Assembly: GCA_947489315.1 (NCBI GenBank)
Contig: CANLCX010000002.1
Location: 744,001-808,000, forward strand
From: an uncultured Sphingomonadaceae bacterium
Lineage (GTDB): Bacteria > Pseudomonadota > Alphaproteobacteria > Sphingomonadales > Sphingomonadaceae
Reading direction: 5' to 3'
Length of the DNA stretch: 64,000 nucleotides
Shown: piece by piece, positions 1 through 64,000 of the stretch
How the letters are laid out: each line of letters opens with the position of its first letter
How positions within the stretch are numbered: position 1 is the stretch's first letter
The notes under the pieces: model-generated
Told to the model about the DNA's origin: nothing
Database searches by the model: none
Seen by the model: only the letters and a program-made list of their open reading frames with translations
Translations under genes and position numbers: made by a program

Positions 1-2453
1 TGATCGCTAAGGCGGGCGGCAATGCCAAACAAGCCCATCTCGAAATCGATACAGCCTTGGACAAGATACCGGCAGTATCAGGCAGTGGGGCGCAGCAGAC
101 GCCCGGGCTGAATAACGATGCTGTGCGCGCGCTGGATCAGGCGGAACAAGTCGCTGAGAAAGCTGGAGACAGCTATGTTACGGTGGAACGGCTTTTGCTC
201 GCGCTCACCCTGTCCAAGGACACGGCGGCTGGCAAGGCGCTGACCAACGCGGGTGTGACACCCGATGCCTTAAACAGCGCGATCAACGATTTACGCGGCG
301 GACGCTCTGCTGACACGGCGTCGGCCGAAGATCGCTATGACGCGATGAAGAAATTTGCCCGCGACCTCACCGAAGCCGCCCGCGAAGGCAAGATGGATCC
401 GGTAATCGGCCGCGACGAGGAAATTCGCCGGACGATCCAGATTTTAGCACGACGGACCAAGAATAACCCGGTATTAATCGGCGAACCCGGCGTCGGCAAG
501 ACCGCTATCGCCGAAGGGTTAGCGCTGCGTATCGCCAATGGCGATGTCCCCGACAGTCTCAAAGACCGCCGCCTGATGTCACTCGACATGGGCGCGCTCA
601 TTGCAGGCGCAAAATATCGCGGCGAGTTTGAAGAACGGCTCAAAGGCGTGCTTGACGAAGTGCGCGGTGCGGATGGCGAAATCATCCTGTTCATTGACGA
701 GATGCATACGCTTATCGGTGCGGGTGCATCGGAAGGCTCAATGGATGCTAGCAACCTTTTGAAACCAGCACTTGCGCGCGGCGAACTGCATTGCATTGGC
801 GCGACTACGCTGGACGAATATCAGAAGCATGTAGAAAAAGACCCTGCCCTACAACGGCGCTTTCAGCCCGTTGTGATTGGTGAACCGACGGTCGAAGATA
901 CGATCTCGATCCTGCGCGGCCTGAAGGAAAAATATGAACTGCATCATGGTGTGCGGATTACTGATGGCGCGCTCGTCAGTGCAGCCACCCTGTCGCACCG
1001 CTATATCTCCGACCGCTTCCTGCCGGATAAAGCCATCGACCTGATGGACGAAGCCGCCTCGCGCATCCGTATGGAAGTGGAATCCAAGCCGGAGGAAATC
1101 GAAACGCTTGATCGAAAGATCATTCAGCTCAAAATTGAGCGCGAAGCCTTATCCAAGGAAAGCGATGACGCGTCGAAAAGCCGTCTCGAAACTTTGGAAA
1201 AGGACTTGTCCGAACTAGAGCAGGAATCGACCGAACTCACCACCCGCTGGCAGGGTGAGAAAGACAAGATCAACGCCGAAGCTCAAGTAAAAGAAGAATT
1301 GGATGCGGCCCGTCTGGAGCTGGAACAGGCCGAACGTGCTGGCGATCTCGCCAAGGCCGGTGAGCTGAGCTACGGCACTATTCCCAATCTTGAAAAGAAA
1401 CTCGAAGAGGCTGGCGATGCGACTGAAGGCGCGATGTTGCGCGAGGAAGTGGTTAGCGAAGATATTGCCTCAGTTGTTTCCAAATGGACCGGCATTCCGG
1501 TCGATAAAATGCTCGAAGGTGAACGCGAAAAGCTGCTCGCCATGGAAGAGCTGATCGGTAAACGGGTCATCGGCCAGAAAGATGCGATCGAAGCCGTTTC
1601 CGCGGCCGTCCGTCGCTCCCGTGCAGGGTTGCAAGATCCCAACCGTCCCCTTGGCAGCTTCCTGTTCCTCGGCCCCACCGGTGTCGGCAAGACCGAACTC
1701 ACCAAGGCTTTGGCGGGATTTCTGTTTGATGATGACCAGGCAATGGTCCGCATCGACATGTCTGAATTTATGGAGAAGCACAGTGTCGCGCGCTTAATCG
1801 GCGCGCCTCCGGGCTATGTCGGCTATGAAGAAGGCGGTGTCCTAACGGAAGCGGTCCGCAGACGCCCCTATCAGGTCATCCTGTTTGACGAAGTCGAAAA
1901 GGCTCATGGCGATGTCTTCAATGTTTTGTTGCAAGTCCTTGATGATGGCCATCTGACAGACGGACAAGGCCGCAAGGTTGATTTCTCCAACACATTGATC
2001 ATTCTGACATCCAACCTCGGCAGCCAATATATGGCCAACCTGAAGGATGATGAGAAGGTCAAGGATGTCGAACCGCAGGTTATGGAAGTCGTCCGCGCGC
2101 ATTTCCGGCCCGAATTTCTCAACCGGCTTGATGAGATCATCCTGTTCCATCGCCTCGCCGAAGAACATATGGCGCCGATTGTTGAAATTCAGGTCTCCCG
2201 GGTCCAGAAGCTGCTCAAGGATCGGAAGATCGTTCTCGAGCTGACAGATGCCGCCAAACGCTGGCTCGGCCGCGTCGGCTATGATCCGGTATATGGCGCG
2301 AGGCCGCTAAAACGCGCGATCCAGAAATATCTGCAAGACCCGCTGGCCGATATGATCCTGCGCGGCAATGTACCAGACAACAGCACCGTGCAGATTGACG
2401 AGGGCGATGGCGCGTTGGAGATGCTACCGGTAGCAACCGCAACAGAAGGTTGA
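1..2453 (+). CDS. clpB: ClpB disaggregase chaperone (5' end outside window)
   Basis: AAA+ chaperone that, as a hexamer working with DnaK, threads proteins out of aggregates in the cytoplasm. The frame is open from the first bases. The codons before the TTG at 57 read as ordinary ClpB N-domain ([15 protein letters not shown]), so that TTG is not the start and roughly 50 residues lie outside the window. Seen in order: the rest of the N-domain; ATPase module 1 with Walker A GEPGVGKT (nt 480-503) and Walker B FIDEMH; a charged, heptad-rich middle domain (about nt 1090-1400), which separates ClpB from ClpA; and ATPase module 2 with Walker A GPTGVGKT (nt 1671-1694) and the GYVGYEEGG loop. Heat-shock control is usual for the family, but its promoter is not in view. 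Confidence 0.97.
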
Positions 2454-2490
2454 ACTTGCGCGCGGAGCTGATGTTGGGCAGATAAAGGCC

Positions 2491-3534
2491 ATGATCAGCA
2501 CGGTACAACAGGATGAAATATTGGGCGATGCCAGCTATTTGGCCCATCGCTATGACGAGATGAGCGACGCGTTCCGGTTTCTGTCGGTTCCGCGTGAAAT
2601 CCATCGGCAATGTACATTCATAACCGATGAGCATTTGCCCAATGTGGACCAATTTAAGGCGATTGCGCGGTCTGAGCTTGCCGCTGCATCGTCAACAGGC
2701 GCGCCGGTACATTTCATATTTCACTCGGCCTATTGCTGTTCCACCATGCTCGCGCGCGCTTTTGATATTGAAGGCGTGTCGATGGGTTTGAAAGAGCCTG
2801 TGGTTCTGAACGACATGATTGGTTGGCGGCGGCGAGGAGCCGATCCAGTCAAACAGCAACAGGTCATGGAACAAAGTCTGACCTTGCTCTCTCGACCATT
2901 TGGCGAAGACCGGGCGGTGATCATCAAACCATCGAACATTTGTAACCCACTGGCGATTGAGATGCTCCGGTTGCGGCCAGAAGCCAAAGCGCTGCTTCTA
3001 TATGCACCGATTGAGGGATTTCTTAAATCCATCGCCAAGAAAGAAATGTGGGGCCGCATCTGGGTACGCGATGTCCTGATCGGTACGCTCAAAGACGGTT
3101 ATGCAATCGGCGGCTTTTCACAAGACGAGCTGTTGCAGCTAACTGATTTACAGGTCGCCGCAATCGGTTGGCTGTCTCAGCATGCATTATTTGCGAAGAT
3201 CATCACTGAAATTGGCCCAGATCGCATAAAAACGCTAGATAGCGATAGATTTCTAACCCAGTCGCCTGAGACCATCGCAGCGCTGTCAGAGCTCTATCGC
3301 TTGGGAATGGATGACTCGCAAATTGATGCGGTCGTCCAGGGTCCGGCTTTTACCAGTCATTCGAAGCTGGATCAGGCCAAACGCGGTGAGACTTTTGATG
3401 TCAAAGCACGCGAGCAGGAGCAACAACAAGTCGCTGAGATACACGGTGCCGAAATTGACATGGTGGCAACTTGGGCCAAGGCAGTGGCCGACAGTCAGGG
3501 GATACAGCTAAATATCGGTTCTCAATTGCTATAA
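2491..3534 (+). CDS. Sulfotransferase-like P-loop protein, function unknown
   Basis: A 347-residue cytoplasmic protein without signal peptide or membrane segment. Residues 77-91 (FHSAYCCSTMLARAF) resemble the 5'-phosphosulfate-binding loop of sulfotransferases, where a small residue-rich loop precedes a helix. A KPSN segment near 145 followed by hydrophobic LLLYA could be the next strand. Beyond that I recognise no catalytic signature, and the substrate cannot be guessed. It starts at ATG 2491 with AAAGG just upstream and follows clpB after 37 bases on the same strand, so read-through from clpB is possible. A generic P-loop kinase is the alternative. Confidence 0.6.
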   Translation: MISTVQQDEILGDASYLAHRYDEMSDAFRFLSVPREIHRQCTFITDEHLPNVDQFKAIARSELAAASSTGAPVHFIFHSAYCCSTMLARAFDIEGVSMGLKEPVVLNDMIGWRRRGADPVKQQQVMEQSLTLLSRPFGEDRAVIIKPSNICNPLAIEMLRLRPEAKALLLYAPIEGFLKSIAKKEMWGRIWVRDVLIGTLKDGYAIGGFSQDELLQLTDLQVAAIGWLSQHALFAKIITEIGPDRIKTLDSDRFLTQSPETIAALSELYRLGMDDSQIDAVVQGPAFTSHSKLDQAKRGETFDVKAREQEQQQVAEIHGAEIDMVATWAKAVADSQGIQLNIGSQLL

Positions 3535-3544
3535 CCGATATGCT

Positions 3545-3871
3545 CTATGTCCCAGGTTTAAAGCCTGGTTGATTGTCATCAACAAAGCCTCGACTGCTTC
3601 TATTGCCCTCTCGATGGGTCATCTTCCATTCCTGATTGGTCATACAAGTACGTTTTTTACGAGACAATGATCCGATAATCGGCTCTGAGCGGCAACGCAC
3701 AAAATCAGGATGGTTACGATCGGTTATTTTTTTTGGCTTAGGCTTTTCAGCAGGTGGAGAAATTGCTGCCTCGCTAGTTTCATCACCCGCGCCGCCGCCC
3801 TGCACGGATCCGATCGCAGGGCTCGCAGTGACCGCTATGGCCAAACCTAAAATAAGCATTTTATTTAGCAT
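3545..3871 (-). CDS. Small secreted two-cysteine protein, paralogue 2
   Basis: A 108-residue protein with an N-terminal hydrophobic signal sequence (residues 4-20), then a low-complexity linker (GGGAGDETSE, PAEKPKPKK). The conserved core is ITDRNHPDFVRCRSEPIIGS followed by LSRKKR and CMTNQEW. The two cysteines (C60, C76) are 15 residues apart and could form a disulphide in the periplasm. It lies 20 bases downstream of a close paralogue (3892-4209), so the pair looks like a tandem duplication and one transcript. A GGGAG Shine-Dalgarno sequence precedes ATG 3871. No function is known to me; proteins with a CRS...G...CxTxxEW core are common in sphingomonads. Confidence 0.75.
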   Translation of the reverse strand: MLNKMLILGLAIAVTASPAIGSVQGGGAGDETSEAAISPPAEKPKPKKITDRNHPDFVRCRSEPIIGSLSRKKRTCMTNQEWKMTHREGNRSSRGFVDDNQPGFKPGT

Positions 3872-3891
3872 GTTAAATGAACTCCCGAAAA

Positions 3892-4209
3892 TCAGTTACT
3901 GTCTGACATGCCGACCTGCATATCTTCGATAAACTGTCGGCTTTTTCCATGGCCCTTCCGATTGGCAGCAACCCATTCACGGTTGGTCATGCAAACGCGT
4001 CTTTTGCGGGATAGGGAACCGATAATCGGTTCAGACCGACAACGAAGATAATCCGGATCATTGCGATCAGTTATTTTCTTCGGCTTTTCTTTTTTATTGG
4101 CCACGTCTTCGGTCGTTGCAGCCTCATTCTCAGCAGCAACTGCCGGCGTCGGGGTCAAAAGTAGAGCCGCAAAAGCCGCCGATGCTGTTGCTTGATATAA
4201 TTTAACCAT
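3892..4209 (-). CDS. Small secreted two-cysteine protein, paralogue 1
   Basis: A 105-residue exported protein. The signal peptide covers about residues 1-26 (cleavage near AVAA-EN), then a lysine-rich linker and the core KKITDRNDPDYLRCRSEP with C57, IIGSLSRKRR, and CMTNREW with C73. The core is nearly identical to that of the next gene, while signal peptide and linker differ, so the core is what selection keeps. AGGGA six bases before ATG 4209 supports the start. It is probably the first gene of a two-gene transcript. An inverted repeat at 4380-4394 lies about 170 bases upstream. Function unknown. Confidence 0.78.
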   Translation of the reverse strand: MVKLYQATASAAFAALLLTPTPAVAAENEAATTEDVANKKEKPKKITDRNDPDYLRCRSEPIIGSLSRKRRVCMTNREWVAANRKGHGKSRQFIEDMQVGMSDSN

Positions 4210-4379
4210 AGCTAATCCCTCACATTTTTTAGATTGGCAAATATCTATTCAGTCTTTGTATGGGGTAAAAACCCCGGCCTACTATCTGCCACAGATCACT
4301 CGTATATTTGTGGCCTAATCAAATGGCCAATTTCCATTGCTGTTGAATCCAATGAGTCAACAAGAACTATCGAGAATAG

Positions 4380-4394
4380 TCCTATCCTATAGGA
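4380..4394. repeat. Palindrome TCCTAT-CCT-ATAGGA
   Basis: Perfect 6-bp inverted repeat with a 3-base centre. The same layout recurs at 24135-24149 and 50254-50269, each time between genes, with the outermost base pair different but still complementary. Here it does not fit an RpoH -10 box in either direction, so a protein-binding site or structural role is open. Confidence 0.6.
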
Positions 4395-4470
4395 AGCAAT
4401 AGCCATGACGATTCCCTATTAAATACTGGAATTGCTTCGAATTGTATCAAATTTACACTGCAGTGCAACG

Positions 4471-4505
4471 AAAAAGGGCGGGCCAAATGGCCCGCCCTCT
4501 TCATT
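4471..4505 (-). terminator. Rho-independent terminator of the TonB-dependent receptor
   Basis: Stem AGGGCGGGCC / GGCCCGCCCT (4475-4498) with an AAAT centre. Read on the minus strand it is followed by a run of T (complement of 4471-4475). It lies about 25 bases beyond the stop codon of the 4525-7671 gene. Confidence 0.9.
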
Positions 4506-4524
4506 TCAATTCTAACCTTTTGGA

Positions 4525-7500
4525 TTAGAAGCTGAATTTCACGCTTGCGCCATAGCGACGACCCAGTGAGTCGTAGCTTGATGGGAAAACGTTACCGGAG
4601 TTAAACGCGGTCGAACCGATGTTCGAACCAACAACCGTAGGCGAGTTGTCGAACAAGTTCTGCGCGGTTAGCGTGAACAATACATTCTCGCTTACGTCCC
4701 ACTGGAACGAAAGGTCGAAATAATGTTCAGCCGGAATTTCCGTGAAGTCAACGCTACCGAATAGTGGCGAGTCACCGATAAAGGCTTCACCATTTTCAGC
4801 AATGTCGAGCGGCTCTTGCTCAACACCACTCAGATAACGCCAGCGAAGAGACAATGTGTAGTCTTCGTCGAACGTCAAAGAAGTACGCTGCGAGAAAGCA
4901 AACTCGGACTGTGGATTACAGTTGACCGAGTAGAAGCCCAAGCAATCGCGGTTGACTGCCGTCGGGGTAGCCTGGAACGTATTCTTGTTTGTCCAAGTAC
5001 CGTCGAACGACATGGCAAGGCCAATATTGTCGGTCAAGTCCGTGTTGTAACGGACCGCAACGTCAATACCGTCGGTAGCAATCGTTCCCAAGTTACTCTG
5101 CTGAAGGATCAAGCCCAGAACCTGTGCCGGATCACCGTCAAGTCCACCCGTAAATGCACTACGAGAGATAAACTCTTGCTGACAGAATGGGTTGGTGCCT
5201 GATGGATCATTGAAACAAGCAGCAATTGAGTCACCAGGTGTTGGTGCAGAAATTGCTTCTGTGACTTTCAGATTGAAATAGTCAACCGTTACAGAAAGAC
5301 CAGGAATTGCATCCGGTTGGAATGCAACGCCAACCGTCCAAGTTTTTGCTGTTTCCGTACCAAGGTCAAGGTTACCGCCGGTTGTGACGTTAATCTGACC
5401 AGCAGCTGGTGGCGCAACGTTACCCGATGTGATCGCACCCGCACCAGGACTACCCACAGGCACCTGAGCCAAACATGCTGCCAGCAGGTTTCCAGTTGGA
5501 ATACTGCCAGTAACAGTACCATCAGCGGCCGTTACAGGACCCTGACATGGATCGTTGGCTAGGTTGCTCAAACCTGTGGAAACAGGCGTAAACAGCTCAC
5601 CGATATTTGGTGCGCGTGAAGAACGCTGATAGTTACCACGGAAGGTCAAGCCTGGGATAACTTCCCAGCTACCGCCAGCTTTCCAAGTAAACTCAGTTCC
5701 AGCAGTCGAGTAATCGGAGTAACGAGCGCCCAGATCGATGGTCAGGCTTTCAGCGAAAGATTCACCCTCAAAGATAGGAATGCTAACTTCACCAAATGCA
5801 TCATAAACATCGTAAGAACCGTTAATGTCGGGAGCAGCACCGCCACCACCAACAACCGCGCCAGGAGTCTGCGAAGCTTCATCAGACAAACGGGTTGCAG
5901 TGAATTCGCGATATTCGCCACCAACAGCAAATTGGATTGGGGTTTCAGAGAAACCAAAGCCCAAATCGCCGGTTACGGTGCCGTTTACAGTTGCGATCGA
6001 AGTACCGGTAATCACTTGCTGCGTCAGATTAAAGACATAATCCTGTGCTTCTTGAGGACCAAGGTTACCAAGTGTGCCAAAGAAGTTGATTGGAACACAA
6101 CCGTCTGCGCCACCGTTTACGCAAGTGCCATCTGGCAACGCGAGAAACGCGTTGTCGACACGAGCACGACGGGCAAAACCGCTTTGACGTTGGATACGTT
6201 CGCTTTCACCGTAAGTTGCCGACACATCATAGTTGATATTGTCGGTAATGGCACCACGTGCACCGATTACGATGTTGAACAAAGTTGATGTAAAGTCAGA
6301 GTTACGCGTTCCAACTTCAACTGTACGACGACGAACCTGAGACTGGAACGTAACATAATCTGGGTTAGCAGTGCCATCAGCCAATGTTGGGCCGAATGGT
6401 GTGTTACGGGCTGCTGCATATGTTGCCGCATCCAGACCCAAACCAGTACCAATACGCTGTGCAATGGCATCTGGAATAGTTGGGTTATTGAGGTTCAACG
6501 TATAGGTGTTGAAGAACGAACCACCTGGAGCAATAATTGTCGAAACAGTTTGCTTCGAGAATGCAGCCTGAGAGTATAGCTCTATATTTTCATTAATCTC
6601 ATAACGAGCGGCACTAAAAACGTTAAAACGTTCGAAAGGCGTTTGAAAAATATTGAACGGGTTAAAGTTAAACGGTGTCGGGTTAAATTCACCATTATCC
6701 AACAAATTGGTTGGGTCGTTAGATATAATGTCCGTTCCGGCATCGTTTATTTGTGCCGAAATACCGCCGGTGAAGCCGAGGCCACCGAAAGTTTGCTGCT
6801 GACCATCTCTGAACAGACTTCCCGCGATCAAAGGACAAAGCGTTGCATCCATAGGATCCGCCAAAAGCGTCGGATCACAAACCGTCAACGGATCGATCGC
6901 GGAGGCGAAAACGATGTTCGCAGGAACAGCGTTCGAAGAACCACCAGGATTGCCTGAGAATGAACTTACGTTAAATTCGCCGAAAGAACGATCGCCTTGG
7001 AAGACAGCGTCTTGATCCTGATAACCAACACTCAATACCACGTTACCACGACCATCGTCGAAGTTCGCACCAATGGTAAGGTCAGCACGGAATACGTTCC
7101 CGTCGCCTTGCTCGGTAAGCTGTTCACTGAGGTTTAACTCAACACCAGCAAAGTCACGCTTGGTGATGAAGTTAACAACACCAGAGATAGCGTCCGCACC
7201 ATATGTGGTGGTTGCACCGCCGGTCAGAATGTCCGTACGCTCGATAACTGCCAAAGGAATGGAGTTAAGATCGACGCGGCCTGTGGTGTCAGCAGGAACG
7301 AAACGGCGTCCGTCAAGCAGAACCAGGTTACGGACTGAACCGATACCACGAAGGTTAACGAAAGAAGAACCGCCGTTACCGTTGTTCACAGCAGAACCGA
7401 TACTTGGAATTGCCGATGGCAGTTCCCGCAAGAATTGCTCAGCAGTGTTGGTCTGACGCAGTTCCAATTCTTCAGATGTCACAACGCCAACCGGGCTAGA

Positions 7501-7671
7501 AAGCTCAAGGTTAGGGTTGCTGATACGAGAACCCGTAACAACGATGACTTCTTCATCAGCTGCGTCGGCATCCTGTACGTCTTGGTCCTGCGCGTAGGCA
7601 GGTGCTGAAAGCATAGCGAGGCCGAGCACCACTGGTGCTGTTCCGCTCATCAGCTTCGTAAATTTTTTCAT
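4525..7671 (-). CDS. TonB-dependent outer-membrane receptor
   Basis: A 1048-residue outer-membrane transporter driven by TonB-ExbBD. Signal peptide residues 1-27 (APAYA-Q). The mature start carries an acidic stretch and then EEVIVVTGSRISNPN, the TonB-box/plug start typical of sphingomonads. The plug holds VNLRGIGSVRNLVLLDGRR and ERTDILTGGATTTYGADAISG, both hallmarks of the plug domain. The rest is a beta-barrel ending in aromatic YGASVKFSF, the insertion signal. At over 1000 residues it belongs to the large class often annotated for oligosaccharides or other bulky nutrients, but no substrate gene is adjacent and none can be named. It has its own terminator and stands alone. Confidence 0.95.
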   Translation of the reverse strand: MKKFTKLMSGTAPVVLGLAMLSAPAYAQDQDVQDADAADEEVIVVTGSRISNPNLELSSPVGVVTSEELELRQTNTAEQFLRELPSAIPSIGSAVNNGNGGSSFVNLRGIGSVRNLVLLDGRRFVPADTTGRVDLNSIPLAVIERTDILTGGATTTYGADAISGVVNFITKRDFAGVELNLSEQLTEQGDGNVFRADLTIGANFDDGRGNVVLSVGYQDQDAVFQGDRSFGEFNVSSFSGNPGGSSNAVPANIVFASAIDPLTVCDPTLLADPMDATLCPLIAGSLFRDGQQQTFGGLGFTGGISAQINDAGTDIISNDPTNLLDNGEFNPTPFNFNPFNIFQTPFERFNVFSAARYEINENIELYSQAAFSKQTVSTIIAPGGSFFNTYTLNLNNPTIPDAIAQRIGTGLGLDAATYAAARNTPFGPTLADGTANPDYVTFQSQVRRRTVEVGTRNSDFTSTLFNIVIGARGAITDNINYDVSATYGESERIQRQSGFARRARVDNAFLALPDGTCVNGGADGCVPINFFGTLGNLGPQEAQDYVFNLTQQVITGTSIATVNGTVTGDLGFGFSETPIQFAVGGEYREFTATRLSDEASQTPGAVVGGGGAAPDINGSYDVYDAFGEVSIPIFEGESFAESLTIDLGARYSDYSTAGTEFTWKAGGSWEVIPGLTFRGNYQRSSRAPNIGELFTPVSTGLSNLANDPCQGPVTAADGTVTGSIPTGNLLAACLAQVPVGSPGAGAITSGNVAPPAAGQINVTTGGNLDLGTETAKTWTVGVAFQPDAIPGLSVTVDYFNLKVTEAISAPTPGDSIAACFNDPSGTNPFCQQEFISRSAFTGGLDGDPAQVLGLILQQSNLGTIATDGIDVAVRYNTDLTDNIGLAMSFDGTWTNKNTFQATPTAVNRDCLGFYSVNCNPQSEFAFSQRTSLTFDEDYTLSLRWRYLSGVEQEPLDIAENGEAFIGDSPLFGSVDFTEIPAEHYFDLSFQWDVSENVLFTLTAQNLFDNSPTVVGSNIGSTAFNSGNVFPSSYDSLGRRYGASVKFSF

Positions 7672-8074
7672 GTTATTCCAGTCCCTTATTCTGGAGGAGC
7701 AGGGCCCCCAATGGCCCGCTTCTATGGTTGCCCGATCGAATCACACACGTTTTGGACACGCGCTAAGTCCCATCGGAATGGCCGGCAGATGCCGTAATTG
7801 TACAATAGTGTAAAGCTCATGTTCAGGTTTCAGGCTCGGTTTTGTAGCTAATGTTACTATTTTGTCACAGTCATGGTAAGGAAACCCTGCGGTTATCGGA
7901 TCGAAAAGAACACGCTATTCAATCTGTTAAGCGCCCAAGAACTCATCCATTTCTTTTAGTGAAGGCTTCAAATGATTGCACCAAGGGCCTGATCTGCTAG
8001 ATACATGTGTGATCTAATAGCCCCTAAGCAATGTGGCTGATATGAAGATTACCTCAGTATGTACGGAGTAAGAA
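7672..8074. other. Divergent intergenic region upstream of TonB receptor
   Basis: About 400 bases between two divergently transcribed genes, so both promoters must lie here, but I could not find convincing hexamers. There is a TTGTACAA palindrome near 7799 and an imperfect hairpin near 7997-8022 (GCTAGAT ... ATCTAATAGC). Bases 7993-8002 (TCTGCTAGAT) match the right arm of the inverted-repeat element before ptsP. No short gene is supported. Confidence 0.5.
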
Positions 8075-8638
8075 ATGAACGATCAGAACGCGAAAATAGG
8101 CAAATTTGTATCTGCATTACTATGTGCATCAATCGCCTACAGTGCTCCTGCACTAGCTGCGGACAAGGATAAAGCCGTTTCGACGCCGCCAGCCATCTAT
8201 ACGGATCTCGTGGCCTGCAGGAATATTACCGAGGCGGAACAAAGATTGGCTTGTTTTGACGACAAAGTTGCCGCGCTGGAATCCGCTCAGACCAATAATC
8301 AGGTCGTTATTGCCGATCGAGAGCAGGTACGTGAAGCCAGGCGCGGCCTGTTCGGGCTTTCGCTGCCTCGGATCAGACTGTTTGATGGAGATGGCGACAA
8401 AGAAGGTCAGGTCGATCAAATCGAAGGTAAGATTGCCTCCGCCCGCACTTCGCGTGGTGGCAAATGGATAATCAAATTAGAAGACGGAGCCGTTTGGCAA
8501 CAAACTGATTCGCCTCGAAGCACCTCAAGGAAGCCCAAAGCGGGAGATTCAATTGCCATAAAGCGTGGCTCTCTAGGAAGTTTTATCGCCAGCGTGAATG
8601 ACGGCCGTAAATTTAAAGTAAAACGGATCGTAAACTGA
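8075..8638 (+). CDS. Secreted protein with CRxxxxxxxRLACFD motif
   Basis: A 187-residue exported protein with a signal peptide of about 29 residues (SAPALAA-DK). The mature part begins with LVACRNITEAEQRLACFDDK, a two-cysteine motif found in many small periplasmic proteins of unknown role, followed by a predicted helix. The C-terminal half (GKIASARTSRGGKWIIKLED, VWQQTDS, KAGDSIAIKRGSLGSF) looks like a small beta-barrel: short strands and a GDxIxIKRG turn. GGAG seven bases before ATG 8075 supports the start. It is transcribed away from the TonB receptor and is probably monocistronic. No function can be assigned. Confidence 0.75.
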   Translation: MNDQNAKIGKFVSALLCASIAYSAPALAADKDKAVSTPPAIYTDLVACRNITEAEQRLACFDDKVAALESAQTNNQVVIADREQVREARRGLFGLSLPRIRLFDGDGDKEGQVDQIEGKIASARTSRGGKWIIKLEDGAVWQQTDSPRSTSRKPKAGDSIAIKRGSLGSFIASVNDGRKFKVKRIVN

Positions 8639-8662
8639 TCCGCTTCATCTATTATGTCTAAC

Positions 8663-9544
8663 CTAATCCATCGGCCCGGTCAGTAAAATCGGATCGATCC
8701 GGGCTTTATTCCATTTCATGGACCAGTGCAGGTGCGGGCCGGTTGCTCGTCCCGTCGCGCCAATGCGGCCAATGGGTTCGCCGCGTTTCACTACTTGGCC
8801 CTCTTTGACCAATATCTTGGAGGCATGAAGAAAAGCGCTGTTCAAGCCCATGCCGTGGTCGATCATCAGCAAATTGCCTTCAAGCGAAAAGGGCTTGTCC
8901 GCAGCCAAAGTCACTACGCCATCCGCTGGCGCAACAAAGTAAGTGCCTGCGCCGCCCGCTATATCGACCCCGCTATGATAGCTACCGGGCTCGCCTTTAT
9001 AAATACGCTGCGATCCGAACATGCCGGATATCCGGCCCTTCGCTGGCCAGATGAAAGTCTGGCGCCAGCCTTTGCTGCCGCTTTTAACCTGCCGTGCAGC
9101 ATTGATCTGTGCGAGTTCCGGGCGTCGCCGCGCCATAAAGGCTGCGCTTGGGCCACCACGGCGCTTGGCCACATTGACGTGCTCAACCTTCCATTTGCGC
9201 GGCGCGATGTTGAAGAACCGCTTGACCATCTCGCCATTTTCTAGCGTCGCGACCATCTCAGCGGATTGTCCGGCATCCCGATTAAAGGCGATGATGAACT
9301 TGCCGTCCTCATCGACCGGTACCGGCTGACCATCAAAAGACAGGCTGCGTATACCTGCAGGCGCGTCGCCGAGCATCACGCCACCCTGTATCTCTTGTCC
9401 GGTAAAACCAAATTTAACTGCCTGACGGAATGCAGATTCTTCCGCTTCGGCTGTTTCTGCCAATGTCGAAGACAAAGGCAGCGCAATCGCTGCAACGGCG
9501 ACTAGCGCTACAGAACCGAAAATCACATTCTTACTGAGCCCCAT
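8663..9544 (-). CDS. M23-family peptidoglycan endopeptidase-like protein
   Basis: A 293-residue envelope protein of the LytM/M23 fold, which cuts cross-bridges in peptidoglycan or regulates amidases. An N-terminal membrane/signal segment (VIFGSVALVAVAAIALPLSS) is followed by a beta-rich region and a C-terminal M23 domain. The zinc motif HSGVDIAG (HxxxD) and the closing HLHW (HxH) are both present, so it should be an active metalloenzyme. I place the start at ATG 9544 (MGLSKNV) because it overlaps the TAA of the DUF2093 gene as TAATG; the frame is open further upstream, but that part only reads through the DUF2093 gene. It is translationally coupled to that gene. Confidence 0.9.
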   Translation of the reverse strand: MGLSKNVIFGSVALVAVAAIALPLSSTLAETAEAEESAFRQAVKFGFTGQEIQGGVMLGDAPAGIRSLSFDGQPVPVDEDGKFIIAFNRDAGQSAEMVATLENGEMVKRFFNIAPRKWKVEHVNVAKRRGGPSAAFMARRRPELAQINAARQVKSGSKGWRQTFIWPAKGRISGMFGSQRIYKGEPGSYHSGVDIAGGAGTYFVAPADGVVTLAADKPFSLEGNLLMIDHGMGLNSAFLHASKILVKEGQVVKRGEPIGRIGATGRATGPHLHWSMKWNKARIDPILLTGPMD

Positions 9545-9753
9545 TATTTTTCCTCTTCCGGCAAATGCGCCCGAGCGGAAATTTGAGCCGTGGCATAAGC
9601 CTCTTGCTTCTCGACACTCCAATAGCGCAGGTCTTCGAGCGGTATCTGCTCGCTGGTAATCGCACATAAAACATGATCACCGGATGACAGCGGCCGAAAG
9701 CCGTTTGGCATATAATAAAGCTTTGCGACCTTGTTGCGATTAGACATTAACAT
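9544..9753 (-). CDS. DUF2093 protein
   Basis: A small protein of 69 residues matching DUF2093 over its whole length: AKLYYMPNGFRPLSSGDHVL, CAITSEQIPLEDLRYWSVEKQEAYA. The family is confined to Alphaproteobacteria and has no known function. The start at ATG 9753 gives the usual family length and has AAGG ten bases upstream. Its stop overlaps the start of the M23 peptidase gene (TAATG), so the two are produced together and may act in the same envelope process; that link is inference from coupling alone. Confidence 0.88.
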   Translation of the reverse strand: MLMSNRNKVAKLYYMPNGFRPLSSGDHVLCAITSEQIPLEDLRYWSVEKQEAYATAQISARAHLPEEEK

Positions 9754-9831
9754 AGGAACAACCTTACTTTGGGGATCATTTACCCGCAATTTACAGGATA
9801 ATATTTACCATATTCATAACAAAAAATCCGC

Positions 9832-11322
9832 CTAGAACAAATCCTGCTGCCTGTCATCAGCCGGTTTTTTGACTCGAGATGCCTTTGACTTGGCTTCCGG
9901 TTTGGCAGTTTTTGGGGACGGCGCCGACTTTGCAACCGGTTCCTCGGTAATCTGCGCACCCACTTCACCATCATGAAAATGCAGGTTTACCGCGCCAGCG
10001 CTAACCGCTTCATCGCGACTACCAACAAATCCGCCATCCAATGATGATATTCTTGCATAGCCTCGCTTCAATGGTCCATCGGGCGAAACTTGCTGGGCCA
10101 GCCGCCACAGGCTGTCTAGCCGCTGGCGTGCATCATCTAACGGCCTTCGGATAAGCGTCACTGGCAAATCACGCCGCTCTAACCGGCTCTTGGCTGCGTC
10201 GAACCGTTGTCGCAACATCGCGGGCCGCAAGGCCCCTTCCGATGCCGAATAGCGGCTGCGCGCTTGTGCGATATTTTGCCCCATCGCGTATTTCATACCA
10301 TCGGACAGCTCGTCCACACGCTGCTGATGCGGGCGGAGCAAGTCGGTAAGCGCTGGCATCAGGCGGCGCTGCGCCTCCAGCCGTTCTTGAGCCGTTGCAA
10401 AGCCGCGCTGCACAGAGCGCGCCATCCGCGCCTTGGTCTCGCTGAGCGACGCCAGCCATTCCGCGCGCACGGGTACTGCCATTTCCGCGGCTGCCGTTGG
10501 TGTGGGCGCTCGCAAATCAGCCGCAAAGTCGCAGAGGGTAGTATCGGTCTCATGACCGACTGCGGAAATCACCGGAATCGAGCAATCCGCCACGGCGCGC
10601 ACAACTTCTTCTTCGTTAAAACTCCACAGGTCTTCGATAGAACCGCCACCACGGGCGACGATGATCAGATCGGGTCGAGTTAGAGGACCGCCCTCCCCCA
10701 TATTCGAAAAGCCGTTAATCGCCCCGGCAATCTGCTTGGCAGCGCCATCGCCCTGCACCAATACCGGCCAAACCACGACATGGCTCGGGCAACGATCCGC
10801 TAGCCGGTGTAAAATATCACGGATCACCGATCCGGTCGGCGATGTTACGACCCCAATGGTTTTCGGTAAAAAAGGAATGGCGCGCTTACGGTCTTGGTCA
10901 AATAGCCCCTCGGCTTGCAGCTTGGCCTTCAGCTTTTCAAAAAGCTGCATCAACGCGCCCTCGCCCGCCAATTCCATCTTGTCGATCACGACTTGATATT
11001 TGGAACGCCCAGGATAGGTGGTGAGCTTGCCAGACACGACGACCTCAATGCCGTCTTCGGGTTGAAAGGGCAGCCGCCCGGCATTGCCCTTCCACATTAC
11101 GCCGTCGAGCACCGCCTTGTCATCTTTCAGTGCCAGATAGACATGGCCGGACGCCGCGCGTTTATAGCCGGATATCTCGCCCTTGATCCGCACATAGCCA
11201 AAGCGATCTTCGACCACCCGTTTGAGCGATCCGGAAATTTCCGAAACAGATAGCGGAGCGGCATTGTCGCCGGCGCCGCTCTCGGCTAGGAGTTTCGCGT
11301 CCAAAGAGAGAGAGTCGTTCAT
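9832..11322 (-). CDS. xseA: Exonuclease VII large subunit
   Basis: Catalytic subunit of exonuclease VII, which with several XseB subunits degrades single-stranded DNA from both ends during mismatch repair and recombination. The 496 residues show the N-terminal OB fold ([38 protein letters not shown]), the catalytic core ([54 protein letters not shown]) and a coiled-coil C-terminal half. The end carries a basic tail ([19 protein letters not shown]), longer than in E. coli. The start ATG (11322-11320) shares the palindrome CATG with purD on the other strand; AGGA lies eight bases upstream. xseB is not in the window. Confidence 0.96.
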
Positions 11323-12601
11323 GAATATCCTGTTGCTGGGGTCCGGTGGCCGTGAACATGCCTTGGCATGGAAGCTGGCGCAATCCCCGTCGCTAGAGAA
11401 ATTTTATACCACCCCCGGCAATCCCGGTATCGCGCACCATGCAGAATGCGTGAAGCTAGACGTTCTGAATCATGCCGCTGTCATCCAGTTTTGCGGGCGC
11501 AACCATATTGATCTGGTAGTGGTAGGACCAGAAGCCCCGCTTGTCGATGGACTGGCCGAAAGCCTACGCACCGCAGACATATTAGTATTCGGGCCAGACA
11601 AGCTGCCTGCACAACTAGAAGGTTCGAAAGGCTTCACAAAAGACCTATGCGCCCGCGCCAACATCCCTACTGCGGGCTATGTCCGCACCACCAACCAGCC
11701 GGACGCGCTGGCGGCACTCGACAAATTCTCGATTCCGGTCGTCATCAAGGCCGATGGCCTGGCTGCGGGCAAGGGCGTGATCATCGCCGAAACCCGTGAG
11801 CAAGCCAAAGACGCCATTGCCATTATGTTCGACGGCGGGTTCGGCGATGCTGGAGCGGAAGTGGTAATCGAGGAGTTTCTAACGGGTGAGGAAGCCAGCT
11901 TCTTCGCGATAACCGATGGCAAAAATGTCATCCCCTTTGGCACCGCGCAAGATCATAAACGCGTTGGCGAAGGCGATGTCGGCCCTAATACCGGAGGCAT
12001 GGGCGCCTACAGCCCCGCCCCCATCCTCACGACAGCGCTGCAAAAACAGGTAATGCACGAAATTATCCAGCCCACGGTCGACACATTGGCTGCCGAAGGC
12101 ACGCCCTATAGCGGGGTCCTGTTCGCGGGATTGATGCTGACCGAAACCGGCCCGCAGCTAATTGAATATAATGCCCGCTTTGGCGATCCCGAGTGCCAAG
12201 TACTGATGATGCGGCTAAAATCCGATCTCGCAGCGATTATGCGCTCGACCGCCAAAGGTGAGCTTGGCCAGATCAGCGCACCGGAATTTGATCCGCAATC
12301 TGCCTTGACAGTCGTGATGGCCGCCAACGGCTATCCCAGCACACCCGAAAAAGGCGGAAAAATCCAAAACCTCGCCCGTGCCGAACGCGAAGGTACCAAA
12401 ATATTCCATGCTGGAACCGCCGAGGCCGATGGAAAATTAGTCGCCAGCGGCGGCCGCGTGTTGAACGTCACCGCTCTCGGCAAGAATACCACCGAGGCAC
12501 AAGCAAAAGCCTATGCCGCCGTTGACCAGATTGATTTCGAAAGCGGCTTTTGCAGGCGAGATATCGGCTGGCGGGAAGTGGAAAGGGAAGGCTTGGATTA
12601 G
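11321..12601 (+). CDS. purD: Phosphoribosylamine-glycine ligase
   Basis: Second step of purine synthesis: ATP-dependent joining of glycine to 5-phosphoribosylamine, in the cytoplasm. The 426-residue protein has the ATP-grasp layout: [19 protein letters not shown] at the N-terminus, [24 protein letters not shown] in the ATP-binding lid, [14 protein letters not shown], and [14 protein letters not shown] at the metal site. The frame is open upstream to 11222, but the family start is MNILLLG at 11321, preceded by a GA-rich ribosome site (AGAGAGAG). It is divergent from xseA with overlapping start codons, so there is no spacer between the two coding regions. Confidence 0.97.
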
Positions 12602-12851
12602 GCGCCCCTGATTAGCCCTCTCAATGTTCTAGCCTTCATTTTTGAGTGGTGCGATGATCGAAAAGTTGCGGAACATATCTGGTAGCGTTTTTGCGGGATT
12701 CGCTAGACTGGCGCTATCCGGACAGCTGCCCGGCATGGGCGCGATAGCCCCTCGCACCTCTATAATCTGAGAAATTTTACACCCATTCGCCCTATAATCA
12801 ATTGCCATCAATCATTAGCTTTTGCATAAGATATTGGGGCAATTGAATTTT

Positions 12852-13643
12852 ATGGGAGCACCAAGTTTGAAAAATGACGATACCTTACTCACACGGCGGC
12901 AGATCATGGTCATCGCCGCACTGGCTGGCGGGATTAGCGCGAGCGCACCGTTGCACGCGCAGTTTAATCTGAAAAAAGGGTTGGGCGCGGCAGGAAAAGT
13001 CGCCAAGGCCGGGTCTTATAATGATGAAGAAATGGCAGTCTATTTTGACCAGATGGCGGCAGATATGGATAGCCGCAATCCGGTGGCCGGGGCGAAAGAT
13101 CCTTATGGCAAACGGATCGCAAACTTATCGAAGGGCCTGAAAAATCATGATGGCCTTGATCTCGATATCAAAGCCTATCTGGTCCGCGACGTGAATGCTT
13201 TTGCTATGGCCAATGGCACCATTCGGGTTTTTGCCGGGCTGATGGATAAATTTACCGATGACGAAATCCGTTATGTGATCGGTCACGAAATCGGCCATGT
13301 CAAAGAAGGCCACACCAAAAAACGCATGCAGGGCGCGTTGCAGAAAGAAGCGGCCATGGGCGTCGCTGATGCAGCTGGCGGCACAGTCGGCAAGATTGCC
13401 AGTTCCAAACTCGGCAAGCTATTTGGTGACGTGATCAGTTCCCAGCATTCGCAAAAACATGAAAAAGAGGCGGATGATTATGCCTTGGCCTTCATGAAAC
13501 AAAAGCAATATGAGCCGATGGCTTGTGTAACTGCGCTCGACAAACTCGCTGGCATGGGCGGTGGTGGAGGCGGTCTACCATGGCTGCAAACTCATCCAAG
13601 CCCAGAAGCACGGGCAAAACGGATGCGTAAGCAACTCGCTTAA
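12852..13643 (+). CDS. M48-family metalloprotease, exported
   Basis: A 263-residue zinc protease of the M48 (Ste24/HtpX/LoiP-like) family. The N-terminus carries a twin-arginine-like RRQ followed by a hydrophobic stretch (IMVIAALAGGISASAPLHA), so it is probably exported. HEIGH at about 145-149 is the HExxH zinc motif and EKEADDYAL supplies the third ligand. The usual DVNAFAMANGTIRVFAGLMD segment that sits above the active site is intact. A glycine run (GMGGGGGGLPWLQTHPSPEARA) ends the domain in the usual way. Start ATG 12852 is chosen; a TTG at 12822 would add ten residues. Role: quality control of periplasmic or outer-membrane proteins, by family. Confidence 0.92.
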   Translation: MGAPSLKNDDTLLTRRQIMVIAALAGGISASAPLHAQFNLKKGLGAAGKVAKAGSYNDEEMAVYFDQMAADMDSRNPVAGAKDPYGKRIANLSKGLKNHDGLDLDIKAYLVRDVNAFAMANGTIRVFAGLMDKFTDDEIRYVIGHEIGHVKEGHTKKRMQGALQKEAAMGVADAAGGTVGKIASSKLGKLFGDVISSQHSQKHEKEADDYALAFMKQKQYEPMACVTALDKLAGMGGGGGGLPWLQTHPSPEARAKRMRKQLA

Positions 13644-13665
13644 AGCAATCTACCAAACAACTAGC

Positions 13666-13712
13666 CTGACTGGATTATGTAACAACATATCATTGGTTCA
13701 TAGTCCAGTCAG
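13666..13712. repeat. 13-bp intergenic inverted repeat
   Basis: Arms CTGACTGGATTAT (13666-13678) and ATAGTCCAGTCAG (13700-13712) pair throughout if one U-G wobble is allowed, around a 21-base loop. It lies 22 bases after the M48 protease stop. No T-run follows, so it is not a standard terminator; it could be a transcript-end stabiliser or a mobile-repeat remnant. Confidence 0.7.
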
Positions 13713-13764
13713 CTTGCCCTAGGCACCTTCTATCCCGGGTTGAATATCTTGGGAGTGGATAGTG

Positions 13765-15544
13765 ATGCGGCGTTTTTCAAATATTTCTAGAGTCTTGTGC
13801 GGGTTTGCAGCGATCAGCTTGATCGGAACACCGGGTGCTGCGTCTATGGACGCGCAATCGCGCCCGGAGGAAAGACCGGACCTAATGCGGATATCACCTC
13901 CACATCCAGTAAATTGCGGTCTTTTTACGCGTTATGATCGTGAGCAGGTCATAGTAACAGGTTCAAGAAATAGCATCTCGAGCCAAGCACAAAATGCTCC
14001 AGTTTCCAAAGCACTTCCGCCTCCGCCGCCTCCTGTGTCCGCAACATCTCCCGTCCGTAAGTCGGCTGCGGGCGGCTCTCTGGCTCGTCAAAGCCGTATA
14101 ATACGGCCTGGCCCTTATCCTTATCCCTATCCGCGACCACAGCCACAGGATCGCGAACAATATGCCGGCAAGGACGTCGCGAGCATCAAGCGGGTCGCCG
14201 AAAATCCAGTTTCCACCTTTGCCGTGGATGTCGATACCGGCAGCTATTCCAACGTCCGCCGCTTTTTAAACGACGGCAAAATGCCGCCGGAAGCCGCTGT
14301 ACGGACTGAAGAGATGATCAACTATTTCCGTTACGACTATCCTGCACCGACGAGCCGGGAGGCGCCGTTCAGCGTTTCCACCGACCTCTCGACCACACCT
14401 TGGAATGATACCAGCCGCCTGCTTCGCATCGGCTTGCGCGGTTATGACGTGGATAGCAGCGAACGGCCCCGCGCCAACCTAGTGTTCCTCGTCGACGTTT
14501 CCGGCTCGATGGGCAGCAGGGACAAATTGCCGCTGGTTAAATCGACTCTGACCTCGCTCGCTAATGAACTGCGCAGCGATGACCGGGTATCAATTGTCGT
14601 CTATTCTGGAACGGTTGGCCTACTGCTCGCTCCGACTTCCAACAAGGATCATGTGAAAGAAGCGGTCGACTGCCTCTATGCCAGTGGTTCAACCGCCGGC
14701 GGAGATGCGTTGAAACTGGCCTATTCTACCGCACGTCAAAACTTCCTGAAAGGCGGCATCAACCGTATCATCATGGCCACAGACGGTGACTTTAATGTTG
14801 GTAAGTCTAATACTGATCAGTTGAAAAAAAATCGTCGCGAAGGAACGCGAATCCGGCGTGAACCTGACAATACTCGGCTATGGCACCGGCAATATCCGGG
14901 ACGAATTGATGGAGGGCATCGCCAATGTCGGCAACGGCAACTATGCTTATATAGACAGTGCGATGGAGGCCCAGAAAGTCTTGGGAGACGAACTCAGCTC
15001 GACGCTTTTCACCATCGCCAAGGACGTCAAAATCCAGATCGAATTTAATCCCGCCCATGTGAAGGAATATCGCCTTATCGGCTATGAAAACCGGCTGCTC
15101 GCCGAGGAAGACTTTGCCAATGACAAAATCGATGCTGGCGATATTGGTGCCGGTCATCAGGTGACGGCTCTCTATGAAATCATGCCGGCCAAATCCTCGG
15201 GTTGGTTGCCAGAACGCCGCTATCCAGCCAATCGCGTCATCCAATGGCAACCGGATTTCAAGGGTGAAATGGCTCAAGTGAAATTGCGCTACAAACTGCC
15301 AGGTGGAACAAAATCCCGCCTCATCGAGCGGCAGATAGGTGCAAATGGCTTGCGAAACGCGGATGCGCCTCGCGGAGACATGGCCTTTGCAGTGGCGGTC
15401 GCCGCCTTTGGCCAGAAACTGCGGGGAGACAAATATCTTGGCGACTATGACTTTCAGAACATTCAGAAGCTATCGGGAAATGGTGGCGATTTCTGGCGTC
15501 AGGAGTTTCGCAAGTTGAGTGCCTTAGCTCAGAATCAGAGCTAG
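13765..15544 (+). pseudogene. vWA-domain protein (YfbK type) split by a +1 frameshift at an A8 run
   Basis: Two adjoining frames together encode one 592-residue protein. The first runs from ATG 13765 (GGGAG nine bases upstream) and carries a signal sequence, the segment EQVIVTGSRNSIS, a proline-rich linker, the YfbK N-domain (VSTFAVDVDTGSYSNVRRFL) and a vWA domain with MIDAS motif DVSGSMG and ATDGDFNVG. At 14824-14831 there are eight A. Removing one A makes the text continue as IVAKERESGVNLTILGYGTG and on through the C-terminal domain (FTIAKDVKIQIEFNPA) to 15544. As written, translation leaves the family sequence at once and ends at 15048. It may be a sequencing error in a homopolymer, a real inactivation, or a slippage site. 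The family is periplasmic or surface-attached with unknown ligand. Confidence 0.88.
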
Positions 15545-15756
15545 TAGCGATTCGACCACCAGTAGAATATTCCCGCAAACCATTAATCCGTTTACCATAT
15601 TTGCTAAGTAGTTGTATCATATGGGGACAAATTCAGCCCGTTTCGTCGGATAATAGACGTTCTATCCAAATAGCTGAACTGGACTCATCGTTAATAATCC
15701 TTCATTTTGGGGGGTGATTAAGAACTTGGACACGAACTTTAGTAAGGGGTTCCGTA

Positions 15757-16512
15757 ATGGAAGTTGGGGGTAAGATATTAACTGGTGCCGCAGCCACTGT
15801 GGCTTTGGCACTGGTCGGGCACTATGCCACTGGCGACGGGTATATTGCAGGTCTTGAAAATGCAGCCCAAACCGAAATGACCGCGCAAGGCATGGAGGGC
15901 GTTAAAGTTTCGTTGCCCCGTGATCCCCTATCTCGCAAAGCGGTGCTAGATGGCGATGTTTCCGACGATGTGAAACAAAAAGCGCTTAATGCCGTATCCG
16001 CCATCACTGGTTCTAGCGCGGTCTGGGCGGGCAGCGATCTAGTCGCTGGAAGCAAAACAGACGTTGGCGATGAAGATACCGATCCAGCCGCAACCGCAGC
16101 CGTTACAAATTGCCAAAGCGGTGTTGATAAGGCGATTGAAGGGGAAAAACTCAGCTTCCGATCTGGAAGCGCTTATATATCACCTGCTTCCAATAAATTG
16201 CTCGATAAAATAGCGGCGGCGCTCAAGCCTTGCTCTGGCCTCGCGATTGCTGTCGGCGGTCATACCGATGACAATGGCAATGCCCAAGTCAACAAGATCC
16301 TGTCACAGGAACGGGCAGATCGCGTCCGTGCCGGTTTGGTCGAGCGCGGTATCCCAGAAAATCTGGTCACGGCAACTGGCTTCGGCGCAGAAAAGCCGCT
16401 TGCCACAGGCGGTGGCCCGGATGCGGATGCGCAGAACCGCCGCATTGAATTCAAAGTGCAAGCGACAAATAAAAATGAAATAAACGATGCGAAATCGCAA
16501 CAGGAGGGATGA
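15757..16512 (+). CDS. OmpA-family peptidoglycan-binding membrane protein
   Basis: A 251-residue envelope protein: an N-terminal membrane anchor (residues 5-25), a BON-like segment (VKVSLPRDPLSRKAVLDGDV with ALNAVSAITG), and a C-terminal OmpA domain with VGGHTDDNGN and QNRRIEFKV, the aspartate and arginine that bind diaminopimelate in peptidoglycan. It probably tethers membrane to wall. Two cysteines (NCQSG, LKPCSG) flank the OmpA start. ATG 15757 has AAGGGG upstream. It is first of a three-gene operon with a 33-residue membrane peptide and a membrane-anchored HhH protein; the ribosome site of the second gene lies inside the end of this one. Confidence 0.9.
   Translation: MEVGGKILTGAAATVALALVGHYATGDGYIAGLENAAQTEMTAQGMEGVKVSLPRDPLSRKAVLDGDVSDDVKQKALNAVSAITGSSAVWAGSDLVAGSKTDVGDEDTDPAATAAVTNCQSGVDKAIEGEKLSFRSGSAYISPASNKLLDKIAAALKPCSGLAIAVGGHTDDNGNAQVNKILSQERADRVRAGLVERGIPENLVTATGFGAEKPLATGGGPDADAQNRRIEFKVQATNKNEINDAKSQQEG
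16502..16508 (+). promoter_or_regulatory. Shine-Dalgarno AGGAGGG of the 33-residue membrane peptide
   Basis: A near-perfect AGGAGGG seven bases before ATG 16516, overlapping the last codons of the OmpA-like gene. It is the main argument that the short frame is a real, efficiently translated gene. Confidence 0.8.
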
Positions 16513-16515
16513 ACA

Positions 16516-16617
16516 ATGCCGCTATTAGTAGAAAATCTGTTGCTCCTACTCGCTACTTTTGCAATTGGCCTCGGGATTGGTTGGCTGATCTGGGGCCGGA
16601 ACCGTGATGAAATTTGA
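16516..16617 (+). CDS. 33-residue single-span membrane peptide
   Basis: A short frame of 33 codons: MPLLVENLLLLLATFAIGLG, then IGWLIWGRNRDEI. Residues 4-26 form one hydrophobic helix with glycine spacing (GLGIG), followed by a positively charged tail, so the tail should face the cytoplasm. It is flanked by two envelope genes on the same strand. The hydrophobic helix resembles the anchor of the next protein (LLFLIALLIGVATAFWAW), suggesting a duplication or a shared partner. A strong Shine-Dalgarno sequence supports translation. Function unknown; a small subunit that packs against the anchors of its neighbours is the plain inference. Confidence 0.75.
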   Translation: MPLLVENLLLLLATFAIGLGIGWLIWGRNRDEI

Positions 16618-16691
16618 ATGGAACTGGCTTGTAGCGCAACCACTGCCGCTCGGTCATCCAAATAAATGTATGAATATAGGGGTTTAAGATA

Positions 16692-17300
16692 ATGATATCG
16701 CTGATTTCTGCAAATTGGCTGCTATTTCTGATCGCTTTATTGATTGGCGTAGCGACTGCGTTTTGGGCTTGGGCTGTATCCGGTCGCGAAGGCGCAATGG
16801 ATAATTTTGACGCCAATGATGGTTTGCTCGAAAAAGCCGGTGATGCCGTCACTCCTGTACCGGAACCAGTGGTCCCGGCTCCTACACCTGCGCCAGTTGC
16901 ACCAAAAACCGTGGTGCCAGCTGCTGTAGCTGCCGCGACCACAGCCAAAGTCGCGCCAGCACCTGCTGCTCCTGCACCGCGCGCGCGCAAACGCCCTGTT
17001 GTGGCGGAAACACCTCCACCACCGCCGCCTGGAAAACCCAACATTGCTGCTGCAAAAGGCGACCCCGATAATCTGCGTCTGATTAAAGGCGTTGGTCCCA
17101 AATTAAATACCCTACTCAACAATCTGGGCGTGACACGCTACGATCAGATTGCTGATTGGAAAGAAGCGGAGATTGAGGAAGTCGATAAATATCTGGAAAG
17201 CTTCAGCGGCCGAATTACCCGCGATTCTTGGATAGATCAGGCTAAATATCTCGCAAAGGACGATATTGCCGGATTCGAAAAGAAATATGGCAAGCTCTGA
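16692..17300 (+). CDS. Membrane-anchored helix-hairpin-helix protein
   Basis: A 202-residue protein with one N-terminal membrane span (residues 8-28), a long Pro/Ala-rich linker (54-116) ending in PPPPPPGKP, and a C-terminal helix-hairpin-helix domain (about 128-160: LRLIKGVGPKLNTLLNNLGV) followed by WKEAEIEEVDKYLESFSGRI. The same C-terminal domain occurs fused to respiratory-complex proteins and to 50S L21 in other bacteria. In DNA-binding HhH proteins the GVGPK turn contacts the backbone, so a membrane-tethered nucleic-acid or protein contact is possible. Third gene of the OmpA-like operon, 74 bases after the 33-residue peptide. Confidence 0.82.
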   Translation: MISLISANWLLFLIALLIGVATAFWAWAVSGREGAMDNFDANDGLLEKAGDAVTPVPEPVVPAPTPAPVAPKTVVPAAVAAATTAKVAPAPAAPAPRARKRPVVAETPPPPPPGKPNIAAAKGDPDNLRLIKGVGPKLNTLLNNLGVTRYDQIADWKEAEIEEVDKYLESFSGRITRDSWIDQAKYLAKDDIAGFEKKYGKL

Positions 17301-17380
17301 AGCTTAACCGCCCCACATCAGCAACCGGATTCGATGAATCCCCGCATTTCGCTGAAAATAACGCGTTTCTTATTTTGGTC

Positions 17381-18193
17381 CTAGTGCCCCATTATCAGGG
17401 GTATTTTCGCATCGTTAAGCAGGTTTTTGGTCACCCCACCGAATAAAGTCTCACGCAAGCGGCTGTGCCCGTACGCACCCATGATCAAGGCAGCGGCTCC
17501 CTGCTCAATCGCAAATTCAGCAATGATATCAGAGGCTTCGTTGCCCTTGCCCTTTAACATGTGGAGTACCGTAGAAACGCCATGCCGCGCCAGGAATGTC
17601 GAAGCTGCAGTATGAGGGAAATCACCCTCACCATCCCCGACTGTCACCAGATGAACGTCGCTCGCCAATTTTAGCATCGGCAAAGCCAATCGCACAGCTT
17701 TTGCTGCCTCAGCAGACCCGTTCCACGCGACTACCATCGCCCCCTGACAATCAAACGACTCGTCTTCGACGGGCACGACCAATATAGCGCAATGGGCATG
17801 GACCGCGACATCGCCAGCAATTGGCAACGGCTCATCGCCAGCATTGCGCTTGCCATAAGATTGGCTGACAATCACCAGATCAGCGAGACGGCTCCGTTCG
17901 GTCAATAATGTCGCCGGGTCACCCAAGCCAGTTTGCCAGTCCCATGAGACATCTTCCTCTTTCAGGCGCTGTTCGATCTGCTCGCGATGCGCCCGTTCCG
18001 CCGCATCCATATCTTCAAAATTAATGCCAGTGACAAAGTCGCCACCCAGCGGACCAAAGGACATTGGTGCAAATTGTGTCGTAGGCTGAACGCAAGTCAA
18101 ATGCCCATCATTGCCCCGAGCAACGTCCAACGCGACCTGCAGCCGCGATTCAAAGCCGCTATCTTCAAACACATGCAATAATATCGTTTTCAA
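17381..18193 (-). CDS. Universal stress protein, tandem UspA domains
   Basis: A 270-residue cytoplasmic protein with two UspA-like halves. The N-terminal half starts KTILLHVFEDSGFESRLQVALDVA; the C-terminal half contains VVAWNGSAEAAKAVRLALP and ends with MGAYGHSRLRETLFGGVTKN, the ATP-binding G-2x-G-9x-G(S/T) type loop. The first half lacks this loop, as in many tandem family members. The start is a TTG at 18193, chosen because family proteins begin directly with KTILxHV and a GGGAGAAGAG ribosome site lies before it. It converges with the HhH gene. Role by family: survival under stress or growth arrest. Confidence 0.92.
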   Translation of the reverse strand: MKTILLHVFEDSGFESRLQVALDVARGNDGHLTCVQPTTQFAPMSFGPLGGDFVTGINFEDMDAAERAHREQIEQRLKEEDVSWDWQTGLGDPATLLTERSRLADLVIVSQSYGKRNAGDEPLPIAGDVAVHAHCAILVVPVEDESFDCQGAMVVAWNGSAEAAKAVRLALPMLKLASDVHLVTVGDGEGDFPHTAASTFLARHGVSTVLHMLKGKGNEASDIIAEFAIEQGAAALIMGAYGHSRLRETLFGGVTKNLLNDAKIPLIMGH

Positions 18194-18309
18194 GGCTCTT
18201 CTCCCGTTGGTCCCTGTTTGGACAAGGTGGGATTATGGCTTCGCCATCAGAAGTCGCATTGATCTGGCTCAAAATATACCAGCATTTTCTTGCTGATGTG
18301 GTCGATCGT

Positions 18310-18816
18310 TCAGACGATCTCCATCACATCACCGGGCCTTAGCTTGGGCAACAAGCTATCCATTGCTCCTCGAGCAATCGCAACACAGCCTTCCGTGGCT
18401 TTCTTTTCATAGCATATATGGAAGAAAATCGCACTGCCTTTGCTAATCGCTGGCGGAGTGTCGTTATGGCCGAGGATGACAATGATATCATATAGGGGAT
18501 CGTCGCGGATCAAGGTTTCAGCGCTAAACGAGTGGGGCAGACGTACAGGCCGATTGTAAGATGGATCAGACGGATCGTCCGACCAGCCATCCTGCGCGCC
18601 AATCCAGCGCCACGGCAATTTCAGTTGGGGTGACGGGCCGCTGCGGCCGGGACGGAATAAAACCGCTCGGATAGGCCATTTACCCAGCGGGGTATGGCCA
18701 TCACCCTCCTGCTTTTGCTGAGCAGGACAAGGACCCGAACGACCAATGGTGCAAGCTATGACCTGTTTATTAAATGTGAGTGTCAGAGCATCCGTATCAA
18801 CGCGAAGGATGTTCAA
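18310..18816 (-). CDS. L,D-transpeptidase (YkuD) family protein
   Basis: A 168-residue YkuD-fold protein. The catalytic block reads SKGSAIFFHICYEKKATEGC then VAIARG, that is the HxxxxxxxxxxGC signature with histidine and cysteine in place, so it should form or cleave 3-3 cross-links or attach proteins to peptidoglycan. It lacks a signal peptide and a LysM domain, as is usual for this short subfamily. The start is TTG 18816, overlapping the TGA of ribA as TTGA; no in-frame ATG lies before the conserved part. Last gene of the xth-ribA-ldt string. Confidence 0.88.
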   Translation of the reverse strand: MNILRVDTDALTLTFNKQVIACTIGRSGPCPAQQKQEGDGHTPLGKWPIRAVLFRPGRSGPSPQLKLPWRWIGAQDGWSDDPSDPSYNRPVRLPHSFSAETLIRDDPLYDIIVILGHNDTPPAISKGSAIFFHICYEKKATEGCVAIARGAMDSLLPKLRPGDVMEIV

Positions 18817-19889
18817 AGCTTGTGACCGGTGCGATCCCGTTTCGTATCGAGATAAAATTCATTGTGCGGATTGGCGGCAATCTTGACCGACAGGCGCTCT
18901 TCTACGGCTATCCCGCAACCTTGCAGGCCTTCGACTTTTTCCGGATTATTGGTGAGCAACTTAACAGCGGGTATGTTCAGCAAATCGAGCATCCGTGCCG
19001 CAATCGAAAAATCCCGCGCATCAATGGCAAAGCCCAGCCTTTGATTAGCGTCTACCGTATCAAAACCCTGATCCTGCAACGCATAGGCGCGCAGCTTGTT
19101 GATCAATCCAATCCCGCGCCCCTCTTGTCGTAAATAGAGCAGCACACCCCAATTGGCTTCGCCCATCTGGCCCAGTGCCGCATGGAGTTGCGGCCCGCAA
19201 TCGCATTTGAGGCTACCAAGCACATCGCCCGTCAGGCACTCGCTGTGCAGCCGCACAATCGGTGTTGTTTCGTCGCGCTCCCCAACAACTAACGCGATAT
19301 GATCGGTGGAATCCGCTTCGCTGCGAAATCCGTAAATATGGGCCTTAGCATTGGCAGCAACGGGCAATTTGGCATGGGCGCTGATGACCAGCGCGTTGGA
19401 ATCGGCATAAGCCGTTGCATCTTCGGTTCGCAACCGATCTTCGGCTGGTTCGTCGACGATCAGAAATGCGGGAAGCAATCCACCGTGCCGCGCCAGTTCC
19501 ATTGCTGCTTTGGCTGCTTCAGGTTGATCGAGCTCTTCGCTGCGAAACGGCCCTTTCATCGGGTGCTTCATATCCAGTACCGGATCAGCAATCGCAATAA
19601 TATCGGCGGCACTCACCGGTCCAGTCAGACTGATCTGGACGGGCAGGGCCGGATCAGCAGAAGCGCGCTGGTTCAACAGTTTCAATGTGTCCGCTCGGCT
19701 CGATGAAATAAGTAGTTTGATGCGGGGTTGCGAAGACAAGTGCTGGCTCAAATCAACTGTTTCGACCGGCAGCAGGTTTAACGTACCTTCATCTGCGCCC
19801 ACGCCTATTGGCCAGCCACGCCGCAGCGCATCTATCGCCCGTGCTGCGCGCCGGGCACCTTGGAAATCAGGGGCTACAGGTGTCTTCAT
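18813..19889 (-). CDS. ribA: GTP cyclohydrolase II with degenerate N-terminal half
   Basis: First step of riboflavin synthesis: opens GTP to 2,5-diamino-6-ribosylamino-pyrimidinone phosphate and formate. Of 358 residues, the C-terminal ~170 are the enzyme: RLHSECLTGDVLGSLKCDCG gives the three zinc cysteines, and LRQEGRGIGLINKLRAYALQ and LTNNPEKVEGL are canonical. The N-terminal ~180 residues sit where RibB (DHBP synthase) would be in bifunctional RibBA, but I see none of its acidic metal motif, so this half is probably a non-catalytic relic. Its ATG directly follows the xth stop (TGAATG) and its stop overlaps the next start (TTGA). Confidence 0.94.
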   Translation of the reverse strand: MKTPVAPDFQGARRAARAIDALRRGWPIGVGADEGTLNLLPVETVDLSQHLSSQPRIKLLISSSRADTLKLLNQRASADPALPVQISLTGPVSAADIIAIADPVLDMKHPMKGPFRSEELDQPEAAKAAMELARHGGLLPAFLIVDEPAEDRLRTEDATAYADSNALVISAHAKLPVAANAKAHIYGFRSEADSTDHIALVVGERDETTPIVRLHSECLTGDVLGSLKCDCGPQLHAALGQMGEANWGVLLYLRQEGRGIGLINKLRAYALQDQGFDTVDANQRLGFAIDARDFSIAARMLDLLNIPAVKLLTNNPEKVEGLQGCGIAVEERLSVKIAANPHNEFYLDTKRDRTGHKL

Positions 19890-20684
19890 TCAAAATTTGA
19901 ATTCCGTAATGAGCGGCGCATGATCAGACGGTTTGGTCCAGCCACGGGCATCTTCGTGAACAACATGGCTCACGGCTTTATTCTCTAGTTCAGGACTAAC
20001 CCAAACATGGTCGAGCCGCCGTCCTTTGTCAGACTCGCGCCAATCGCGAGCGCGGTAGCTCCACCAAGTAAAAAGGCGTTCAGGATCAGGGATGAATTTG
20101 CGGCCAATATCGACCCAATCATGCGCCGCCTGCAGCTTCGCCATAATGTCGATCTCAATTTGTGTGTGACTAACCACATTGATCAGCTGTTTATGACTCC
20201 AGACATCCGATTCGAGTGGCGCAATATTAAAATCACCCAGCAAGATAGTCGGTGTATCTAGCGCTGCAGACCAGTCGGTCATACGCTGATAGAAATCCAG
20301 TTTTTGACCGAATTTCGGATTTTCATCACGGTTTGGAATTTCGCCACCGGCTGGAATATAGACATTCTCAATACGGACGCCATTTTCCAAACGAGCGCCA
20401 ACATGCCGAGCCTCGCCATTGGCTTGCCAATCAAATCGTTCATCTTTGTGAAGCGGCACGCGGCTGATCATTGCAACACCATGGTGCATCGGCTGACCAT
20501 TTAACACGAGGTGATTATAGCCCAATTGGCGGAAAGCCCCTTCCGGAAACTGGTCATCGCGCACCTTGGTTTCCTGAAGACAGAGCACATCGGGTGCTTC
20601 TTCCTTCAAGAATCGCTCTACAATTTCGATTCGGGCACGGACGCTGTTAATATTCCAGCTGACGACTTTCAGGGTATCACTCAT
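19890..20684 (-). CDS. xth: Exodeoxyribonuclease III
   Basis: AP endonuclease / 3'-5' exonuclease of base excision repair. The 264 residues show every family block: VVSWNINSVRAR, CLQETKVRD, YIPAGGEIPNRDENPKFGQK, LGDFNIAP, RRLDHVWVSPEL and SDHAPLI with the catalytic Asp-His. Upstream codons up to 20726 are open, but AGGAG seven bases before ATG 20684 and the family start MSDTLKVVSWN fix the start. It is the first gene of a tightly packed string with ribA and the L,D-transpeptidase. Confidence 0.96.
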   Translation of the reverse strand: MSDTLKVVSWNINSVRARIEIVERFLKEEAPDVLCLQETKVRDDQFPEGAFRQLGYNHLVLNGQPMHHGVAMISRVPLHKDERFDWQANGEARHVGARLENGVRIENVYIPAGGEIPNRDENPKFGQKLDFYQRMTDWSAALDTPTILLGDFNIAPLESDVWSHKQLINVVSHTQIEIDIMAKLQAAHDWVDIGRKFIPDPERLFTWWSYRARDWRESDKGRRLDHVWVSPELENKAVSHVVHEDARGWTKPSDHAPLITEFKF

Positions 20685-20767
20685 GACTAAACTCCTAGCC
20701 ATGATAGCAGAAAAAAGCCAAGCCAAAAGCCAGACAAAATCCTATATTTTTTGATGGTTTAAGGACG

Positions 20768-20805
20768 AAAAACCCCCACCTCCGGGGGCATTTAGGAGGT
20801 GGGGG
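20768..20805 (-). terminator. Rho-independent terminator after ftsK-lolA
   Basis: Perfect 11-bp stem CCCCCACCTCC / GGAGGTGGGGG (20773-20783 with 20795-20805) and an 11-base loop; on the minus strand it runs into TTTTT (20772-20768). Confidence 0.88.
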
Positions 20806-20945
20806 CTAACTCGCGTTCGTCACGCATAGGATGGTCAGAAGATTTTAATATCAGGTAACAGGGGGAAAACCTGACTGCCTCATCTCATCCTGTAACCCTT
20901 ATAGAACCGTGTTTCTGTCGCTCAGATGAACGAAACCTGTCAGCG
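20768..20945 (-). ncRNA. Possible structured small RNA / 3'-UTR-derived RNA downstream of lolA
   Basis: The 250 bases between xth and lolA hold no gene but much secondary structure on the minus strand. AGGATG/CATCCT (20828-20833 with 20886-20891) encloses either TCAGGT/ACCTGA (20851-20856 with 20869-20874) or GTCAG/CTGAC (20834-20838 with 20871-20875), which exclude each other. A strong terminator with a T-run closes the unit at 20768. CCCCC and CCTCC stretches could pair with ribosome-binding sites. A TATAAG hexamer near 20898 might serve as -10. It may equally be only the long 3' end of the lolA mRNA. Confidence 0.4.
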
Positions 20946-20973
20946 CTTCCGCTTGTCGAGGGCGCGCCTCCAT

Positions 20974-21603
20974 TCATCGTTTGCCACGACGTTTCCTTCT
21001 CGGATCTGTCCAATTAAAGGCGTTGTTTGCCACGGGAACACCGAATTTCTGACCCGTCAGCCGAATAGATGTCCGATTATTCTTCGAATCGAGTGATACC
21101 CAGCCATCCAATCGCAAACCGGCTGGTGCGCCAGCATCTTTAGTAAAAATCATCGTGATCAGGCCATATTCGGGCCTTTTTGGGTCACGGACCTCAACAC
21201 TCAATACATTGGGATTACGAGTCGGCACGATTTTCCCATATTTTGACAGGTCTCGCTCGGGATTGAGCAATGCCCCCAAAGGACTGTTTTTAATAGGCCA
21301 GCGCTGCACCTGATTCACTTCATAGTCGATCATCGTCAGAGCCTTGCCGTCACCAACAATCAGCAAATTAGCTTCCTTGCCATATTGAAATCGTATCCGG
21401 CCCGGCTGTTTTAACGTCAATTTCCCGGGTAACAGCTGTCCGCTACGGTCCGTTTGCGTGAAATTGGCGGTCATGGTGGTCATCGCGCGTAAGTGGGCGG
21501 AAATCGCGTTGATATCATCACCGGGACTTTGCTGGGCCGTCGCCGGAATCGATGCAGTCAGCGCTAAAGGGGCCGCGACAAGCGCAAAAGCATATCTCAA
21601 CAT
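20974..21603 (-). CDS. lolA: LolA-type outer-membrane lipoprotein carrier
   Basis: Periplasmic carrier that takes lipoproteins from the inner-membrane LolCDE complex to the outer membrane. The 209-residue protein has a signal peptide (MLRYAFALVAAPLALTAS, cleavage near ATA-QQ), then the fold start ISAHLRAMTTMTANFTQTDR, the GKLTLKQPGRIRFQY strand pair and LTMIDYEVNQVQRWPI. The upstream frame is open to 21723, but AGGAG eight bases before ATG 21603 and the signal peptide fix the start. The very basic C-terminus (RRKRRGKR) is unusual. It follows ftsK on the same strand. Confidence 0.92.
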   Translation of the reverse strand: MLRYAFALVAAPLALTASIPATAQQSPGDDINAISAHLRAMTTMTANFTQTDRSGQLLPGKLTLKQPGRIRFQYGKEANLLIVGDGKALTMIDYEVNQVQRWPIKNSPLGALLNPERDLSKYGKIVPTRNPNVLSVEVRDPKRPEYGLITMIFTKDAGAPAGLRLDGWVSLDSKNNRTSIRLTGQKFGVPVANNAFNWTDPRRKRRGKR

Positions 21604-21676
21604 ATTGAAAACTCCTGAAAAATCTCTCCAACCCTTAGCTAAAGGTGATTGAACATCACCTGAATTGACGCGCTGG

Positions 21677-23980
21677 TCAGAGTATTTCGCCGTTCTGGTC
21701 GCGCAATACCTCACGCCGACCAATGTGATTGGGTGGGCTGATAAACTCGTCTTCCTCCATCCGATCGATAATCCGGGCCGCCGTATTATAACCGATCCTC
21801 AGCTGCCGCTGGAGCCAGCTGGTGGAGACTTTCTGGCTTTCAAATATAATCTGACAAGCCTGTGCATATTGCCGGTCTTCCTTGCTGTCAGACAGATCCG
21901 CTCCATCCAGGGCGTAGCCGCCGTCTTCCGGCTCTTCCGTCACGGCCTGAATATATTCCGGAGATCCCTGCGCCCGCCAATGATCAGCGATCAGGCGCAC
22001 TTCGTCATCGGATACAAAAGGACCATGGACACGTGTCAATTGTTTGCCGCCAGGCATATAGAGCATATCGCCCTTGCCAAGCAGCTGTTCTGCCCCCTGT
22101 TCGCCAAGGATGGTGCGGGAATCGATCTTTGAGGTTACGTGGAAGCTAATCCGCGTCGGCAGGTTGGCCTTGATCACGCCGGTGATAACGTCAACCGACG
22201 GACGCTGTGTCGCCATGATAAGGTGAATACCCGCCGCACGGGCCTTCTGCGCGAGGCGCTGGATGAGGAATTCAACCTCTTTACCGGCGGTCATCATCAA
22301 ATCGGCAAGCTCATCGACGATAATCACAATCTGCGGCAGTACTTCGTAATCCAGCTGCTCTTCTTCATAAATCGGCCGTGATGTTTCGGGATCATAACCG
22401 GTCTGTACTTTGCGACCGAGCGGCTCACCCTTGGCTTTGGCGGCTTTTACCTTCTCATTGTAATTAGCGAGGTTGCGCACAGAAAGGGATGACATCATCC
22501 GATATCGCTCTTCCATCTGCTCAACTGCCCATTTAAGTGCCCGCACGGCTTTGGCTGGCTCGGTCACCACCGGGGACAGCAGATGCGGGATATCGTCATA
22601 AGTGCTGAGTTCCAGCATCTTGGGATCGATCATGATCATTTTGCACTGGTCCGGTGTCAACCGGTAGAGCAGCGATACGATCATGCAGTTGAGACCGACC
22701 GATTTACCGGAACCGGTGGTGCCCGCAATCAAAAGATGTGGCATCGGTGCGAGATCGGCAATGACTGGATCACCGGAGATGTTCTTGCCAAGAATGATCG
22801 GAAGCTGGCCGGTTTGTTCCTGAAAGCTGTCACTGCCAATCATTTCGTGGAGGACAACGGACTCGCGCTGCGCATTGGGCAATTCGATGCCCATGACTGT
22901 GCGACCCGGTATCGCAGCGACACGGGCCGACAGGGCCGACATGTTCCGCGCAATATCTTCGGCGAGTTGGATGACACGGCTGGCTTTAATGCCGGGCGCG
23001 GGTTCAAGCTCATACATGGTAACCACGGGGCCGGGGCGCACGGCATTGATCGTGCCCTTCACATGAAAATCATCAAGCACCGATTCGAGCAGGCGCGCAT
23101 TGCGTTCCAGTCCAGCCTTGTCGATCACATTATTCGCTTCTTCCGGGCGAGGCGACAGCAAATCGATGGAAGGCAGGGAATATGGCCCAAAGAAATCGCC
23201 CTGTTTGCCGCTCGACAAACTGGCCTTTTTCGGTGGTAAGGCCCGGTCGCTAATTTCTGGTGGCGGACGGTTATCCGGTTTGACCTCTTTACGAGGAGCC
23301 GGCGCCTTTTTGGGTTTTGCGGCGCCACTATTGTCCGGTTCGATTACAAGACCGCTATCTTCTTCACTAGACCTAAGTCGTGGCAATTTGAGTTGGGGCA
23401 TCGAGAAGAGCGGTTTGTCGAGACGCAGGCTGAAGTAGCCGAGGACAATGCCACCAGTAACAGTAATGGCCGTCAGCACGCCTGAAACAATACCGCTCCA
23501 GCTTTCCGAAATAGCATTCAAACCAGCACTAATCCCCTTTGCTGAGACCATACCGGCCAGCCCGCCCCAGCCCGATGGCAAGTCTGCCTGACTATCGGGA
23601 AACCACAACGACAGACCTGTTCCGATTAAAAACGCTGCAATCAGGCACCAGAAAAATTGCTTTTTCCACTCGGCTTGCGGGATATCGCGCCATAGCCGGT
23701 TGGCAAATATGAGTATCAGCGGCAAAAATAATATCACGGGCACGCCTAACAGCGACAGCAACAGATCAGAACTATAAGAGCCGACAATTCCCATCCAATT
23801 ATGTTCGACACTGCCAGCAGCGGTGTTCAAAGACGGATCGCTAGGCGAGTAACTTACAAAGGCGAGGAACAGAAAGGCAGCGGTAAGGCCAAGCGCGATA
23901 GCGCCGATCAATGCACCACTGCGCAGCAGGCTGAGACGCATCACTTCACGCCAATTGGCTTCTTTCGCTTTTCCGGCCAT
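21677..23980 (-). CDS. ftsK: DNA translocase FtsK
   Basis: Septum-anchored DNA pump that clears chromosome ends during division and activates XerCD at dif. The 767 residues comprise four hydrophobic spans in the first ~180 residues, a short linker (KKAPAPRKEVKPDNRPPPEI), the RecA-like motor with Walker A GTTGSGKS and Walker B IVIIVDELADLM, and the C-terminal gamma winged helix (VSTSWLQRQLRIGYNTAARI) that reads KOPS sites. The linker is short, so this is a compact FtsK/SpoIIIE type. GGGAG seven bases before ATG 23980. Upstream of lolA in one transcript. Confidence 0.97.
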   Translation of the reverse strand: MAGKAKEANWREVMRLSLLRSGALIGAIALGLTAAFLFLAFVSYSPSDPSLNTAAGSVEHNWMGIVGSYSSDLLLSLLGVPVILFLPLILIFANRLWRDIPQAEWKKQFFWCLIAAFLIGTGLSLWFPDSQADLPSGWGGLAGMVSAKGISAGLNAISESWSGIVSGVLTAITVTGGIVLGYFSLRLDKPLFSMPQLKLPRLRSSEEDSGLVIEPDNSGAAKPKKAPAPRKEVKPDNRPPPEISDRALPPKKASLSSGKQGDFFGPYSLPSIDLLSPRPEEANNVIDKAGLERNARLLESVLDDFHVKGTINAVRPGPVVTMYELEPAPGIKASRVIQLAEDIARNMSALSARVAAIPGRTVMGIELPNAQRESVVLHEMIGSDSFQEQTGQLPIILGKNISGDPVIADLAPMPHLLIAGTTGSGKSVGLNCMIVSLLYRLTPDQCKMIMIDPKMLELSTYDDIPHLLSPVVTEPAKAVRALKWAVEQMEERYRMMSSLSVRNLANYNEKVKAAKAKGEPLGRKVQTGYDPETSRPIYEEEQLDYEVLPQIVIIVDELADLMMTAGKEVEFLIQRLAQKARAAGIHLIMATQRPSVDVITGVIKANLPTRISFHVTSKIDSRTILGEQGAEQLLGKGDMLYMPGGKQLTRVHGPFVSDDEVRLIADHWRAQGSPEYIQAVTEEPEDGGYALDGADLSDSKEDRQYAQACQIIFESQKVSTSWLQRQLRIGYNTAARIIDRMEEDEFISPPNHIGRREVLRDQNGEIL

Positions 23981-24134
23981 ATTCTACTCCCGGGGCCCAT
24001 CTGTTTCGGTGTAAAGGCCCGTACCCGCATTAACTATCCCTCCTTTGCGCGAATCGGTGACTCCGCGTCAAGTTTTGCCGACAAGTTTGTTGGCCGTAGT
24101 TTACCGGAACATACTTTCTTTTCGGTCCCGTGAA

Positions 24135-24149
24135 GCCTATCTTATAGGC
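24135..24149 (+). repeat. Palindrome GCCTAT-CTT-ATAGGC
   Basis: Perfect 6-bp inverted repeat 27 bases before the monooxygenase start. Its left half contains CCTATCT, the alphaproteobacterial RpoH -10 pattern (CYTATNT), and CTTT stands 18 bases upstream where CTTG is expected, so a heat-shock-type promoter is possible but weak. Confidence 0.5.
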
Positions 24150-24176
24150 ATCAATCCCCAATATAGAGGCCCGCGG

Positions 24177-25409
24177 ATGACCATGAACGGAAAAGACAGC
24201 GATGTGATCATATTGGGCGCTGGGTTGATTGGCCTGACCCAAGCGCTGACGCTTGCCGCGCATGGATTGCAGGTTACGGTGATCGATCGCGCCGAACCAG
24301 CCGATTTGCAGGACCCGAAAAATGACGGACGCGTTTCCTCGATTAACAGCGCGAGCTGGAACATGCTGTCGGCGATTGGTCTGACCGAAAAGCTGGAACC
24401 CCATGGCTGCTATATTGATAAAATTCTCATCAACGATGGTCTGAAGCCGGGCAAGCTCGACTTTACGCCCGACGAAAATGACGACCCGCTTGGCGTGATG
24501 ATTGAAAATAGATTGTTACAGCAGACGCTTTTTGACGCTGCACAAGCTCATCACGGGATTGATCTACTAATGCCTCAGCAGGTGGGGCAAACCGATCGCG
24601 GTGATCATCAGGTTTTCGTGTCGCTAGATAGTGGTGAGCAATTATTCGCTCCGTTACTGATTGCTGCCGATGGCCGAGGGAGCGCGGTGCGTGATGCAGC
24701 TGGCATCGTCATGGCCAAATGGCAATATGACCATAGCGCAATTGTCTGCACCGTGACCCATGAGCAGCCGCACGGAAACACGGCTTATGAGATCTTCTAC
24801 CCCTCCGGACCATTTGCGGTTTTGCCAATGCGTGATGATGATCAGGGCCGCCATCGTTCCGCCATCGTCTGGACGGTTGCGCGTAAAGATGGACCAGCTC
24901 TCGCCAAAATCAATGCCCGTGCCTTTCAAGCAGAACTCATGAAGAAAACCGGTGGTTTCCTGGGCCAGACGGAATTGCAGTCTGATCGCGCGACCTATCC
25001 GCTCGGTTTCCATCATACGTCCAGTTTAACCGCAGAACGGCTCGCTTTGGTTGGCGACGCCGGTCACGGCATCCACCCGATAGCCGGGCAAGGACTCAAC
25101 CTTGGTTTGCGTGATGTTGCCGCGTTGACCGAGTGTATAGTTGATGGTGCCCGCACCGGTCTTGATCTGGGTGATACACAGATATTGGCACGTTATGACC
25201 GCTGGCGCGGGCTTGATAATCTGATGATGTCTGCCGCCACCGACATATTGACCCGTCTTTTTGGATTGCCGGGCGATACGTCCTCGGCGATCCGGCGTTT
25301 TGGTATTGGCATAGTGCAGCGCATTCCGCCGCTGAAAGACCAGTTTATGGCCGAGGCGCGTGGCGAAAGCGGTGATCTGCCGAAGCTTTTAATGGGCGAT
25401 CTGGTTTAG
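24177..25409 (+). CDS. UbiH/COQ6-family FAD-dependent monooxygenase
   Basis: A 410-residue flavin hydroxylase of the UbiH/UbiF/VisC/COQ6 group, most likely adding a hydroxyl to the ubiquinone ring. Seen: the Rossmann dinucleotide motif ILGAGLIGL near the N-terminus, the IDRAE acidic end of strand 2, the ADGRGS (DG) motif, and the second FAD motif LVGDAGHGIHPIAGQGLNLG followed by LRD. Open frame extends upstream to 24045, but GAGG seven bases before ATG 24177 and the family start support this choice. Which ring position it hydroxylates cannot be told. It is divergent from ftsK. Confidence 0.9.
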   Translation: MTMNGKDSDVIILGAGLIGLTQALTLAAHGLQVTVIDRAEPADLQDPKNDGRVSSINSASWNMLSAIGLTEKLEPHGCYIDKILINDGLKPGKLDFTPDENDDPLGVMIENRLLQQTLFDAAQAHHGIDLLMPQQVGQTDRGDHQVFVSLDSGEQLFAPLLIAADGRGSAVRDAAGIVMAKWQYDHSAIVCTVTHEQPHGNTAYEIFYPSGPFAVLPMRDDDQGRHRSAIVWTVARKDGPALAKINARAFQAELMKKTGGFLGQTELQSDRATYPLGFHHTSSLTAERLALVGDAGHGIHPIAGQGLNLGLRDVAALTECIVDGARTGLDLGDTQILARYDRWRGLDNLMMSAATDILTRLFGLPGDTSSAIRRFGIGIVQRIPPLKDQFMAEARGESGDLPKLLMGDLV

Positions 25410-25414
25410 AAACT

Positions 25415-26182
25415 TTATCTCGGACCCTGACCGTCATCGACCTTAATGATGGTGCCGGTAACACATTCCGATGCAGGCGATAGCAAGTAAAGCAACGTGC
25501 TATCCATCTGATCCGGCTGGCATATGCGTTTGCGGGGGAATTGCTCGTAAAAATTACCCATTCGACTGGTCATGCCATCGGACATCTCGGTGGCAAAAAG
25601 TCCTGGTGCAATCGCGTTGACGTTGATGAAGAACCGCGACCATTCAACGGCCAGTGCCTCTGTAATCCGAGATATTCCAGCCTTTGTGGTAGAATAGAGC
25701 GCTGCGCCGTGCCCATCATAATGGGTGCCGGCGATGGAAGAAATGTTGACGATCCGCCCCGGTATCTTCTGTTCGATCAAAGGACGCGCAAACTCACATG
25801 ATAGGATATATGCGGCGCGCATGTTGGTATCCAGTACGTCGTCGATCAGTTCCGTGGACATTTTAACGGCACGGGCGGCGTCTACTATTCCGGCATTATT
25901 GATCAATATGTCTGGCTGTCCCAATGTTTCAGAGACGGTCGGGATGATTGCTTTTAGTTGCTCCGCATCGCGGACATCCAGATCGAAAGCCTGCGCTGTG
26001 CCGCCATTTTGGGTGATTTCGTCGACCAATTCATCCAGCTTTTCACGACGCCGTGCCGTGCAGGCAACCTTTGCTCCGCAAGCCGCTAACACACTCGCAA
26101 AGCGGCGTCCCAGACCAGCAGATGCACCAGTCACAATCGCCGTACGTCCGGTAAGATCAATCGAGAAATTCGGGGTGGTCAT
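25415..26182 (-). CDS. Short-chain dehydrogenase/reductase
   Basis: A 255-residue classical SDR. TGASAGLGRRFA is the NAD(P)-binding glycine motif, NNAGI the structural motif, and S...YSTTKAG the catalytic Ser-Tyr-Lys set. An arginine pair after the third strand (CTARRREKL) suggests NADPH preference. The family covers 3-oxoacyl-ACP reductases and alcohol/hydroxysteroid dehydrogenases; nothing here fixes the substrate. It converges with the monooxygenase gene, leaving only five bases. The start codon directly follows a 12-bp hairpin (26183-26226) that also contains its ribosome site. Confidence 0.9.
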   Translation of the reverse strand: MTTPNFSIDLTGRTAIVTGASAGLGRRFASVLAACGAKVACTARRREKLDELVDEITQNGGTAQAFDLDVRDAEQLKAIIPTVSETLGQPDILINNAGIVDAARAVKMSTELIDDVLDTNMRAAYILSCEFARPLIEQKIPGRIVNISSIAGTHYDGHGAALYSTTKAGISRITEALAVEWSRFFINVNAIAPGLFATEMSDGMTSRMGNFYEQFPRKRICQPDQMDSTLLYLLSPASECVTGTIIKVDDGQGPR

Positions 26183-26226
26183 ATTCGGGCATCCTTATCC
26201 TTTTATCGGAAGAGGGATGCCCGAAT
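26183..26226 (-). promoter_or_regulatory. 12-bp hairpin abutting the SDR start codon
   Basis: On the mRNA, ATTCGGGCATCC and GGATGCCCGAAT pair perfectly around a 20-base loop, and the AUG follows at once. The only Shine-Dalgarno candidates (AAAGGA in the loop and AAGGAT at the loop/stem border) lie within it. This could hold translation in check. There is no T-run, so it is not a typical terminator for the upstream OmpA lipoprotein gene. Confidence 0.65.
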
Positions 26227-26260
26227 GATTGTCAGTTAGGCAAGAGGATAGTTGACCAGC

Positions 26261-26935
26261 TTACAGATCTTGCTCCCGGATCGGCACAATCTTCAACTCA
26301 ACCCGGCGATTGGCAGCGCGACCTTCTTCGGTACTGTTACTTGCTATCGGCTGACTTTCACCGTAGCCGCGGGTTTCAAGGCGGGCTTGTTGAACACCGC
26401 TATTGCTGAGAAAATTGGCGACTGATGAAGCACGCCGTTCAGATAGCGATTGGTTATATTGGTCTGTGCCGGTGCTGTCGGTATGACCGTAGATATCGAT
26501 ATAGCTTTTTTCATATTGCGATAAGGTATTCGCAACACTTCCTAATGTCTGCTGAAATTCAGGCTGAATAGCAGAACTATTGACGGGAAACGTGACGTTG
26601 GAAGGCATATTGAGAATCAAGTTATCGCCATCCCGCGTCACATCAATGCCGGTACCAGCTGTTTGCTCGCGCAGCTTCTTTTCCTGTTCGTCCATATAAT
26701 AGCCGACGCCTGCCCCAGCGAGTCCGCCGAGACCCGCGCCAACAATTTTTGCCGTTCGGTCATTCCGGCCGCCGATGATATCGCCCAATAAATAGCCGCC
26801 CAATGCGCCACCAATGCCGCCAATCGCGGCCTTGGAGAGTACCCGATTGCCGGTTTCCGGATTGGTGGTGCACCCGCTGGATAGAGCCAATGCACTTAAC
26901 GATAACGCTGCAATAAATGTCTGTTTTGTTCGCAT
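26261..26935 (-). CDS. OmpA-family outer-membrane lipoprotein with glycine zipper
   Basis: A 224-residue lipoprotein of the YiaD/Pal-like type. The lipobox is LSSGC near residue 22. A glycine-zipper segment follows (IGGIGGALGGYLLGDIIGG, GLGGLAGAGVGYY), likely inserted in the membrane, then a C-terminal OmpA domain (YGHTDSTGTDQYNQSLSERR, RRVEL) that binds peptidoglycan. AGGGA precedes ATG 26935; an upstream in-frame ATG at 26953 is less likely. Role: outer membrane to wall anchoring. Upstream of the SDR gene on the same strand, with a hairpin in between. Confidence 0.92.
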   Translation of the reverse strand: MRTKQTFIAALSLSALALSSGCTTNPETGNRVLSKAAIGGIGGALGGYLLGDIIGGRNDRTAKIVGAGLGGLAGAGVGYYMDEQEKKLREQTAGTGIDVTRDGDNLILNMPSNVTFPVNSSAIQPEFQQTLGSVANTLSQYEKSYIDIYGHTDSTGTDQYNQSLSERRASSVANFLSNSGVQQARLETRGYGESQPIASNSTEEGRAANRRVELKIVPIREQDL

Positions 26936-27115
26936 ATTCAATTCCCTCGTCATGAAACCATTATAATAGGCTTACCAGTTGCCAATGTGATGCCAGTAAT
27001 TAACCATAGACAGATGAACCCAAAATTATGAACCGCAACTGACAGTAAATTTGATATTTTGTAAAACATGTGGCTATAGGAGTTTTTTCGGGCTCATTCC
27101 CTTTATTTGGACAAT

Positions 27116-28423
27116 ATGACACCTTTTCCCTGGTTTGACGTTGCAATCATTGTTGTGCTCGTACTGATCAATGGCGTTTTCGCTATGTCGGAACTGGCCA
27201 TTGTATCTGCGCGCAAGGCTTCTCTTCATTCATCCGCTGATAAAGGTAGCCGCGGTGCCAAGGTCGCTCTGCGTCTGGCTGGTGATCCCGGCAAATTTTT
27301 ATCAACAGTGCAAATCGGCATCACACTGATCGGCATCATTGCCGGTGCATTTTCTGGTGCAAGTCTGGGTGGTCCGGTGGCGGAGCGTCTGGAAGCTATA
27401 GGGATGCCCCCCGAATTGTCGGCCAGCTTTGGTTTTGCGCTGGTCATTGGCCTCACCACATATGCCTCGCTCGTCATCGGTGAACTGGTGCCCAAACAAT
27501 TTGCTTTGCGCTCGGCGGAAAAAATTGCCGTAGTCATGGCCCCGCCCATGGACCTACTTGCAAAAGTCGCCGCCCCTTTGGTGTGGTTACTTGATGGCAC
27601 CAGTGCCTTGATTTTCCGGATGCTCGGTTTGAAACGCGATCAGGCCAATCATGTGACTGCGGATGAACTGCAAATGGTCTTTGCCGAAGCAACACGGTCC
27701 GGTGTGATCGAGGAACATGAGCGCGCCGTCATTGCCGGGGTTGTGCGAATGGCGGACCGACCGATCCGCGAAGTGATGACCCCGCGCACAGAGGTCGATT
27801 GGCTGGATATCGGTGCAACGACCCAAGAGATACTGGCGATGCTGATCGAATCGCCCCACAGCCGCTTACCGGTCGCAGAGAATAGCGTCGATGAGATTAG
27901 AGGTGTGGTGCAAGCCCGCGATATCGTCGCCGCGCAGTTTAGCGGTCAGACACTCGATCTCAGCAAATTAATGCGTCCGCTGGAAAAAGTGCCCGACCAG
28001 CTTGATGCTCTTGATGTTCTCGATATCCTTAGAGAAGCCGATGTACCGATGATATTGGTCCATGACGAATATGGTCATTTTGAAGGCATTGTGACGCCCA
28101 ATGATCTGCTCAGCTCCATTGCCGGTGAATTTGTTTCCGACCAGGATGAAAAGACCCAACGCAGTCTGATTGAACGCGCCGATGGCAGTTTTTTGGTGTC
28201 TGGCGCCATGTCGATGGATGCGCTGGCCGACCGGCTCGGCATCAAATTACCGGATGACCGGGACTATGCGACAGTCGCGGGCCATGCACTCGGACAATTG
28301 CGCCACTTGCCCAAGGAGGGCGAGGCCTTTGAAGATCAGGATTGGGTGTTCGAGATTATCGATATGGATGGCCGCAAAATCGATAAGCTGATCGTGCGGG
28401 CCTCCAATCCGGATGTGGATTAG
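27116..28423 (+). CDS. CNNM/CorC-type (HlyC/CorC) membrane protein
   Basis: A 435-residue inner-membrane protein of the CNNM family, linked by family work to magnesium or other divalent-cation export and often misnamed hemolysin. An N-terminal DUF21 domain with about four spans (VAIIVVLVLINGVFAMSELA; STVQIGITLIGIIAG; FALVIGLTTYASLVIGELVPK) is followed by two CBS domains (VMTPRTEVDWLD, SRLPVAENSVDEIRGVVQ, IVTPNDLLSSIAGE) and a C-terminal CorC_HlyC domain. ATG 27116 is chosen; a TTG lies three codons upstream, and there is no clear ribosome site. Confidence 0.92.
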   Translation: MTPFPWFDVAIIVVLVLINGVFAMSELAIVSARKASLHSSADKGSRGAKVALRLAGDPGKFLSTVQIGITLIGIIAGAFSGASLGGPVAERLEAIGMPPELSASFGFALVIGLTTYASLVIGELVPKQFALRSAEKIAVVMAPPMDLLAKVAAPLVWLLDGTSALIFRMLGLKRDQANHVTADELQMVFAEATRSGVIEEHERAVIAGVVRMADRPIREVMTPRTEVDWLDIGATTQEILAMLIESPHSRLPVAENSVDEIRGVVQARDIVAAQFSGQTLDLSKLMRPLEKVPDQLDALDVLDILREADVPMILVHDEYGHFEGIVTPNDLLSSIAGEFVSDQDEKTQRSLIERADGSFLVSGAMSMDALADRLGIKLPDDRDYATVAGHALGQLRHLPKEGEAFEDQDWVFEIIDMDGRKIDKLIVRASNPDVD

Positions 28424-28440
28424 GCGACCAATGCTTCGTG

Positions 28441-28582
28441 AGATTATACAGTTTATACACAGAATCGACTAAAATTCAGAGTCCTCTTCAGCAAGGACAG
28501 GCACCTAAGAAAATGTTGAATCTGCAAGGCTGAGAAAGAACGCTTTACATTTATCATGGTCCGAAGGTTGTAGGAAAGCACT
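28441..28582 (+). repeat. Dispersed structured repeat, copy A
   Basis: Starts 18 bases after the CNNM stop. The first 25 bases (28441-28465, beginning AGATTATACAGTTTATAC) are identical to the complement of 52941-52965. Then comes the hairpin GACT-AAAATTCAG-AGTC, a conserved block TGAATnTGCAAGnnTGAGAAAGA, and the end TGTAGGAAAGCACT. See copy B at 52829-52965. Not coding: the two copies differ by about five bases in length. Confidence 0.75.
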
Positions 28583-28630
28583 AATCGCGTGGACTGCGTC
28601 AGGATGGCACCTAATTCTCGCCGGTCACAG

Positions 28631-28873
28631 CTACTCGTCTGCGCCGTCTCCATCATCAGTTAATTGCTTGCGCGAACAGAAACCGTGACAGGCTTTGACG
28701 CAATCATCGCGCTCTTCCTGATCGCGCTCAATAGGTACCGAAACGGTGCGAGTCGCGCCATCAGCACCGCATACCGATAGGCTCATCATCCCGCTCGCGG
28801 GTGCAAGCGGCGCAAAGACCAACATCAAGACAGCCAAAGCGGATAGAAGTGTCGGAACCTTACGCTTATCCAT
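28631..28873 (-). CDS. Small exported cysteine-rich protein at the end of the cco cluster
   Basis: An 80-residue protein starting MDKRKVPTLLSALAVLMLVF, a signal or anchor segment, followed by a short exported part with cysteines in SVCGADGATRTVSVP, DDCVKACHGFCSRK. Four cysteines in 80 residues, next to the oxidase assembly gene ccoS with a one-base gap, suggest a small metal- or redox-related accessory protein, but no family is recognised. ATG 28873 is chosen over upstream in-frame starts that would run back into ccoS. Confidence 0.65.
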   Translation of the reverse strand: MDKRKVPTLLSALAVLMLVFAPLAPASGMMSLSVCGADGATRTVSVPIERDQEERDDCVKACHGFCSRKQLTDDGDGADE

Positions 28874-28874
28874 A

Positions 28875-29075
28875 TTATCCCTTCTCATTCTCTTTGCTAT
28901 CATTCGCAGCCTTGTCAGCAACGGCCTCGCCGGAGGCTTCCTCGTCAATCAATACGCGCTGGGCAGCGCCATCGAGATCTTCAAACTGTCCATTGCGCAT
29001 GGCCCAGAAGAAAAACGCCAGACCAGCCAGCCCCATCAATAGCGCGGCCGGGATCAGGATCGCCAAACCACTCAT
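28875..29075 (-). CDS. ccoS: cbb3 oxidase maturation protein CcoS
   Basis: A 66-residue inner-membrane peptide needed for inserting cofactors into cbb3 oxidase. It has the family form: one N-terminal span (MSGLAILIPAALLMGLAGLA), then FFFWAMRNGQFEDLDGAAQR, the diagnostic WAxxxGQFDDL block with LIDEE, and an acidic tail. It follows ccoI after a 17-bp tandem duplication (29076-29109). Confidence 0.95.
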   Translation of the reverse strand: MSGLAILIPAALLMGLAGLAFFFWAMRNGQFEDLDGAAQRVLIDEEASGEAVADKAANDSKENEKG

Positions 29076-29109
29076 CTTTCTGGCCCGCTCATATTTCTGG
29101 CCCGCTCAT
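29076..29109. repeat. 17-bp tandem duplication between ccoI and ccoS
   Basis: CTTTCTGGCCCGCTCAT (29076-29092) is followed directly by ATTTCTGGCCCGCTCAT (29093-29109), one mismatch. On the minus strand it repeats the ATGAG start region of ccoS and reaches into the stop of ccoI; the extra ATGs are out of frame with ccoS. Confidence 0.85.
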
Positions 29110-31238
29110 TTCGCTGCTCCGTTGAGCCGCAACGCATTGCCGACCACGATCAGCGACGATAGCGACATGGCAATGGCGGCAATCAACGGCGTGACCATGC
29201 CGGTCAAAGCCAGCGGAACCGCCAATATATTATAGCCAATGGCCAATGCGAAATTCTGCCGGACAATCTGCATTGTGCGCTGCGCCGTCTGAACCGCAAG
29301 CGCCACGGGTAGAAAGGAATCGCTGGTAAAAACCGCGTCCGCGGCCTGCTGGCCGACATCGCTGGCCGAACCGGGGGCGATCGACACATGGGCAGCGGCC
29401 AGAGCGGGGCCGTCATTTAGTCCATCTCCGACCATCAGCACCTTTGAACCGCTGGCGCTAAGCCGAGCGATAACCTGTAACTTATCCTGCGGGTTGGCTC
29501 TGGCTTGTGCGGTCAGCCCGGTAGCGTTAGCGGTTTTTGCAACCGATGCGGTATTGTCGCCCGATATGATGGTGGCGGGCAAGCCAAGCGCCTTCAGCCG
29601 GTCAATGGTTTCCACAGCATCGGGACGGATTTCATCCTGCAATTCGATGGTGACCTGTTCGTTACCAATGCTGATCTGACACGAGAGATGATCGTCCGAT
29701 TTAATCGGCTTACCCAGCGCCACATTTATACCATCCCAGCAACCGAACATACCTTCTCCGGGCACTTCTTCCAAAGCATCAATCTGTACGGGCGCGATGT
29801 TCTGAGCCAGCAGGGCCGCGCGTATCCCCTTGCTAACCGGATGACTGCTGGCCTGCGCCAACGCCAGCGCGACCTGTTTTTGCGCCAGCGACAAATGGTC
29901 CAGATTGACCGGCACGGGCCGTCCAAGGGTCAAAGTTCCGGTCTTGTCAAATAGCGCACGATCGGCTTCGGCAAGCCGCTCTAGCGCGCTGCCATCCTTG
30001 ATCATCACGCCCTTGCGCAACAACGCGCCAGAGGCCACTACTTGCGCCGCCGGAACCGCCAGTCCCAAGGCGCAGGGACAGGTGATGATCAGCACTGCGA
30101 CCGAAATCAGCAGCGATTGATGCCAGCCGACGCCAGCAAACATCCAGAACACAAAGGCCAGTAAAGCAAGGCTATGCACCGCCGGCGCATAATAGCGCGC
30201 CGCCTTGTCCGCGACCCGCACATAGAAGGACCGCTGTTGTCCCGCTTCGTCCATCAGTCGTGCGATGTCGGATAGGCTGGTATCTTCGCCCGCCGCTGTG
30301 ATCCGAACCGTAACCGGAGCGGTCAGATTGAGTGTTCCGGCAAGCACCAAATCGCCAGATGCTTTGGGCTGCGGCTCGCTCTCTCCGGTCATCAGTGCAA
30401 AGTCGAAATTGCTATTGCCCTGTTCAATCACGCCATCGGCCGGGAGATTATCGCCGGCCGCGACGACCATGCGCATATCAGGACGCAGGTCTTTGGCGTT
30501 GACCCAGCTGGTCGTGCCATCGTCATTCAGCACCATCGCTCCGGGTGCGGTCTGCTTAAGCAATGCCGATATTCCGTCCCGCGCACGGTCGCGCATCATG
30601 CCGTCGAGCACCCGCCCGGCGAGCAGGAAGAAGATCAGCATGACAACGCTTTCAAAATAGGCGTGCGCGCCGCTGGTCATCGTTTCAAAGATGCTCAATC
30701 CAGTGGCGAGGATGATGCCAACGGTAATCGGCACATCCATATTGGTGCGGCCATAACGCAGCGCCATGAACGCGGAACTGAAAAATGGCCGTCCGGAATA
30801 GAGGATCACGGGTATCGCGATTAGCGCCGATATCCAGTGGAACAGATCCCGGGTCGTTCCCATAGCGCCGGACCAGACACTGACCGACAACAGCATGATA
30901 TTCATCATGCCGAAACCCGCCACAGCGAGCGCGCGGATTAGCTTGTCGGTGCCGCCTTTTTCTTCCGCCAGCGGGTTATCAGCCAATATTTGAACATCAA
31001 AGCCCAGTTGCTCGATCTTGTGCTTGATCGTGTCTTCGCGAAGATCAGGAAGATGCGATACCGCGACCTGCTTGGTCGAGAAGTTCACTCGTGCCGAGAG
31101 GATATCATGCTCTCTAAGCAAACCATTTTCTATTTTCGATATACATCCGGCGCAGCGAATGGCTGGCACCGCAAAACGCGATATAACGCCGTCCGCGCTA
31201 TCAGCCTTAAGGGCATCAAGATCGATGACCGCGTTCAA
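29106..31238 (-). CDS. ccoI: Copper P1B-ATPase for oxidase assembly
   Basis: A 710-residue copper-translocating P-type ATPase (CcoI/FixI), which supplies copper for the CuB site of the cbb3 oxidase. Seen: a heavy-metal domain with IRCAGC near the N-terminus, the membrane motif ITCPCALGLAVPAA (CPC), phosphorylation motif DKTGTLTLGRP, HPVSKGI and VMLVGDGLNDGPAL. The start is a TTG at 31238 overlapping the TGA of ccoH (TTGA), and no ATG lies near the N-terminus. Fifth gene after ccoP in a chain with short overlaps. Confidence 0.95.
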   Translation of the reverse strand: MNAVIDLDALKADSADGVISRFAVPAIRCAGCISKIENGLLREHDILSARVNFSTKQVAVSHLPDLREDTIKHKIEQLGFDVQILADNPLAEEKGGTDKLIRALAVAGFGMMNIMLLSVSVWSGAMGTTRDLFHWISALIAIPVILYSGRPFFSSAFMALRYGRTNMDVPITVGIILATGLSIFETMTSGAHAYFESVVMLIFFLLAGRVLDGMMRDRARDGISALLKQTAPGAMVLNDDGTTSWVNAKDLRPDMRMVVAAGDNLPADGVIEQGNSNFDFALMTGESEPQPKASGDLVLAGTLNLTAPVTVRITAAGEDTSLSDIARLMDEAGQQRSFYVRVADKAARYYAPAVHSLALLAFVFWMFAGVGWHQSLLISVAVLIITCPCALGLAVPAAQVVASGALLRKGVMIKDGSALERLAEADRALFDKTGTLTLGRPVPVNLDHLSLAQKQVALALAQASSHPVSKGIRAALLAQNIAPVQIDALEEVPGEGMFGCWDGINVALGKPIKSDDHLSCQISIGNEQVTIELQDEIRPDAVETIDRLKALGLPATIISGDNTASVAKTANATGLTAQARANPQDKLQVIARLSASGSKVLMVGDGLNDGPALAAAHVSIAPGSASDVGQQAADAVFTSDSFLPVALAVQTAQRTMQIVRQNFALAIGYNILAVPLALTGMVTPLIAAIAMSLSSLIVVGNALRLNGAAK

Positions 31239-31711
31239 AGAACTTCCTGTGCCAACGCCATTTTATTGCCGCGATGGGTAATCGCGATACGCAATTTCCA
31301 GCGTCCTTCGGGCAGTATATCCCGGCTGACATAAGAGCCTGAGCCGTTTTGCACAAAATTTAGGGTGATGGGATCGCCGCGTCCGACCGGATGTTCGGCA
31401 ACCGCCGTTATCCGCGCATCTTCCAGCCCAGTGTCATCGGCTTGGAGCACTGTCATCGCCACTTTATTTTCAACCCGCGTAACCCGAGAGGCGGTCCAGC
31501 CATGGGCTTGCTGCTTGCGGGCTTCTTCCAGCCATTCATTATATTTCTGGCTGGCTACATAGCTATTATCAACCACCGTGCCGCCAAAGGTGGAGACGGC
31601 AAAGCGCGCCATCACCATATTGACCGAGACGACCACCGCAAAAAAGGCGACGATCATGGCGGTGGCATGGTAGCCCGTGAATTTCTTGGGCTTTACAGTT
31701 TCGTGTTTCAT
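31235..31711 (-). CDS. ccoH: cbb3 oxidase assembly protein CcoH/FixH
   Basis: A 158-residue FixH-family protein: one N-terminal span (HATAMIVAFFAVVVSVNMVMA) and a periplasmic domain with the FixH pattern (STFGGTVVDNSYVASQKYNE, GRWKLRIAITHRG). It stabilises the oxidase during assembly. Overlaps ccoG by four bases (ATGA) and ccoI by four (TTGA), so it is made together with both. Confidence 0.93.
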   Translation of the reverse strand: MKHETVKPKKFTGYHATAMIVAFFAVVVSVNMVMARFAVSTFGGTVVDNSYVASQKYNEWLEEARKQQAHGWTASRVTRVENKVAMTVLQADDTGLEDARITAVAEHPVGRGDPITLNFVQNGSGSYVSRDILPEGRWKLRIAITHRGNKMALAQEVL

Positions 31712-33165
31712 TCGGCTGTCTCCGGGCGTTCAAAGAAGACGTCATCGGTATCTTGTGCTGTCCGGTCATCTTCGGCCCGGACAGTAAGTGTGAATCCTTC
31801 CCTTGCAGGACCGTCTCCCGGCGCTGCGACGAAAAGGCGTACCCTGCCAACGCTGTCAGCCGGTACCTTCACTAAGACGTTCTGACCGGCTGTTTCCCGT
31901 AATCCTTCACTCGACCATAGCACGCCACTGTGAAGACCCGACATGGAAATCTCCATATCTCGCGGCCGGTTCTCCATATTGCGCAAATTAACTGTATAGG
32001 CGTTTCGTACATCGCCATCAGCGAGCTGCACGTAAAGCGGGTTGCGATCATGATTGGCGCTGATGTCGATGCGGGTGCGATTGCCGACTGCAAATAGCAT
32101 CGCAAGACCAATGGCACCCCAGGCCGAGAAATAGAGGATCGTGCGCGGACGAAACAGCGTCTTTAGAACCGGGACATGAGGCTCGCCAGCTTTTTCCAGT
32201 TCTGCATCTTCTTCCGTGACATAATCAATCAAGCCGCGTGGCCGTCCGACTTGATCCATCACTTTGTCACAGGCATCAATGCACAAGGCGCAGGTGATGC
32301 AACCAATTTGCGCGCCTTCGCGAATGTCGATACCGGTGGGGCAGACCGCGACGCATTGATTACAGTCAATACAATCGCCGAAACTGCCGGGCTGTGCCTC
32401 CGCCTTTTTAACGCTGCCACGCGGCTCCCCGCGCCAATCTTTGTAGGTAACCGTCAGCGACTTTTCGTCCATCATAGCGGCCTGAATCCGCGGCCAAGGG
32501 CACATATAGATACATACCTGCTCGCGCATGAAGCCGCCAAAGATGAACGTCGTCGCGGTCAAAACGCCAACAGTGGCATAGGCGACAAAGGCCGCTTCTC
32601 CGGTGAAAAAGTCCCGCGCCAAGGTCGGTGCATCGGCAAAGTAAAATATCCAGGCCCCGCCAGTGGCCAGTGCCACCAACAGCCAGACCGTCCACTTACT
32701 GAGCCGCTTGACGATTTTCTTCGGTCCCCACGGCGCATCCTGTAACCGGAATTGCGCATTGCGGTCGCCATCAATCGCGCGCTCGATATGCTGGAACAAA
32801 TCGGTCCAGACCGTTTGCGGACAGGAATAGCCGCACCAGGCGCGGCCAACCGCAGAGGTCACCAGAAACAGGCCAATTCCGGCCATCACCAGCATCCCAG
32901 CGACATAATAAAATTCATGCGGCCAGATTTCGATGCCGAACATGAAGAAACGCCGGTTCGCCAGATCAACCAATACCGCCTGATCCGGCGCATAGGGACC
33001 GCGGTCCCAACGGATCCACGGCGTGACATAATAGATGCCCAGCGTCACCGCCATGATCACCCATTTCAGCCGCCGAAACGTACCGTCTACAGACTTCGGA
33101 TAAACGCCTTTGCGCTTTTCATAGAGCTTGAGCCCAGGATCAAGGATTTCGTCAGGATTGCTCAT
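31708..33165 (-). CDS. ccoG: CcoG ferredoxin-type copper reductase
   Basis: A 485-residue membrane protein (CcoG/RdxA/FixG) that reduces copper for cbb3 oxidase assembly. It carries several spans, WCGYSCPQTVWTD, an ICIYMCPW-like block (VCIYMCPWPRIQ), and two 4Fe-4S clusters (CIDCNQCVAVCP; CITCALCIDACD). The C-terminal Ig-like domain is periplasmic. Its first 14 bases overlap the end of ccoP. Confidence 0.96.
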   Translation of the reverse strand: MSNPDEILDPGLKLYEKRKGVYPKSVDGTFRRLKWVIMAVTLGIYYVTPWIRWDRGPYAPDQAVLVDLANRRFFMFGIEIWPHEFYYVAGMLVMAGIGLFLVTSAVGRAWCGYSCPQTVWTDLFQHIERAIDGDRNAQFRLQDAPWGPKKIVKRLSKWTVWLLVALATGGAWIFYFADAPTLARDFFTGEAAFVAYATVGVLTATTFIFGGFMREQVCIYMCPWPRIQAAMMDEKSLTVTYKDWRGEPRGSVKKAEAQPGSFGDCIDCNQCVAVCPTGIDIREGAQIGCITCALCIDACDKVMDQVGRPRGLIDYVTEEDAELEKAGEPHVPVLKTLFRPRTILYFSAWGAIGLAMLFAVGNRTRIDISANHDRNPLYVQLADGDVRNAYTVNLRNMENRPRDMEISMSGLHSGVLWSSEGLRETAGQNVLVKVPADSVGRVRLFVAAPGDGPAREGFTLTVRAEDDRTAQDTDDVFFERPETAE

Positions 33166-34105
33166 CTACGGGAGTCTCCCCCTCTGCTTGAGTTGCCGCC
33201 TGCTCAGTGGATCCCTCTTGTAATTTTGGCGCAGCTTCCCCGCCGCCAAGTGAATGGACATAGGCTGTCAGCATTCTGATCGTCGCCGCGTCCAACCGGT
33301 GACCCCAGCGCGGCATTACGCCGTTACGGCTATTGGTCATCGTATCCGTCAGCGAGGCGCGGTCGAGGCCATATAGGTTGATGGCGTCGGTCAAATTAGG
33401 TGCGCCTTGCGTCCGGTCGCCCTTGGCATCACTGCCGTGACAGACTGCGCAATTGATTTCGAACAGCGCCGCGCCGCGCGTTGCCGACGCGCTGCTCTTC
33501 TCACGATTGCTAAGTACCCGCACATAAGACACCAGATCCTGAATCTCGTCGGGTTGCAAAATCCCGTCCCGGCCAAAAGCAGGCATTTGGGAAAAACGGG
33601 TTTCGGCATGATCCGGATTCCGGATTCCGTGCACCAGCGTATATTCGATCGCCTCCATGTCGCCGCCCCACAACCATTCGTCATCATTCAGATTGGGATA
33701 GCCTTTGGAGCCCGCCGCACCCGCACCGTGGCATTGCACACAATGCACTTTGAAAGCAGAGCGCCCACCTTGAATAGCTTCATTAAGCAGTGCAGAATTA
33801 TTCGGCAAATCATGGATATCGGTGTTGACGAGCGCTTGCCGGATTGGCTCCAGTTCAGTCTCGCGTGCTGCTACCGCTTTTTCGTAATCACCGCGGCTCG
33901 ACCAACCCAATACGCCTTCAGTCGCGCTATTGACCATCGGCCATGCGGGATAGAGTATGACATAGACCAGCGCCCAGACGATTGTGGCATAGAGGGTCCA
34001 CAACCACCAGCGCGGCATCGGCGTGTCGAGTTCCTCAATACCATCCCATTCATGGCCGACGGTGCTCGTTCCGGTCGGTTCGTCAATTCTCTTGTTATCA
34101 ACCAT
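33152..34105 (-). CDS. ccoP: cbb3 oxidase dihaem cytochrome c subunit
   Basis: A 317-residue subunit passing electrons into the oxidase. One N-terminal span (PRWWLWTLYATIVWALVYVILY) and two c-type haem domains: CVQCH and CAVCH are the two CxxCH sites, each with a downstream methionine (SQMPAFG; GVMPRWG). The C-terminus carries an acidic/Q-rich tail. Start ATG 34105 ([10 protein letters not shown]) overlaps ccoQ by eight bases; an upstream ATG would lie well inside ccoQ. Confidence 0.96.
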   Translation of the reverse strand: MVDNKRIDEPTGTSTVGHEWDGIEELDTPMPRWWLWTLYATIVWALVYVILYPAWPMVNSATEGVLGWSSRGDYEKAVAARETELEPIRQALVNTDIHDLPNNSALLNEAIQGGRSAFKVHCVQCHGAGAAGSKGYPNLNDDEWLWGGDMEAIEYTLVHGIRNPDHAETRFSQMPAFGRDGILQPDEIQDLVSYVRVLSNREKSSASATRGAALFEINCAVCHGSDAKGDRTQGAPNLTDAINLYGLDRASLTDTMTNSRNGVMPRWGHRLDAATIRMLTAYVHSLGGGEAAPKLQEGSTEQAATQAEGETPVDEQS

Positions 34106-34259
34106 CGTCCTGATCCTCTTCAAAGATCATATTTGCTGCTTCTTCATGCTTCTCGCGCGATCCGGGCCGGAACGTCCAACCGATGAAACTCAGGAAAATA
34201 AGTGCAAGGAACAGCAATCCATAGCTATCCGCAAAATGCCGTAGTTCCTCGTAAATCAT
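34098..34259 (-). CDS. ccoQ: cbb3 oxidase small subunit CcoQ
   Basis: A 53-residue peptide: [20 protein letters not shown], then [20 protein letters not shown] and [13 protein letters not shown]. One span plus the WxFRPGS...A..MIF pattern identifies FixQ/CcoQ, which stabilises the assembled oxidase. Its ATG overlaps the ccoO stop (TGATG type) and its end overlaps ccoP by eight bases, the usual gene order ccoNOQP. Confidence 0.93.
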
Positions 34260-34990
34260 CGCGGCTGCTCCTGCGCTTCGCCTGCCTCGAAATCGACCAA
34301 CGTACCGATCATCTGCAGATAGGCGACCAACGCATCCATTTCGGTCAGCCGGTCCGGATCACCATCAAAGTCGCGGACCTGCGCTTTGGGATAGCGTTCA
34401 ACCAGATCCGTCGTCACGGCCTCGGGGTCGGCTTGCGCCACCAGGTCTTCATTCGCCGCAGCAATTGCTTCCTCAGTGTAAGGCACACCTACACGCCGCT
34501 GGGCCGTCAGATGCTTGACCATATCGCCAGTCTTCAGGTCTTTGTCCGCGAGAAAGGCATAAGGCGGCATGATTGATTCCGGCACGACCGAGCGCGGGTC
34601 GATCAGATGCTGGACATGCCATTCATCGGAATAGCGCCCACCAACGCGCGCCAGATCAGGACCGGTTCTTTTGGAGCCCCATTGGAACGGATGATCATAC
34701 ATGCTTTCCGCAGCCAGGCTGTAATGACCGTAACGTTCCACTTCGTCGCGAAACGGACGGACCATCTGACTATGGCAGCTATAACAGCCTTCGCGGATAT
34801 AGATGTTGCGCCCAGCCAGTTCGAGCGGTGTGTAAGGCCGCATGCCCTCAACTTCCTCAATCGTGTTATCGATCCAGAATAGCGGCGCAATCTCAACAAT
34901 ACCGCCAATCGCCACGGTGACAAAGGCTGCAGCACCAAGCAGAGTGACATTGCGTTCAAGCTTCTTATGTTTTTCAGCAAAACCGGACAT
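34256..34990 (-). CDS. ccoO: cbb3 oxidase monohaem cytochrome c subunit
   Basis: A 244-residue subunit with one N-terminal span ([20 protein letters not shown]) and a single c-haem site CYSCHSQM, followed by the family block [20 protein letters not shown] and MPPYAFL. It takes electrons from CcoP to CcoN. AGGGAG before ATG 34990 fixes the start ([12 protein letters not shown]); the gene begins 13 bases after ccoN. Confidence 0.97.
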
Positions 34991-35003
34991 TTTTTCGTCT
35001 CCC

Positions 35004-36674
35004 TTATTCTGCTGGCGCAATTGCGGGTTTGCCCACAATTGGCTTGTCTAGGTCCTCATTATGAGGCGTTTCGGTCATGGGTTTCTCTTCGCGCTGTTTG
35101 CCCGCAATCGTCATCCAGACATTGTAAACAAGGACAAGCGCACCAGCGAGATAGAGCAGCCCGCCCGCCGCGCGGATCAGATACATGGGCAGCATCGCCG
35201 ACACGACTTCCGAGAAAGCATAAACCAGATAGCCATCGTCACCATATTCGCGCCACATCAGGCCCTGCATGATACCGGCGACCCACATCGACGCGGCATA
35301 GAGAACGATACCGAGCGTCGAGAGCCAGAAATGCCAGTTCACCATGCGCAGCGAATAGAGCCGCTCTTTGCCCCACAGGCGCGGGACCAGATAATAGAGG
35401 CAGGCAAAGGTGATCATCCCGTTCCAACCCAATGCGCCGCTATGTACATGGCCCACTGTCCAGTCGGTATAATGCGACAGGCTGTTCACCGCCTTGATCG
35501 ACATCATCGGCCCTTCAAATGTGCTCATCCCATAAAAGGCGAGCGCCAAGACCATCATCCGGATGATCGGATCGGTGCGGATTTTATCCCATGCACCGTT
35601 CAGCGTCATCAGACCGTTGATCATGCCGCCCCAGCTGGGCATCCACAGCACGACCGAGAAAACCATGCCCAACGTCTGCGCCCAGTCGGGCAGCGCCGTA
35701 TAATGCAGATGGTGCGGTCCGGCCCAGATATAGAGGAAGATTAGCGACCAGAAATGGATGATGGACAGACGGTAGCTGTAAACCGGCCGCTCCGCCTGTT
35801 TCGGCACGAAATAGTACATCATCGCGAGGAAACCAGCGGTCAGAAAGAACCCAACCGCGTTATGGCCGTACCACCACTGAGTCAGCGCATCCTGCACCCC
35901 GGCAAAAGCCGCATAGCTTTTAGAACCGAGCAAGCTGACCGGCATCGATAGACCGTTGACGACATGTAGCATCGCGATGGTCAGGATGAAGGAGAGGTAG
36001 AACCAGTTCGCGACATAAATATGCGGTTCCGACCGGCGCACGACGGTGCCGATAAACACAGCCGCATAGCAAAGCCAGACAATGGTCAGCCACAGATCGA
36101 CATACCATTCGGGCTCGGCATATTCCTTGGACTGAGTGACACCCATGAGGTAGCCAGTGGCCGCCAGCACGATGAACAGCTGATAGCCCCAGAATACGAA
36201 ACGGGCGAGGCCAGGGAAGGCCAACCTCGCCCGGCAGGTGCGCTGTACGACATAATAGCTTGTCGCGATCAGTGCATTGCCTCCGAAAGCAAAAATAACC
36301 GCAGATGTGTGTAGGGGCCGCAAACGACCGAATGTCGTAAACTCGTTATTGAGATTGAGCACCGGAAACGCCAGTTGCAGGGCAATGATCAACCCGACTG
36401 CCATTCCGGCAATGCCCCAGAAAATTGTCGCGATGACACCCCAGCGGATCGGGTCATCATCATAGATGCCGGGATCTGCTGGCGCTTTCAATATGCCGCG
36501 TCCAATCGCCGCATAATCAGCCTTGTTAATTGTCACCCATAAGGTGATCCCGGCTGCCATGGCGATGATCGCCATGTGCACGGCAAAGCCAGTGTCGGCC
36601 GCCAGAACCATTGCAATAAATGCAAAAAATACGATAGCCAGCCAGCCGCCGACCCTTAATAAGAGCGTATCCAT
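35004..36674 (-). CDS. ccoN: cbb3 oxidase catalytic subunit
   Basis: A 556-residue haem-copper oxidase subunit I of type C, reducing oxygen at low oxygen levels. About 14 spans; haem and CuB ligands are visible in [52 protein letters not shown] and [17 protein letters not shown]. An N-terminal extension adds two spans. AAGGA just before ATG 36674 ([13 protein letters not shown]) fixes the start. A perfect FNR box lies 78 bases upstream, behind the fnr gene on the same strand, matching oxygen-dependent control. Confidence 0.97.
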
Positions 36675-36752
36675 AATGTCCTTCCCTGTGTCGACAGTTT
36701 CAAAAACCGTCTTCAACAACAAAGGCCATGGCAGCCTGCTTGGCGATCCACA

Positions 36753-36766
36753 TTGATCTAGATCAA
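36753..36766 (-). promoter_or_regulatory. FNR box before ccoN
   Basis: TTGATCTAGATCAA is a perfect match to the FNR/FixK consensus TTGAT-N4-ATCAA, fully palindromic. It sits 78 bases before the ccoN start and 55 bases past the fnr stop, so Fnr made by the neighbouring gene would switch on the oxidase when oxygen falls. Confidence 0.92.
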
Positions 36767-36821
36767 CGGACGTTCCATCTTCGGAAAATCAAGTAAAATC
36801 TATCGCTAGCCGGTGGTCTAT

Positions 36822-37541
36822 TCAATGAGCAGTAAAAGCGCCCGCATCTGCAATATCCTGCAAACGGCCAGCATCGAGGATCTGGACATTGCGATGATCC
36901 GGCAGCGCGATCACGTCATTTTTCTTCAGCTGAGTGAGTTGGCGACTGACCGTTTCGATGGTCAGACCCAATATATCCGCCACTTGCTGACGCCCGAACG
37001 GCAAAGCAAATAGCTGAAGATTGCCGCCCACCACACTGCAGCTAGAATCTGCCAATCGTTCTGACATTTCGAGCAGGAAAGAGGCAACCCGCTCGGCCGC
37101 CGTTTTCCGGCCTAGTAACAGCATCGACCGGCGAACCCGATCAAGCTCGGTCAACGTCCGTTGTAATAGTTTATGTTCCAGATCAGGATGTTCGCGGACA
37201 AACTCGTCAAAATCGGAGCGGGAGAATACACAGACTTTGGAGTCCGCCAACGCTGTGACCGAATATTCATTCTTGTCGCCAAAGGGTCGGCCAACAAAAT
37301 CAGACGGGTATAGCAAGCCGATAATCTGTTCCCGGCCGTCTTCCAACGAAGAAGTAAGCTTAAAAGCGCCTTCGACAACGTTAGCGACGATCAGGCTATC
37401 GTCGCCTTCCCAAATAAGTGCTTGTCCAGCCTTGATGGCCACTTTGCGGGTGAGACGGTTGATCGCAATTAATTCATCGGGGTCCAGCGCGGAACAGATG
37501 GACTTGTTCCGTACAACACATTGTTCGCAATTGCTCAGCAT
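36822..37541 (-). CDS. fnr: Fnr-type oxygen-responsive regulator
   Basis: A 239-residue CRP/FNR regulator. The N-terminus has CEQCVVRNKSIC (C5, C8, C16), and a fourth cysteine lies in KVCVFSRSDF, so a 4Fe-4S oxygen sensor is likely, in the CxxC-N7-C spacing of alphaproteobacterial FnrL/FnrN. The cNMP-type barrel (LIWEGDDSLIVANVVEGAFK) is followed by the HTH ADILGLTIETVSRQLTQLK, whose E-SR positions contact TTGAT. Transcribed in the same direction as ccoN and most likely its activator. Confidence 0.93.
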   Translation of the reverse strand: MLSNCEQCVVRNKSICSALDPDELIAINRLTRKVAIKAGQALIWEGDDSLIVANVVEGAFKLTSSLEDGREQIIGLLYPSDFVGRPFGDKNEYSVTALADSKVCVFSRSDFDEFVREHPDLEHKLLQRTLTELDRVRRSMLLLGRKTAAERVASFLLEMSERLADSSCSVVGGNLQLFALPFGRQQVADILGLTIETVSRQLTQLKKNDVIALPDHRNVQILDAGRLQDIADAGAFTAH

Positions 37542-37640
37542 GGATCAATACACCTCGTTGAATTTTATAGGCACTTGCCCTTAGCGATTCTCCGGTTGTT
37601 TTGACCGCCAACTTTCTTGGCCAATAGTGTCATGTCCCTA

Positions 37641-38192
37641 CTAGAACGGAACGTCGTCGTCCAGATCGCTATCAAAGGCGCCGCCGCCCTGACCACCGCC
37701 AGAGGAGCCGCCACCGGATGATCCGCCACCAGTGCTGCCCCAGCCGTCATTGGAGCCACCGCCGCCGGAACCGCCACCTGATCCGCCACCCGAAGCACCG
37801 CCGCTCCAGCCGCCGTCATTGCCGCCGCCTTGGCCACCCTGACGGGAATCAAGCATTTCGAGCTTGCCGTCAAAGCCCTGCAAGACAATTTCGGTTGAAT
37901 AACGGTCATTGCCGGACTGATCCTGCCATTTGCGTGTCTGCAACTTGCCTTCAATGTAGACCTTACTGCCCTTACGCAGATATTTCTCAGCGACACCAGC
38001 CAGACCTTCAGAGAAGATCGCAACGCTATGCCACTCGGTCTTTTCTTTACGTTCGCCGGTGTTCTTGTCTTTCCAGCTTTCGGATGTTGCAATGCGCAGA
38101 TTGCAGACTTTACCGCCATTGTTAAACGTACGCACTTCAGGGTCGGCACCCAGGTTTCCTACGATAATTACTTTATTGATGCCGCCAGCCAT
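37641..38192 (-). CDS. ssb: Single-stranded DNA-binding protein
   Basis: A 183-residue SSB. OB fold from [20 protein letters not shown] through [20 protein letters not shown] and [21 protein letters not shown] very glycine/serine-rich linker follows (about residues 123-175), then the acidic tip SDLDDDVPF that recruits repair and replication partners. The frame is open far upstream, but AAGGGG eight bases before ATG 38192 and the family start decide. The G/S run produces long apparent frames on both strands that are not genes. Confidence 0.97.
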
Positions 38193-38242
38193 TTGCATTT
38201 CCCCTTGGAATATCTTTGATGTTTTTCGAGTCTCTGGAGGCT

Positions 38243-40102
38243 CTATAGACCGAGGGCGACGGCACTCCAATATGTAATCCCGGCCGCGACGTAAGCTAGC
38301 GCAAAAAGATAGCCGAGCATGAACATCGGCCATTTCCAGCCGTTGGTTTCACGCTTGGTCACAGCGATGGTGGAGATACATTGCGGCGCAAAGACAAACC
38401 ACGCGAGAAATGCCAGCGCAGTTGGCAAGGACCAGCGGCTTTGCAAACGTTCGGTCAAGGATTTGGCTTCGGCCTCTTCATCGGGTGCATCAATCGCATA
38501 GGTTGTTGCCAGCGCCGCTACCGCCACTTCGCGCGCGGCCATGGCCGGGATGAGGGCCAGCGCAATATCACGGTTGAAACCAATGGGGGCAACGACCGGT
38601 TCGATGACATTTGCAATCCGGCCAGCGGCGGAATAGTCCACCTGACTCACCGGACTATCAATCGGTACTTTGGGATATGTCAGCATCAGCCACAATACGA
38701 CCGTTGCTGCAAAAATGATCGTACCGGCACGGCGCAGGAATATCCAACCGCGCTGCCACAGGCCCAGCAATATATCGCGGATGCGTGGCATTTGATATTT
38801 CGGCATTTCCATCAGGAAGCCGCTATTCGGGCCCTTGGCCACGGTGCTACGCAGCACCAGCGCCACGACCATCGCACCGACGATGCCGAATATATATAGT
38901 CCGAACAGGACCAGCCCCTGCAAACCAACACCCGGCCCCACGTCGCGCGCGGGGATGAATGCACCAATGATGATCGCATAAACCGGCAGTCGGGCCGCGC
39001 AGGTCATTAACGGAGCAACCAATATGGTGGTCAATCGATCCTTCGGGTCAGCTATGCTGCGCGTCGCCATGATACCTGGAATGGCGCAAGCGAAGGAGGA
39101 AAGGAGCGGAATGAAGCTGCGCCCGGACAAGCCGACACTGGCCATCAGTCGGTCCATGATAAAGGCCGCGCGGGTCATATAACCGCTGGCTTCCAAGAGC
39201 AGGATGAAAAGGAACAGGATTAAAATTTGCGGGAGGAAGACTACAACCGAGCCAACCCCGCCAATCGCGCCTTCAATAATGAAGTCGCGCAAGAAGCCTT
39301 CGGGGAGCGAGGCTTCCACAGCAGCAGCAGCCCACTCACTTGCACTCTCGATCCAGCCGATTGGCGCCTCGGACCAAGCAAAGACCGCTTGAAACATGAC
39401 GAACATAATCGCGAGCAAGGTGATTGGACCCGCAATAGGATGTAGAAAAAACGCATCGGCGCGTTCTGACCAGCGGCGACCGGCAGTTTCCGAAACCACG
39501 GTCAGATTGGCGATTTTCTTCGCCTGTTTGCGCAGTCCGTGGTCACGTTCTTTGGAAACCACGACATCCTGCTGGTCTGCTTTTTTGCTCAACCGGGTTT
39601 CAATCGCGGCAGACAAATCGTCAAGCCCGCGACGGCGCACAGCAACCGTTGGTACCACAGGTACGCCCAATGCTTTTTCAAGCTTTTCCGGATCAAGCGT
39701 CAATCCATCCCGCTCGGCCAAATCCATCATATTAAGTGCAATGACAACGGGCCGGCCCAGCGCAATGACTTCCAGCGCAAAACGCAGATGATTGTCGAGA
39801 TTAGCGGCATCCAGCACGATGATAATCGCGTCCGGTTTACGCTCGCCTTGCTGTTCACCCATGATTACGCTGCGCGTCACCGCCTCGTCGGGGCTCGTCG
39901 GTTCAAGGCTGTAGCTGCCGGGCAAATCAACCAATTCCGCAGGCCGCCCATCGGGCATCTGGAAATGACCGGATTTACGCTCGACGGTCACACCGGGATA
40001 GTTTGCGATTTTCTGCCGCGCACCGGTCAGTGCGTTGAACAAGGCACTTTTGCCAGCATTGGGGTTGCCCGCCAGGACAATAAGAGGGGCCGCTTCACTC
40101 AT
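38243..40102 (-). CDS. feoB: Ferrous iron transporter FeoB
   Basis: A 619-residue inner-membrane Fe(II) importer with an N-terminal G-protein. G1 GNPNAGKS, G2/[11 protein letters not shown]3 DLPGSYSL and G4 NMMD are all intact. The membrane part shows the two gate motifs, including [16 protein letters not shown], with conserved cysteine, and [10 protein letters not shown]. It lacks the C-terminal FeoC-like extension and is shorter than the ~770 residues of E. coli FeoB, as is common in this group. Four bases separate it from feoA upstream. Confidence 0.96.
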
Positions 40103-40105
40103 GAT

Positions 40106-40372
40106 CTAGGCCGGAATGACCACCGATATAGCTGACGCATGGGATTTGCGCACCGCGATCATCATGCGCCCCACTTTCAGAGCGATGGGGTCATTGAAAC
40201 CGAACATGCCTTTGTGGAGCTTTTCTATTTCGACACCTTCATCCAGACCCAGTGCGCGAAGACGGGCGCCTTCATTTTCTGACATGGATTCCCAATCAAT
40301 CGCAGAAATTTCGGCGCGCTGGCGCATGGAAAGGCGATCCAGCGTAACCGCTAATGTAACCGGTGCGTTCAT
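40106..40372 (-). CDS. feoA: FeoA-domain protein
   Basis: An 88-residue SH3-like FeoA protein that assists FeoB. Blocks ARLRALGLDEGVEIEKLHKG and PIALKVGRMMIAVRKSHASA are typical. ATG 40372 (MNAPVTLAVTL) is preferred to a TTG four codons upstream. First gene of feoAB; a palindromic, Fur-like site lies upstream at 40396-40418. Confidence 0.92.
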   Translation of the reverse strand: MNAPVTLAVTLDRLSMRQRAEISAIDWESMSENEGARLRALGLDEGVEIEKLHKGMFGFNDPIALKVGRMMIAVRKSHASAISVVIPA

Positions 40373-40395
40373 AGATAAACTCAATAGATCTCAGT

Positions 40396-40418
40396 TGCGA
40401 CTGATTATCAATATTGAT
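40396..40418 (-). promoter_or_regulatory. Fur-like site and 12-bp palindrome upstream of feoAB
   Basis: TGCGACTGATTATCA (40396-40410) fits a 7-1-7 Fur arrangement with one perfect half (ATTATCA), and it overlaps the perfect palindrome ATCAATATTGAT (40407-40418). The position, 24 bases or more before the feoA start, suits an iron-dependent repressor. Which regulator binds cannot be told from sequence alone. Confidence 0.45.
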
Positions 40419-40486
40419 TGGTTCTGGCGAGTCTTTTGTTTGTACGGCTTATATATTCTATTGATAAGTCTAGCAGAAATCTATGA

Positions 40487-41164
40487 TCAGGCCCCGCGAT
40501 AGCGCAACCGCCCAATGAAACGGGCCATGCTGAACCGATCCCCACTGGGCCGCGTAATCTTGGCTTTGACCTTCTCAAACTGCATGACATTCTCGATCCG
40601 GCGATCCAGAAACGCCTTGGTTTCGGCATGGTCCTCGCTTTCGTCATCGAGAAAAACGCTAATCGTGCTGCCGTAGACGGCCGAAAGCAAAGTCCGCTTT
40701 GTGTAATGATTATAGTCAGTCGCCGTATCACCAGCCAGCCGCCACATTGTGTCCGCTGCGTGCCAACCAAGCTTTGCGGCAGTCCGAAGGTTAGGCGGCG
40801 CTGCCAGTATCGCCAAAGCCCGGCGCAACCCTTCCCGGTCCGCTTCCAGCACTTCCAATCGCGCCACGACCAGTGCAGTAATCCGTTCGCGAATTTTCAT
40901 CGCGCCCAGTTCTTCTTTAGAAAATTTGGCCGTCATCGCATCGTCAACCGACACAAACCAGGCATCAATCATATCAACCGGACCATCGTTAAACGCCAGT
41001 CCAGCCATCTCGGTATCGACGCCAGCCTGTTCTGCCGCAGCAGCAACAGCTTTCTCATTCCAGCCATCAAAAGCCGCCTGCGATGCCAAAAGCGGCGCAA
41101 GATAGGCGCGCACTTCATCAAGTGTCGGGTCGTCTCGCAATGGTTCTAGCTTTTTTGATAGCAT
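40487..41164 (-). CDS. COQ9-family protein
   Basis: A 225-residue COQ9-like protein, a lipid-binding helper of ubiquinone hydroxylation. N-terminal TetR-like helical part (LDEVRAYLAPLLASQAAFDGWN, GVDTEMAGLAFNDG, MIDAWF), then the C-terminal region with KIRERITALVVARLEVL and WRLAGDTATDYNHYTKRTLL, the conserved surface of the family. AAGGAG before ATG 41164. It may act with the UbiH-type monooxygenase of this window (24177-25409), although the two genes are far apart. Confidence 0.92.
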   Translation of the reverse strand: MLSKKLEPLRDDPTLDEVRAYLAPLLASQAAFDGWNEKAVAAAAEQAGVDTEMAGLAFNDGPVDMIDAWFVSVDDAMTAKFSKEELGAMKIRERITALVVARLEVLEADREGLRRALAILAAPPNLRTAAKLGWHAADTMWRLAGDTATDYNHYTKRTLLSAVYGSTISVFLDDESEDHAETKAFLDRRIENVMQFEKVKAKITRPSGDRFSMARFIGRLRYRGA

Positions 41165-41319
41165 GTCCTGTGCTCCTTATTGCGTGCGGGGGCGTTTTGG
41201 GGCGGTCAATAAATCCGATATAGGCTGAAAGAAAAGATTTTCAAAGCACTGCATTGCAAAGCGCCACTGGTCTGCCTAGCTATTCATCAAGCAATTAAAA
41301 ATAGCGAAAGAGCAAATTT

Positions 41320-42417
41320 ATGAGCACATTATTTGATCCCATTACACTGGGCGCGATTGAAGCACCCAACCGGATGCTCATGGCCCCGCTGACCCGGTGC
41401 CGTTCGACAATGGAGCATGTGCCGACCCCGATCATGGGCGAATATTATTCCCAGCGCGCCGGTGCTGGCCTGATCATTTCGGAAGCCACTGGCATTAGCC
41501 AGCAAGGCTTGGGTACGCCCTTCGCGCCCGGTATTTGGAATGATGAACAAACCGAAGCATGGAAGCCGATTATTGAGCAAGTCCATGCCGCCGGTGGCCG
41601 GATCATTTGCCAGCTCTGGCATATGGGCCGGATCGTCCACCCTGATTTCCTTGGTGGTGAAAAGCCCGTTTCTTCTTCCGCAACGACTGCCCCGGGCAGC
41701 GTCCGCACCTATCAGGGCAAGCGCGACTATGTCGAAGCGCGTCCACTGGAACTGAATGAAATTCCGGCCTTGCTCGACGATTATACCAATGCCGCTGAAA
41801 ATGCGAAAAAAGCAGGCTTTGACGGCGTACAGTTGCACAGTGCCAACGGCTATCTCATCGATCAGTTCATTCGCTCTGGTACAAATTTCCGGACCGACGA
41901 ATATGGCGGCTCGATCGAAAACCGCATCCGTTTGCTGGGTGAAGTGACGCAGCGGCTCGTTGATGTCTGGGGCAGCGACCGGGTTTCTGTGCGACTCTCC
42001 CCCAATGGAGATTCCCAAGGCGCGGATGATGCAACCCCGATAGAGACCTTTACCGCGGCGGCCAAATTGCTCGACAGCATTGGCATTGCGTTTCTCGAAC
42101 TGCGGGAACCACCAGCGCACGGCACTTACGGCAATACCGACGTGCCAATAGTCAGCCCAAATATTCGTCCGGTGTTCAGCAAGCCATTGGTGCTCAACAG
42201 CGATTATTTTTATGATAATGCGACAGAGGCGTTGGCCAATGACAAAGCCGATGCGATCAGTTTTGGCCGGACATTCATGACCAATCCAGATCTGCCCGAG
42301 CGTTTCCGTACCGGCGCGGAACTGAACCCGATCGACTTTACGCCATCATGGTATAGCCAGGGTGCGGAAGGTTACGTGGACTATCCCACCATGGAACAAG
42401 CCAAAGCAACCGCCTGA
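41320..42417 (+). CDS. Old yellow enzyme (alkene reductase)
   Basis: A 365-residue FMN-dependent ene-reductase of the OYE/NemA family, reducing activated C=C bonds with NADPH. Seen: MAPLTRCRS at the FMN site, WHMGRIVHP, the substrate-binding pair in FDGVQLHSANGYLIDQFIRS with His and Asn, RTDEYGGSIENR and VSVRLSPNG. The barrel is full length. Natural substrate unknown; roles in oxidative or electrophile stress are usual. Single gene with its own upstream region. Confidence 0.95.
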   Translation: MSTLFDPITLGAIEAPNRMLMAPLTRCRSTMEHVPTPIMGEYYSQRAGAGLIISEATGISQQGLGTPFAPGIWNDEQTEAWKPIIEQVHAAGGRIICQLWHMGRIVHPDFLGGEKPVSSSATTAPGSVRTYQGKRDYVEARPLELNEIPALLDDYTNAAENAKKAGFDGVQLHSANGYLIDQFIRSGTNFRTDEYGGSIENRIRLLGEVTQRLVDVWGSDRVSVRLSPNGDSQGADDATPIETFTAAAKLLDSIGIAFLELREPPAHGTYGNTDVPIVSPNIRPVFSKPLVLNSDYFYDNATEALANDKADAISFGRTFMTNPDLPERFRTGAELNPIDFTPSWYSQGAEGYVDYPTMEQAKATA

Positions 42418-42435
42418 AGTATAAATTTTATAGAA

Positions 42436-42891
42436 TTAGAATGAACTTTGGAGCCGCCGGAACATATCATGGACCGGTGGCTCTTTAGCTTCCTGATATT
42501 CCATCCGCGCTGAAAGACGTTGCAGCCGCTGGAACAGCTCTTCGCTGGCGTTGATAATCTGCTGCGCTTCTAATGGAAACAGTTCTACCACTGGACCATC
42601 ACTTGCGGCGGCATATCCCAATTCGCGATTATGATTCCATGCCTCGCCCTCAGTCAGGTCATCGCCATGCAGCGTTTTTTGATTCAGCAGCCATGCAATG
42701 CAATGCATTAGCCGGGTCGTAACTTTCAGCGATTCACAAGAAAAGGCTACAGGCAATGTAGCGTCATCCAGACATTCGTCGTTAAACCGCCCGGACTCAA
42801 AATAGGATCTTGCTTCATCCGCGAGCACCATCGACTCGGTATAAAGCGCATCCAGTAATTTGGGCGTCATCAGTGCTTCGCTATTGGCCAT
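42436..42891 (-). CDS. DUF1465 protein
   Basis: A 151-residue cytoplasmic protein matching DUF1465: LYTESMVLADEARSYFE, TRLMHCIAWLLNQKTL, LPLEAQQIINASEELFQRLQ-type helices and the end HDMFRRLQSSF. The family is alphaproteobacterial and linked by neighbourhood with cell-envelope regulators; function unknown. ATG 42891 is the likely start; an ATG at 42870 is possible, and no clear ribosome site marks either. Confidence 0.85.
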   Translation of the reverse strand: MANSEALMTPKLLDALYTESMVLADEARSYFESGRFNDECLDDATLPVAFSCESLKVTTRLMHCIAWLLNQKTLHGDDLTEGEAWNHNRELGYAAASDGPVVELFPLEAQQIINASEELFQRLQRLSARMEYQEAKEPPVHDMFRRLQSSF

Positions 42892-43051
42892 GTCACTGGT
42901 GTAGCAAATTTTTTGTGAGCAAGGACAGTTAAAATTTGCGGCGCACAGGGTTAATTTCCAAGATGTTTCAATGTGACACGCCGCGTCGCAAGGGGTTAAT
43001 TGATGGATAAAAACGGTTAACTCGGTCGATCTTCCCTGAAAGCCGTCACTA

Positions 43052-43255
43052 TCAGGCAATAATATCCGGGATCAGTTGATTTTCGATCACGATGATCCGG
43101 TCTCGTAGCTGCAACTTACGCTTCTTCAATCGCGCAGCGCGCAGCTGATCATGGCCACCAGATTCCAGCAGAGCCGCGATCGCATCGTCCAGATCACGAT
43201 GCTCGATTCTCAGCAGTTCGAGCCGCTGTCGCAACTCTTGATCGCTTATCGCCAT
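43052..43255 (-). CDS. YdcH-family (DUF465) protein
   Basis: A 67-residue coiled-coil protein: LRQRLELLRIEHRDLDDAIA, then LLESGGHDQLRAARLKKRKL and QLRDRIIVIENQL. This is the YdcH pattern (short antiparallel helices, LKKRKLxLRD). Role unknown. It is transcribed away from a second, shorter YdcH gene (43444-43602) across a shared 190-base spacer, so the two are paralogues in divergent order. Confidence 0.88.
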   Translation of the reverse strand: MAISDQELRQRLELLRIEHRDLDDAIAALLESGGHDQLRAARLKKRKLQLRDRIIVIENQLIPDIIA

Positions 43256-43443
43256 AATGGATCCATTCGCCCCTTGCATGCCTGCAACATTTTTGTCATC
43301 TTCACCCTATTCATGGTTTTGGTCTAAACCAAGACAATTATTCCGTGATGATCGTCGCCGACTTAATCATAAGCGCGCGACATAGAGAAAGGGACACCCG
43401 CAACCACTTTCAACCAGCAACACTATATAATCAGGAGAATATT

Positions 43444-43602
43444 ATGGATCAGAATCATGTGTCAGCCCTGCGCGGAAAGCACGAAGCCCTCGACCGGAAA
43501 ATCAACCAAGAAGAGGCCCGCCCGGTTCCAGATACGATTCGACTCCATGACCTGAAAAAACAAAAACTGCGGTTGAAAGATGTATTGCTTGCCGAAGTCT
43601 GA
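43444..43602 (+). CDS. YdcH-family (DUF465) protein, short
   Basis: A 52-residue helical protein: MDQNHVSALRGKHEALDRKI, then NQEEARPVPDTIRLHDLKKQ and KLRLKDVLLAEV. The LKKQKLRLKD block is the YdcH signature. AGGAGA before ATG 43444 decides the start against an ATG 33 codons upstream. Divergent paralogue of the preceding gene. Confidence 0.88.
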   Translation: MDQNHVSALRGKHEALDRKINQEEARPVPDTIRLHDLKKQKLRLKDVLLAEV

Positions 43603-43609
43603 TCTTTTG

Positions 43610-43680
43610 ATGATTTAGCATAAAAATTGGGCCGGATGATTGGATCGGGCCCATGACACCCGCAAACCAAGCTAAATCAT
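43610..43680 (+). repeat. Inverted-repeat element, copy B
   Basis: Outer arms ATGATTTAGC (43610-43619) and GCTAAATCAT (43671-43680) are perfect; inner arms TGGGCC (43628-43633) and GGCCCA (43648-43653) too. The right half CACCCGCAAAC...GCTAAATCA resembles CACCTGCGAAC...GCTAGATCA of the element at 44781-44865. It lies between the short YdcH gene and the MDR gene; no T-run follows. Confidence 0.7.
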
Positions 43681-43748
43681 TCGAGTCATTGACTTACTCT
43701 CCGCTTTCCCCAAGGATTTGGGAATAAGACATTGAGAGGACCGTCCCT

Positions 43749-44768
43749 ATGACCACAAACCAGATCTGGTATTTACGCAAACGCCCTGTTGGCAAGATAG
43801 CCGATGGCGACCTTGAGCTCGTTACCGAAGAAATGGCGCCGCTAGGTCCCGAGATGATTCGAGTGCGTACTATTTATCTATCGCTCGATCCCACCAATCG
43901 GATCTGGATGAGTGACATGGACGGTTATTTACCGCCGGTCGCGATTGATGACCCAATGCGCGGCGGCGGCATTGGTGTGGTCGAGGAAAGCAATTTTGAT
44001 GGCGTGCCGGTCGGTTCCCTAATTAACACCGGCTTGTCCACTTGGGCGCTGTATAATGACATAGCTGGCGGCATGGCGAGCGTATTGCCGTCTATTCCCG
44101 GCGTTCCTCTCACTGCTTATATGGGCCCATTGGGCGCAACCGGCATGACCGCCTATTTCGGACTGATGGATATCGGCAAACCGAAGAAAGGCGACACATT
44201 AGTCGTTTCAGCGGCGGCTGGGGCCGTGGGATCCATGGTTGGACAAATTGGCAAGATTCACGGATGCCATGTCGTTGGCATTGCGGGCTCCGACGACAAA
44301 TGCAAATGGCTCACCGAAGAGGCGGGCTTTGATGCGGCGATCAACTACAAGACCGAAGATGTTGGCGCTGCTCTCGACAAACATTGCCCGAACGGGATTG
44401 ATATCAACTTTGAAAGTGTCGGCGGCGAAATCATGGATGCGGTGATTGCACGGCTCAACGATTTCTCACGCATGCCGCTATGCGGACTGATATCCACTTA
44501 TAACGATGTGAACGGATCACCGGGTCCGGCCAATTTCGCTAACCTGCTCATGCGGCGTACCACGTTGCGCGGCTTCATCATCCTCGATTATTTCGATCGC
44601 TTTCCCGAAGGCGCACAGGCCATGGCCGGATGGTTGATGGAAGGGCGCATCAAGTTCGAGACGGATGTCGTACAGGGCATTGAAAATGCTCCGGCTTCGA
44701 TCGATCGCCTGTTCACGGGCGCCAATTTGGGCAAGCTTGCCGTTCAATTTGGTCCGGAACCAGACTAA
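43749..44768 (+). CDS. MDR-family NADP-dependent oxidoreductase
   Basis: A 339-residue zinc-free medium-chain reductase of the leukotriene B4 dehydrogenase / curcumin reductase group, which reduces C=C bonds of enones. MTTNQIWYLRKRPVGKI and YLSLDPTNRIWMSDM are family N-terminal blocks; VSAAAGAVGSMVGQIGKIHG is the NADP-binding fold; FESVGGEIMDAVIARLN follows. AGAGGA precedes ATG 43749. Inverted-repeat elements lie directly on both sides of the gene (43610-43680 and 44781-44865). Confidence 0.93.
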   Translation: MTTNQIWYLRKRPVGKIADGDLELVTEEMAPLGPEMIRVRTIYLSLDPTNRIWMSDMDGYLPPVAIDDPMRGGGIGVVEESNFDGVPVGSLINTGLSTWALYNDIAGGMASVLPSIPGVPLTAYMGPLGATGMTAYFGLMDIGKPKKGDTLVVSAAAGAVGSMVGQIGKIHGCHVVGIAGSDDKCKWLTEEAGFDAAINYKTEDVGAALDKHCPNGIDINFESVGGEIMDAVIARLNDFSRMPLCGLISTYNDVNGSPGPANFANLLMRRTTLRGFIILDYFDRFPEGAQAMAGWLMEGRIKFETDVVQGIENAPASIDRLFTGANLGKLAVQFGPEPD

Positions 44769-44780
44769 ATCGCTTTAAAC

Positions 44781-44865
44781 ATCTAGCACAAGTCGCAGGA
44801 CGATATGTATTTTCTGGCTTTTGCCCTGATTTGCATATCGCACCTGCGAACAGTTTCTGCTAGAT
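44781..44865 (+). repeat. Inverted-repeat element, copy A, leader of ptsP
   Basis: Three nested pairs of arms: ATCTAGCA/TGCTAGAT (44781-44788 with 44858-44865), CGCAGG/CCTGCG (44794-44799 with 44843-44848) and CGATATG/CATATCG (44801-44807 with 44834-44840), enclosing a 26-base loop. That is 21 paired positions, ending seven bases before the ptsP ATG (44873). It is too large and T-poor for a terminator; a leader structure or repeat element fits better. Confidence 0.75.
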
Positions 44866-44872
44866 CAATCTC

Positions 44873-47155
44873 ATGGCCACCAAACATACGCCCAGTCTCG
44901 TAACAGCTCGTAACATATTGACCGGACTACGGTCGATCATGGCCTCCCCGGGCAATGCCCAAACAAAGCTCAACCATGTCGTGGAAACTATTGGCGAGGC
45001 GGTAAGCAGCGAGGTCTGCTCGATTTATTTGCGCCGTGAAGGCGTGCTGGAGCTCTATGCGACGCGAGGTCTTAATCAGGAAGCGGTCCATGTTACCAAA
45101 TTGGCTTTTGGTGAGGGGCTAACTGGCTATATTGCCAAAAATGTCGAAACGCTGAACCTCGACGAAGCGGCCAGCCATCCTGATTTCCAATATCGCCCGG
45201 AAACCGGTGAAGAAAAATTTCACAGCTTTGCTGGCGTGCCGATCATCCGCAACCAGCAAGCCGTTGGCGTGTTGTGTGCGCAACATATTGAACCGCGCAA
45301 ATATTCCGAGGAAGAGATTGAATCCTTCCAGACAGCCGCGATGGTGCTCTCTGAACTGATATCCAACGCGGAACTGGTCGATGTGGAATCCGTCGATGCG
45401 CCAGAGGCCCATCATGACGGCGCGGATCGTTTGACGGGATTAAAGCTTGTCAAAGGCAAGGCGAGCGGCTTTGCCGTCTTCCACCAGCCGCGCGTGAAAA
45501 TCGAACATACGGTAGCCGAAGATACCGAGGCGGAGCGCCACCGCGTTTATTCTGCCTTTGACAAGATGCGCAATCAGATTGATCATATGACCAATCAGGC
45601 AGAATTTGGCGTCGGCGGAGAGCATGAAGAGGTCCTGCAAACCTATAAGATGTTCGCCTATGACGAGGGCTGGAGCCGCCGGATCAATGAAGCCATTGAT
45701 AGCGGCTTGACCGCCGAGGCAGCGATTGAACGCGTACAGCAACATACCCGCATGCGGATGCGCCAGATTGATGATCCGCTGCTCGCGGAACGGATGCATG
45801 ATCTGGAAGATCTGGCAAACCGACTTTTGCGCATTGTTTCCGGCCAAATGGGTACAGCAGCAACCATGGGACTGCGGCAGGATACCATATTGGTTGCCCG
45901 CAATTTGGGACCCGCCGAATTGCTCGAATATGATCGCCGGCGCCTCAAAGGCGTCGTGCTGGAAGAGGGGTCGTTGACCGCCCATGTCACGATCATCGCC
46001 CGCGCGATGGATATTCCGATCCTGGGACAAGTAAAAAATGTCCGCCAGATTGTTCGCGAAAACGATCATCTGTTGCTCAATGTCGATGACAATGCGCTGT
46101 TCGTGCGACCCAGCGCGCCGATGGAAGCTGCGTTTGAGACCCAGATTGAACTGACCCAGAAAAAGCGGGCAACCTATACAGAGTTAAGAGACAAAGAACC
46201 GGTCACCAAAGATGGCACGCGGATCACGCTGAATATTAATGCTGGCTTGCGTGATGATATGGCGATGCTGAAACTGACGGGCGCGGATGGTATTGGTCTG
46301 TTCCGTACAGAATTTCAGTTTCTGGTCGCCGCGACTATGCCGGGCCGTACCGGACAGCTGCGCTTCTACCGCGATGTTCTGGATGCGGCCGGCGACAAGC
46401 CGGTTATTTTCCGCACTGTCGATATTGGCGGGGATAAGCCCCTGCCCTATTTTCAAGCCAGCGAGGTCAAGGAAGAAAATCCCGCAATGGGCTGGCGCGC
46501 ATTGCGCATCGGTCTGGAACGCGATGCGCTGATGAAGGTGCAGGCCCGATCACTGATTGAGGCCGCAGCGGGCCGAAAATTAAACGTGATGTTTCCCATG
46601 ATCGCCGAGCCTTGGGAGTTTGATGAAGCGAAGGCGGTCTTTGAAAAGCAGCTCGAATTTTTGCGCAGCCGGAAAAAGCAGCTACCGTTGTCCATTCGCT
46701 ATGGGGCCATGCTGGAAGTTCCGGCGCTGGCTGAATGCCTCGATCTGATGGCACCGCGCCTCGACTTTTTATCGATTGGAACCAACGATCTCACCCAGTT
46801 TCTATTTGCCGCTGACCGCAGCAATCCCAAATTGGCTGAGCGGTTCGATTGGCTGAGCCCGGCAATCTTGCGCTTCATTGGCCGGGTTTCCCGGCAGGCC
46901 GATGATTTGGGCATTGAGCTGAGCGTATGCGGAGAAATGGGCGGACGCCCCTTGGATGCCATGGCTTTGCTGGGTCTTGGTATCAAACGCCTCTCTATCA
47001 CGCCAGCATCGGTCGGTCCGATCAAGGCGATGGTTCGTTCGCTCGACTTAGCCGCTGCGAAAAAACAGCTGCAAACCATGTTGTCGGATCCGCCGAGCGA
47101 ACCCAGAGCCGCGTTACAACAATGGGCCGAGCAGCAGCATATTGATCTCGATTGA
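44873..47155 (+). CDS. ptsP: Enzyme I of the nitrogen-type phosphotransferase system
   Basis: A 760-residue EI-Ntr that passes phosphate from PEP to NPr. An N-terminal GAF domain (SEVCSIYLRREGVLELYATR, FAGVPIIRNQQAVGVLCAQ) is followed by the swivelling phosphohistidine domain with SLTAHVTIIARAMDIPILGQ, where His is the phosphorylated residue, and by the PEP-binding barrel (GIGLFRTEFQFL; RTVDIGGDKPLPYF; IGTNDLTQF; SVCGEMGG). The GAF domain is the nitrogen-sensing part in related species. No SD is evident; the leader is the inverted-repeat structure just upstream. Confidence 0.96.
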   Translation: MATKHTPSLVTARNILTGLRSIMASPGNAQTKLNHVVETIGEAVSSEVCSIYLRREGVLELYATRGLNQEAVHVTKLAFGEGLTGYIAKNVETLNLDEAASHPDFQYRPETGEEKFHSFAGVPIIRNQQAVGVLCAQHIEPRKYSEEEIESFQTAAMVLSELISNAELVDVESVDAPEAHHDGADRLTGLKLVKGKASGFAVFHQPRVKIEHTVAEDTEAERHRVYSAFDKMRNQIDHMTNQAEFGVGGEHEEVLQTYKMFAYDEGWSRRINEAIDSGLTAEAAIERVQQHTRMRMRQIDDPLLAERMHDLEDLANRLLRIVSGQMGTAATMGLRQDTILVARNLGPAELLEYDRRRLKGVVLEEGSLTAHVTIIARAMDIPILGQVKNVRQIVRENDHLLLNVDDNALFVRPSAPMEAAFETQIELTQKKRATYTELRDKEPVTKDGTRITLNINAGLRDDMAMLKLTGADGIGLFRTEFQFLVAATMPGRTGQLRFYRDVLDAAGDKPVIFRTVDIGGDKPLPYFQASEVKEENPAMGWRALRIGLERDALMKVQARSLIEAAAGRKLNVMFPMIAEPWEFDEAKAVFEKQLEFLRSRKKQLPLSIRYGAMLEVPALAECLDLMAPRLDFLSIGTNDLTQFLFAADRSNPKLAERFDWLSPAILRFIGRVSRQADDLGIELSVCGEMGGRPLDAMALLGLGIKRLSITPASVGPIKAMVRSLDLAAAKKQLQTMLSDPPSEPRAALQQWAEQQHIDLD

Positions 47156-47180
47156 TCTATAATATGTAACAAGTTGTATT

Positions 47181-47205
47181 GGCGCTTTCTGAAGCGCCCG
47201 TTTGT
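47181..47205 (+). terminator. Probable terminator of ptsP
   Basis: Stem GGCGCTT / AAGCGCC with a TCTG loop (47181-47198) followed by a T-rich stretch; it lies about 25 bases past the ptsP stop. The T-run is broken, so termination may be partial. Confidence 0.6.
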
Positions 47206-47333
47206 TCTTGGTTTAACGCAGATTCGCCGCCTCAGTAATTGTGATAATCATTGACTTTTCATTGCTCTAGTGGCTTCTTCCTATTCATAGTATTAAACGG
47301 GGTCGCACCGCGAACCGGCCGAAGGAGAGTATG

Positions 47334-48206
47334 ATGGCCGAAGAGATTGACGCAGAAGAGACAGACAACGAAAATGCAGAGCTAAACCTGCATAGCGTCG
47401 GCGACATGCTGCGTCATGCGCGCGAGCAGAAAAATCTGAACGTCGAAGATATCGCGAAGACGACGCGTATTCCGCAACGCCATTTAGAATCGATTGAGTC
47501 CGGCGATTTTGCCGCCCTGCCCGGCCGCACCTATGCGATCGGTTTCGCCAAATCCTATGCCCGCACCGTCGGCTTGAGCGAAGTAACCATTGGCAGCCAG
47601 TTGCGCGAAGAAATGGATGATCAAGGCCACAGCGCCTATGAGCCGGAAACCAGCGGATATTCTCCCGCCAATCCAAGCAACATTCCACCCAAATATCTCG
47701 CATGGACTGCTGGCGGTATCGCGGCCGTCCTGCTGGTTGGTTTCCTGGTATGGCGGACGTTGTTTCTCGAACCGGGCGATTTCATGGACAGTGGCTCCGA
47801 CACAAAATTTGTTGAAGACAACGCTGCCGGCGATACGCTGGACGGCACGATCGAACCCGTTGGACCAATTCTGTCAGCCGACGGTACCGTCACTTTAACG
47901 GCGACCGAGACCGTGTGGCTGAAAATTTATGATGAAGACGGTGAGCGGCTCTTTGAAAAAGAAATGGCAGTCGGCGAACAATATGCCGTGCCCGCCGATG
48001 CAAAAGGCCCACAAATCCTGACCGGTCGCCCTGATGCCCTAACCGTTACGATAGACGGCAAAGTCGTTCCGCCGCTTGGTACTGCAGACCGTACGATCAA
48101 GGATGTCGGTATTAGTGCTGCGGCGCTGTTGGCACGCGGTGATACGGGCGGATTGTCGCCAAACGGTAGCGATCCATCAACAACCACTCAGACTATCAAC
48201 CAGTAA
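47334..48206 (+). CDS. RodZ-like HTH membrane protein
   Basis: A 290-residue protein with a cytoplasmic xre-type HTH (GDMLRHAREQKNLNVEDIAK, RIPQRHLESIESGDFAALPG, YAIGFAKSYARTVGL), one span (WTAGGIAAVLLVGFLVW) and a periplasmic DUF4115 beta-domain (TVTLTATETVWLKIYDEDGE). This is the layout of RodZ, which links MreB to the wall machinery. Start ATG 47334 is favoured over the adjacent ATG 47331 by spacing from AAGGAG. First gene of a run with cpoB, tilS and ftsH. Confidence 0.88.
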   Translation: MAEEIDAEETDNENAELNLHSVGDMLRHAREQKNLNVEDIAKTTRIPQRHLESIESGDFAALPGRTYAIGFAKSYARTVGLSEVTIGSQLREEMDDQGHSAYEPETSGYSPANPSNIPPKYLAWTAGGIAAVLLVGFLVWRTLFLEPGDFMDSGSDTKFVEDNAAGDTLDGTIEPVGPILSADGTVTLTATETVWLKIYDEDGERLFEKEMAVGEQYAVPADAKGPQILTGRPDALTVTIDGKVVPPLGTADRTIKDVGISAAALLARGDTGGLSPNGSDPSTTTQTINQ

Positions 48207-48309
48207 TCGGGATCCTTCCACCCCTCCGTTGCTTGATCGCGCAACGTAAATCTGTTTACTTTGCCCCGCAATTTATGGTTAACACGGTCCAAATATTTGG
48301 AGGCTGCTT

Positions 48310-49191
48310 ATGAAATCCGTCCTGTTATCGACCCTTTATGCAAGTATATCAGCAAGCTTGCTGATTGCCGCCCCTGCCGCTGCGCAGAACAGCAACGTCG
48401 GAAAGCGGGTAGACCGCCTCGAACAGGAAATGAAAGCCGTGCAACGCAAGGTTTTCCCAGGTGGATCATCGCGCTTTTTCGAACCGGAAATTACTCCGGA
48501 CGCGGCAACCCCGACTACGCCATCGACAACGAGCTCGGCCGTATCCGATCTGATTGCCCGGGTAGATACTTTGGAGCGCAGTCTTGCCACTCTCACCGGA
48601 CAAGTCGAACAAAATGATTTTCGCATAAAGCAGATCGAAGATAAAATGGCGGCCGCTGTCCCACCGGTCAGCACAAATCCTGGCGCCCTATCGACGACTC
48701 CTACCGGCGGCCCGGACGCAGTGGCCACTGAAACCGCAACCGGCACACCCGATCCGGAGCGCGTCACCGGCGTTGAGTCAATTGTGATGCCAGACACCGG
48801 CGATGCTGGCGAAGACGCCTATATTTATGGCTACCGACTGTGGGAGGCGAAATATTATCCCGAAGCCCAGGCCCAGCTTAAAAAGGCCGCCGCCGACCAC
48901 CCCAACCATCGCCGCGCCAGCTTCGCCAAAAACCTGCTCGGCCGCGCCTATCTGGATGATGGCAAACCGGCACTCGCCTCTGTGGCGCTCTATGAAAATT
49001 ATCAGGAACTGCCACGCGGCGAACGCGCGCCAGACAGCCTGTATTTTCTGAGTACTGCCTTGGTCCAACTTAACAAAAAAACGGATGCTTGCCGGGTGCT
49101 GTCTGAATTGCAGGACGTGTATCCCAGCGCCGCTTCCGGCCGCTTAAGCGCTCGCATCACCAACGGAAAAGCTGCGGCCGATTGCAGCTGA
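48310..49191 (+). CDS. cpoB: CpoB/YbgF-like Tol-Pal coordinator
   Basis: A 293-residue periplasmic protein. Signal peptide (IAAPAAA-QN), N-terminal coiled coil (GKRVDRLEQEMKAVQRKV and LIARVDTLERSLATLTGQVE), a Pro/Thr-rich linker and a C-terminal TPR domain (DAYIYGYRLWEAKYYPEAQA, AKNLLGRAYLDDGKPALAS) ending ITNGKAAADCS. GGAGG precedes ATG 48310. The family couples the Tol-Pal envelope machine to septal wall synthesis; tol genes are not in the window. Confidence 0.9.
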   Translation: MKSVLLSTLYASISASLLIAAPAAAQNSNVGKRVDRLEQEMKAVQRKVFPGGSSRFFEPEITPDAATPTTPSTTSSAVSDLIARVDTLERSLATLTGQVEQNDFRIKQIEDKMAAAVPPVSTNPGALSTTPTGGPDAVATETATGTPDPERVTGVESIVMPDTGDAGEDAYIYGYRLWEAKYYPEAQAQLKKAAADHPNHRRASFAKNLLGRAYLDDGKPALASVALYENYQELPRGERAPDSLYFLSTALVQLNKKTDACRVLSELQDVYPSAASGRLSARITNGKAAADCS

Positions 49192-49216
49192 TCACTAACC
49201 CATATCAGCCTGACCC

Positions 49217-50164
49217 ATGACGGGCGATGCGCTTTTAGACCGGTTTCGCGAAGCGGTGGCTGCGCTTGTCCCTGACTTTGAAGATACTGACGCCATATTG
49301 GGCCTGGCGATCTCCGGCGGACCGGACAGTCTTGCGCTATTGCTGCTGGCCCATGCCAGCTTCCCGGGGCGGATAGCCGCGGCCAGCGTCGATCATGGAC
49401 TGCGTTCCGAAGCGCATGACGAATGCGAATTTGTCGCCGCGCTATGTGCAGAGCGGGAGATTCCCCATCAGATTTTAAAACCCTCTACCCCCATTCGCGG
49501 GAGTATTCAGGCCGAAGCACGCAAAGCGCGCTATTCTTTGCTCAATAGCTGGATGGAAAACCGCAGCATTGCTTGGCTTGCCACAGCCCATCATGCCGAC
49601 GATCAGCTCGAAACCTTGATAATGCGGGTATTGCGAGGCAGCGGTATTGACGGCATGTCCGCGATCCGAGCCAAACGCGGCCATGTCATCCGCCCACTGC
49701 TGGCGTTTTCAAAGGATATATTAATCCAATTTGTCACTACGCACGGCATAAGACCGATTGATGATCCGTCGAACAAGGATCAGAGCTTTGATCGTGTCCG
49801 CGTCCGCAATGCGTTGTCGCAATTATCAGGCTTTGATGTCAGTCTAGCCAGCCAGAGCGCGGCTGCGCTCGACGATGCCCGCACGGCAATCCAATGGATG
49901 GTGGACGAACTGACAGCGGCCCATATCCAGCGAACGGTAAACGGCTGCAAGCTCGACAAGCATGATTTTCCGCATGAAATAGTCCGACGGTTATTGCTCA
50001 AATGTTTGCATGTCTGCGATCCATCCCTGTCTCCGCGTGGCAGTCAATTGGAGGCGCTGATAAAGGGGCTCAAGCTAGGTGAAACACAGACCATCGGTGA
50101 CATATTGTGCAAAGGCGGATTAACCTGGACCTTCGCGCCTGCGCCAAAACGGAACAATCACTAA
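49217..50164 (+). CDS. tilS: tRNA(Ile)-lysidine synthase
   Basis: Attaches lysine to C34 of tRNA-Ile(CAU), switching it from Met to Ile. The 315 residues show the ATP-pyrophosphatase loop ISGGPDSLALLLLAHA, VDHGLRSEAHDECEFV, TAHHADDQLETLIMRVLRG and IRPLLAFSKDILI. The C-terminal substrate domains are short, as in many alphaproteobacteria. It lies 25 bases after cpoB and before ftsH, the order usual for this group. Confidence 0.95.
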   Translation: MTGDALLDRFREAVAALVPDFEDTDAILGLAISGGPDSLALLLLAHASFPGRIAAASVDHGLRSEAHDECEFVAALCAEREIPHQILKPSTPIRGSIQAEARKARYSLLNSWMENRSIAWLATAHHADDQLETLIMRVLRGSGIDGMSAIRAKRGHVIRPLLAFSKDILIQFVTTHGIRPIDDPSNKDQSFDRVRVRNALSQLSGFDVSLASQSAAALDDARTAIQWMVDELTAAHIQRTVNGCKLDKHDFPHEIVRRLLLKCLHVCDPSLSPRGSQLEALIKGLKLGETQTIGDILCKGGLTWTFAPAPKRNNH

Positions 50165-50233
50165 ATATTTCAATGTTTTGGTGGCAAATTCGCATATACG
50201 ATCAGACTGATCAGTAAAAACATTGCCGCTTAT

Positions 50234-50261
50234 ATTGTCATCCCAGGCAAAACCCCTATCT
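50234..50261 (+). promoter_or_regulatory. RpoH-type promoter of ftsH
   Basis: ATTG (50234-50237), 17 bases, then CCTATCT (50255-50261). The alphaproteobacterial heat-shock consensus, from memory, is CTTG-N17/18-CYTATNT: three of four bases match at -35, and -10 matches fully. ftsH is a standard RpoH target. Confidence 0.6.
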
Positions 50262-50269
50262 TTATAGGG
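50254..50269 (+). repeat. Palindrome CCCTAT-CTTT-ATAGGG
   Basis: Perfect 6-bp inverted repeat 53 bases before the ftsH start, containing the -10 box of the proposed heat-shock promoter. The right half is not needed by that promoter. Related copies are at 4380 and 24135. Confidence 0.65.
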
Positions 50270-50322
50270 ATAGATTCGACGGAAATATAAACCGCCGACA
50301 CCAACACAGGACGTAAAGCATC

Positions 50323-52275
50323 ATGAATGACGAACAGGATCCCAAGGAAAATCCGTGGATGAAAAGCATGCTCATCTGGGCAGGCGTGATCGTCGCGCTA
50401 CTGCTGACTGTTTCCATGTTTGGCGCTGGCGCTGGTGCTGATGCCGGCGACGCGATCAGCTATTCTTCTTTCCGTGCGAAAGTGGCTGAAGGCAGTGTTG
50501 AGAAAGTTGCAATTGCGCCGGACAAGATCACTGGCGAGATGACCAATGGCGATAAATTCTCTACCACGCCGGTTGGCAATGATCCTAGCCTCGTCAAACT
50601 GCTCGACGAAGAAGGTGTTGAATATAGCGGTCAGGCCGAAGAAAGCCCGAGCATCTGGCAATATCTGTTGATCCAGTCGCTTCCGTTTCTGCTAATTCTC
50701 GGCATCGCGTTTTTCGTGCTGCGCCAAATGCAAAAAGGCAGCGGCTCCGGAGCCATGGGCTTTGGCAAATCCAAGGCGAAAATGCTGACGGAAAAGCAAG
50801 GAAAAGTAACTTTTCAGGATGTTGCGGGCATTGACGAAGCGCGTGAAGAGCTAGAAGAAATTGTCGAATTCCTGAAAAACCCGACCCGTTTTTCCAAGCT
50901 TGGTGGACAGATTCCAAAGGGCGCATTGCTGGTGGGTTCACCAGGTACAGGTAAAACCCTTCTCGCCCGCGCTATTGCTGGCGAAGCAGGCGTTCCATTT
51001 TTCACTATTTCCGGTTCCGACTTTGTTGAAATGTTCGTTGGTGTCGGCGCTAGCCGTGTCCGCGACATGTTTGAGCAAGCCAAGAAAAGCGCGCCTTGTA
51101 TCGTGTTTATTGATGAGATTGACGCCGTCGGCCGTCATCGTGGTGCTGGCCTTGGCAATGGTAATGACGAACGCGAGCAAACATTGAACCAACTCTTGGT
51201 CGAGATGGATGGTTTTGAAGCCAATGAAGGTATCATCATCATCGCCGCAACCAACCGTCCTGACGTTCTCGACCCCGCGCTTCTGCGTCCGGGCCGCTTT
51301 GATCGGCAGGTTGTTGTTCCGCATCCCGATATCGAAGGCCGTGAGAAGATCCTTCAAGTGCATATGAAAAAAGTACCTTTGGCTCCCGATGTGAACGCCC
51401 GCACCATTGCGCGCGGTACACCGGGTTTCTCAGGCGCCGATCTTGCTAACCTCGTCAATGAAGCCGCCTTGATGGCTGCCCGGCGCGGCAAGCGTCTGGT
51501 TGCGATGGACGAGTTTGAGACGGCCAAAGACAAGGTCATGATGGGCACTGAACGCAGATCCATGGTAATGACCGAGGACGAGAAGAAAATGACCGCCTAT
51601 CATGAAGCCGGTCACGCGATTGTTGCCGTGCATGAGCCGGCCTCTGATCCGATCCATAAAGCGACCATCATTCCACGCGGTCGCGCACTGGGTATGGTCA
51701 TGCGCCTGCCAGAGCGGGACAGCTACAGCTATCACCGTGACAAAATGCACGCGAACATGGCGGTATCCATGGGCGGGCGCGTCGCTGAAGAAATTATCTT
51801 CGGCTATGACAAGGTCTCTTCCGGCGCATCGGGTGACATTCAATATGCCACCAAGCTGGCCCGTGATATGGTTACGCAGTGGGGCATGTCGGACGAAATG
51901 GGGCCGTTGCAATATGAAGAGGAGCAAGGCGAGACCTTCCTCGGCTATTCGCAATCCCAGCGCGCCCATATGTCCGATGAGACTGCCAAGAAAATCGACA
52001 GCGAAATTCGCGGACTTGTCGATGCAGGCTATGACCGGGCGAAGCACGTATTGACGAAGCATGAGAAACAACTTCACCTGCTGGCCAACGCGTTGCTCGA
52101 ATATGAAACCATGTCTGGTGATGAAATTGATTCGCTGGTGAAGGATGGAAAATTTGAGCGTCCCGATGGCGATATAGTCAAACCATCTTCCGTTCCGACC
52201 GTGGGTACGTCGATACCAAAGTCGGGTAAAAAACGGAAAGGTCCGTTTGGCGATCCGAAGCCGCAAGGCGCTTAA
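50323..52275 (+). CDS. ftsH: ATP-dependent zinc metalloprotease FtsH
   Basis: A 650-residue membrane AAA+ protease degrading damaged membrane proteins and regulators such as RpoH. Two N-terminal spans ([40 protein letters not shown]) enclose a periplasmic part. The AAA domain has Walker A GSPGTGKT, Walker B IVFIDEID and the [21 protein letters not shown]; the protease has HEAGH (HExxH). The basic C-terminus ([19 protein letters not shown]) is longer than average. Likely heat-induced. Its terminator doubles as the ribosome site of the next gene. Confidence 0.97.
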
Positions 52276-52310
52276 ATCTAATTCAAATTTCGTTCATAGA
52301 ATGAATTGCA

Positions 52311-52346
52311 AAAGGCCTCCTTCAGAATTTGAAGGAGGCCTTTTTT
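52311..52346 (+). terminator. ftsH terminator carrying the next gene's ribosome site
   Basis: Stem AAAGGCCTCCTTC / GAAGGAGGCCTTT (52311-52323 with 52331-52343), 7-base loop, then a T-run to 52346. The 3' arm includes AAGGAGG (52332-52338), which is also the Shine-Dalgarno of the GTG at 52347. Confidence 0.9.
52332..52338 (+). promoter_or_regulatory. Shine-Dalgarno AAGGAGG inside the terminator stem
   Basis: AAGGAGG eight bases before the GTG start at 52347, an ideal spacing. In the folded terminator it is paired, so initiation on read-through mRNA would require unfolding. Confidence 0.75.
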
Positions 52347-52718
52347 GTGAAATATCCCATCCGGTTCGTCGCTACAGTCGCACTGTTGCAAGGGGCGGTT
52401 CCTGTATCTGCTATGCCGGTTTCCGAATTTTTGCCAAAAGCCGACAAGCTGATGAATGCAGGAATGGGTGCCATGTTCTCAAAGCATCGCAAGCCGGTGA
52501 TGGTAGAGATGAAGAAAGTCACCAACGGGTATCGCGGCGATATACAGGCCGCGCGCGCGGCAGGCAAAACGCCATCCAGCTGTCCGCCGCCGAAAGGCAA
52601 AGGCAAGCTGAACGGCAAGGAGTTTCTCGCCCATCTCAAAACCATTCCGGTGGGCCAGCGCAATATGGAAGTGAAGACCGCTTTTCACGGGTTTATGAAG
52701 AAAAAATATCCGTGCTGA
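52347..52718 (+). CDS. Small exported protein with conserved CPPPKG and C-terminal cysteine
   Basis: A 123-residue protein starting at GTG 52347. Signal peptide KYPIRFVATVALLQGAVPVSA; mature part MPVSEFLPKADKLMNAGMGA, a helical stretch, YRGDIQAARAAGKTPSSCPPPKGKGK, and the end TAFHGFMKKKYPC. The two cysteines may pair. Similar proteins of unknown function occur in sphingomonads (from memory). A longer reading from TTG 52329 would lie in the terminator and is rejected. Its only ribosome site is the 3' arm of the ftsH terminator. Confidence 0.75.
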   Translation: MKYPIRFVATVALLQGAVPVSAMPVSEFLPKADKLMNAGMGAMFSKHRKPVMVEMKKVTNGYRGDIQAARAAGKTPSSCPPPKGKGKLNGKEFLAHLKTIPVGQRNMEVKTAFHGFMKKKYPC

Positions 52719-53096
52719 TTGTCGCAGGCTACCAACAGCTTTGCGCCAACAACCCAAAACCAGATTGGGATTAGCGGACCCTTACGCTCTGCTCAGAGGG
52801 AGCAGCGTTTGAATCGCTATTCCAATAAAGCGCTTTCCTACAGCTGTGACCCTGTGATATTTGCAGCCGCTGCTCTTTCTCAATCTTGCATATTCACGTT
52901 CACGAAATTCTTCGAAAATCGGCGGAGGAATTTTTCCGCTATTCTGTGTATAAACTGTATAATCTGTTGGAAATGACCCAAGCTTATAAAATAGGAAAAC
53001 CGCCGGAAAACTAAGTTTTTTGGTGCGAATTTAGCGAAGTTTAGATATTAGCTGCCTCACGCTTGCGCCCTTGCCTCTTAACTGCGACAAAAGCCC
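52719..53096. other. Intergenic region with dispersed repeat copy B
   Basis: About 380 bases without a supported gene. It contains repeat copy B (52829-52965) and the upstream region of the hydroxylase gene. A plus-strand open frame (52719-52976) crosses the repeat and has no family features. Confidence 0.6.
52829..52965 (-). repeat. Dispersed structured repeat, copy B
   Basis: Read on the minus strand from 52965: the same 25 bases as copy A, then the hairpin GCGGA-AAAATTCC-TCCGC, where copy A has GACT-AAAATTCAG-AGTC. So the stem differs but the loop AAAATTC stays. A second small hairpin GCAG-CGG-CTGC stands where copy A has AAAG-AACG-CTTT. TGAATATGCAAGATTGAGAAAG and TGTAGGAAAGCGCT follow in register (start given for each only). 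Confidence 0.75.
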
Positions 53097-53963
53097 ATGT
53101 CCTTTCTCGATCAATATGAATCGATGATCAGGCTCAGTACCTTTGCAGGTATATTCTTGATCATGGCGGCACTTGAGATCGCAATGCCGCGCAAACAGCG
53201 TGTCCTGGCTAGAGGCGCGCGTTGGTTCACCAATTTTTCCTTGGTCATTGTCGATACATTGGCCCTGCGCCTCGTCATGCCGATATTGGCGGTTGGCATG
53301 GCCGACTATGCCGCTGCTCAGGGTTGGGGGCTACTGCCCCTGATCGATCTGCCGATCTGGGTTGAAATTATTATCGCGTTTCTGTTGCTCGATATGCTTA
53401 TCTATGCCCAGCATATCGCGTTCCATAAAGTCCCTATCCTGTGGCGCTTTCACAAGGTGCACCATGCCGATCGCGATCTCGATGTTACCAGCGGGGCTCG
53501 CTTTCACCCGGTCGAAGCCGTCTTTTCTATGGCCTATAAGCTGCTGTGCATCGCTCTGATCGGGCCTGCCGCTTTGGCCGTGTTCCTGTTTGAAGTCGTT
53601 CTGAATGCCGCCTCCATGTTCAATCATGCCAATGTGCGCTTACCGCTCGGATTGGACCGGGTCGTACGTCTGTTCATTGTGACCCCGGATATGCACCGGG
53701 TGCATCATTCGGTCATCGAACGGGAAACCAACAGCAATTACAGCTTTTTCCTGACCCTTTGGGATCGGATATTCCGAACCTACACCGCACAGCCGGAGAA
53801 AGGGCATGATGGCATGACCATTGGTCTGTCCGAATATCAGGATAGCAAGCCGGCCAATCTGATATGGAGCCTGCTGGTCCCGTTCATGCGCAAGCAAAGC
53901 CCAGAAACAAAAACGGGCAGCAACTCTATTGAAGAGCGCCGCCCGGTTTTGAAGTCAGACTAA
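53097..53963 (+). CDS. Sterol-desaturase-family membrane hydroxylase
   Basis: A 288-residue inner-membrane di-iron hydroxylase of the fatty acid hydroxylase superfamily. Spans near residues 12-30, 45-65, 85-105 and 145-175. The eight-histidine pattern is visible: HIAFHK, WRFHKVHHAD, NHANV and MHRVHHSVIE. Substrate may be a carotenoid, lipid A fatty chain or sterol-like lipid; the neighbours do not help. ATG 53097 (MSFLDQYESM) has no strong ribosome site. Confidence 0.9.
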   Translation: MSFLDQYESMIRLSTFAGIFLIMAALEIAMPRKQRVLARGARWFTNFSLVIVDTLALRLVMPILAVGMADYAAAQGWGLLPLIDLPIWVEIIIAFLLLDMLIYAQHIAFHKVPILWRFHKVHHADRDLDVTSGARFHPVEAVFSMAYKLLCIALIGPAALAVFLFEVVLNAASMFNHANVRLPLGLDRVVRLFIVTPDMHRVHHSVIERETNSNYSFFLTLWDRIFRTYTAQPEKGHDGMTIGLSEYQDSKPANLIWSLLVPFMRKQSPETKTGSNSIEERRPVLKSD

Positions 53964-53975
53964 GGTTTTAGCTTA

Positions 53976-54323
53976 TTACCGCCGTCCGTAGTCGCCCGAT
54001 ACACCCGCGCTGCGTGGTGGAGCGGCAGCCGTCAAGCGAAGTGCTTCGGCAGACTGGCTGATAGAACCGATCTCATCCGGCGTATCGTCATCGTCAATCT
54101 GCACTTTCTGCAGCGACTGGACGAGGCTTTCTTCGAGATCCTTCGGTTTGATTGTTTCTTCAGCAATCTCACGCAATGACACAACCGGATTCTTATCACG
54201 GTCACGATCAATAGTCAGTTCAGCGCCGCCAGAAATTTCGCGTGCACGCTGCGCTGCAAACAGGACCAAATCAAAACGATTGGTAACTTTATCAACGCAA
54301 TCTTCAACGGTAACGCGAGCCAT
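53976..54323 (-). CDS. rpoZ: RNA polymerase omega subunit
   Basis: A 115-residue omega subunit that helps fold beta' and forms part of the ppGpp site. [40 protein letters not shown] and [14 protein letters not shown] are canonical. The tail ([20 protein letters not shown] and on) is a typical alphaproteobacterial extension. It converges with the hydroxylase gene, 12 bases apart. Confidence 0.96.
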
Positions 54324-54458
54324 AAGGCGCTCCTGATTCTCTAGAATTTATGAAAGAAGCCCTGCACCTAAGGAATGCGCGTGCTTTTGTCAACAAAATG
54401 GATGGTCTCACCGATGCCGGACCGTGTTAAGTATTTGTCGGTTCAAGGCGCATGATCT

Positions 54459-55700
54459 ATGCCAGAACTCATGGACCAAGCCCCTGCAGACCGCGCCAGT
54501 TCCATTGGTGCTCCATCTCCGATAGCAGATGATCAAAGATGGTTTGATGTTTGCGGCAACCAGCTCAAATTGATTCGCGACGGAACTGCGCGCCTCAAAG
54601 CGCTGATCGATATTATCGAGCAAGCCGAACACAGCTTGAAACTCTGTTTCTACATGTTTGAAGACGACACCGTTGGGACATTAGTCCGGGATATGCTCAT
54701 CAAGCTTTGCAAACGCGACGTCTCAGTGGAGTTGATCATCGACAGCTTTGGTTCCAATGGCGCGCCGAGAGCGTTTTTTGACCCGTTTGTCGAAGCGGGC
54801 GGTCGATTTGCGATTTTTAGTCCACGATTTTCGACCAGCTATTTTGTCCGCAATCATCAGAAAATGGTTATCGCTGATAATTGCCGCGCGATGATCGGTG
54901 GATTCAACATCACGGACGACTATTTTGATCAACAGTCTGACCAACAGAATCGCAAGGTTGACGAGACCAATTGGGAGGATCTCGGCATTGTCATTCATGG
55001 CCTGGAAGTCCAGAATCTTGCGGATTATTACGGGCAGCTTTCTAGCTGGGTACACCGGAATAATGGCAATATCCGATTGCTACAGAGGATGGTGCGCCAA
55101 TGGGATGCTGGCGACGGTGATTTCCGCTGGCTGCTAGGAGGACCCAGCAACCGCCTCAGTCGCTGGGCTTCGGCAATCAAAAGAGATCTCGAAACTGGCC
55201 AACAACTGGATCTGGTCAGCGCCTATTTCTCACCTGGTCAAGGCCTGTTACGACGGATTGCTCGCTTGCCAAAACGTGGCGGTCGGAGCCGACTCCTTTT
55301 GCCAGGCAAAACCGACAATGCCGCCACTATTGGGGCAAGCCGTCTGTTATATGGCTATCTGCTCAAACGCGGCGCAGATATCTATGAATATCAGCCCAAG
55401 CGACTGCACACCAAAATGGTGGTAATCGACAATGCCGTCTATATCGGTTCAGCCAATTTCGATCTCCGCAGCCTGTTTATCAATGTCGAAATGATGGTGC
55501 GGATCGAAGATCAAGCCTTTGCCGACCATGCTCGCCTGCTTGTTGATGACATGTGTCGCGATTCCTTGCCCATCTCCAAGAAACTGCACAAGGAACGCAA
55601 GGGATGGCTCAATCGGCTGCGTTGGGCCTTATCCTATTTCGTAGTAAATATTTTGGATTACTCGGTAACTAGGCGCATGAATTTCGGCGTTAAGAAATAA
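54459..55700 (+). CDS. Phospholipase D / cardiolipin-synthase-like protein
   Basis: A 413-residue protein with two HKD motifs: VRNHQKMVIADNCRAMIGGF (H133, K135, D140) and RLHTKMVVIDNAVYIGSANF. No N-terminal membrane spans, unlike the Cls type; a short hydrophobic stretch near the C-terminus (WALSYFVVNILDY) may attach it to the membrane. Substrate is a phospholipid headgroup; synthesis of cardiolipin from two phosphatidylglycerols is likely by family. ATG 54459 follows AAGGCG. Confidence 0.92.
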   Translation: MPELMDQAPADRASSIGAPSPIADDQRWFDVCGNQLKLIRDGTARLKALIDIIEQAEHSLKLCFYMFEDDTVGTLVRDMLIKLCKRDVSVELIIDSFGSNGAPRAFFDPFVEAGGRFAIFSPRFSTSYFVRNHQKMVIADNCRAMIGGFNITDDYFDQQSDQQNRKVDETNWEDLGIVIHGLEVQNLADYYGQLSSWVHRNNGNIRLLQRMVRQWDAGDGDFRWLLGGPSNRLSRWASAIKRDLETGQQLDLVSAYFSPGQGLLRRIARLPKRGGRSRLLLPGKTDNAATIGASRLLYGYLLKRGADIYEYQPKRLHTKMVVIDNAVYIGSANFDLRSLFINVEMMVRIEDQAFADHARLLVDDMCRDSLPISKKLHKERKGWLNRLRWALSYFVVNILDYSVTRRMNFGVKK

Positions 55701-55853
55701 TTGATGCGTTTCGTCGCACACTCAGAATCGTTCACCGCAAACATCGGTTTTGGTCCTGTTCAGGCGGAATCCTGTACGTAGTAGGACAGTAACTGATATT
55801 GCGGATAGATTGTTCTGACCGACAATATCGCAACAGGGATTGGTAGTTAGTTT

Positions 55854-56948
55854 ATGGCATTTGCGCGCTTTGTTATTATTTTCTTTTGCGTCAGCATGGC
55901 AACCGCATGTGTTGCCCCGTCGGAAGGGCGGCCGGTTGTTTCGAATGATCGGCCAGAAACTCAGCGTCCGCGCTACGACAACCCACCGCCAACGGAGGTA
56001 TATAAACCCTCACGAAGTCGTCCGAACCCCGCGCTTGAGCAAGAAATTGGAGACTTGTGGCGGACTTTCCCTGGTAAAACCGGCATTGCTATCAAAAGCA
56101 TCGATGGCGGCTGGAGCATAGGCCACCGCGCCGACCAGAATTTTCCTCAACAGAGTGTATCAAAACTTTGGGTTGCGATGGCGCTGCTCGACAAGGTTGA
56201 TCAGGGACGCGTGTCTCTCTCTGATGCGATCCAAATCGGTCCAGACGATCTTACTCTATTTTATCAACCTATGGCAGCAGAGGTAAAACGCGAAGGCAGC
56301 GTTGTAAAAAGCGTATATACGTTGCTGGAAAGAGCCCTCGCCTATAGCGATAACACTGCGAACGACGCGCTGTTGCGCCATGCCGGAGGACCAGATGCGG
56401 TCAATGATTTCATTCGCCGCCAAAGCCTGGGCAAGATAAAATTCGGGCCTGGCGAACGGTTGATGCAAAGCCAGATTGCCGGCCTCAAATGGAACCAAAA
56501 CCTGTCCCAAGGTCGTAAATTCTATACCGCGCGTGCAAATTTACCGATTGAAACCCGTCGGAAAGCATTGGCAAATTATCTTGCCGATCCAATCGACGGC
56601 GCTAGCCCCGGTGCCATTGTCGGTGCTCTTGACCAGCTTGCTCGCGGCGAATTGCTTTCTGCAAACTCGACCCAATTGCTGCAATCTATTTTGAAACGGA
56701 CACGAAGCGGACCAAATCGCTTAAAGGCCGGCGTTCCTGCTGGGTGGGAATTTCTTCACAAAACCGGCACAGGTCAAGTTTTAGGGGCCGTTTCAACAGG
56801 CTATAATGATGTTGGTATTATGACTGCCCCTGACGGTAGTCGTTATGCCGTTGCCGTAATGTTAGGTAACACAACGGCCTCTGTTCCAGAACGGATGCGG
56901 CTGATGCAATCAGTCACCCGCGCTGTCGGACGCTATCACGGGCGATAA
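55854..56948 (+). CDS. Class A beta-lactamase-like serine hydrolase lipoprotein
   Basis: A 364-residue exported protein with a lipobox-like MATAC at C19 and a Pro-rich linker. The catalytic domain carries SVSK (S101, K104), SDN (165-167) and KTG (303-305). E201 lies 36 residues after the serine of SDN, the distance of Glu166 from Ser130 in class A enzymes, but the next residues read RLMQ rather than PELN, and the region up to KTG is longer than usual. So it may be a beta-lactamase, a peptidase or a modified relative. Alone between terminators; an inverted repeat GATATTG/CAATATC lies upstream near 55795-55830. Confidence 0.85.
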   Translation: MAFARFVIIFFCVSMATACVAPSEGRPVVSNDRPETQRPRYDNPPPTEVYKPSRSRPNPALEQEIGDLWRTFPGKTGIAIKSIDGGWSIGHRADQNFPQQSVSKLWVAMALLDKVDQGRVSLSDAIQIGPDDLTLFYQPMAAEVKREGSVVKSVYTLLERALAYSDNTANDALLRHAGGPDAVNDFIRRQSLGKIKFGPGERLMQSQIAGLKWNQNLSQGRKFYTARANLPIETRRKALANYLADPIDGASPGAIVGALDQLARGELLSANSTQLLQSILKRTRSGPNRLKAGVPAGWEFLHKTGTGQVLGAVSTGYNDVGIMTAPDGSRYAVAVMLGNTTASVPERMRLMQSVTRAVGRYHGR

Positions 56949-56978
56949 GCGGGTTAAACAGCACTGCGGCGATCAAGC

Positions 56979-57164
56979 CTATTGGGCCGCGTTCTCGTTG
57001 AGCGCCTCTTCAGACGGCGCGTTGCGTTCGTCCAGCATTTCCGCCGCCTCGTCCAATGCCTTGGCTTCGCCTACTGTAACGCCACCCGGGCCGGGATCAT
57101 TCTGAGCCGGTCCACAAGCCGCTAATGACAATAGACCCAAATAGACACCATATCGCTTCATCAT
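56979..57164 (-). CDS. Small lipoprotein, acidic
   Basis: A 61-residue lipoprotein: MMKRYGVYLGLLSLAACGPA with lipobox LAAC at C17, then a short acidic part (DEAAEMLDERNAPSEEALNE). AAAGG precedes ATG 57164. No family known to me; a short surface or periplasmic anchor is all that can be said. It converges with the beta-lactamase-like gene. Confidence 0.7.
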   Translation of the reverse strand: MMKRYGVYLGLLSLAACGPAQNDPGPGGVTVGEAKALDEAAEMLDERNAPSEEALNENAAQ

Positions 57165-57232
57165 ATTTCGCTACCTTTCAACACCAAGCCAATTCCAAAA
57201 ACTTGAATAGACGCAAAGCGCCTATTTTGGAC

Positions 57233-57265
57233 AAAAAAAGGGCCGCCCAAAAGGCAGCCCTTTTT
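57233..57265 (-). terminator. Terminator after the alanine/glutamate-rich lipoprotein gene
   Basis: Stem GGGCCGCC / GGCAGCCC with one C-A mismatch and a CAAAA loop (57240-57260). On the minus strand it is followed by a run of T. It lies 20 bases past the stop at 57284. Confidence 0.85.
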
Positions 57266-57283
57266 CAAACTTGTCAAAAAGAC

Positions 57284-57646
57284 CTATTCAACTGCACGTT
57301 TTGCAGCGTCAGCGCCTTTTTCGATCAGATCGTTGGCAGCGCCTTTTGCGGCGTCTTCAGCAGCATCTGTAGCTGTATCAGCAGCTTCACCAGCGGCTTC
57401 AGTAGCTTCTTCAACGGCGCCTTCAGCAGCTTCACCAGCTTCTTCAGTTGCTTCAGCAGCTGCTTCGCCCATGGCGTCTGCAGAACCTTCAGCAGCAGTC
57501 ATCGCGTCGTCAGCAGCTTCTTCAGCCGTTGCTTCTGTGCCTTCTACAGCTTCTTCAGCACCAGCTTCTGCATTGTCAGCAGCACCGGAACATGCAGCCA
57601 AGCCAAGCGCAGCAGCAAGAACGATAGATGTTGTAACTTTTTTCAT
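57284..57646 (-). CDS. Alanine/glutamate-rich repeat lipoprotein
   Basis: A 120-residue protein with lipobox LAAC (MKKVTTSIVLAAALGLAACS) and a mature part built almost only of A, E, D, G and T with a heptad-like beat (EEAVEGTEATAEEAADDAM; AEATEEAGEAAEGAVEEAT), ending DLIEKGADAAKRAVE. It should form a long amphipathic helix or coiled coil, as in small osmotically induced or Lpp-like proteins. The low-complexity text makes a plus-strand serine-rich frame that is not a gene. Function unknown. Confidence 0.8.
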   Translation of the reverse strand: MKKVTTSIVLAAALGLAACSGAADNAEAGAEEAVEGTEATAEEAADDAMTAAEGSADAMGEAAAEATEEAGEAAEGAVEEATEAAGEAADTATDAAEDAAKGAANDLIEKGADAAKRAVE

Positions 57647-57838
57647 TGGGTAAACCCTTTATTTTTCCTCAAAAAACCACGCGAACAGTCGATAAACTCC
57701 CTCAATCTGTTCACGGGCGATGCTTTACCTCTGTCGAAAAAGGATAGCAATGGCGAACATTCTTACCCTATGATCCATTGAGACTTTTTTTTGTAACATT
57801 TTGAAAAACGAAGATTCAAAGCAAGCAAATCTAATGGA

Positions 57839-57867
57839 TTGACTGCATATAAAGAATTCTTTATATG
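57839..57867 (+). promoter_or_regulatory. Promoter with 22-bp operator palindrome of the methionine-cycle operon
   Basis: TTGACT (57839-57844), 17 bases, TATATG (57862-57867) form a good promoter. CATATAAAG, centre AATT, CTTTATATG (57846-57867) make a perfect 22-bp palindrome covering the spacer and -10 box, the place for a repressor. The first gene downstream is an ArsR-type regulator, so self-repression is likely. Confidence 0.8.
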
Positions 57868-57876
57868 ACTGCCTCG

Positions 57877-58902
57877 ATGAACGATGTCCTGACCATATTT
57901 AGAGCCTTAGCTGATCCCACGCGGATTCGAATCATGCTTCTGCTGCTCAAAATGGAACTTGCTGTCGGCGAGCTAGCGCAAATTCTCGACCAAAGCCAAC
58001 CACGTATCTCCCGTCATATTCGCATTTTAGACGAAGCCGGTCTCGCAGAACGTCGCAAAGAGGGAAGCTGGGTTTTTCTCCGCCCCGGGCAAGCCTCCGC
58101 GCTTGATATCCTGCGTCGTCTTTTCCGTTCCGACGATGTGATATCGTCCGAACAAGCCATTAATGACCAAGCGCAATTATCTCTCGTTCGAAAAGCGCGG
58201 GCCGAGATGGCAGAACGCTATTTCGAGGCGCATGCCGAGGAATGGGACGCCATTCGCTCTCTTCATCTTCCGGAAGATGATGTCGAACAGGCAATGTTGG
58301 CCCTGCTAAAAGACGTTAATCTGGGACATATGCTCGACATCGGCACGGGCACTGGCCGGATGGTTGAGCTTTTCGGACCAAATTCTGAAAAAGTAACGGC
58401 ACTGGATAAAAGTCCAGAGATGCTGCGTCTTGCTCGAGCCAAACTATTAGGCAATGAATCAGATAAAACCGATCAGGCAGCATTGGCACGAAAGACGGAG
58501 TTGAAACTGGGTGACTTCAACAATTTGCCCGTCGCCGATGGTCAAATAGACAGCGTATTATTGCATCAGGTTCTGCACTATGCCCAGCATCCCGAGGCCG
58601 TTCTAATGGAAGTTTCAAGGGTCGTGCGTGAGGGCGGGACAATCATGATCACCGACTTTGCGCCTCATGATCGCGAAGAGTTAAGAACTGCTCATGCGCA
58701 TGCCCGACTAGGCTTTTCCGATGACAATATGAACCGCTGGTTCACCGCCTCTCAGATTGACATGGTGCAAAGTAGGACGCTGGATGGTGGTAAACTGACC
58801 GTCAAAATATGGGTGGGACGTAAGTCGAGCCTATCTCAAATTCATCCCGGCAGCGACGCTGCATCAACCTCCAATATACCTCGAAAAAGAGCTTCCTTAT
58901 GA
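57877..58902 (+). CDS. ArsR-family regulator fused to SAM methyltransferase domain (SahR-like)
   Basis: A 341-residue protein: N-terminal winged helix (MNDVLTIFRALADPTRIRIM; LAQILDQSQPRISRHIRILD; RRKEGSWVFLRP), then a class I SAM-binding domain (MLDIGTGTGRMVELF, DKSPEMLRLARAK, ITDFAPHD). It heads an operon with metF and metH. Regulators of this shape are described for S-adenosylhomocysteine sensing (SahR) in Proteobacteria, so the methyltransferase fold probably serves as a SAH/SAM sensor. Start ATG 57877 is preferred because the ATG at 57865 falls in the -10 box; 57865 remains possible. Ends ATGA with metF. Confidence 0.85.
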   Translation: MNDVLTIFRALADPTRIRIMLLLLKMELAVGELAQILDQSQPRISRHIRILDEAGLAERRKEGSWVFLRPGQASALDILRRLFRSDDVISSEQAINDQAQLSLVRKARAEMAERYFEAHAEEWDAIRSLHLPEDDVEQAMLALLKDVNLGHMLDIGTGTGRMVELFGPNSEKVTALDKSPEMLRLARAKLLGNESDKTDQAALARKTELKLGDFNNLPVADGQIDSVLLHQVLHYAQHPEAVLMEVSRVVREGGTIMITDFAPHDREELRTAHAHARLGFSDDNMNRWFTASQIDMVQSRTLDGGKLTVKIWVGRKSSLSQIHPGSDAASTSNIPRKRASL

Positions 58903-59855
58903 TCGAACAAACCAGACCGTTAGGCTTGAATGAGCTTGAGGAAGCAAAGCGTGCGCTGGATGTTCCGTTGTTTGCTGGACTAAGCGGTGATGCGGATGTT
59001 TCCTTTGAATTTTTCCCACCCAAATCGGAAAAAATGGAAAAGACATTGTGGGACAGTGTAGTAACCTTGGAGCCGCTAAATCCTCGTTTTGTATCGGTAA
59101 CCTATGGCGCCGGCGGATCGACCCGAGAGCGGACACATGCTACGGTTGCGCGCATTGCCAAAGAAACCAATATTCCGGCTGCAGCGCATTTGACATGTGT
59201 GGGCGCCAGCAAAGCCGAAATCGCCGAAGTTGCGCAATCCTATTGGGAAGCCGGCGTACGGCATATAGTAGCGCTACGCGGGGATCCACCCTCAGAGGGT
59301 CAAGCCTTTGAACCACATCCGCAAGGCTACCAAAGTGCTGCGGAGTTGGTTGCGGGACTTAAGGATATAGCACCGTTTGAGATTTCGGTGGCAGCTTATC
59401 CCGAAACGCACCCGGAAGCGAGTTGCCCGCAAACCGATCTCGACAATCTGAAACGCAAGCTGGATGCCGGTGCAAGCCGTGCAATTACGCAGTTTTTCTT
59501 TACGGCTGAAGCGTTTTTCCGGTTTCAGGATGCAGCAGGAGCGGCGGGGATTGATGCCGAATTGGTTCCCGGTATCTTGCCGGTTTCGAACGTTGCACAG
59601 ACGCGGAAGTTTGCGGGTATGTGCGGCGCGGAGATCCCTATGTGGATGAATGACCTGTTTGAGGGGTTGGATGATCATCCGTCGGCACGCCAATTGATCG
59701 CGGCAACGGTTGCCGCCGAATTGTGCCGCAAACTCTATGCCGGCGGCGTCCGGCAGTTTCATTTTTACACGCTCAACCGCGCCGAACTGAGCTATGCGAT
59801 TTGCCACTTGCTTGGCAAACGTCCTACTGGCGCGACGCAGGAGAAAGCAGCATGA
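58899..59855 (+). CDS. metF: Methylenetetrahydrofolate reductase
   Basis: Reduces 5,10-methylene-THF to 5-methyl-THF with FAD and NADH, feeding MetH. The 318-residue barrel shows FEFFPPKSEKME, VTYGAGGSTRERTHATV, HLTCVGASKAEI, ALRGDPPSEG and FFTAEAFFRF. Overlaps the regulator gene (ATGA) and the next gene (ATGA), so all three are translated as a unit. Confidence 0.96.
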   Translation: MIEQTRPLGLNELEEAKRALDVPLFAGLSGDADVSFEFFPPKSEKMEKTLWDSVVTLEPLNPRFVSVTYGAGGSTRERTHATVARIAKETNIPAAAHLTCVGASKAEIAEVAQSYWEAGVRHIVALRGDPPSEGQAFEPHPQGYQSAAELVAGLKDIAPFEISVAAYPETHPEASCPQTDLDNLKRKLDAGASRAITQFFFTAEAFFRFQDAAGAAGIDAELVPGILPVSNVAQTRKFAGMCGAEIPMWMNDLFEGLDDHPSARQLIAATVAAELCRKLYAGGVRQFHFYTLNRAELSYAICHLLGKRPTGATQEKAA

Positions 59856-60901
59856 CCGGTCCCGGCGAACAGCTTCTCGCCTTGGCGGCGGAACGCATAT
59901 TGGTCTTTGATGGCGGCTATGGCACCGCGATTCAAAATCATGGCCTCGGTGAACGGGATTATCGTGGCAATTTGGAACTAACCGATGATCAGAAGGGCAA
60001 TAATGACCTGCTCAGCCTGACGCGCCCTGACATTATCGAAGGTATTCACAGCGCTTATCTGGAAGCGGGCGCGGATATTGTCGAAACCAATACGTTCAGC
60101 TCCACCAAGATCAGCCAAGCCGATTATAGCTGCGAACATCTGGTCTGGGACCTCAACGTCAAATCAGCCGAAATTGCGCGGCGCGCTTGCGACAAGGCCG
60201 AAGCCAAAGACGGTCGCAAACGCTTTGTCGCCGGTTCCATCGGCCCGACCAACAAAACTCTGTCGCTATCGCCTGATGTCAACGATCCCGGCTTTCGCGA
60301 GATTAATTTTGATTATCTCAAAGATGTCTATCGGGAACAATGCGATGCGCTCATCGAAGGCGGCGTCGATTTTCTGCTGATCGAAACGATCTTCGATACA
60401 CTCAATGCCAAATGCGCCGGTATGGCGGCACAAGAAGCTGCTGAAGCTTGTGACCGTGATGTACCCTTGATGATTTCGATGACGTTGACCGACCTGTCGG
60501 GACGCAATCTCTCCGGTCATACCGTCGAAGCTTTTTGGCATGCGGTTCGACACCTGAAACCGCTCACCATCGGGCTCAATTGCTCTTTTGGCGCCGATCA
60601 GCTGCGCCCGCATCTTGCGATGCTGACTAAGGAAGCAGATACACTGATCATGGCCTACCCCAATGCGGGCCTGCCCAATGAACTGGGCGAATATGACGAG
60701 ATGCCGGATCAAACCGCTGCGCTGATCAGCGAGTGGCTGGATGACGGGCTCGTAAATATTGTCGGCGGCTGCTGCGGAACCACGCCAGAGCATATCGCGG
60801 CCATTGCCAAAACAGTTGAGGGTGCCAAACCGCGCGCCATGGCTTCGCCAGCTGTCCGGACACGCTTATCCGGCCTTGAACCTTTCACGATGGCCGCCTG
60901 A
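59852..60901 (+). CDS. metH: Methionine synthase, homocysteine-binding part
   Basis: A 349-residue stand-alone homocysteine methyltransferase module equal to the N-terminal domain of MetH. VFDGGYGTAIQNHGL, FSSTKISQADY, GSIGPTNKTLSLSPDVNDPG; the zinc cysteines are in LNCSFG and GGCCGTTP. In E. coli this is the first third of one long MetH; here it is a separate gene 36 bases before the rest (60938-63556), as is common in Alphaproteobacteria. AGGAG precedes ATG 59852. Confidence 0.94.
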   Translation: MTGPGEQLLALAAERILVFDGGYGTAIQNHGLGERDYRGNLELTDDQKGNNDLLSLTRPDIIEGIHSAYLEAGADIVETNTFSSTKISQADYSCEHLVWDLNVKSAEIARRACDKAEAKDGRKRFVAGSIGPTNKTLSLSPDVNDPGFREINFDYLKDVYREQCDALIEGGVDFLLIETIFDTLNAKCAGMAAQEAAEACDRDVPLMISMTLTDLSGRNLSGHTVEAFWHAVRHLKPLTIGLNCSFGADQLRPHLAMLTKEADTLIMAYPNAGLPNELGEYDEMPDQTAALISEWLDDGLVNIVGGCCGTTPEHIAAIAKTVEGAKPRAMASPAVRTRLSGLEPFTMAA

Positions 60902-60937
60902 TCCGTTCACCGGCACGCTTCAAAAGAAATTTTATAA

Positions 60938-63556
60938 ATGACCACACCTCCTTCTTCTGCGCAATTCGTCAACATTGGCGAGCGTACCAATGTCACCGGT
61001 TCCGCGCGGTTCAAAAAACTCATCCTCAATGATGATTATGAAGCAGCAGTGGAAGTCGCGCGCCAACAGGTCGAAAATGGCGCACAGATTATCGATGTGA
61101 ATATGGATGAAGGCCTGCTTGACGCCGAGCATGCGATGACGACCTTCCTTAAACTGATCTCTGCAGAGCCAGACATTGCCCGAGTGCCGGTGATGATTGA
61201 CAGTTCCAAATGGTCAGTCATCGAAGCGGGCCTGAAATGCGTATCCGGCAAACCGATCGTCAATTCCATTTCGATGAAGGAAGGCGAAGCTGAATTTCTG
61301 AAATATGCGCGTAAGTGCATGGCTTATGGAGCGGCCGTCGTGGTCATGGCGTTTGATGAAACCGGACAAGCGGATACCAAGGACCGCAAAGTCGAAATCT
61401 GCAACCGCGCCTATGACCTGCTCACCGGCATCGGCTTTCCGCCCGAAGATATTATCTTTGACCCCAATGTTTTCGCCGTTGCGACCGGGATTGAAGAGCA
61501 TCGCCGCTATGGGCTTGATTTTATCGAAGCTACCGCGGAGATCAAAAAACGCTGCCCGCATGTTCATATTTCAGGCGGACTTTCCAATCTGTCTTTCAGT
61601 TTTCGCGGCAACGAACCTGTGCGCCGCGCGATGCACAGTGTTTTCCTCTATCACGCCATCCCTGCTGGCATGGATATGGCCATTGTCAACGCGGGCCAGC
61701 TCGACATTTATGACGATATCGATACGGAATTGCGCGAGCATTGCGAGGATGTGGTCTTTGATCGCCGCGATGATGCGACCGATCGGCTGATTACGCTAGC
61801 CGAGAAATTCCGCGGTACCGATGTCGCGGCCGAAAAAGCGGCTGCCGAATGGCGCGGCTATGAAGTCGTCAAACGGCTCGAACATGCGCTGGTCAAAGGC
61901 ATTGATGCCCATATCATCGAAGATACAGAGGAAGCCCGTCTGAACATTTTCAATGCGGGCGGGCGCCCCATCGAGGTTATCGAAGGCCCGCTAATGGGCG
62001 GGATGAATATCGTTGGCGATCTTTTCGGATCGGGCAAAATGTTCCTGCCGCAAGTGGTGAAATCCGCTCGCGTGATGAAAAAGGCCGTCGCTCATCTCTT
62101 CCCCTATATCGAGGCGGAAAAGGAAGAAGGTGCCAAGGGCAAGGGCAAGATCATCATGGCGACCGTCAAGGGCGATGTGCATGATATCGGTAAAAATATT
62201 GTCGGCGTTGTGCTGCAATGTAACGGCTTTGAAGTAGTCGATCTAGGGGTCATGGTACCCTGGACGGACATCATAAAGGCGGCGAATGAAAATGATGCCG
62301 ATATGATCGGCTTGTCCGGCTTGATTACGCCGTCGCTCGACGAAATGGTCACCGTCTCCGAAGAGATGGAGCGCGCCAAGATGACCATGCCGCTGCTGAT
62401 CGGCGGCGCGACGACGTCCAAAACGCATACAGCCTTGCGGATTGAACCGGCTTATTCTGGTCCGACCATCTATGTGCTTGATGCCAGTCGCGCGGTGGGC
62501 GTGGCCTCGCAACTGGTCAGCGATACACAGGCCGAGGGCTTTATCGCCAGCACCCGAGAAGATTATGAGCAAGTACGTATTGCGCGCGCTGGTAAGACCG
62601 CGAAGAAGCTCGCTTCGCTGAATGAAGCCCGCGCCAATGGCGCAACGGTAGACATGAGCAAAAAACCACCGGCGCCGAAAAAGCCGGGTCTGCATGTCTA
62701 TGACGACTGGGACCTCGCGGATTTAAGAGACTATATTGACTGGACACCGTTCTTTCGCGCGTGGGAATTGGCTGGCACCTATCCGGCGATCCTGACCGAC
62801 GACGTGGTCGGCGAAAGCGCTAGCGATCTGTTCAAAGATGCACAGGTGATGCTCGACAAAATTATCACGGAAAAATGGCTGACCGCTAAAGGTGTAGCAG
62901 GCCTATGGCGCGCACGACGGGACGGTGACGACATTATGGTTTCGCCGGAAAATGAAGAAGTCGCCCTGCCCATGCTACGCCAGCAGGTCAGCAAACGGTC
63001 CGGCAAGTCAAACAATTGCCTCGCTGATTTTATCGATACCTCCGACGACTGGATGGGCGGCTTTGCGGTCACCGCCGGTCATGGCATTGACGAGCATGTC
63101 CAGCGGTTTGAGGCGGACAAGGATGATTATAACAGCATCCTGATCAAGGCGCTGGCCGACCGGCTCGCCGAAGCCTTTGCCGAGCGTATGCACGAACATG
63201 TCCGCAAAGACCTTTGGGGCTATGCGCCGGATGAGAATCTCGACAATAAGGCACTGGTCCAAGAGAAATATCAAGGTATCCGCCCGGCCCCCGGCTATCC
63301 CGCCTGCCCTGACCATAGTCTGAAACCGATATTATTCGATATGCTGGATGCGACCGCCCATACCGGACTGGAACTCACCAGCAGCTTTGCGATGACGCCA
63401 ACAGCCGCTGTTTCCGGCTTTTATTTCGGTCACCCGCAGGCCGATTATTTCGGCGTGGCCCGGATTGGCGAAGATCAAGTTGAGGATTATGCGGCGCGGC
63501 GGGATATTTCACTGGATCGCGCGCGGCAGTGGTTGCGGCCCAATCTAAACGAATAA
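60938..63556 (+). CDS. metH: Methionine synthase, folate/B12/activation part
   Basis: An 872-residue protein with the remaining MetH modules: pterin-binding domain ([35 protein letters not shown]), B12 cap and Rossmann domain with [19 protein letters not shown] (DxHxxG, His as lower ligand of cobalt), and the C-terminal SAM-dependent reactivation domain ([25 protein letters not shown]). Together with the preceding gene it remakes methionine from homocysteine. The full activation domain means it can be reactivated after cobalt oxidation. Confidence 0.96.
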
Positions 63557-63584
63557 AGCCGGCCTCTTTCGAGGCCGGCTTTTA
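63556..63584 (+). terminator. Terminator of the methionine operon (bidirectional)
   Basis: AAGCCGGCCTC / GAGGCCGGCTT with a TTTC loop (63556-63580) followed by TTT. The reverse reading also ends in TTT, so it may serve the converging gene at 63606 as well. Confidence 0.85.
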
Positions 63585-63605
63585 TCTGATCAATTACGAT
63601 AAGGT

Positions 63606-64000
63606 CTAGGCGTAGCTAACCTTTGTCGACACTTTGCGACGACGGCGCATTGCTCCGCCAACCAGACCAAAGCCGCCGATCATCATCGCCCAAGTTGAAG
63701 GCTCTGGAACTGCAGGAGCTGCGGTCAACACGCGGACATAGTCGCCCGGGCTGGATGCCCTGAAATTGATGTTTATTCTATTGCCAACAGTGTTGAAGCT
63801 GTCTTGGCTTTCCAGTCCGCGCAAATTGACGCTGACATAGTTGACATTGGCATTGCCCAGCAATGCGTCGGTCATTTCCATATCAGCCCTGCCATCAAGT
63901 ACGCCCAATATATCGCTGTCAAAATCCACATAGCCTATAGCCCTGAAGTCCGGACCGGGATCGAAAAAGACATAGTGACTGTTCACCACCGTTCCTGCCG
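63606..64000 (-). CDS. PEPxxWA-CTERM surface protein (5' end outside window)
   Basis: The last 130 or so residues of an exported protein. The C-terminus has VPEPSTWAMMIGGFGLVGGA then MRRRRK: the PEPxxWA sorting signal, a membrane span and a basic end, processed by an exosortase. The visible ectodomain (DFDSDILGVLDGRADMEMTD, NVNYVSVNLRGLESQDSFNT) resembles secreted proteins in which only the sorting tail is conserved. The frame stays open to the window edge; the GTG at 63989 is internal. An exosortase gene is not in the window. Confidence 0.85.
   Translation of the reverse strand, partial: AGTVVNSHYVFFDPGPDFRAIGYVDFDSDILGVLDGRADMEMTDALLGNANVNYVSVNLRGLESQDSFNTVGNRININFRASSPGDYVRVLTAAPAVPEPSTWAMMIGGFGLVGGAMRRRRKVSTKVSYA

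Follow-up and report, generated by a model that had tools for sequence, protein, structure and literature searches.

What are the two similar intergenic sequences that lie in opposite orientations in one 64,000-nucleotide stretch (the window) of an uncultured Sphingomonadaceae genome (GCA_947489315.1, contig CANLCX010000002.1, positions 744,001 to 808,000), and are they features of an RNA or of the DNA itself? A preliminary description saw in them an undescribed dispersed element in two inverted copies, A and B, with a hairpin kept by compensatory changes. The parts of the two copies are listed below (G and L numbers are our own designations of genomes and loci; box classes are lettered).

28441-28582, + strand: copy A of the dispersed element, between larger ORFs
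28441..28467, + strand: class A box of copy A, two 9-bp direct repeats (AGATTATAC AGTTTATAC ACAGAATCG)
28516..28541, + strand: type I motif of copy A, TTGAATCTGCAAGGCTGAGAAAGAAC, with the core TGAGAAAGA
28552..28578, + strand: end module of copy A, TATCATG-N10-TGTAGGAAAG
52829-52965, - strand: copy B of the dispersed element, between larger ORFs
52939..52965, - strand: class A box of copy B
52872..52897, - strand: type I motif of copy B, GTGAATATGCAAGATTGAGAAAGAGC
52833..52859, - strand: end module of copy B, TATCACA-N10-TGTAGGAAAG
53011..53036, - strand: upstream of copy B, remnant of an older and decayed class H box, recognized by eye

The likeness described for the two copies was confirmed, as they share an exact 25-base match (AGATTATACAGTTTATACACAGAAT), an interior block (TGAAT.TGCAAG..TGAGAAAGA) and a common end (TGTAGGAAAGC.CT), and so was their intergenic position. 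The core of the type I motif is present in 18 modules of the genome to which the window belongs (the own genome). On the opposite strand, the end-module sequence TGTAGGAAAG reads CTTTCCTACA, which is the motif found upstream of genes resembling those for the phage terminase small subunit (TerS).

The proposal of a dispersed, undescribed element was borne out, with far more than two copies. A search of the whole genome and its relatives with the 25-bp end, defined as the class A box (27 bp, at most three mismatches), found 22 places in the own 3.88-Mb genome and none in the reversed control, so that A and B are not the only copies in existence. The box occurs in 10 of 60 genomes including its own, all of one genus. 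At 21 of the 22 places it is followed by the end box TGTAGGA[AC]AG, with 102-151 bp between box start and motif end, and at the remaining place (L014, the locus of gene L429) a TerS-like gene sits between box and end motif. DnaA boxes were considered for TTATACACA, which lies within many class A boxes, and were rejected as it is altered to TTCTACACA, TTATACGCA and others. In many class A and B copies a further motif was seen by eye ahead of the box, with GTTCATATT at a distance of about 25-30 bp and CCTGA right next to it.

The analyst set the box classes and their mismatch limits. Classes B and D were each found in 14 of 147 genomes and are confined to the genus. Class C has 37 places in the own genome, and the 14 genomes (of 60) in which it was found comprise 13 from the genus (one with a single two-mismatch place) and one from outside, again with a single place at two mismatches. 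Among the matches listed for a second box class, the named contigs come from Sphingorhabdus and uncultured Sphingomonadaceae, and the lone matches in unrelated organisms look like chance. The end module (TATCA-N12-13-TGTAGGAMAG) occurs in 35 of 147 genomes, namely 31 of the 32 genomes of the genus and four outside it with one to three places each, and with a looser pattern 31 places were counted in the own genome versus 2 in the control. The end-module profile was built from modules preselected for TGTAGGA[AC]A[GT], and those columns are conserved by construction. Arrays of several boxes are common and, by eye, have all boxes in one direction and a single end module at the array end. REP-like hairpins (GTGCTCCGCACTTGATGCGGAGC and others) were seen within array spacers or directly 3' of boxes at L216, L219, L220, L223, and L423, and two very similar end modules lie 1.6 kb apart (G030:C3:168472 and 170040). 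A viral origin of the boxes was rejected, since viral contigs gave 0 matches to the class C pattern and to the type I end-module pattern.

Boxes and end modules are linked to TerS-like genes, and a full-length unit consists of the end module (CTTTCCTACA), one TerS-like gene, and, at the stop codon or shortly behind it, a tandem-repeat box specific to the class. A protein search found 10 TerS-like paralogous places in the own genome. The end motif lies near the start of nine of these genes, and in the eight measured it precedes the ATG by 37-64 nt; box A is found 3' of L429, box D 3' of L426 and L428, and box C 3' of L423 and L424, where the stop codon is inside the box. The comparison was extended to 52 TerS-like ORFs, comprising L423-L430 and L432-L460 from protein searches and L463-L480 hand-picked from protein-search matches, several for nearness to a box; T[TG]TCCTAC[AT] was present within 110 nt upstream of the start in 49 of them. 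The class of the box after the stop matched the clade of the protein in all 16 C, all four B, six of seven A, and three of seven D members, and no cross-class match occurred in these clades. Protein searches, and not boxes, had led to 12 of the 16 ORFs of class C. At least one of the four unmatched D-clade ORFs, L442, carries a D-like repeat of somewhat shorter length, and L453, which belongs to another family outside these four clades, has a C-like tandem repeat.

Clade labels were given by hand after a first tree in which the B type was represented by a single partial row, three other rows being absent; the B type was assigned by its alike N-termini, which was later borne out. A, B, and D are supported clades in the trees and C is less clear. 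The second tree placed the four B-type proteins in a clade of their own (100/98), joined to the C and D types (95/97) and apart from A. Drift of box A into box B in place is weakened by this grouping, and the change between boxes is therefore termed a class switch.

The TerS-like family is present in 124 of 147 genomes, mostly as a single gene outside family f1 and with up to 14 members in this genus. TerS-like genes of several further genera and of one further family are also preceded by the end motif; among 19 TerS relatives on viral contigs, taken as a control, it was upstream of one. Box-less end modules adjoin a gene for an HTH protein at 6 of the 10 end-module loci viewed, in six genomes of the genus. 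In the own genome this box-less TerS-like gene (L421/L145) is broken by one in-frame TAG.

The linked proteins are, by profile matches and a structural model, related to TerS. Four of them match PHROG 4044 (terminase small subunit) with E-values of 3e-13, 2e-20, 2e-14, and 6e-17, and phage tblastn matches include several proteins annotated as terminase small subunit and others annotated as hypothetical. Pfam searches with eight proteins gave no match above the cut-off, Sf6_terminase and HTH appearing only below it, and no catalytic domain known to move DNA; NCBIfam gave no match in the one protein tried. The second model of L429 (mean pLDDT 68.8; best in residues 21-120, with 77-89 per ten residues) matched TerS in a viral fold library from E 2e-6 at probability 1.0, and predicts an N-terminal HTH, a long helix, and a beta-hairpin in that order. 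A PDB fold search with the weaker first model found nothing below E 0.001, with SPP1-like and Sf6 TerS among the best matches (E 0.25-1.1).

One own-genome gene, L430, is without the end motif and precedes a large-terminase (TerL) gene, which was found 3' of it in a profile search that covered the L430 flank among the 10 own genes. Behind this TerS and TerL pair (L461:4118-6096) come a fragment of a tail protein, a DUF2793 protein, and a protein resembling OmpA. Six ORFs around the pair, within a 19-kb stretch, were scanned and none encodes a portal or capsid protein; the region is perhaps a phage or GTA remnant.

The elements are kept in place over species and are also copied. Loci of relatives are orthologous to those of the own genome, and gene-less copies are retained at the same intergenic places across species. 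The LysR-LysE locus was matched in 32 of 32 genomes, and most of the 30 loci read by eye hold the element, which is seemingly missing from L077, L078, L081, and L082, the two genes abutting in L081 and L082. Box class differs between species at several of the loci, being A or B at LysR-LysE and at L039, D or B at L165, and C or C with H at L158. The copy B locus is class A here and class H in G011 (L257) and G017 (L491), where no class A box was recognized.

Gene-bearing units were compared in 8 of all possible copy pairs, covering 11 loci in three genomes, and were 87-99% alike at different loci with unlike flanks. The pairs are not independent, because five of the 11 loci are class C copies of G031. 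The shared sequence begins no more than 2 bp from CTTTCCTACA in four pairs (L468/L469, L462/L471, L470/L462, and L462/L472), 7-12 bp before it in three, and 64 bp before it in L426/L428; on the box side it ends anywhere from just past the box to about 500 bp beyond. Alike pairs at different loci with a shared start indicate that units were copied and have one roughly fixed end; the box-side limit is not fixed, and no target-site duplication was recognized by eye in the compared pairs. The sequence TGTCCGCTTTYGGGATA precedes the end motif by about 60-70 bp in L424, L426, L428, and, as a close variant, L429; it may belong to the unit or mark a preferred target.

Spacing within class C arrays is quantized at close to whole helical turns. 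Box-to-box spacings peak at about 47, 57, 68, 80, 92, 103, and 114 bp, and 72 clusters, reduced from 117 distinct spacers of up to 350 bp, gave a best period of 11.15 bp (R 0.75, a value attained by 0 of 2000 jittered sets). The box-to-end distances behaved similarly, with a best period of 11.35 bp in 28 clusters from 94 stretches (R 0.64; 0 of 2000 jittered sets). With stricter pruning of all pairs that were similar in length and 50% or more identical, 71 of 118 spacers (loci L145 onward) again gave 11.15 bp (R 0.67, p about 1e-14). This period is close to in-vivo fits of the helical repeat, 11.08 and 11.60 bp per turn, stated in a passage of PMC1762422, and the phasing was read as a DNA-level nucleoprotein arrangement. 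Class C of G031 alone (30 intervals among the matches listed) fits best at 9.35 bp (R 0.53), with R 0.46 and p 0.0016 at 11.15 bp. Class B distances, which like those of class A were entered by hand from box listings, fit 10-10.5 bp in G010 (11 distances, p about 0.001-0.003) and weakly in G003, and the 21 class A distances of the own genome show no phasing (R 0.01-0.15 at periods 9.5-11).

Against this background, the reading first given to copies A and B, a non-coding structured RNA or a cruciform site whose hairpins vary in a compensatory way, is hardly tenable. The proposed stems, GACT/AGTC in A and GCGGA/TCCGC in B, do exist, and copies at the LysE locus seem by eye to share a longer stem that has paired changes, but recurrence among the other copies is lacking: a stem of at least 4 bp follows the box at that place in just 4 of the 22 own-genome copies. 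Those of A and B are at chance level, since shuffled sequences reach an equal or longer stem in 23% (A) and 15% (B) of trials. Stem changes on one side only were not found as such, because 18 of the 22 copies have no stem there at all. Copy A has no inverted arms of at least 8 bases, copy B has one imperfect 9-base inverted pair inside the copy, and neither has terminal inverted repeats at its ends. Rfam covariance models gave 0 matches at gathering score in the whole window and only two chance-level matches to copy A (E 1.2 and 4.6), and an RNA gene on either strand was rejected, folding energies favoring no clear strand. The constraints that were found, in contrast, act on DNA, as the boxes are class-specific and linked to TerS-like proteins with a predicted HTH, and class C spacings are quantized at the helical repeat.

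Two further explanations were considered. A domesticated regulatory network without present mobility is possible, although rather unlikely; the TerS-like paralogues would be transcription factors, the boxes their upstream sites and the end modules promoters, and intergenic copies would regulate their neighbors or themselves. The presence of the end motif before TerS-like genes beyond the genus would suit such a network, as would the conservation of places between species, the resemblance of the motif, read towards the box, to an extended -10 promoter (the analyst's reading), and helical phasing, which is known from regulatory loops. The closely alike copies at different places fit it poorly. 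In addition, 204 modules, reduced to 57 independent loci with genes taken as the longest ORFs, had the left gene on the + strand in 26 and on the - strand in 30 (one locus had no left gene) and the right gene on + in 21 and on - in 36. The absence of a clear polarity is at odds with promoters of neighboring genes, and a reading of the end module as promoter for the gene on its right was rejected, that gene being on the + strand in just 21 loci. By eye, no repeated neighbor gene family such as a transposase or regulator was found at class C boxes in the 25 largest clusters (625 ORFs, 80 loci). Packaging start sites, which we regard as improbable, would give boxes and end module a function like that of phage cosB and cosN or pac: each orphan TerS paralogue would have its own phased cosB-like boxes and share a common cosN-like end module, phage or GTA particles would be directed to package chromosomal DNA beside the boxes, and elements and their neighborhood would spread by transduction. 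The protein family, the phased site arrays, the TerS and TerL pair in the genome, and units with one nearly fixed and one variable boundary are all consistent with packaging. It is disfavored by the six ORFs scanned near that pair, none of which encodes a portal or capsid protein, by the end motif missing from 18 of 19 viral-contig TerS genes, and by RcGTA, for which passages of PMC7947584 and PMC6854486 report no discrete start sites and an HTH-less TerS.

The explanation that we favor, and hold to be probable, is that copies A and B are gene-less, trans-recognized derivatives of a TerS-only mobile element with an upkeep resembling that of REPIN-RAYT systems. Judging from the sequences, a TerS-like oligomer would bind boxes of its own class wherever they are present, and the DNA between boxes and end module may be looped or wrapped, so that phase matters. 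The end module appears promoter-like and near the fixed terminus of the unit, and the TerS-box complex could control this promoter and, by a further step, the copying of the unit. The 130-bp copies would be internal-deletion derivatives to which the protein still binds in trans, and changes of box throughout the genome would come from the boxes following their protein. Several observations weigh against such an element. The eight proteins have no domain known to move DNA, leaving self-movement unexplained; target-site duplication was not recognized and unit boundaries are not all clean. Class A spacings are unphased in the own genome and G031 fits best at 9.35 bp, and G017 has 15 end modules yet no TerS match at E 1e-6. 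The PDB search with the weaker model gave no match below E 0.001, some of the 52 ORF loci were chosen for nearness to a box, and protein-box binding is inferred from sequence.

According to passages of PMC8049555, REPIN-RAYT systems consist of short gene-less repeats with inverted REP hairpins and a tyrosine transposase, RAYT. The present element resembles them in having short gene-less repeats that are genome-wide, long kept, and tied to a protein gene with the same ends, and the dispersal is of a similar kind, with 22 class A boxes, 37 class C boxes, and 31 end modules versus 2 in the control. It differs in that the protein is TerS-like (PHROG 4044 for four) and not a tyrosine transposase, a direct-repeat box at one end and a dissimilar end module at the other stand in place of inverted REP hairpins, and there are several protein classes and several boxes per genome, some of them multi-copy. 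MITEs are short internal-deletion derivatives that keep both ends of a larger element. The gene-less copies are likewise short and have both ends of a larger unit, but no terminal inverted repeats were found in them and no target duplication was recognized. Phage TerS with pac or cos sites has in common with the present system the protein family (PHROG 4044 and viral fold), the modeled order of HTH, long helix, and beta-hairpin, and a presumed DNA site beside the gene; here, however, the paralogues are chromosomal, the sites are dispersed, and 18 of 19 viral-contig genes are without the upstream motif. SaPI/PICI satellites are small elements with their own TerS that redirects specificity, and they have an integrase, replication genes, and helper-phage induction. 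A small element with its own TerS is found here too, but the repeated unit is about 0.8-1.4 kb with one recognized gene.

The small terminase of RcGTA, gp1, is described in a passage of PMC6854486 as HTH-less and as binding DNA non-specifically, and the RcGTA passages of PMC7947584 and PMC6854486 state that no discrete packaging start sites are known. The present proteins are TerS kin, with a TerS-TerL pair in the genome (L430, L461), but the paralogues have a predicted HTH and boxes of their own. Given an RcGTA without start sites and with an HTH-less TerS, a GTA role here would be new. Judging by search listings, none of the open-licence PMC papers searched, a collection that most subscription papers lie outside, describes such a system.

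A phage DNA-packaging protein family seems to have come to stand at the center of a system of dispersed chromosomal repeats, in which one genome has several coexisting protein-site pairs. These pairs would form a natural series in which DNA-binding specificity and dozens of sites change jointly, and the near-whole-turn spacing would be a footprint of in-vivo DNA geometry that can be read from sequence. The system may also provide a route to ask whether terminase small subunits mobilize or mark chromosomal DNA outside phages.
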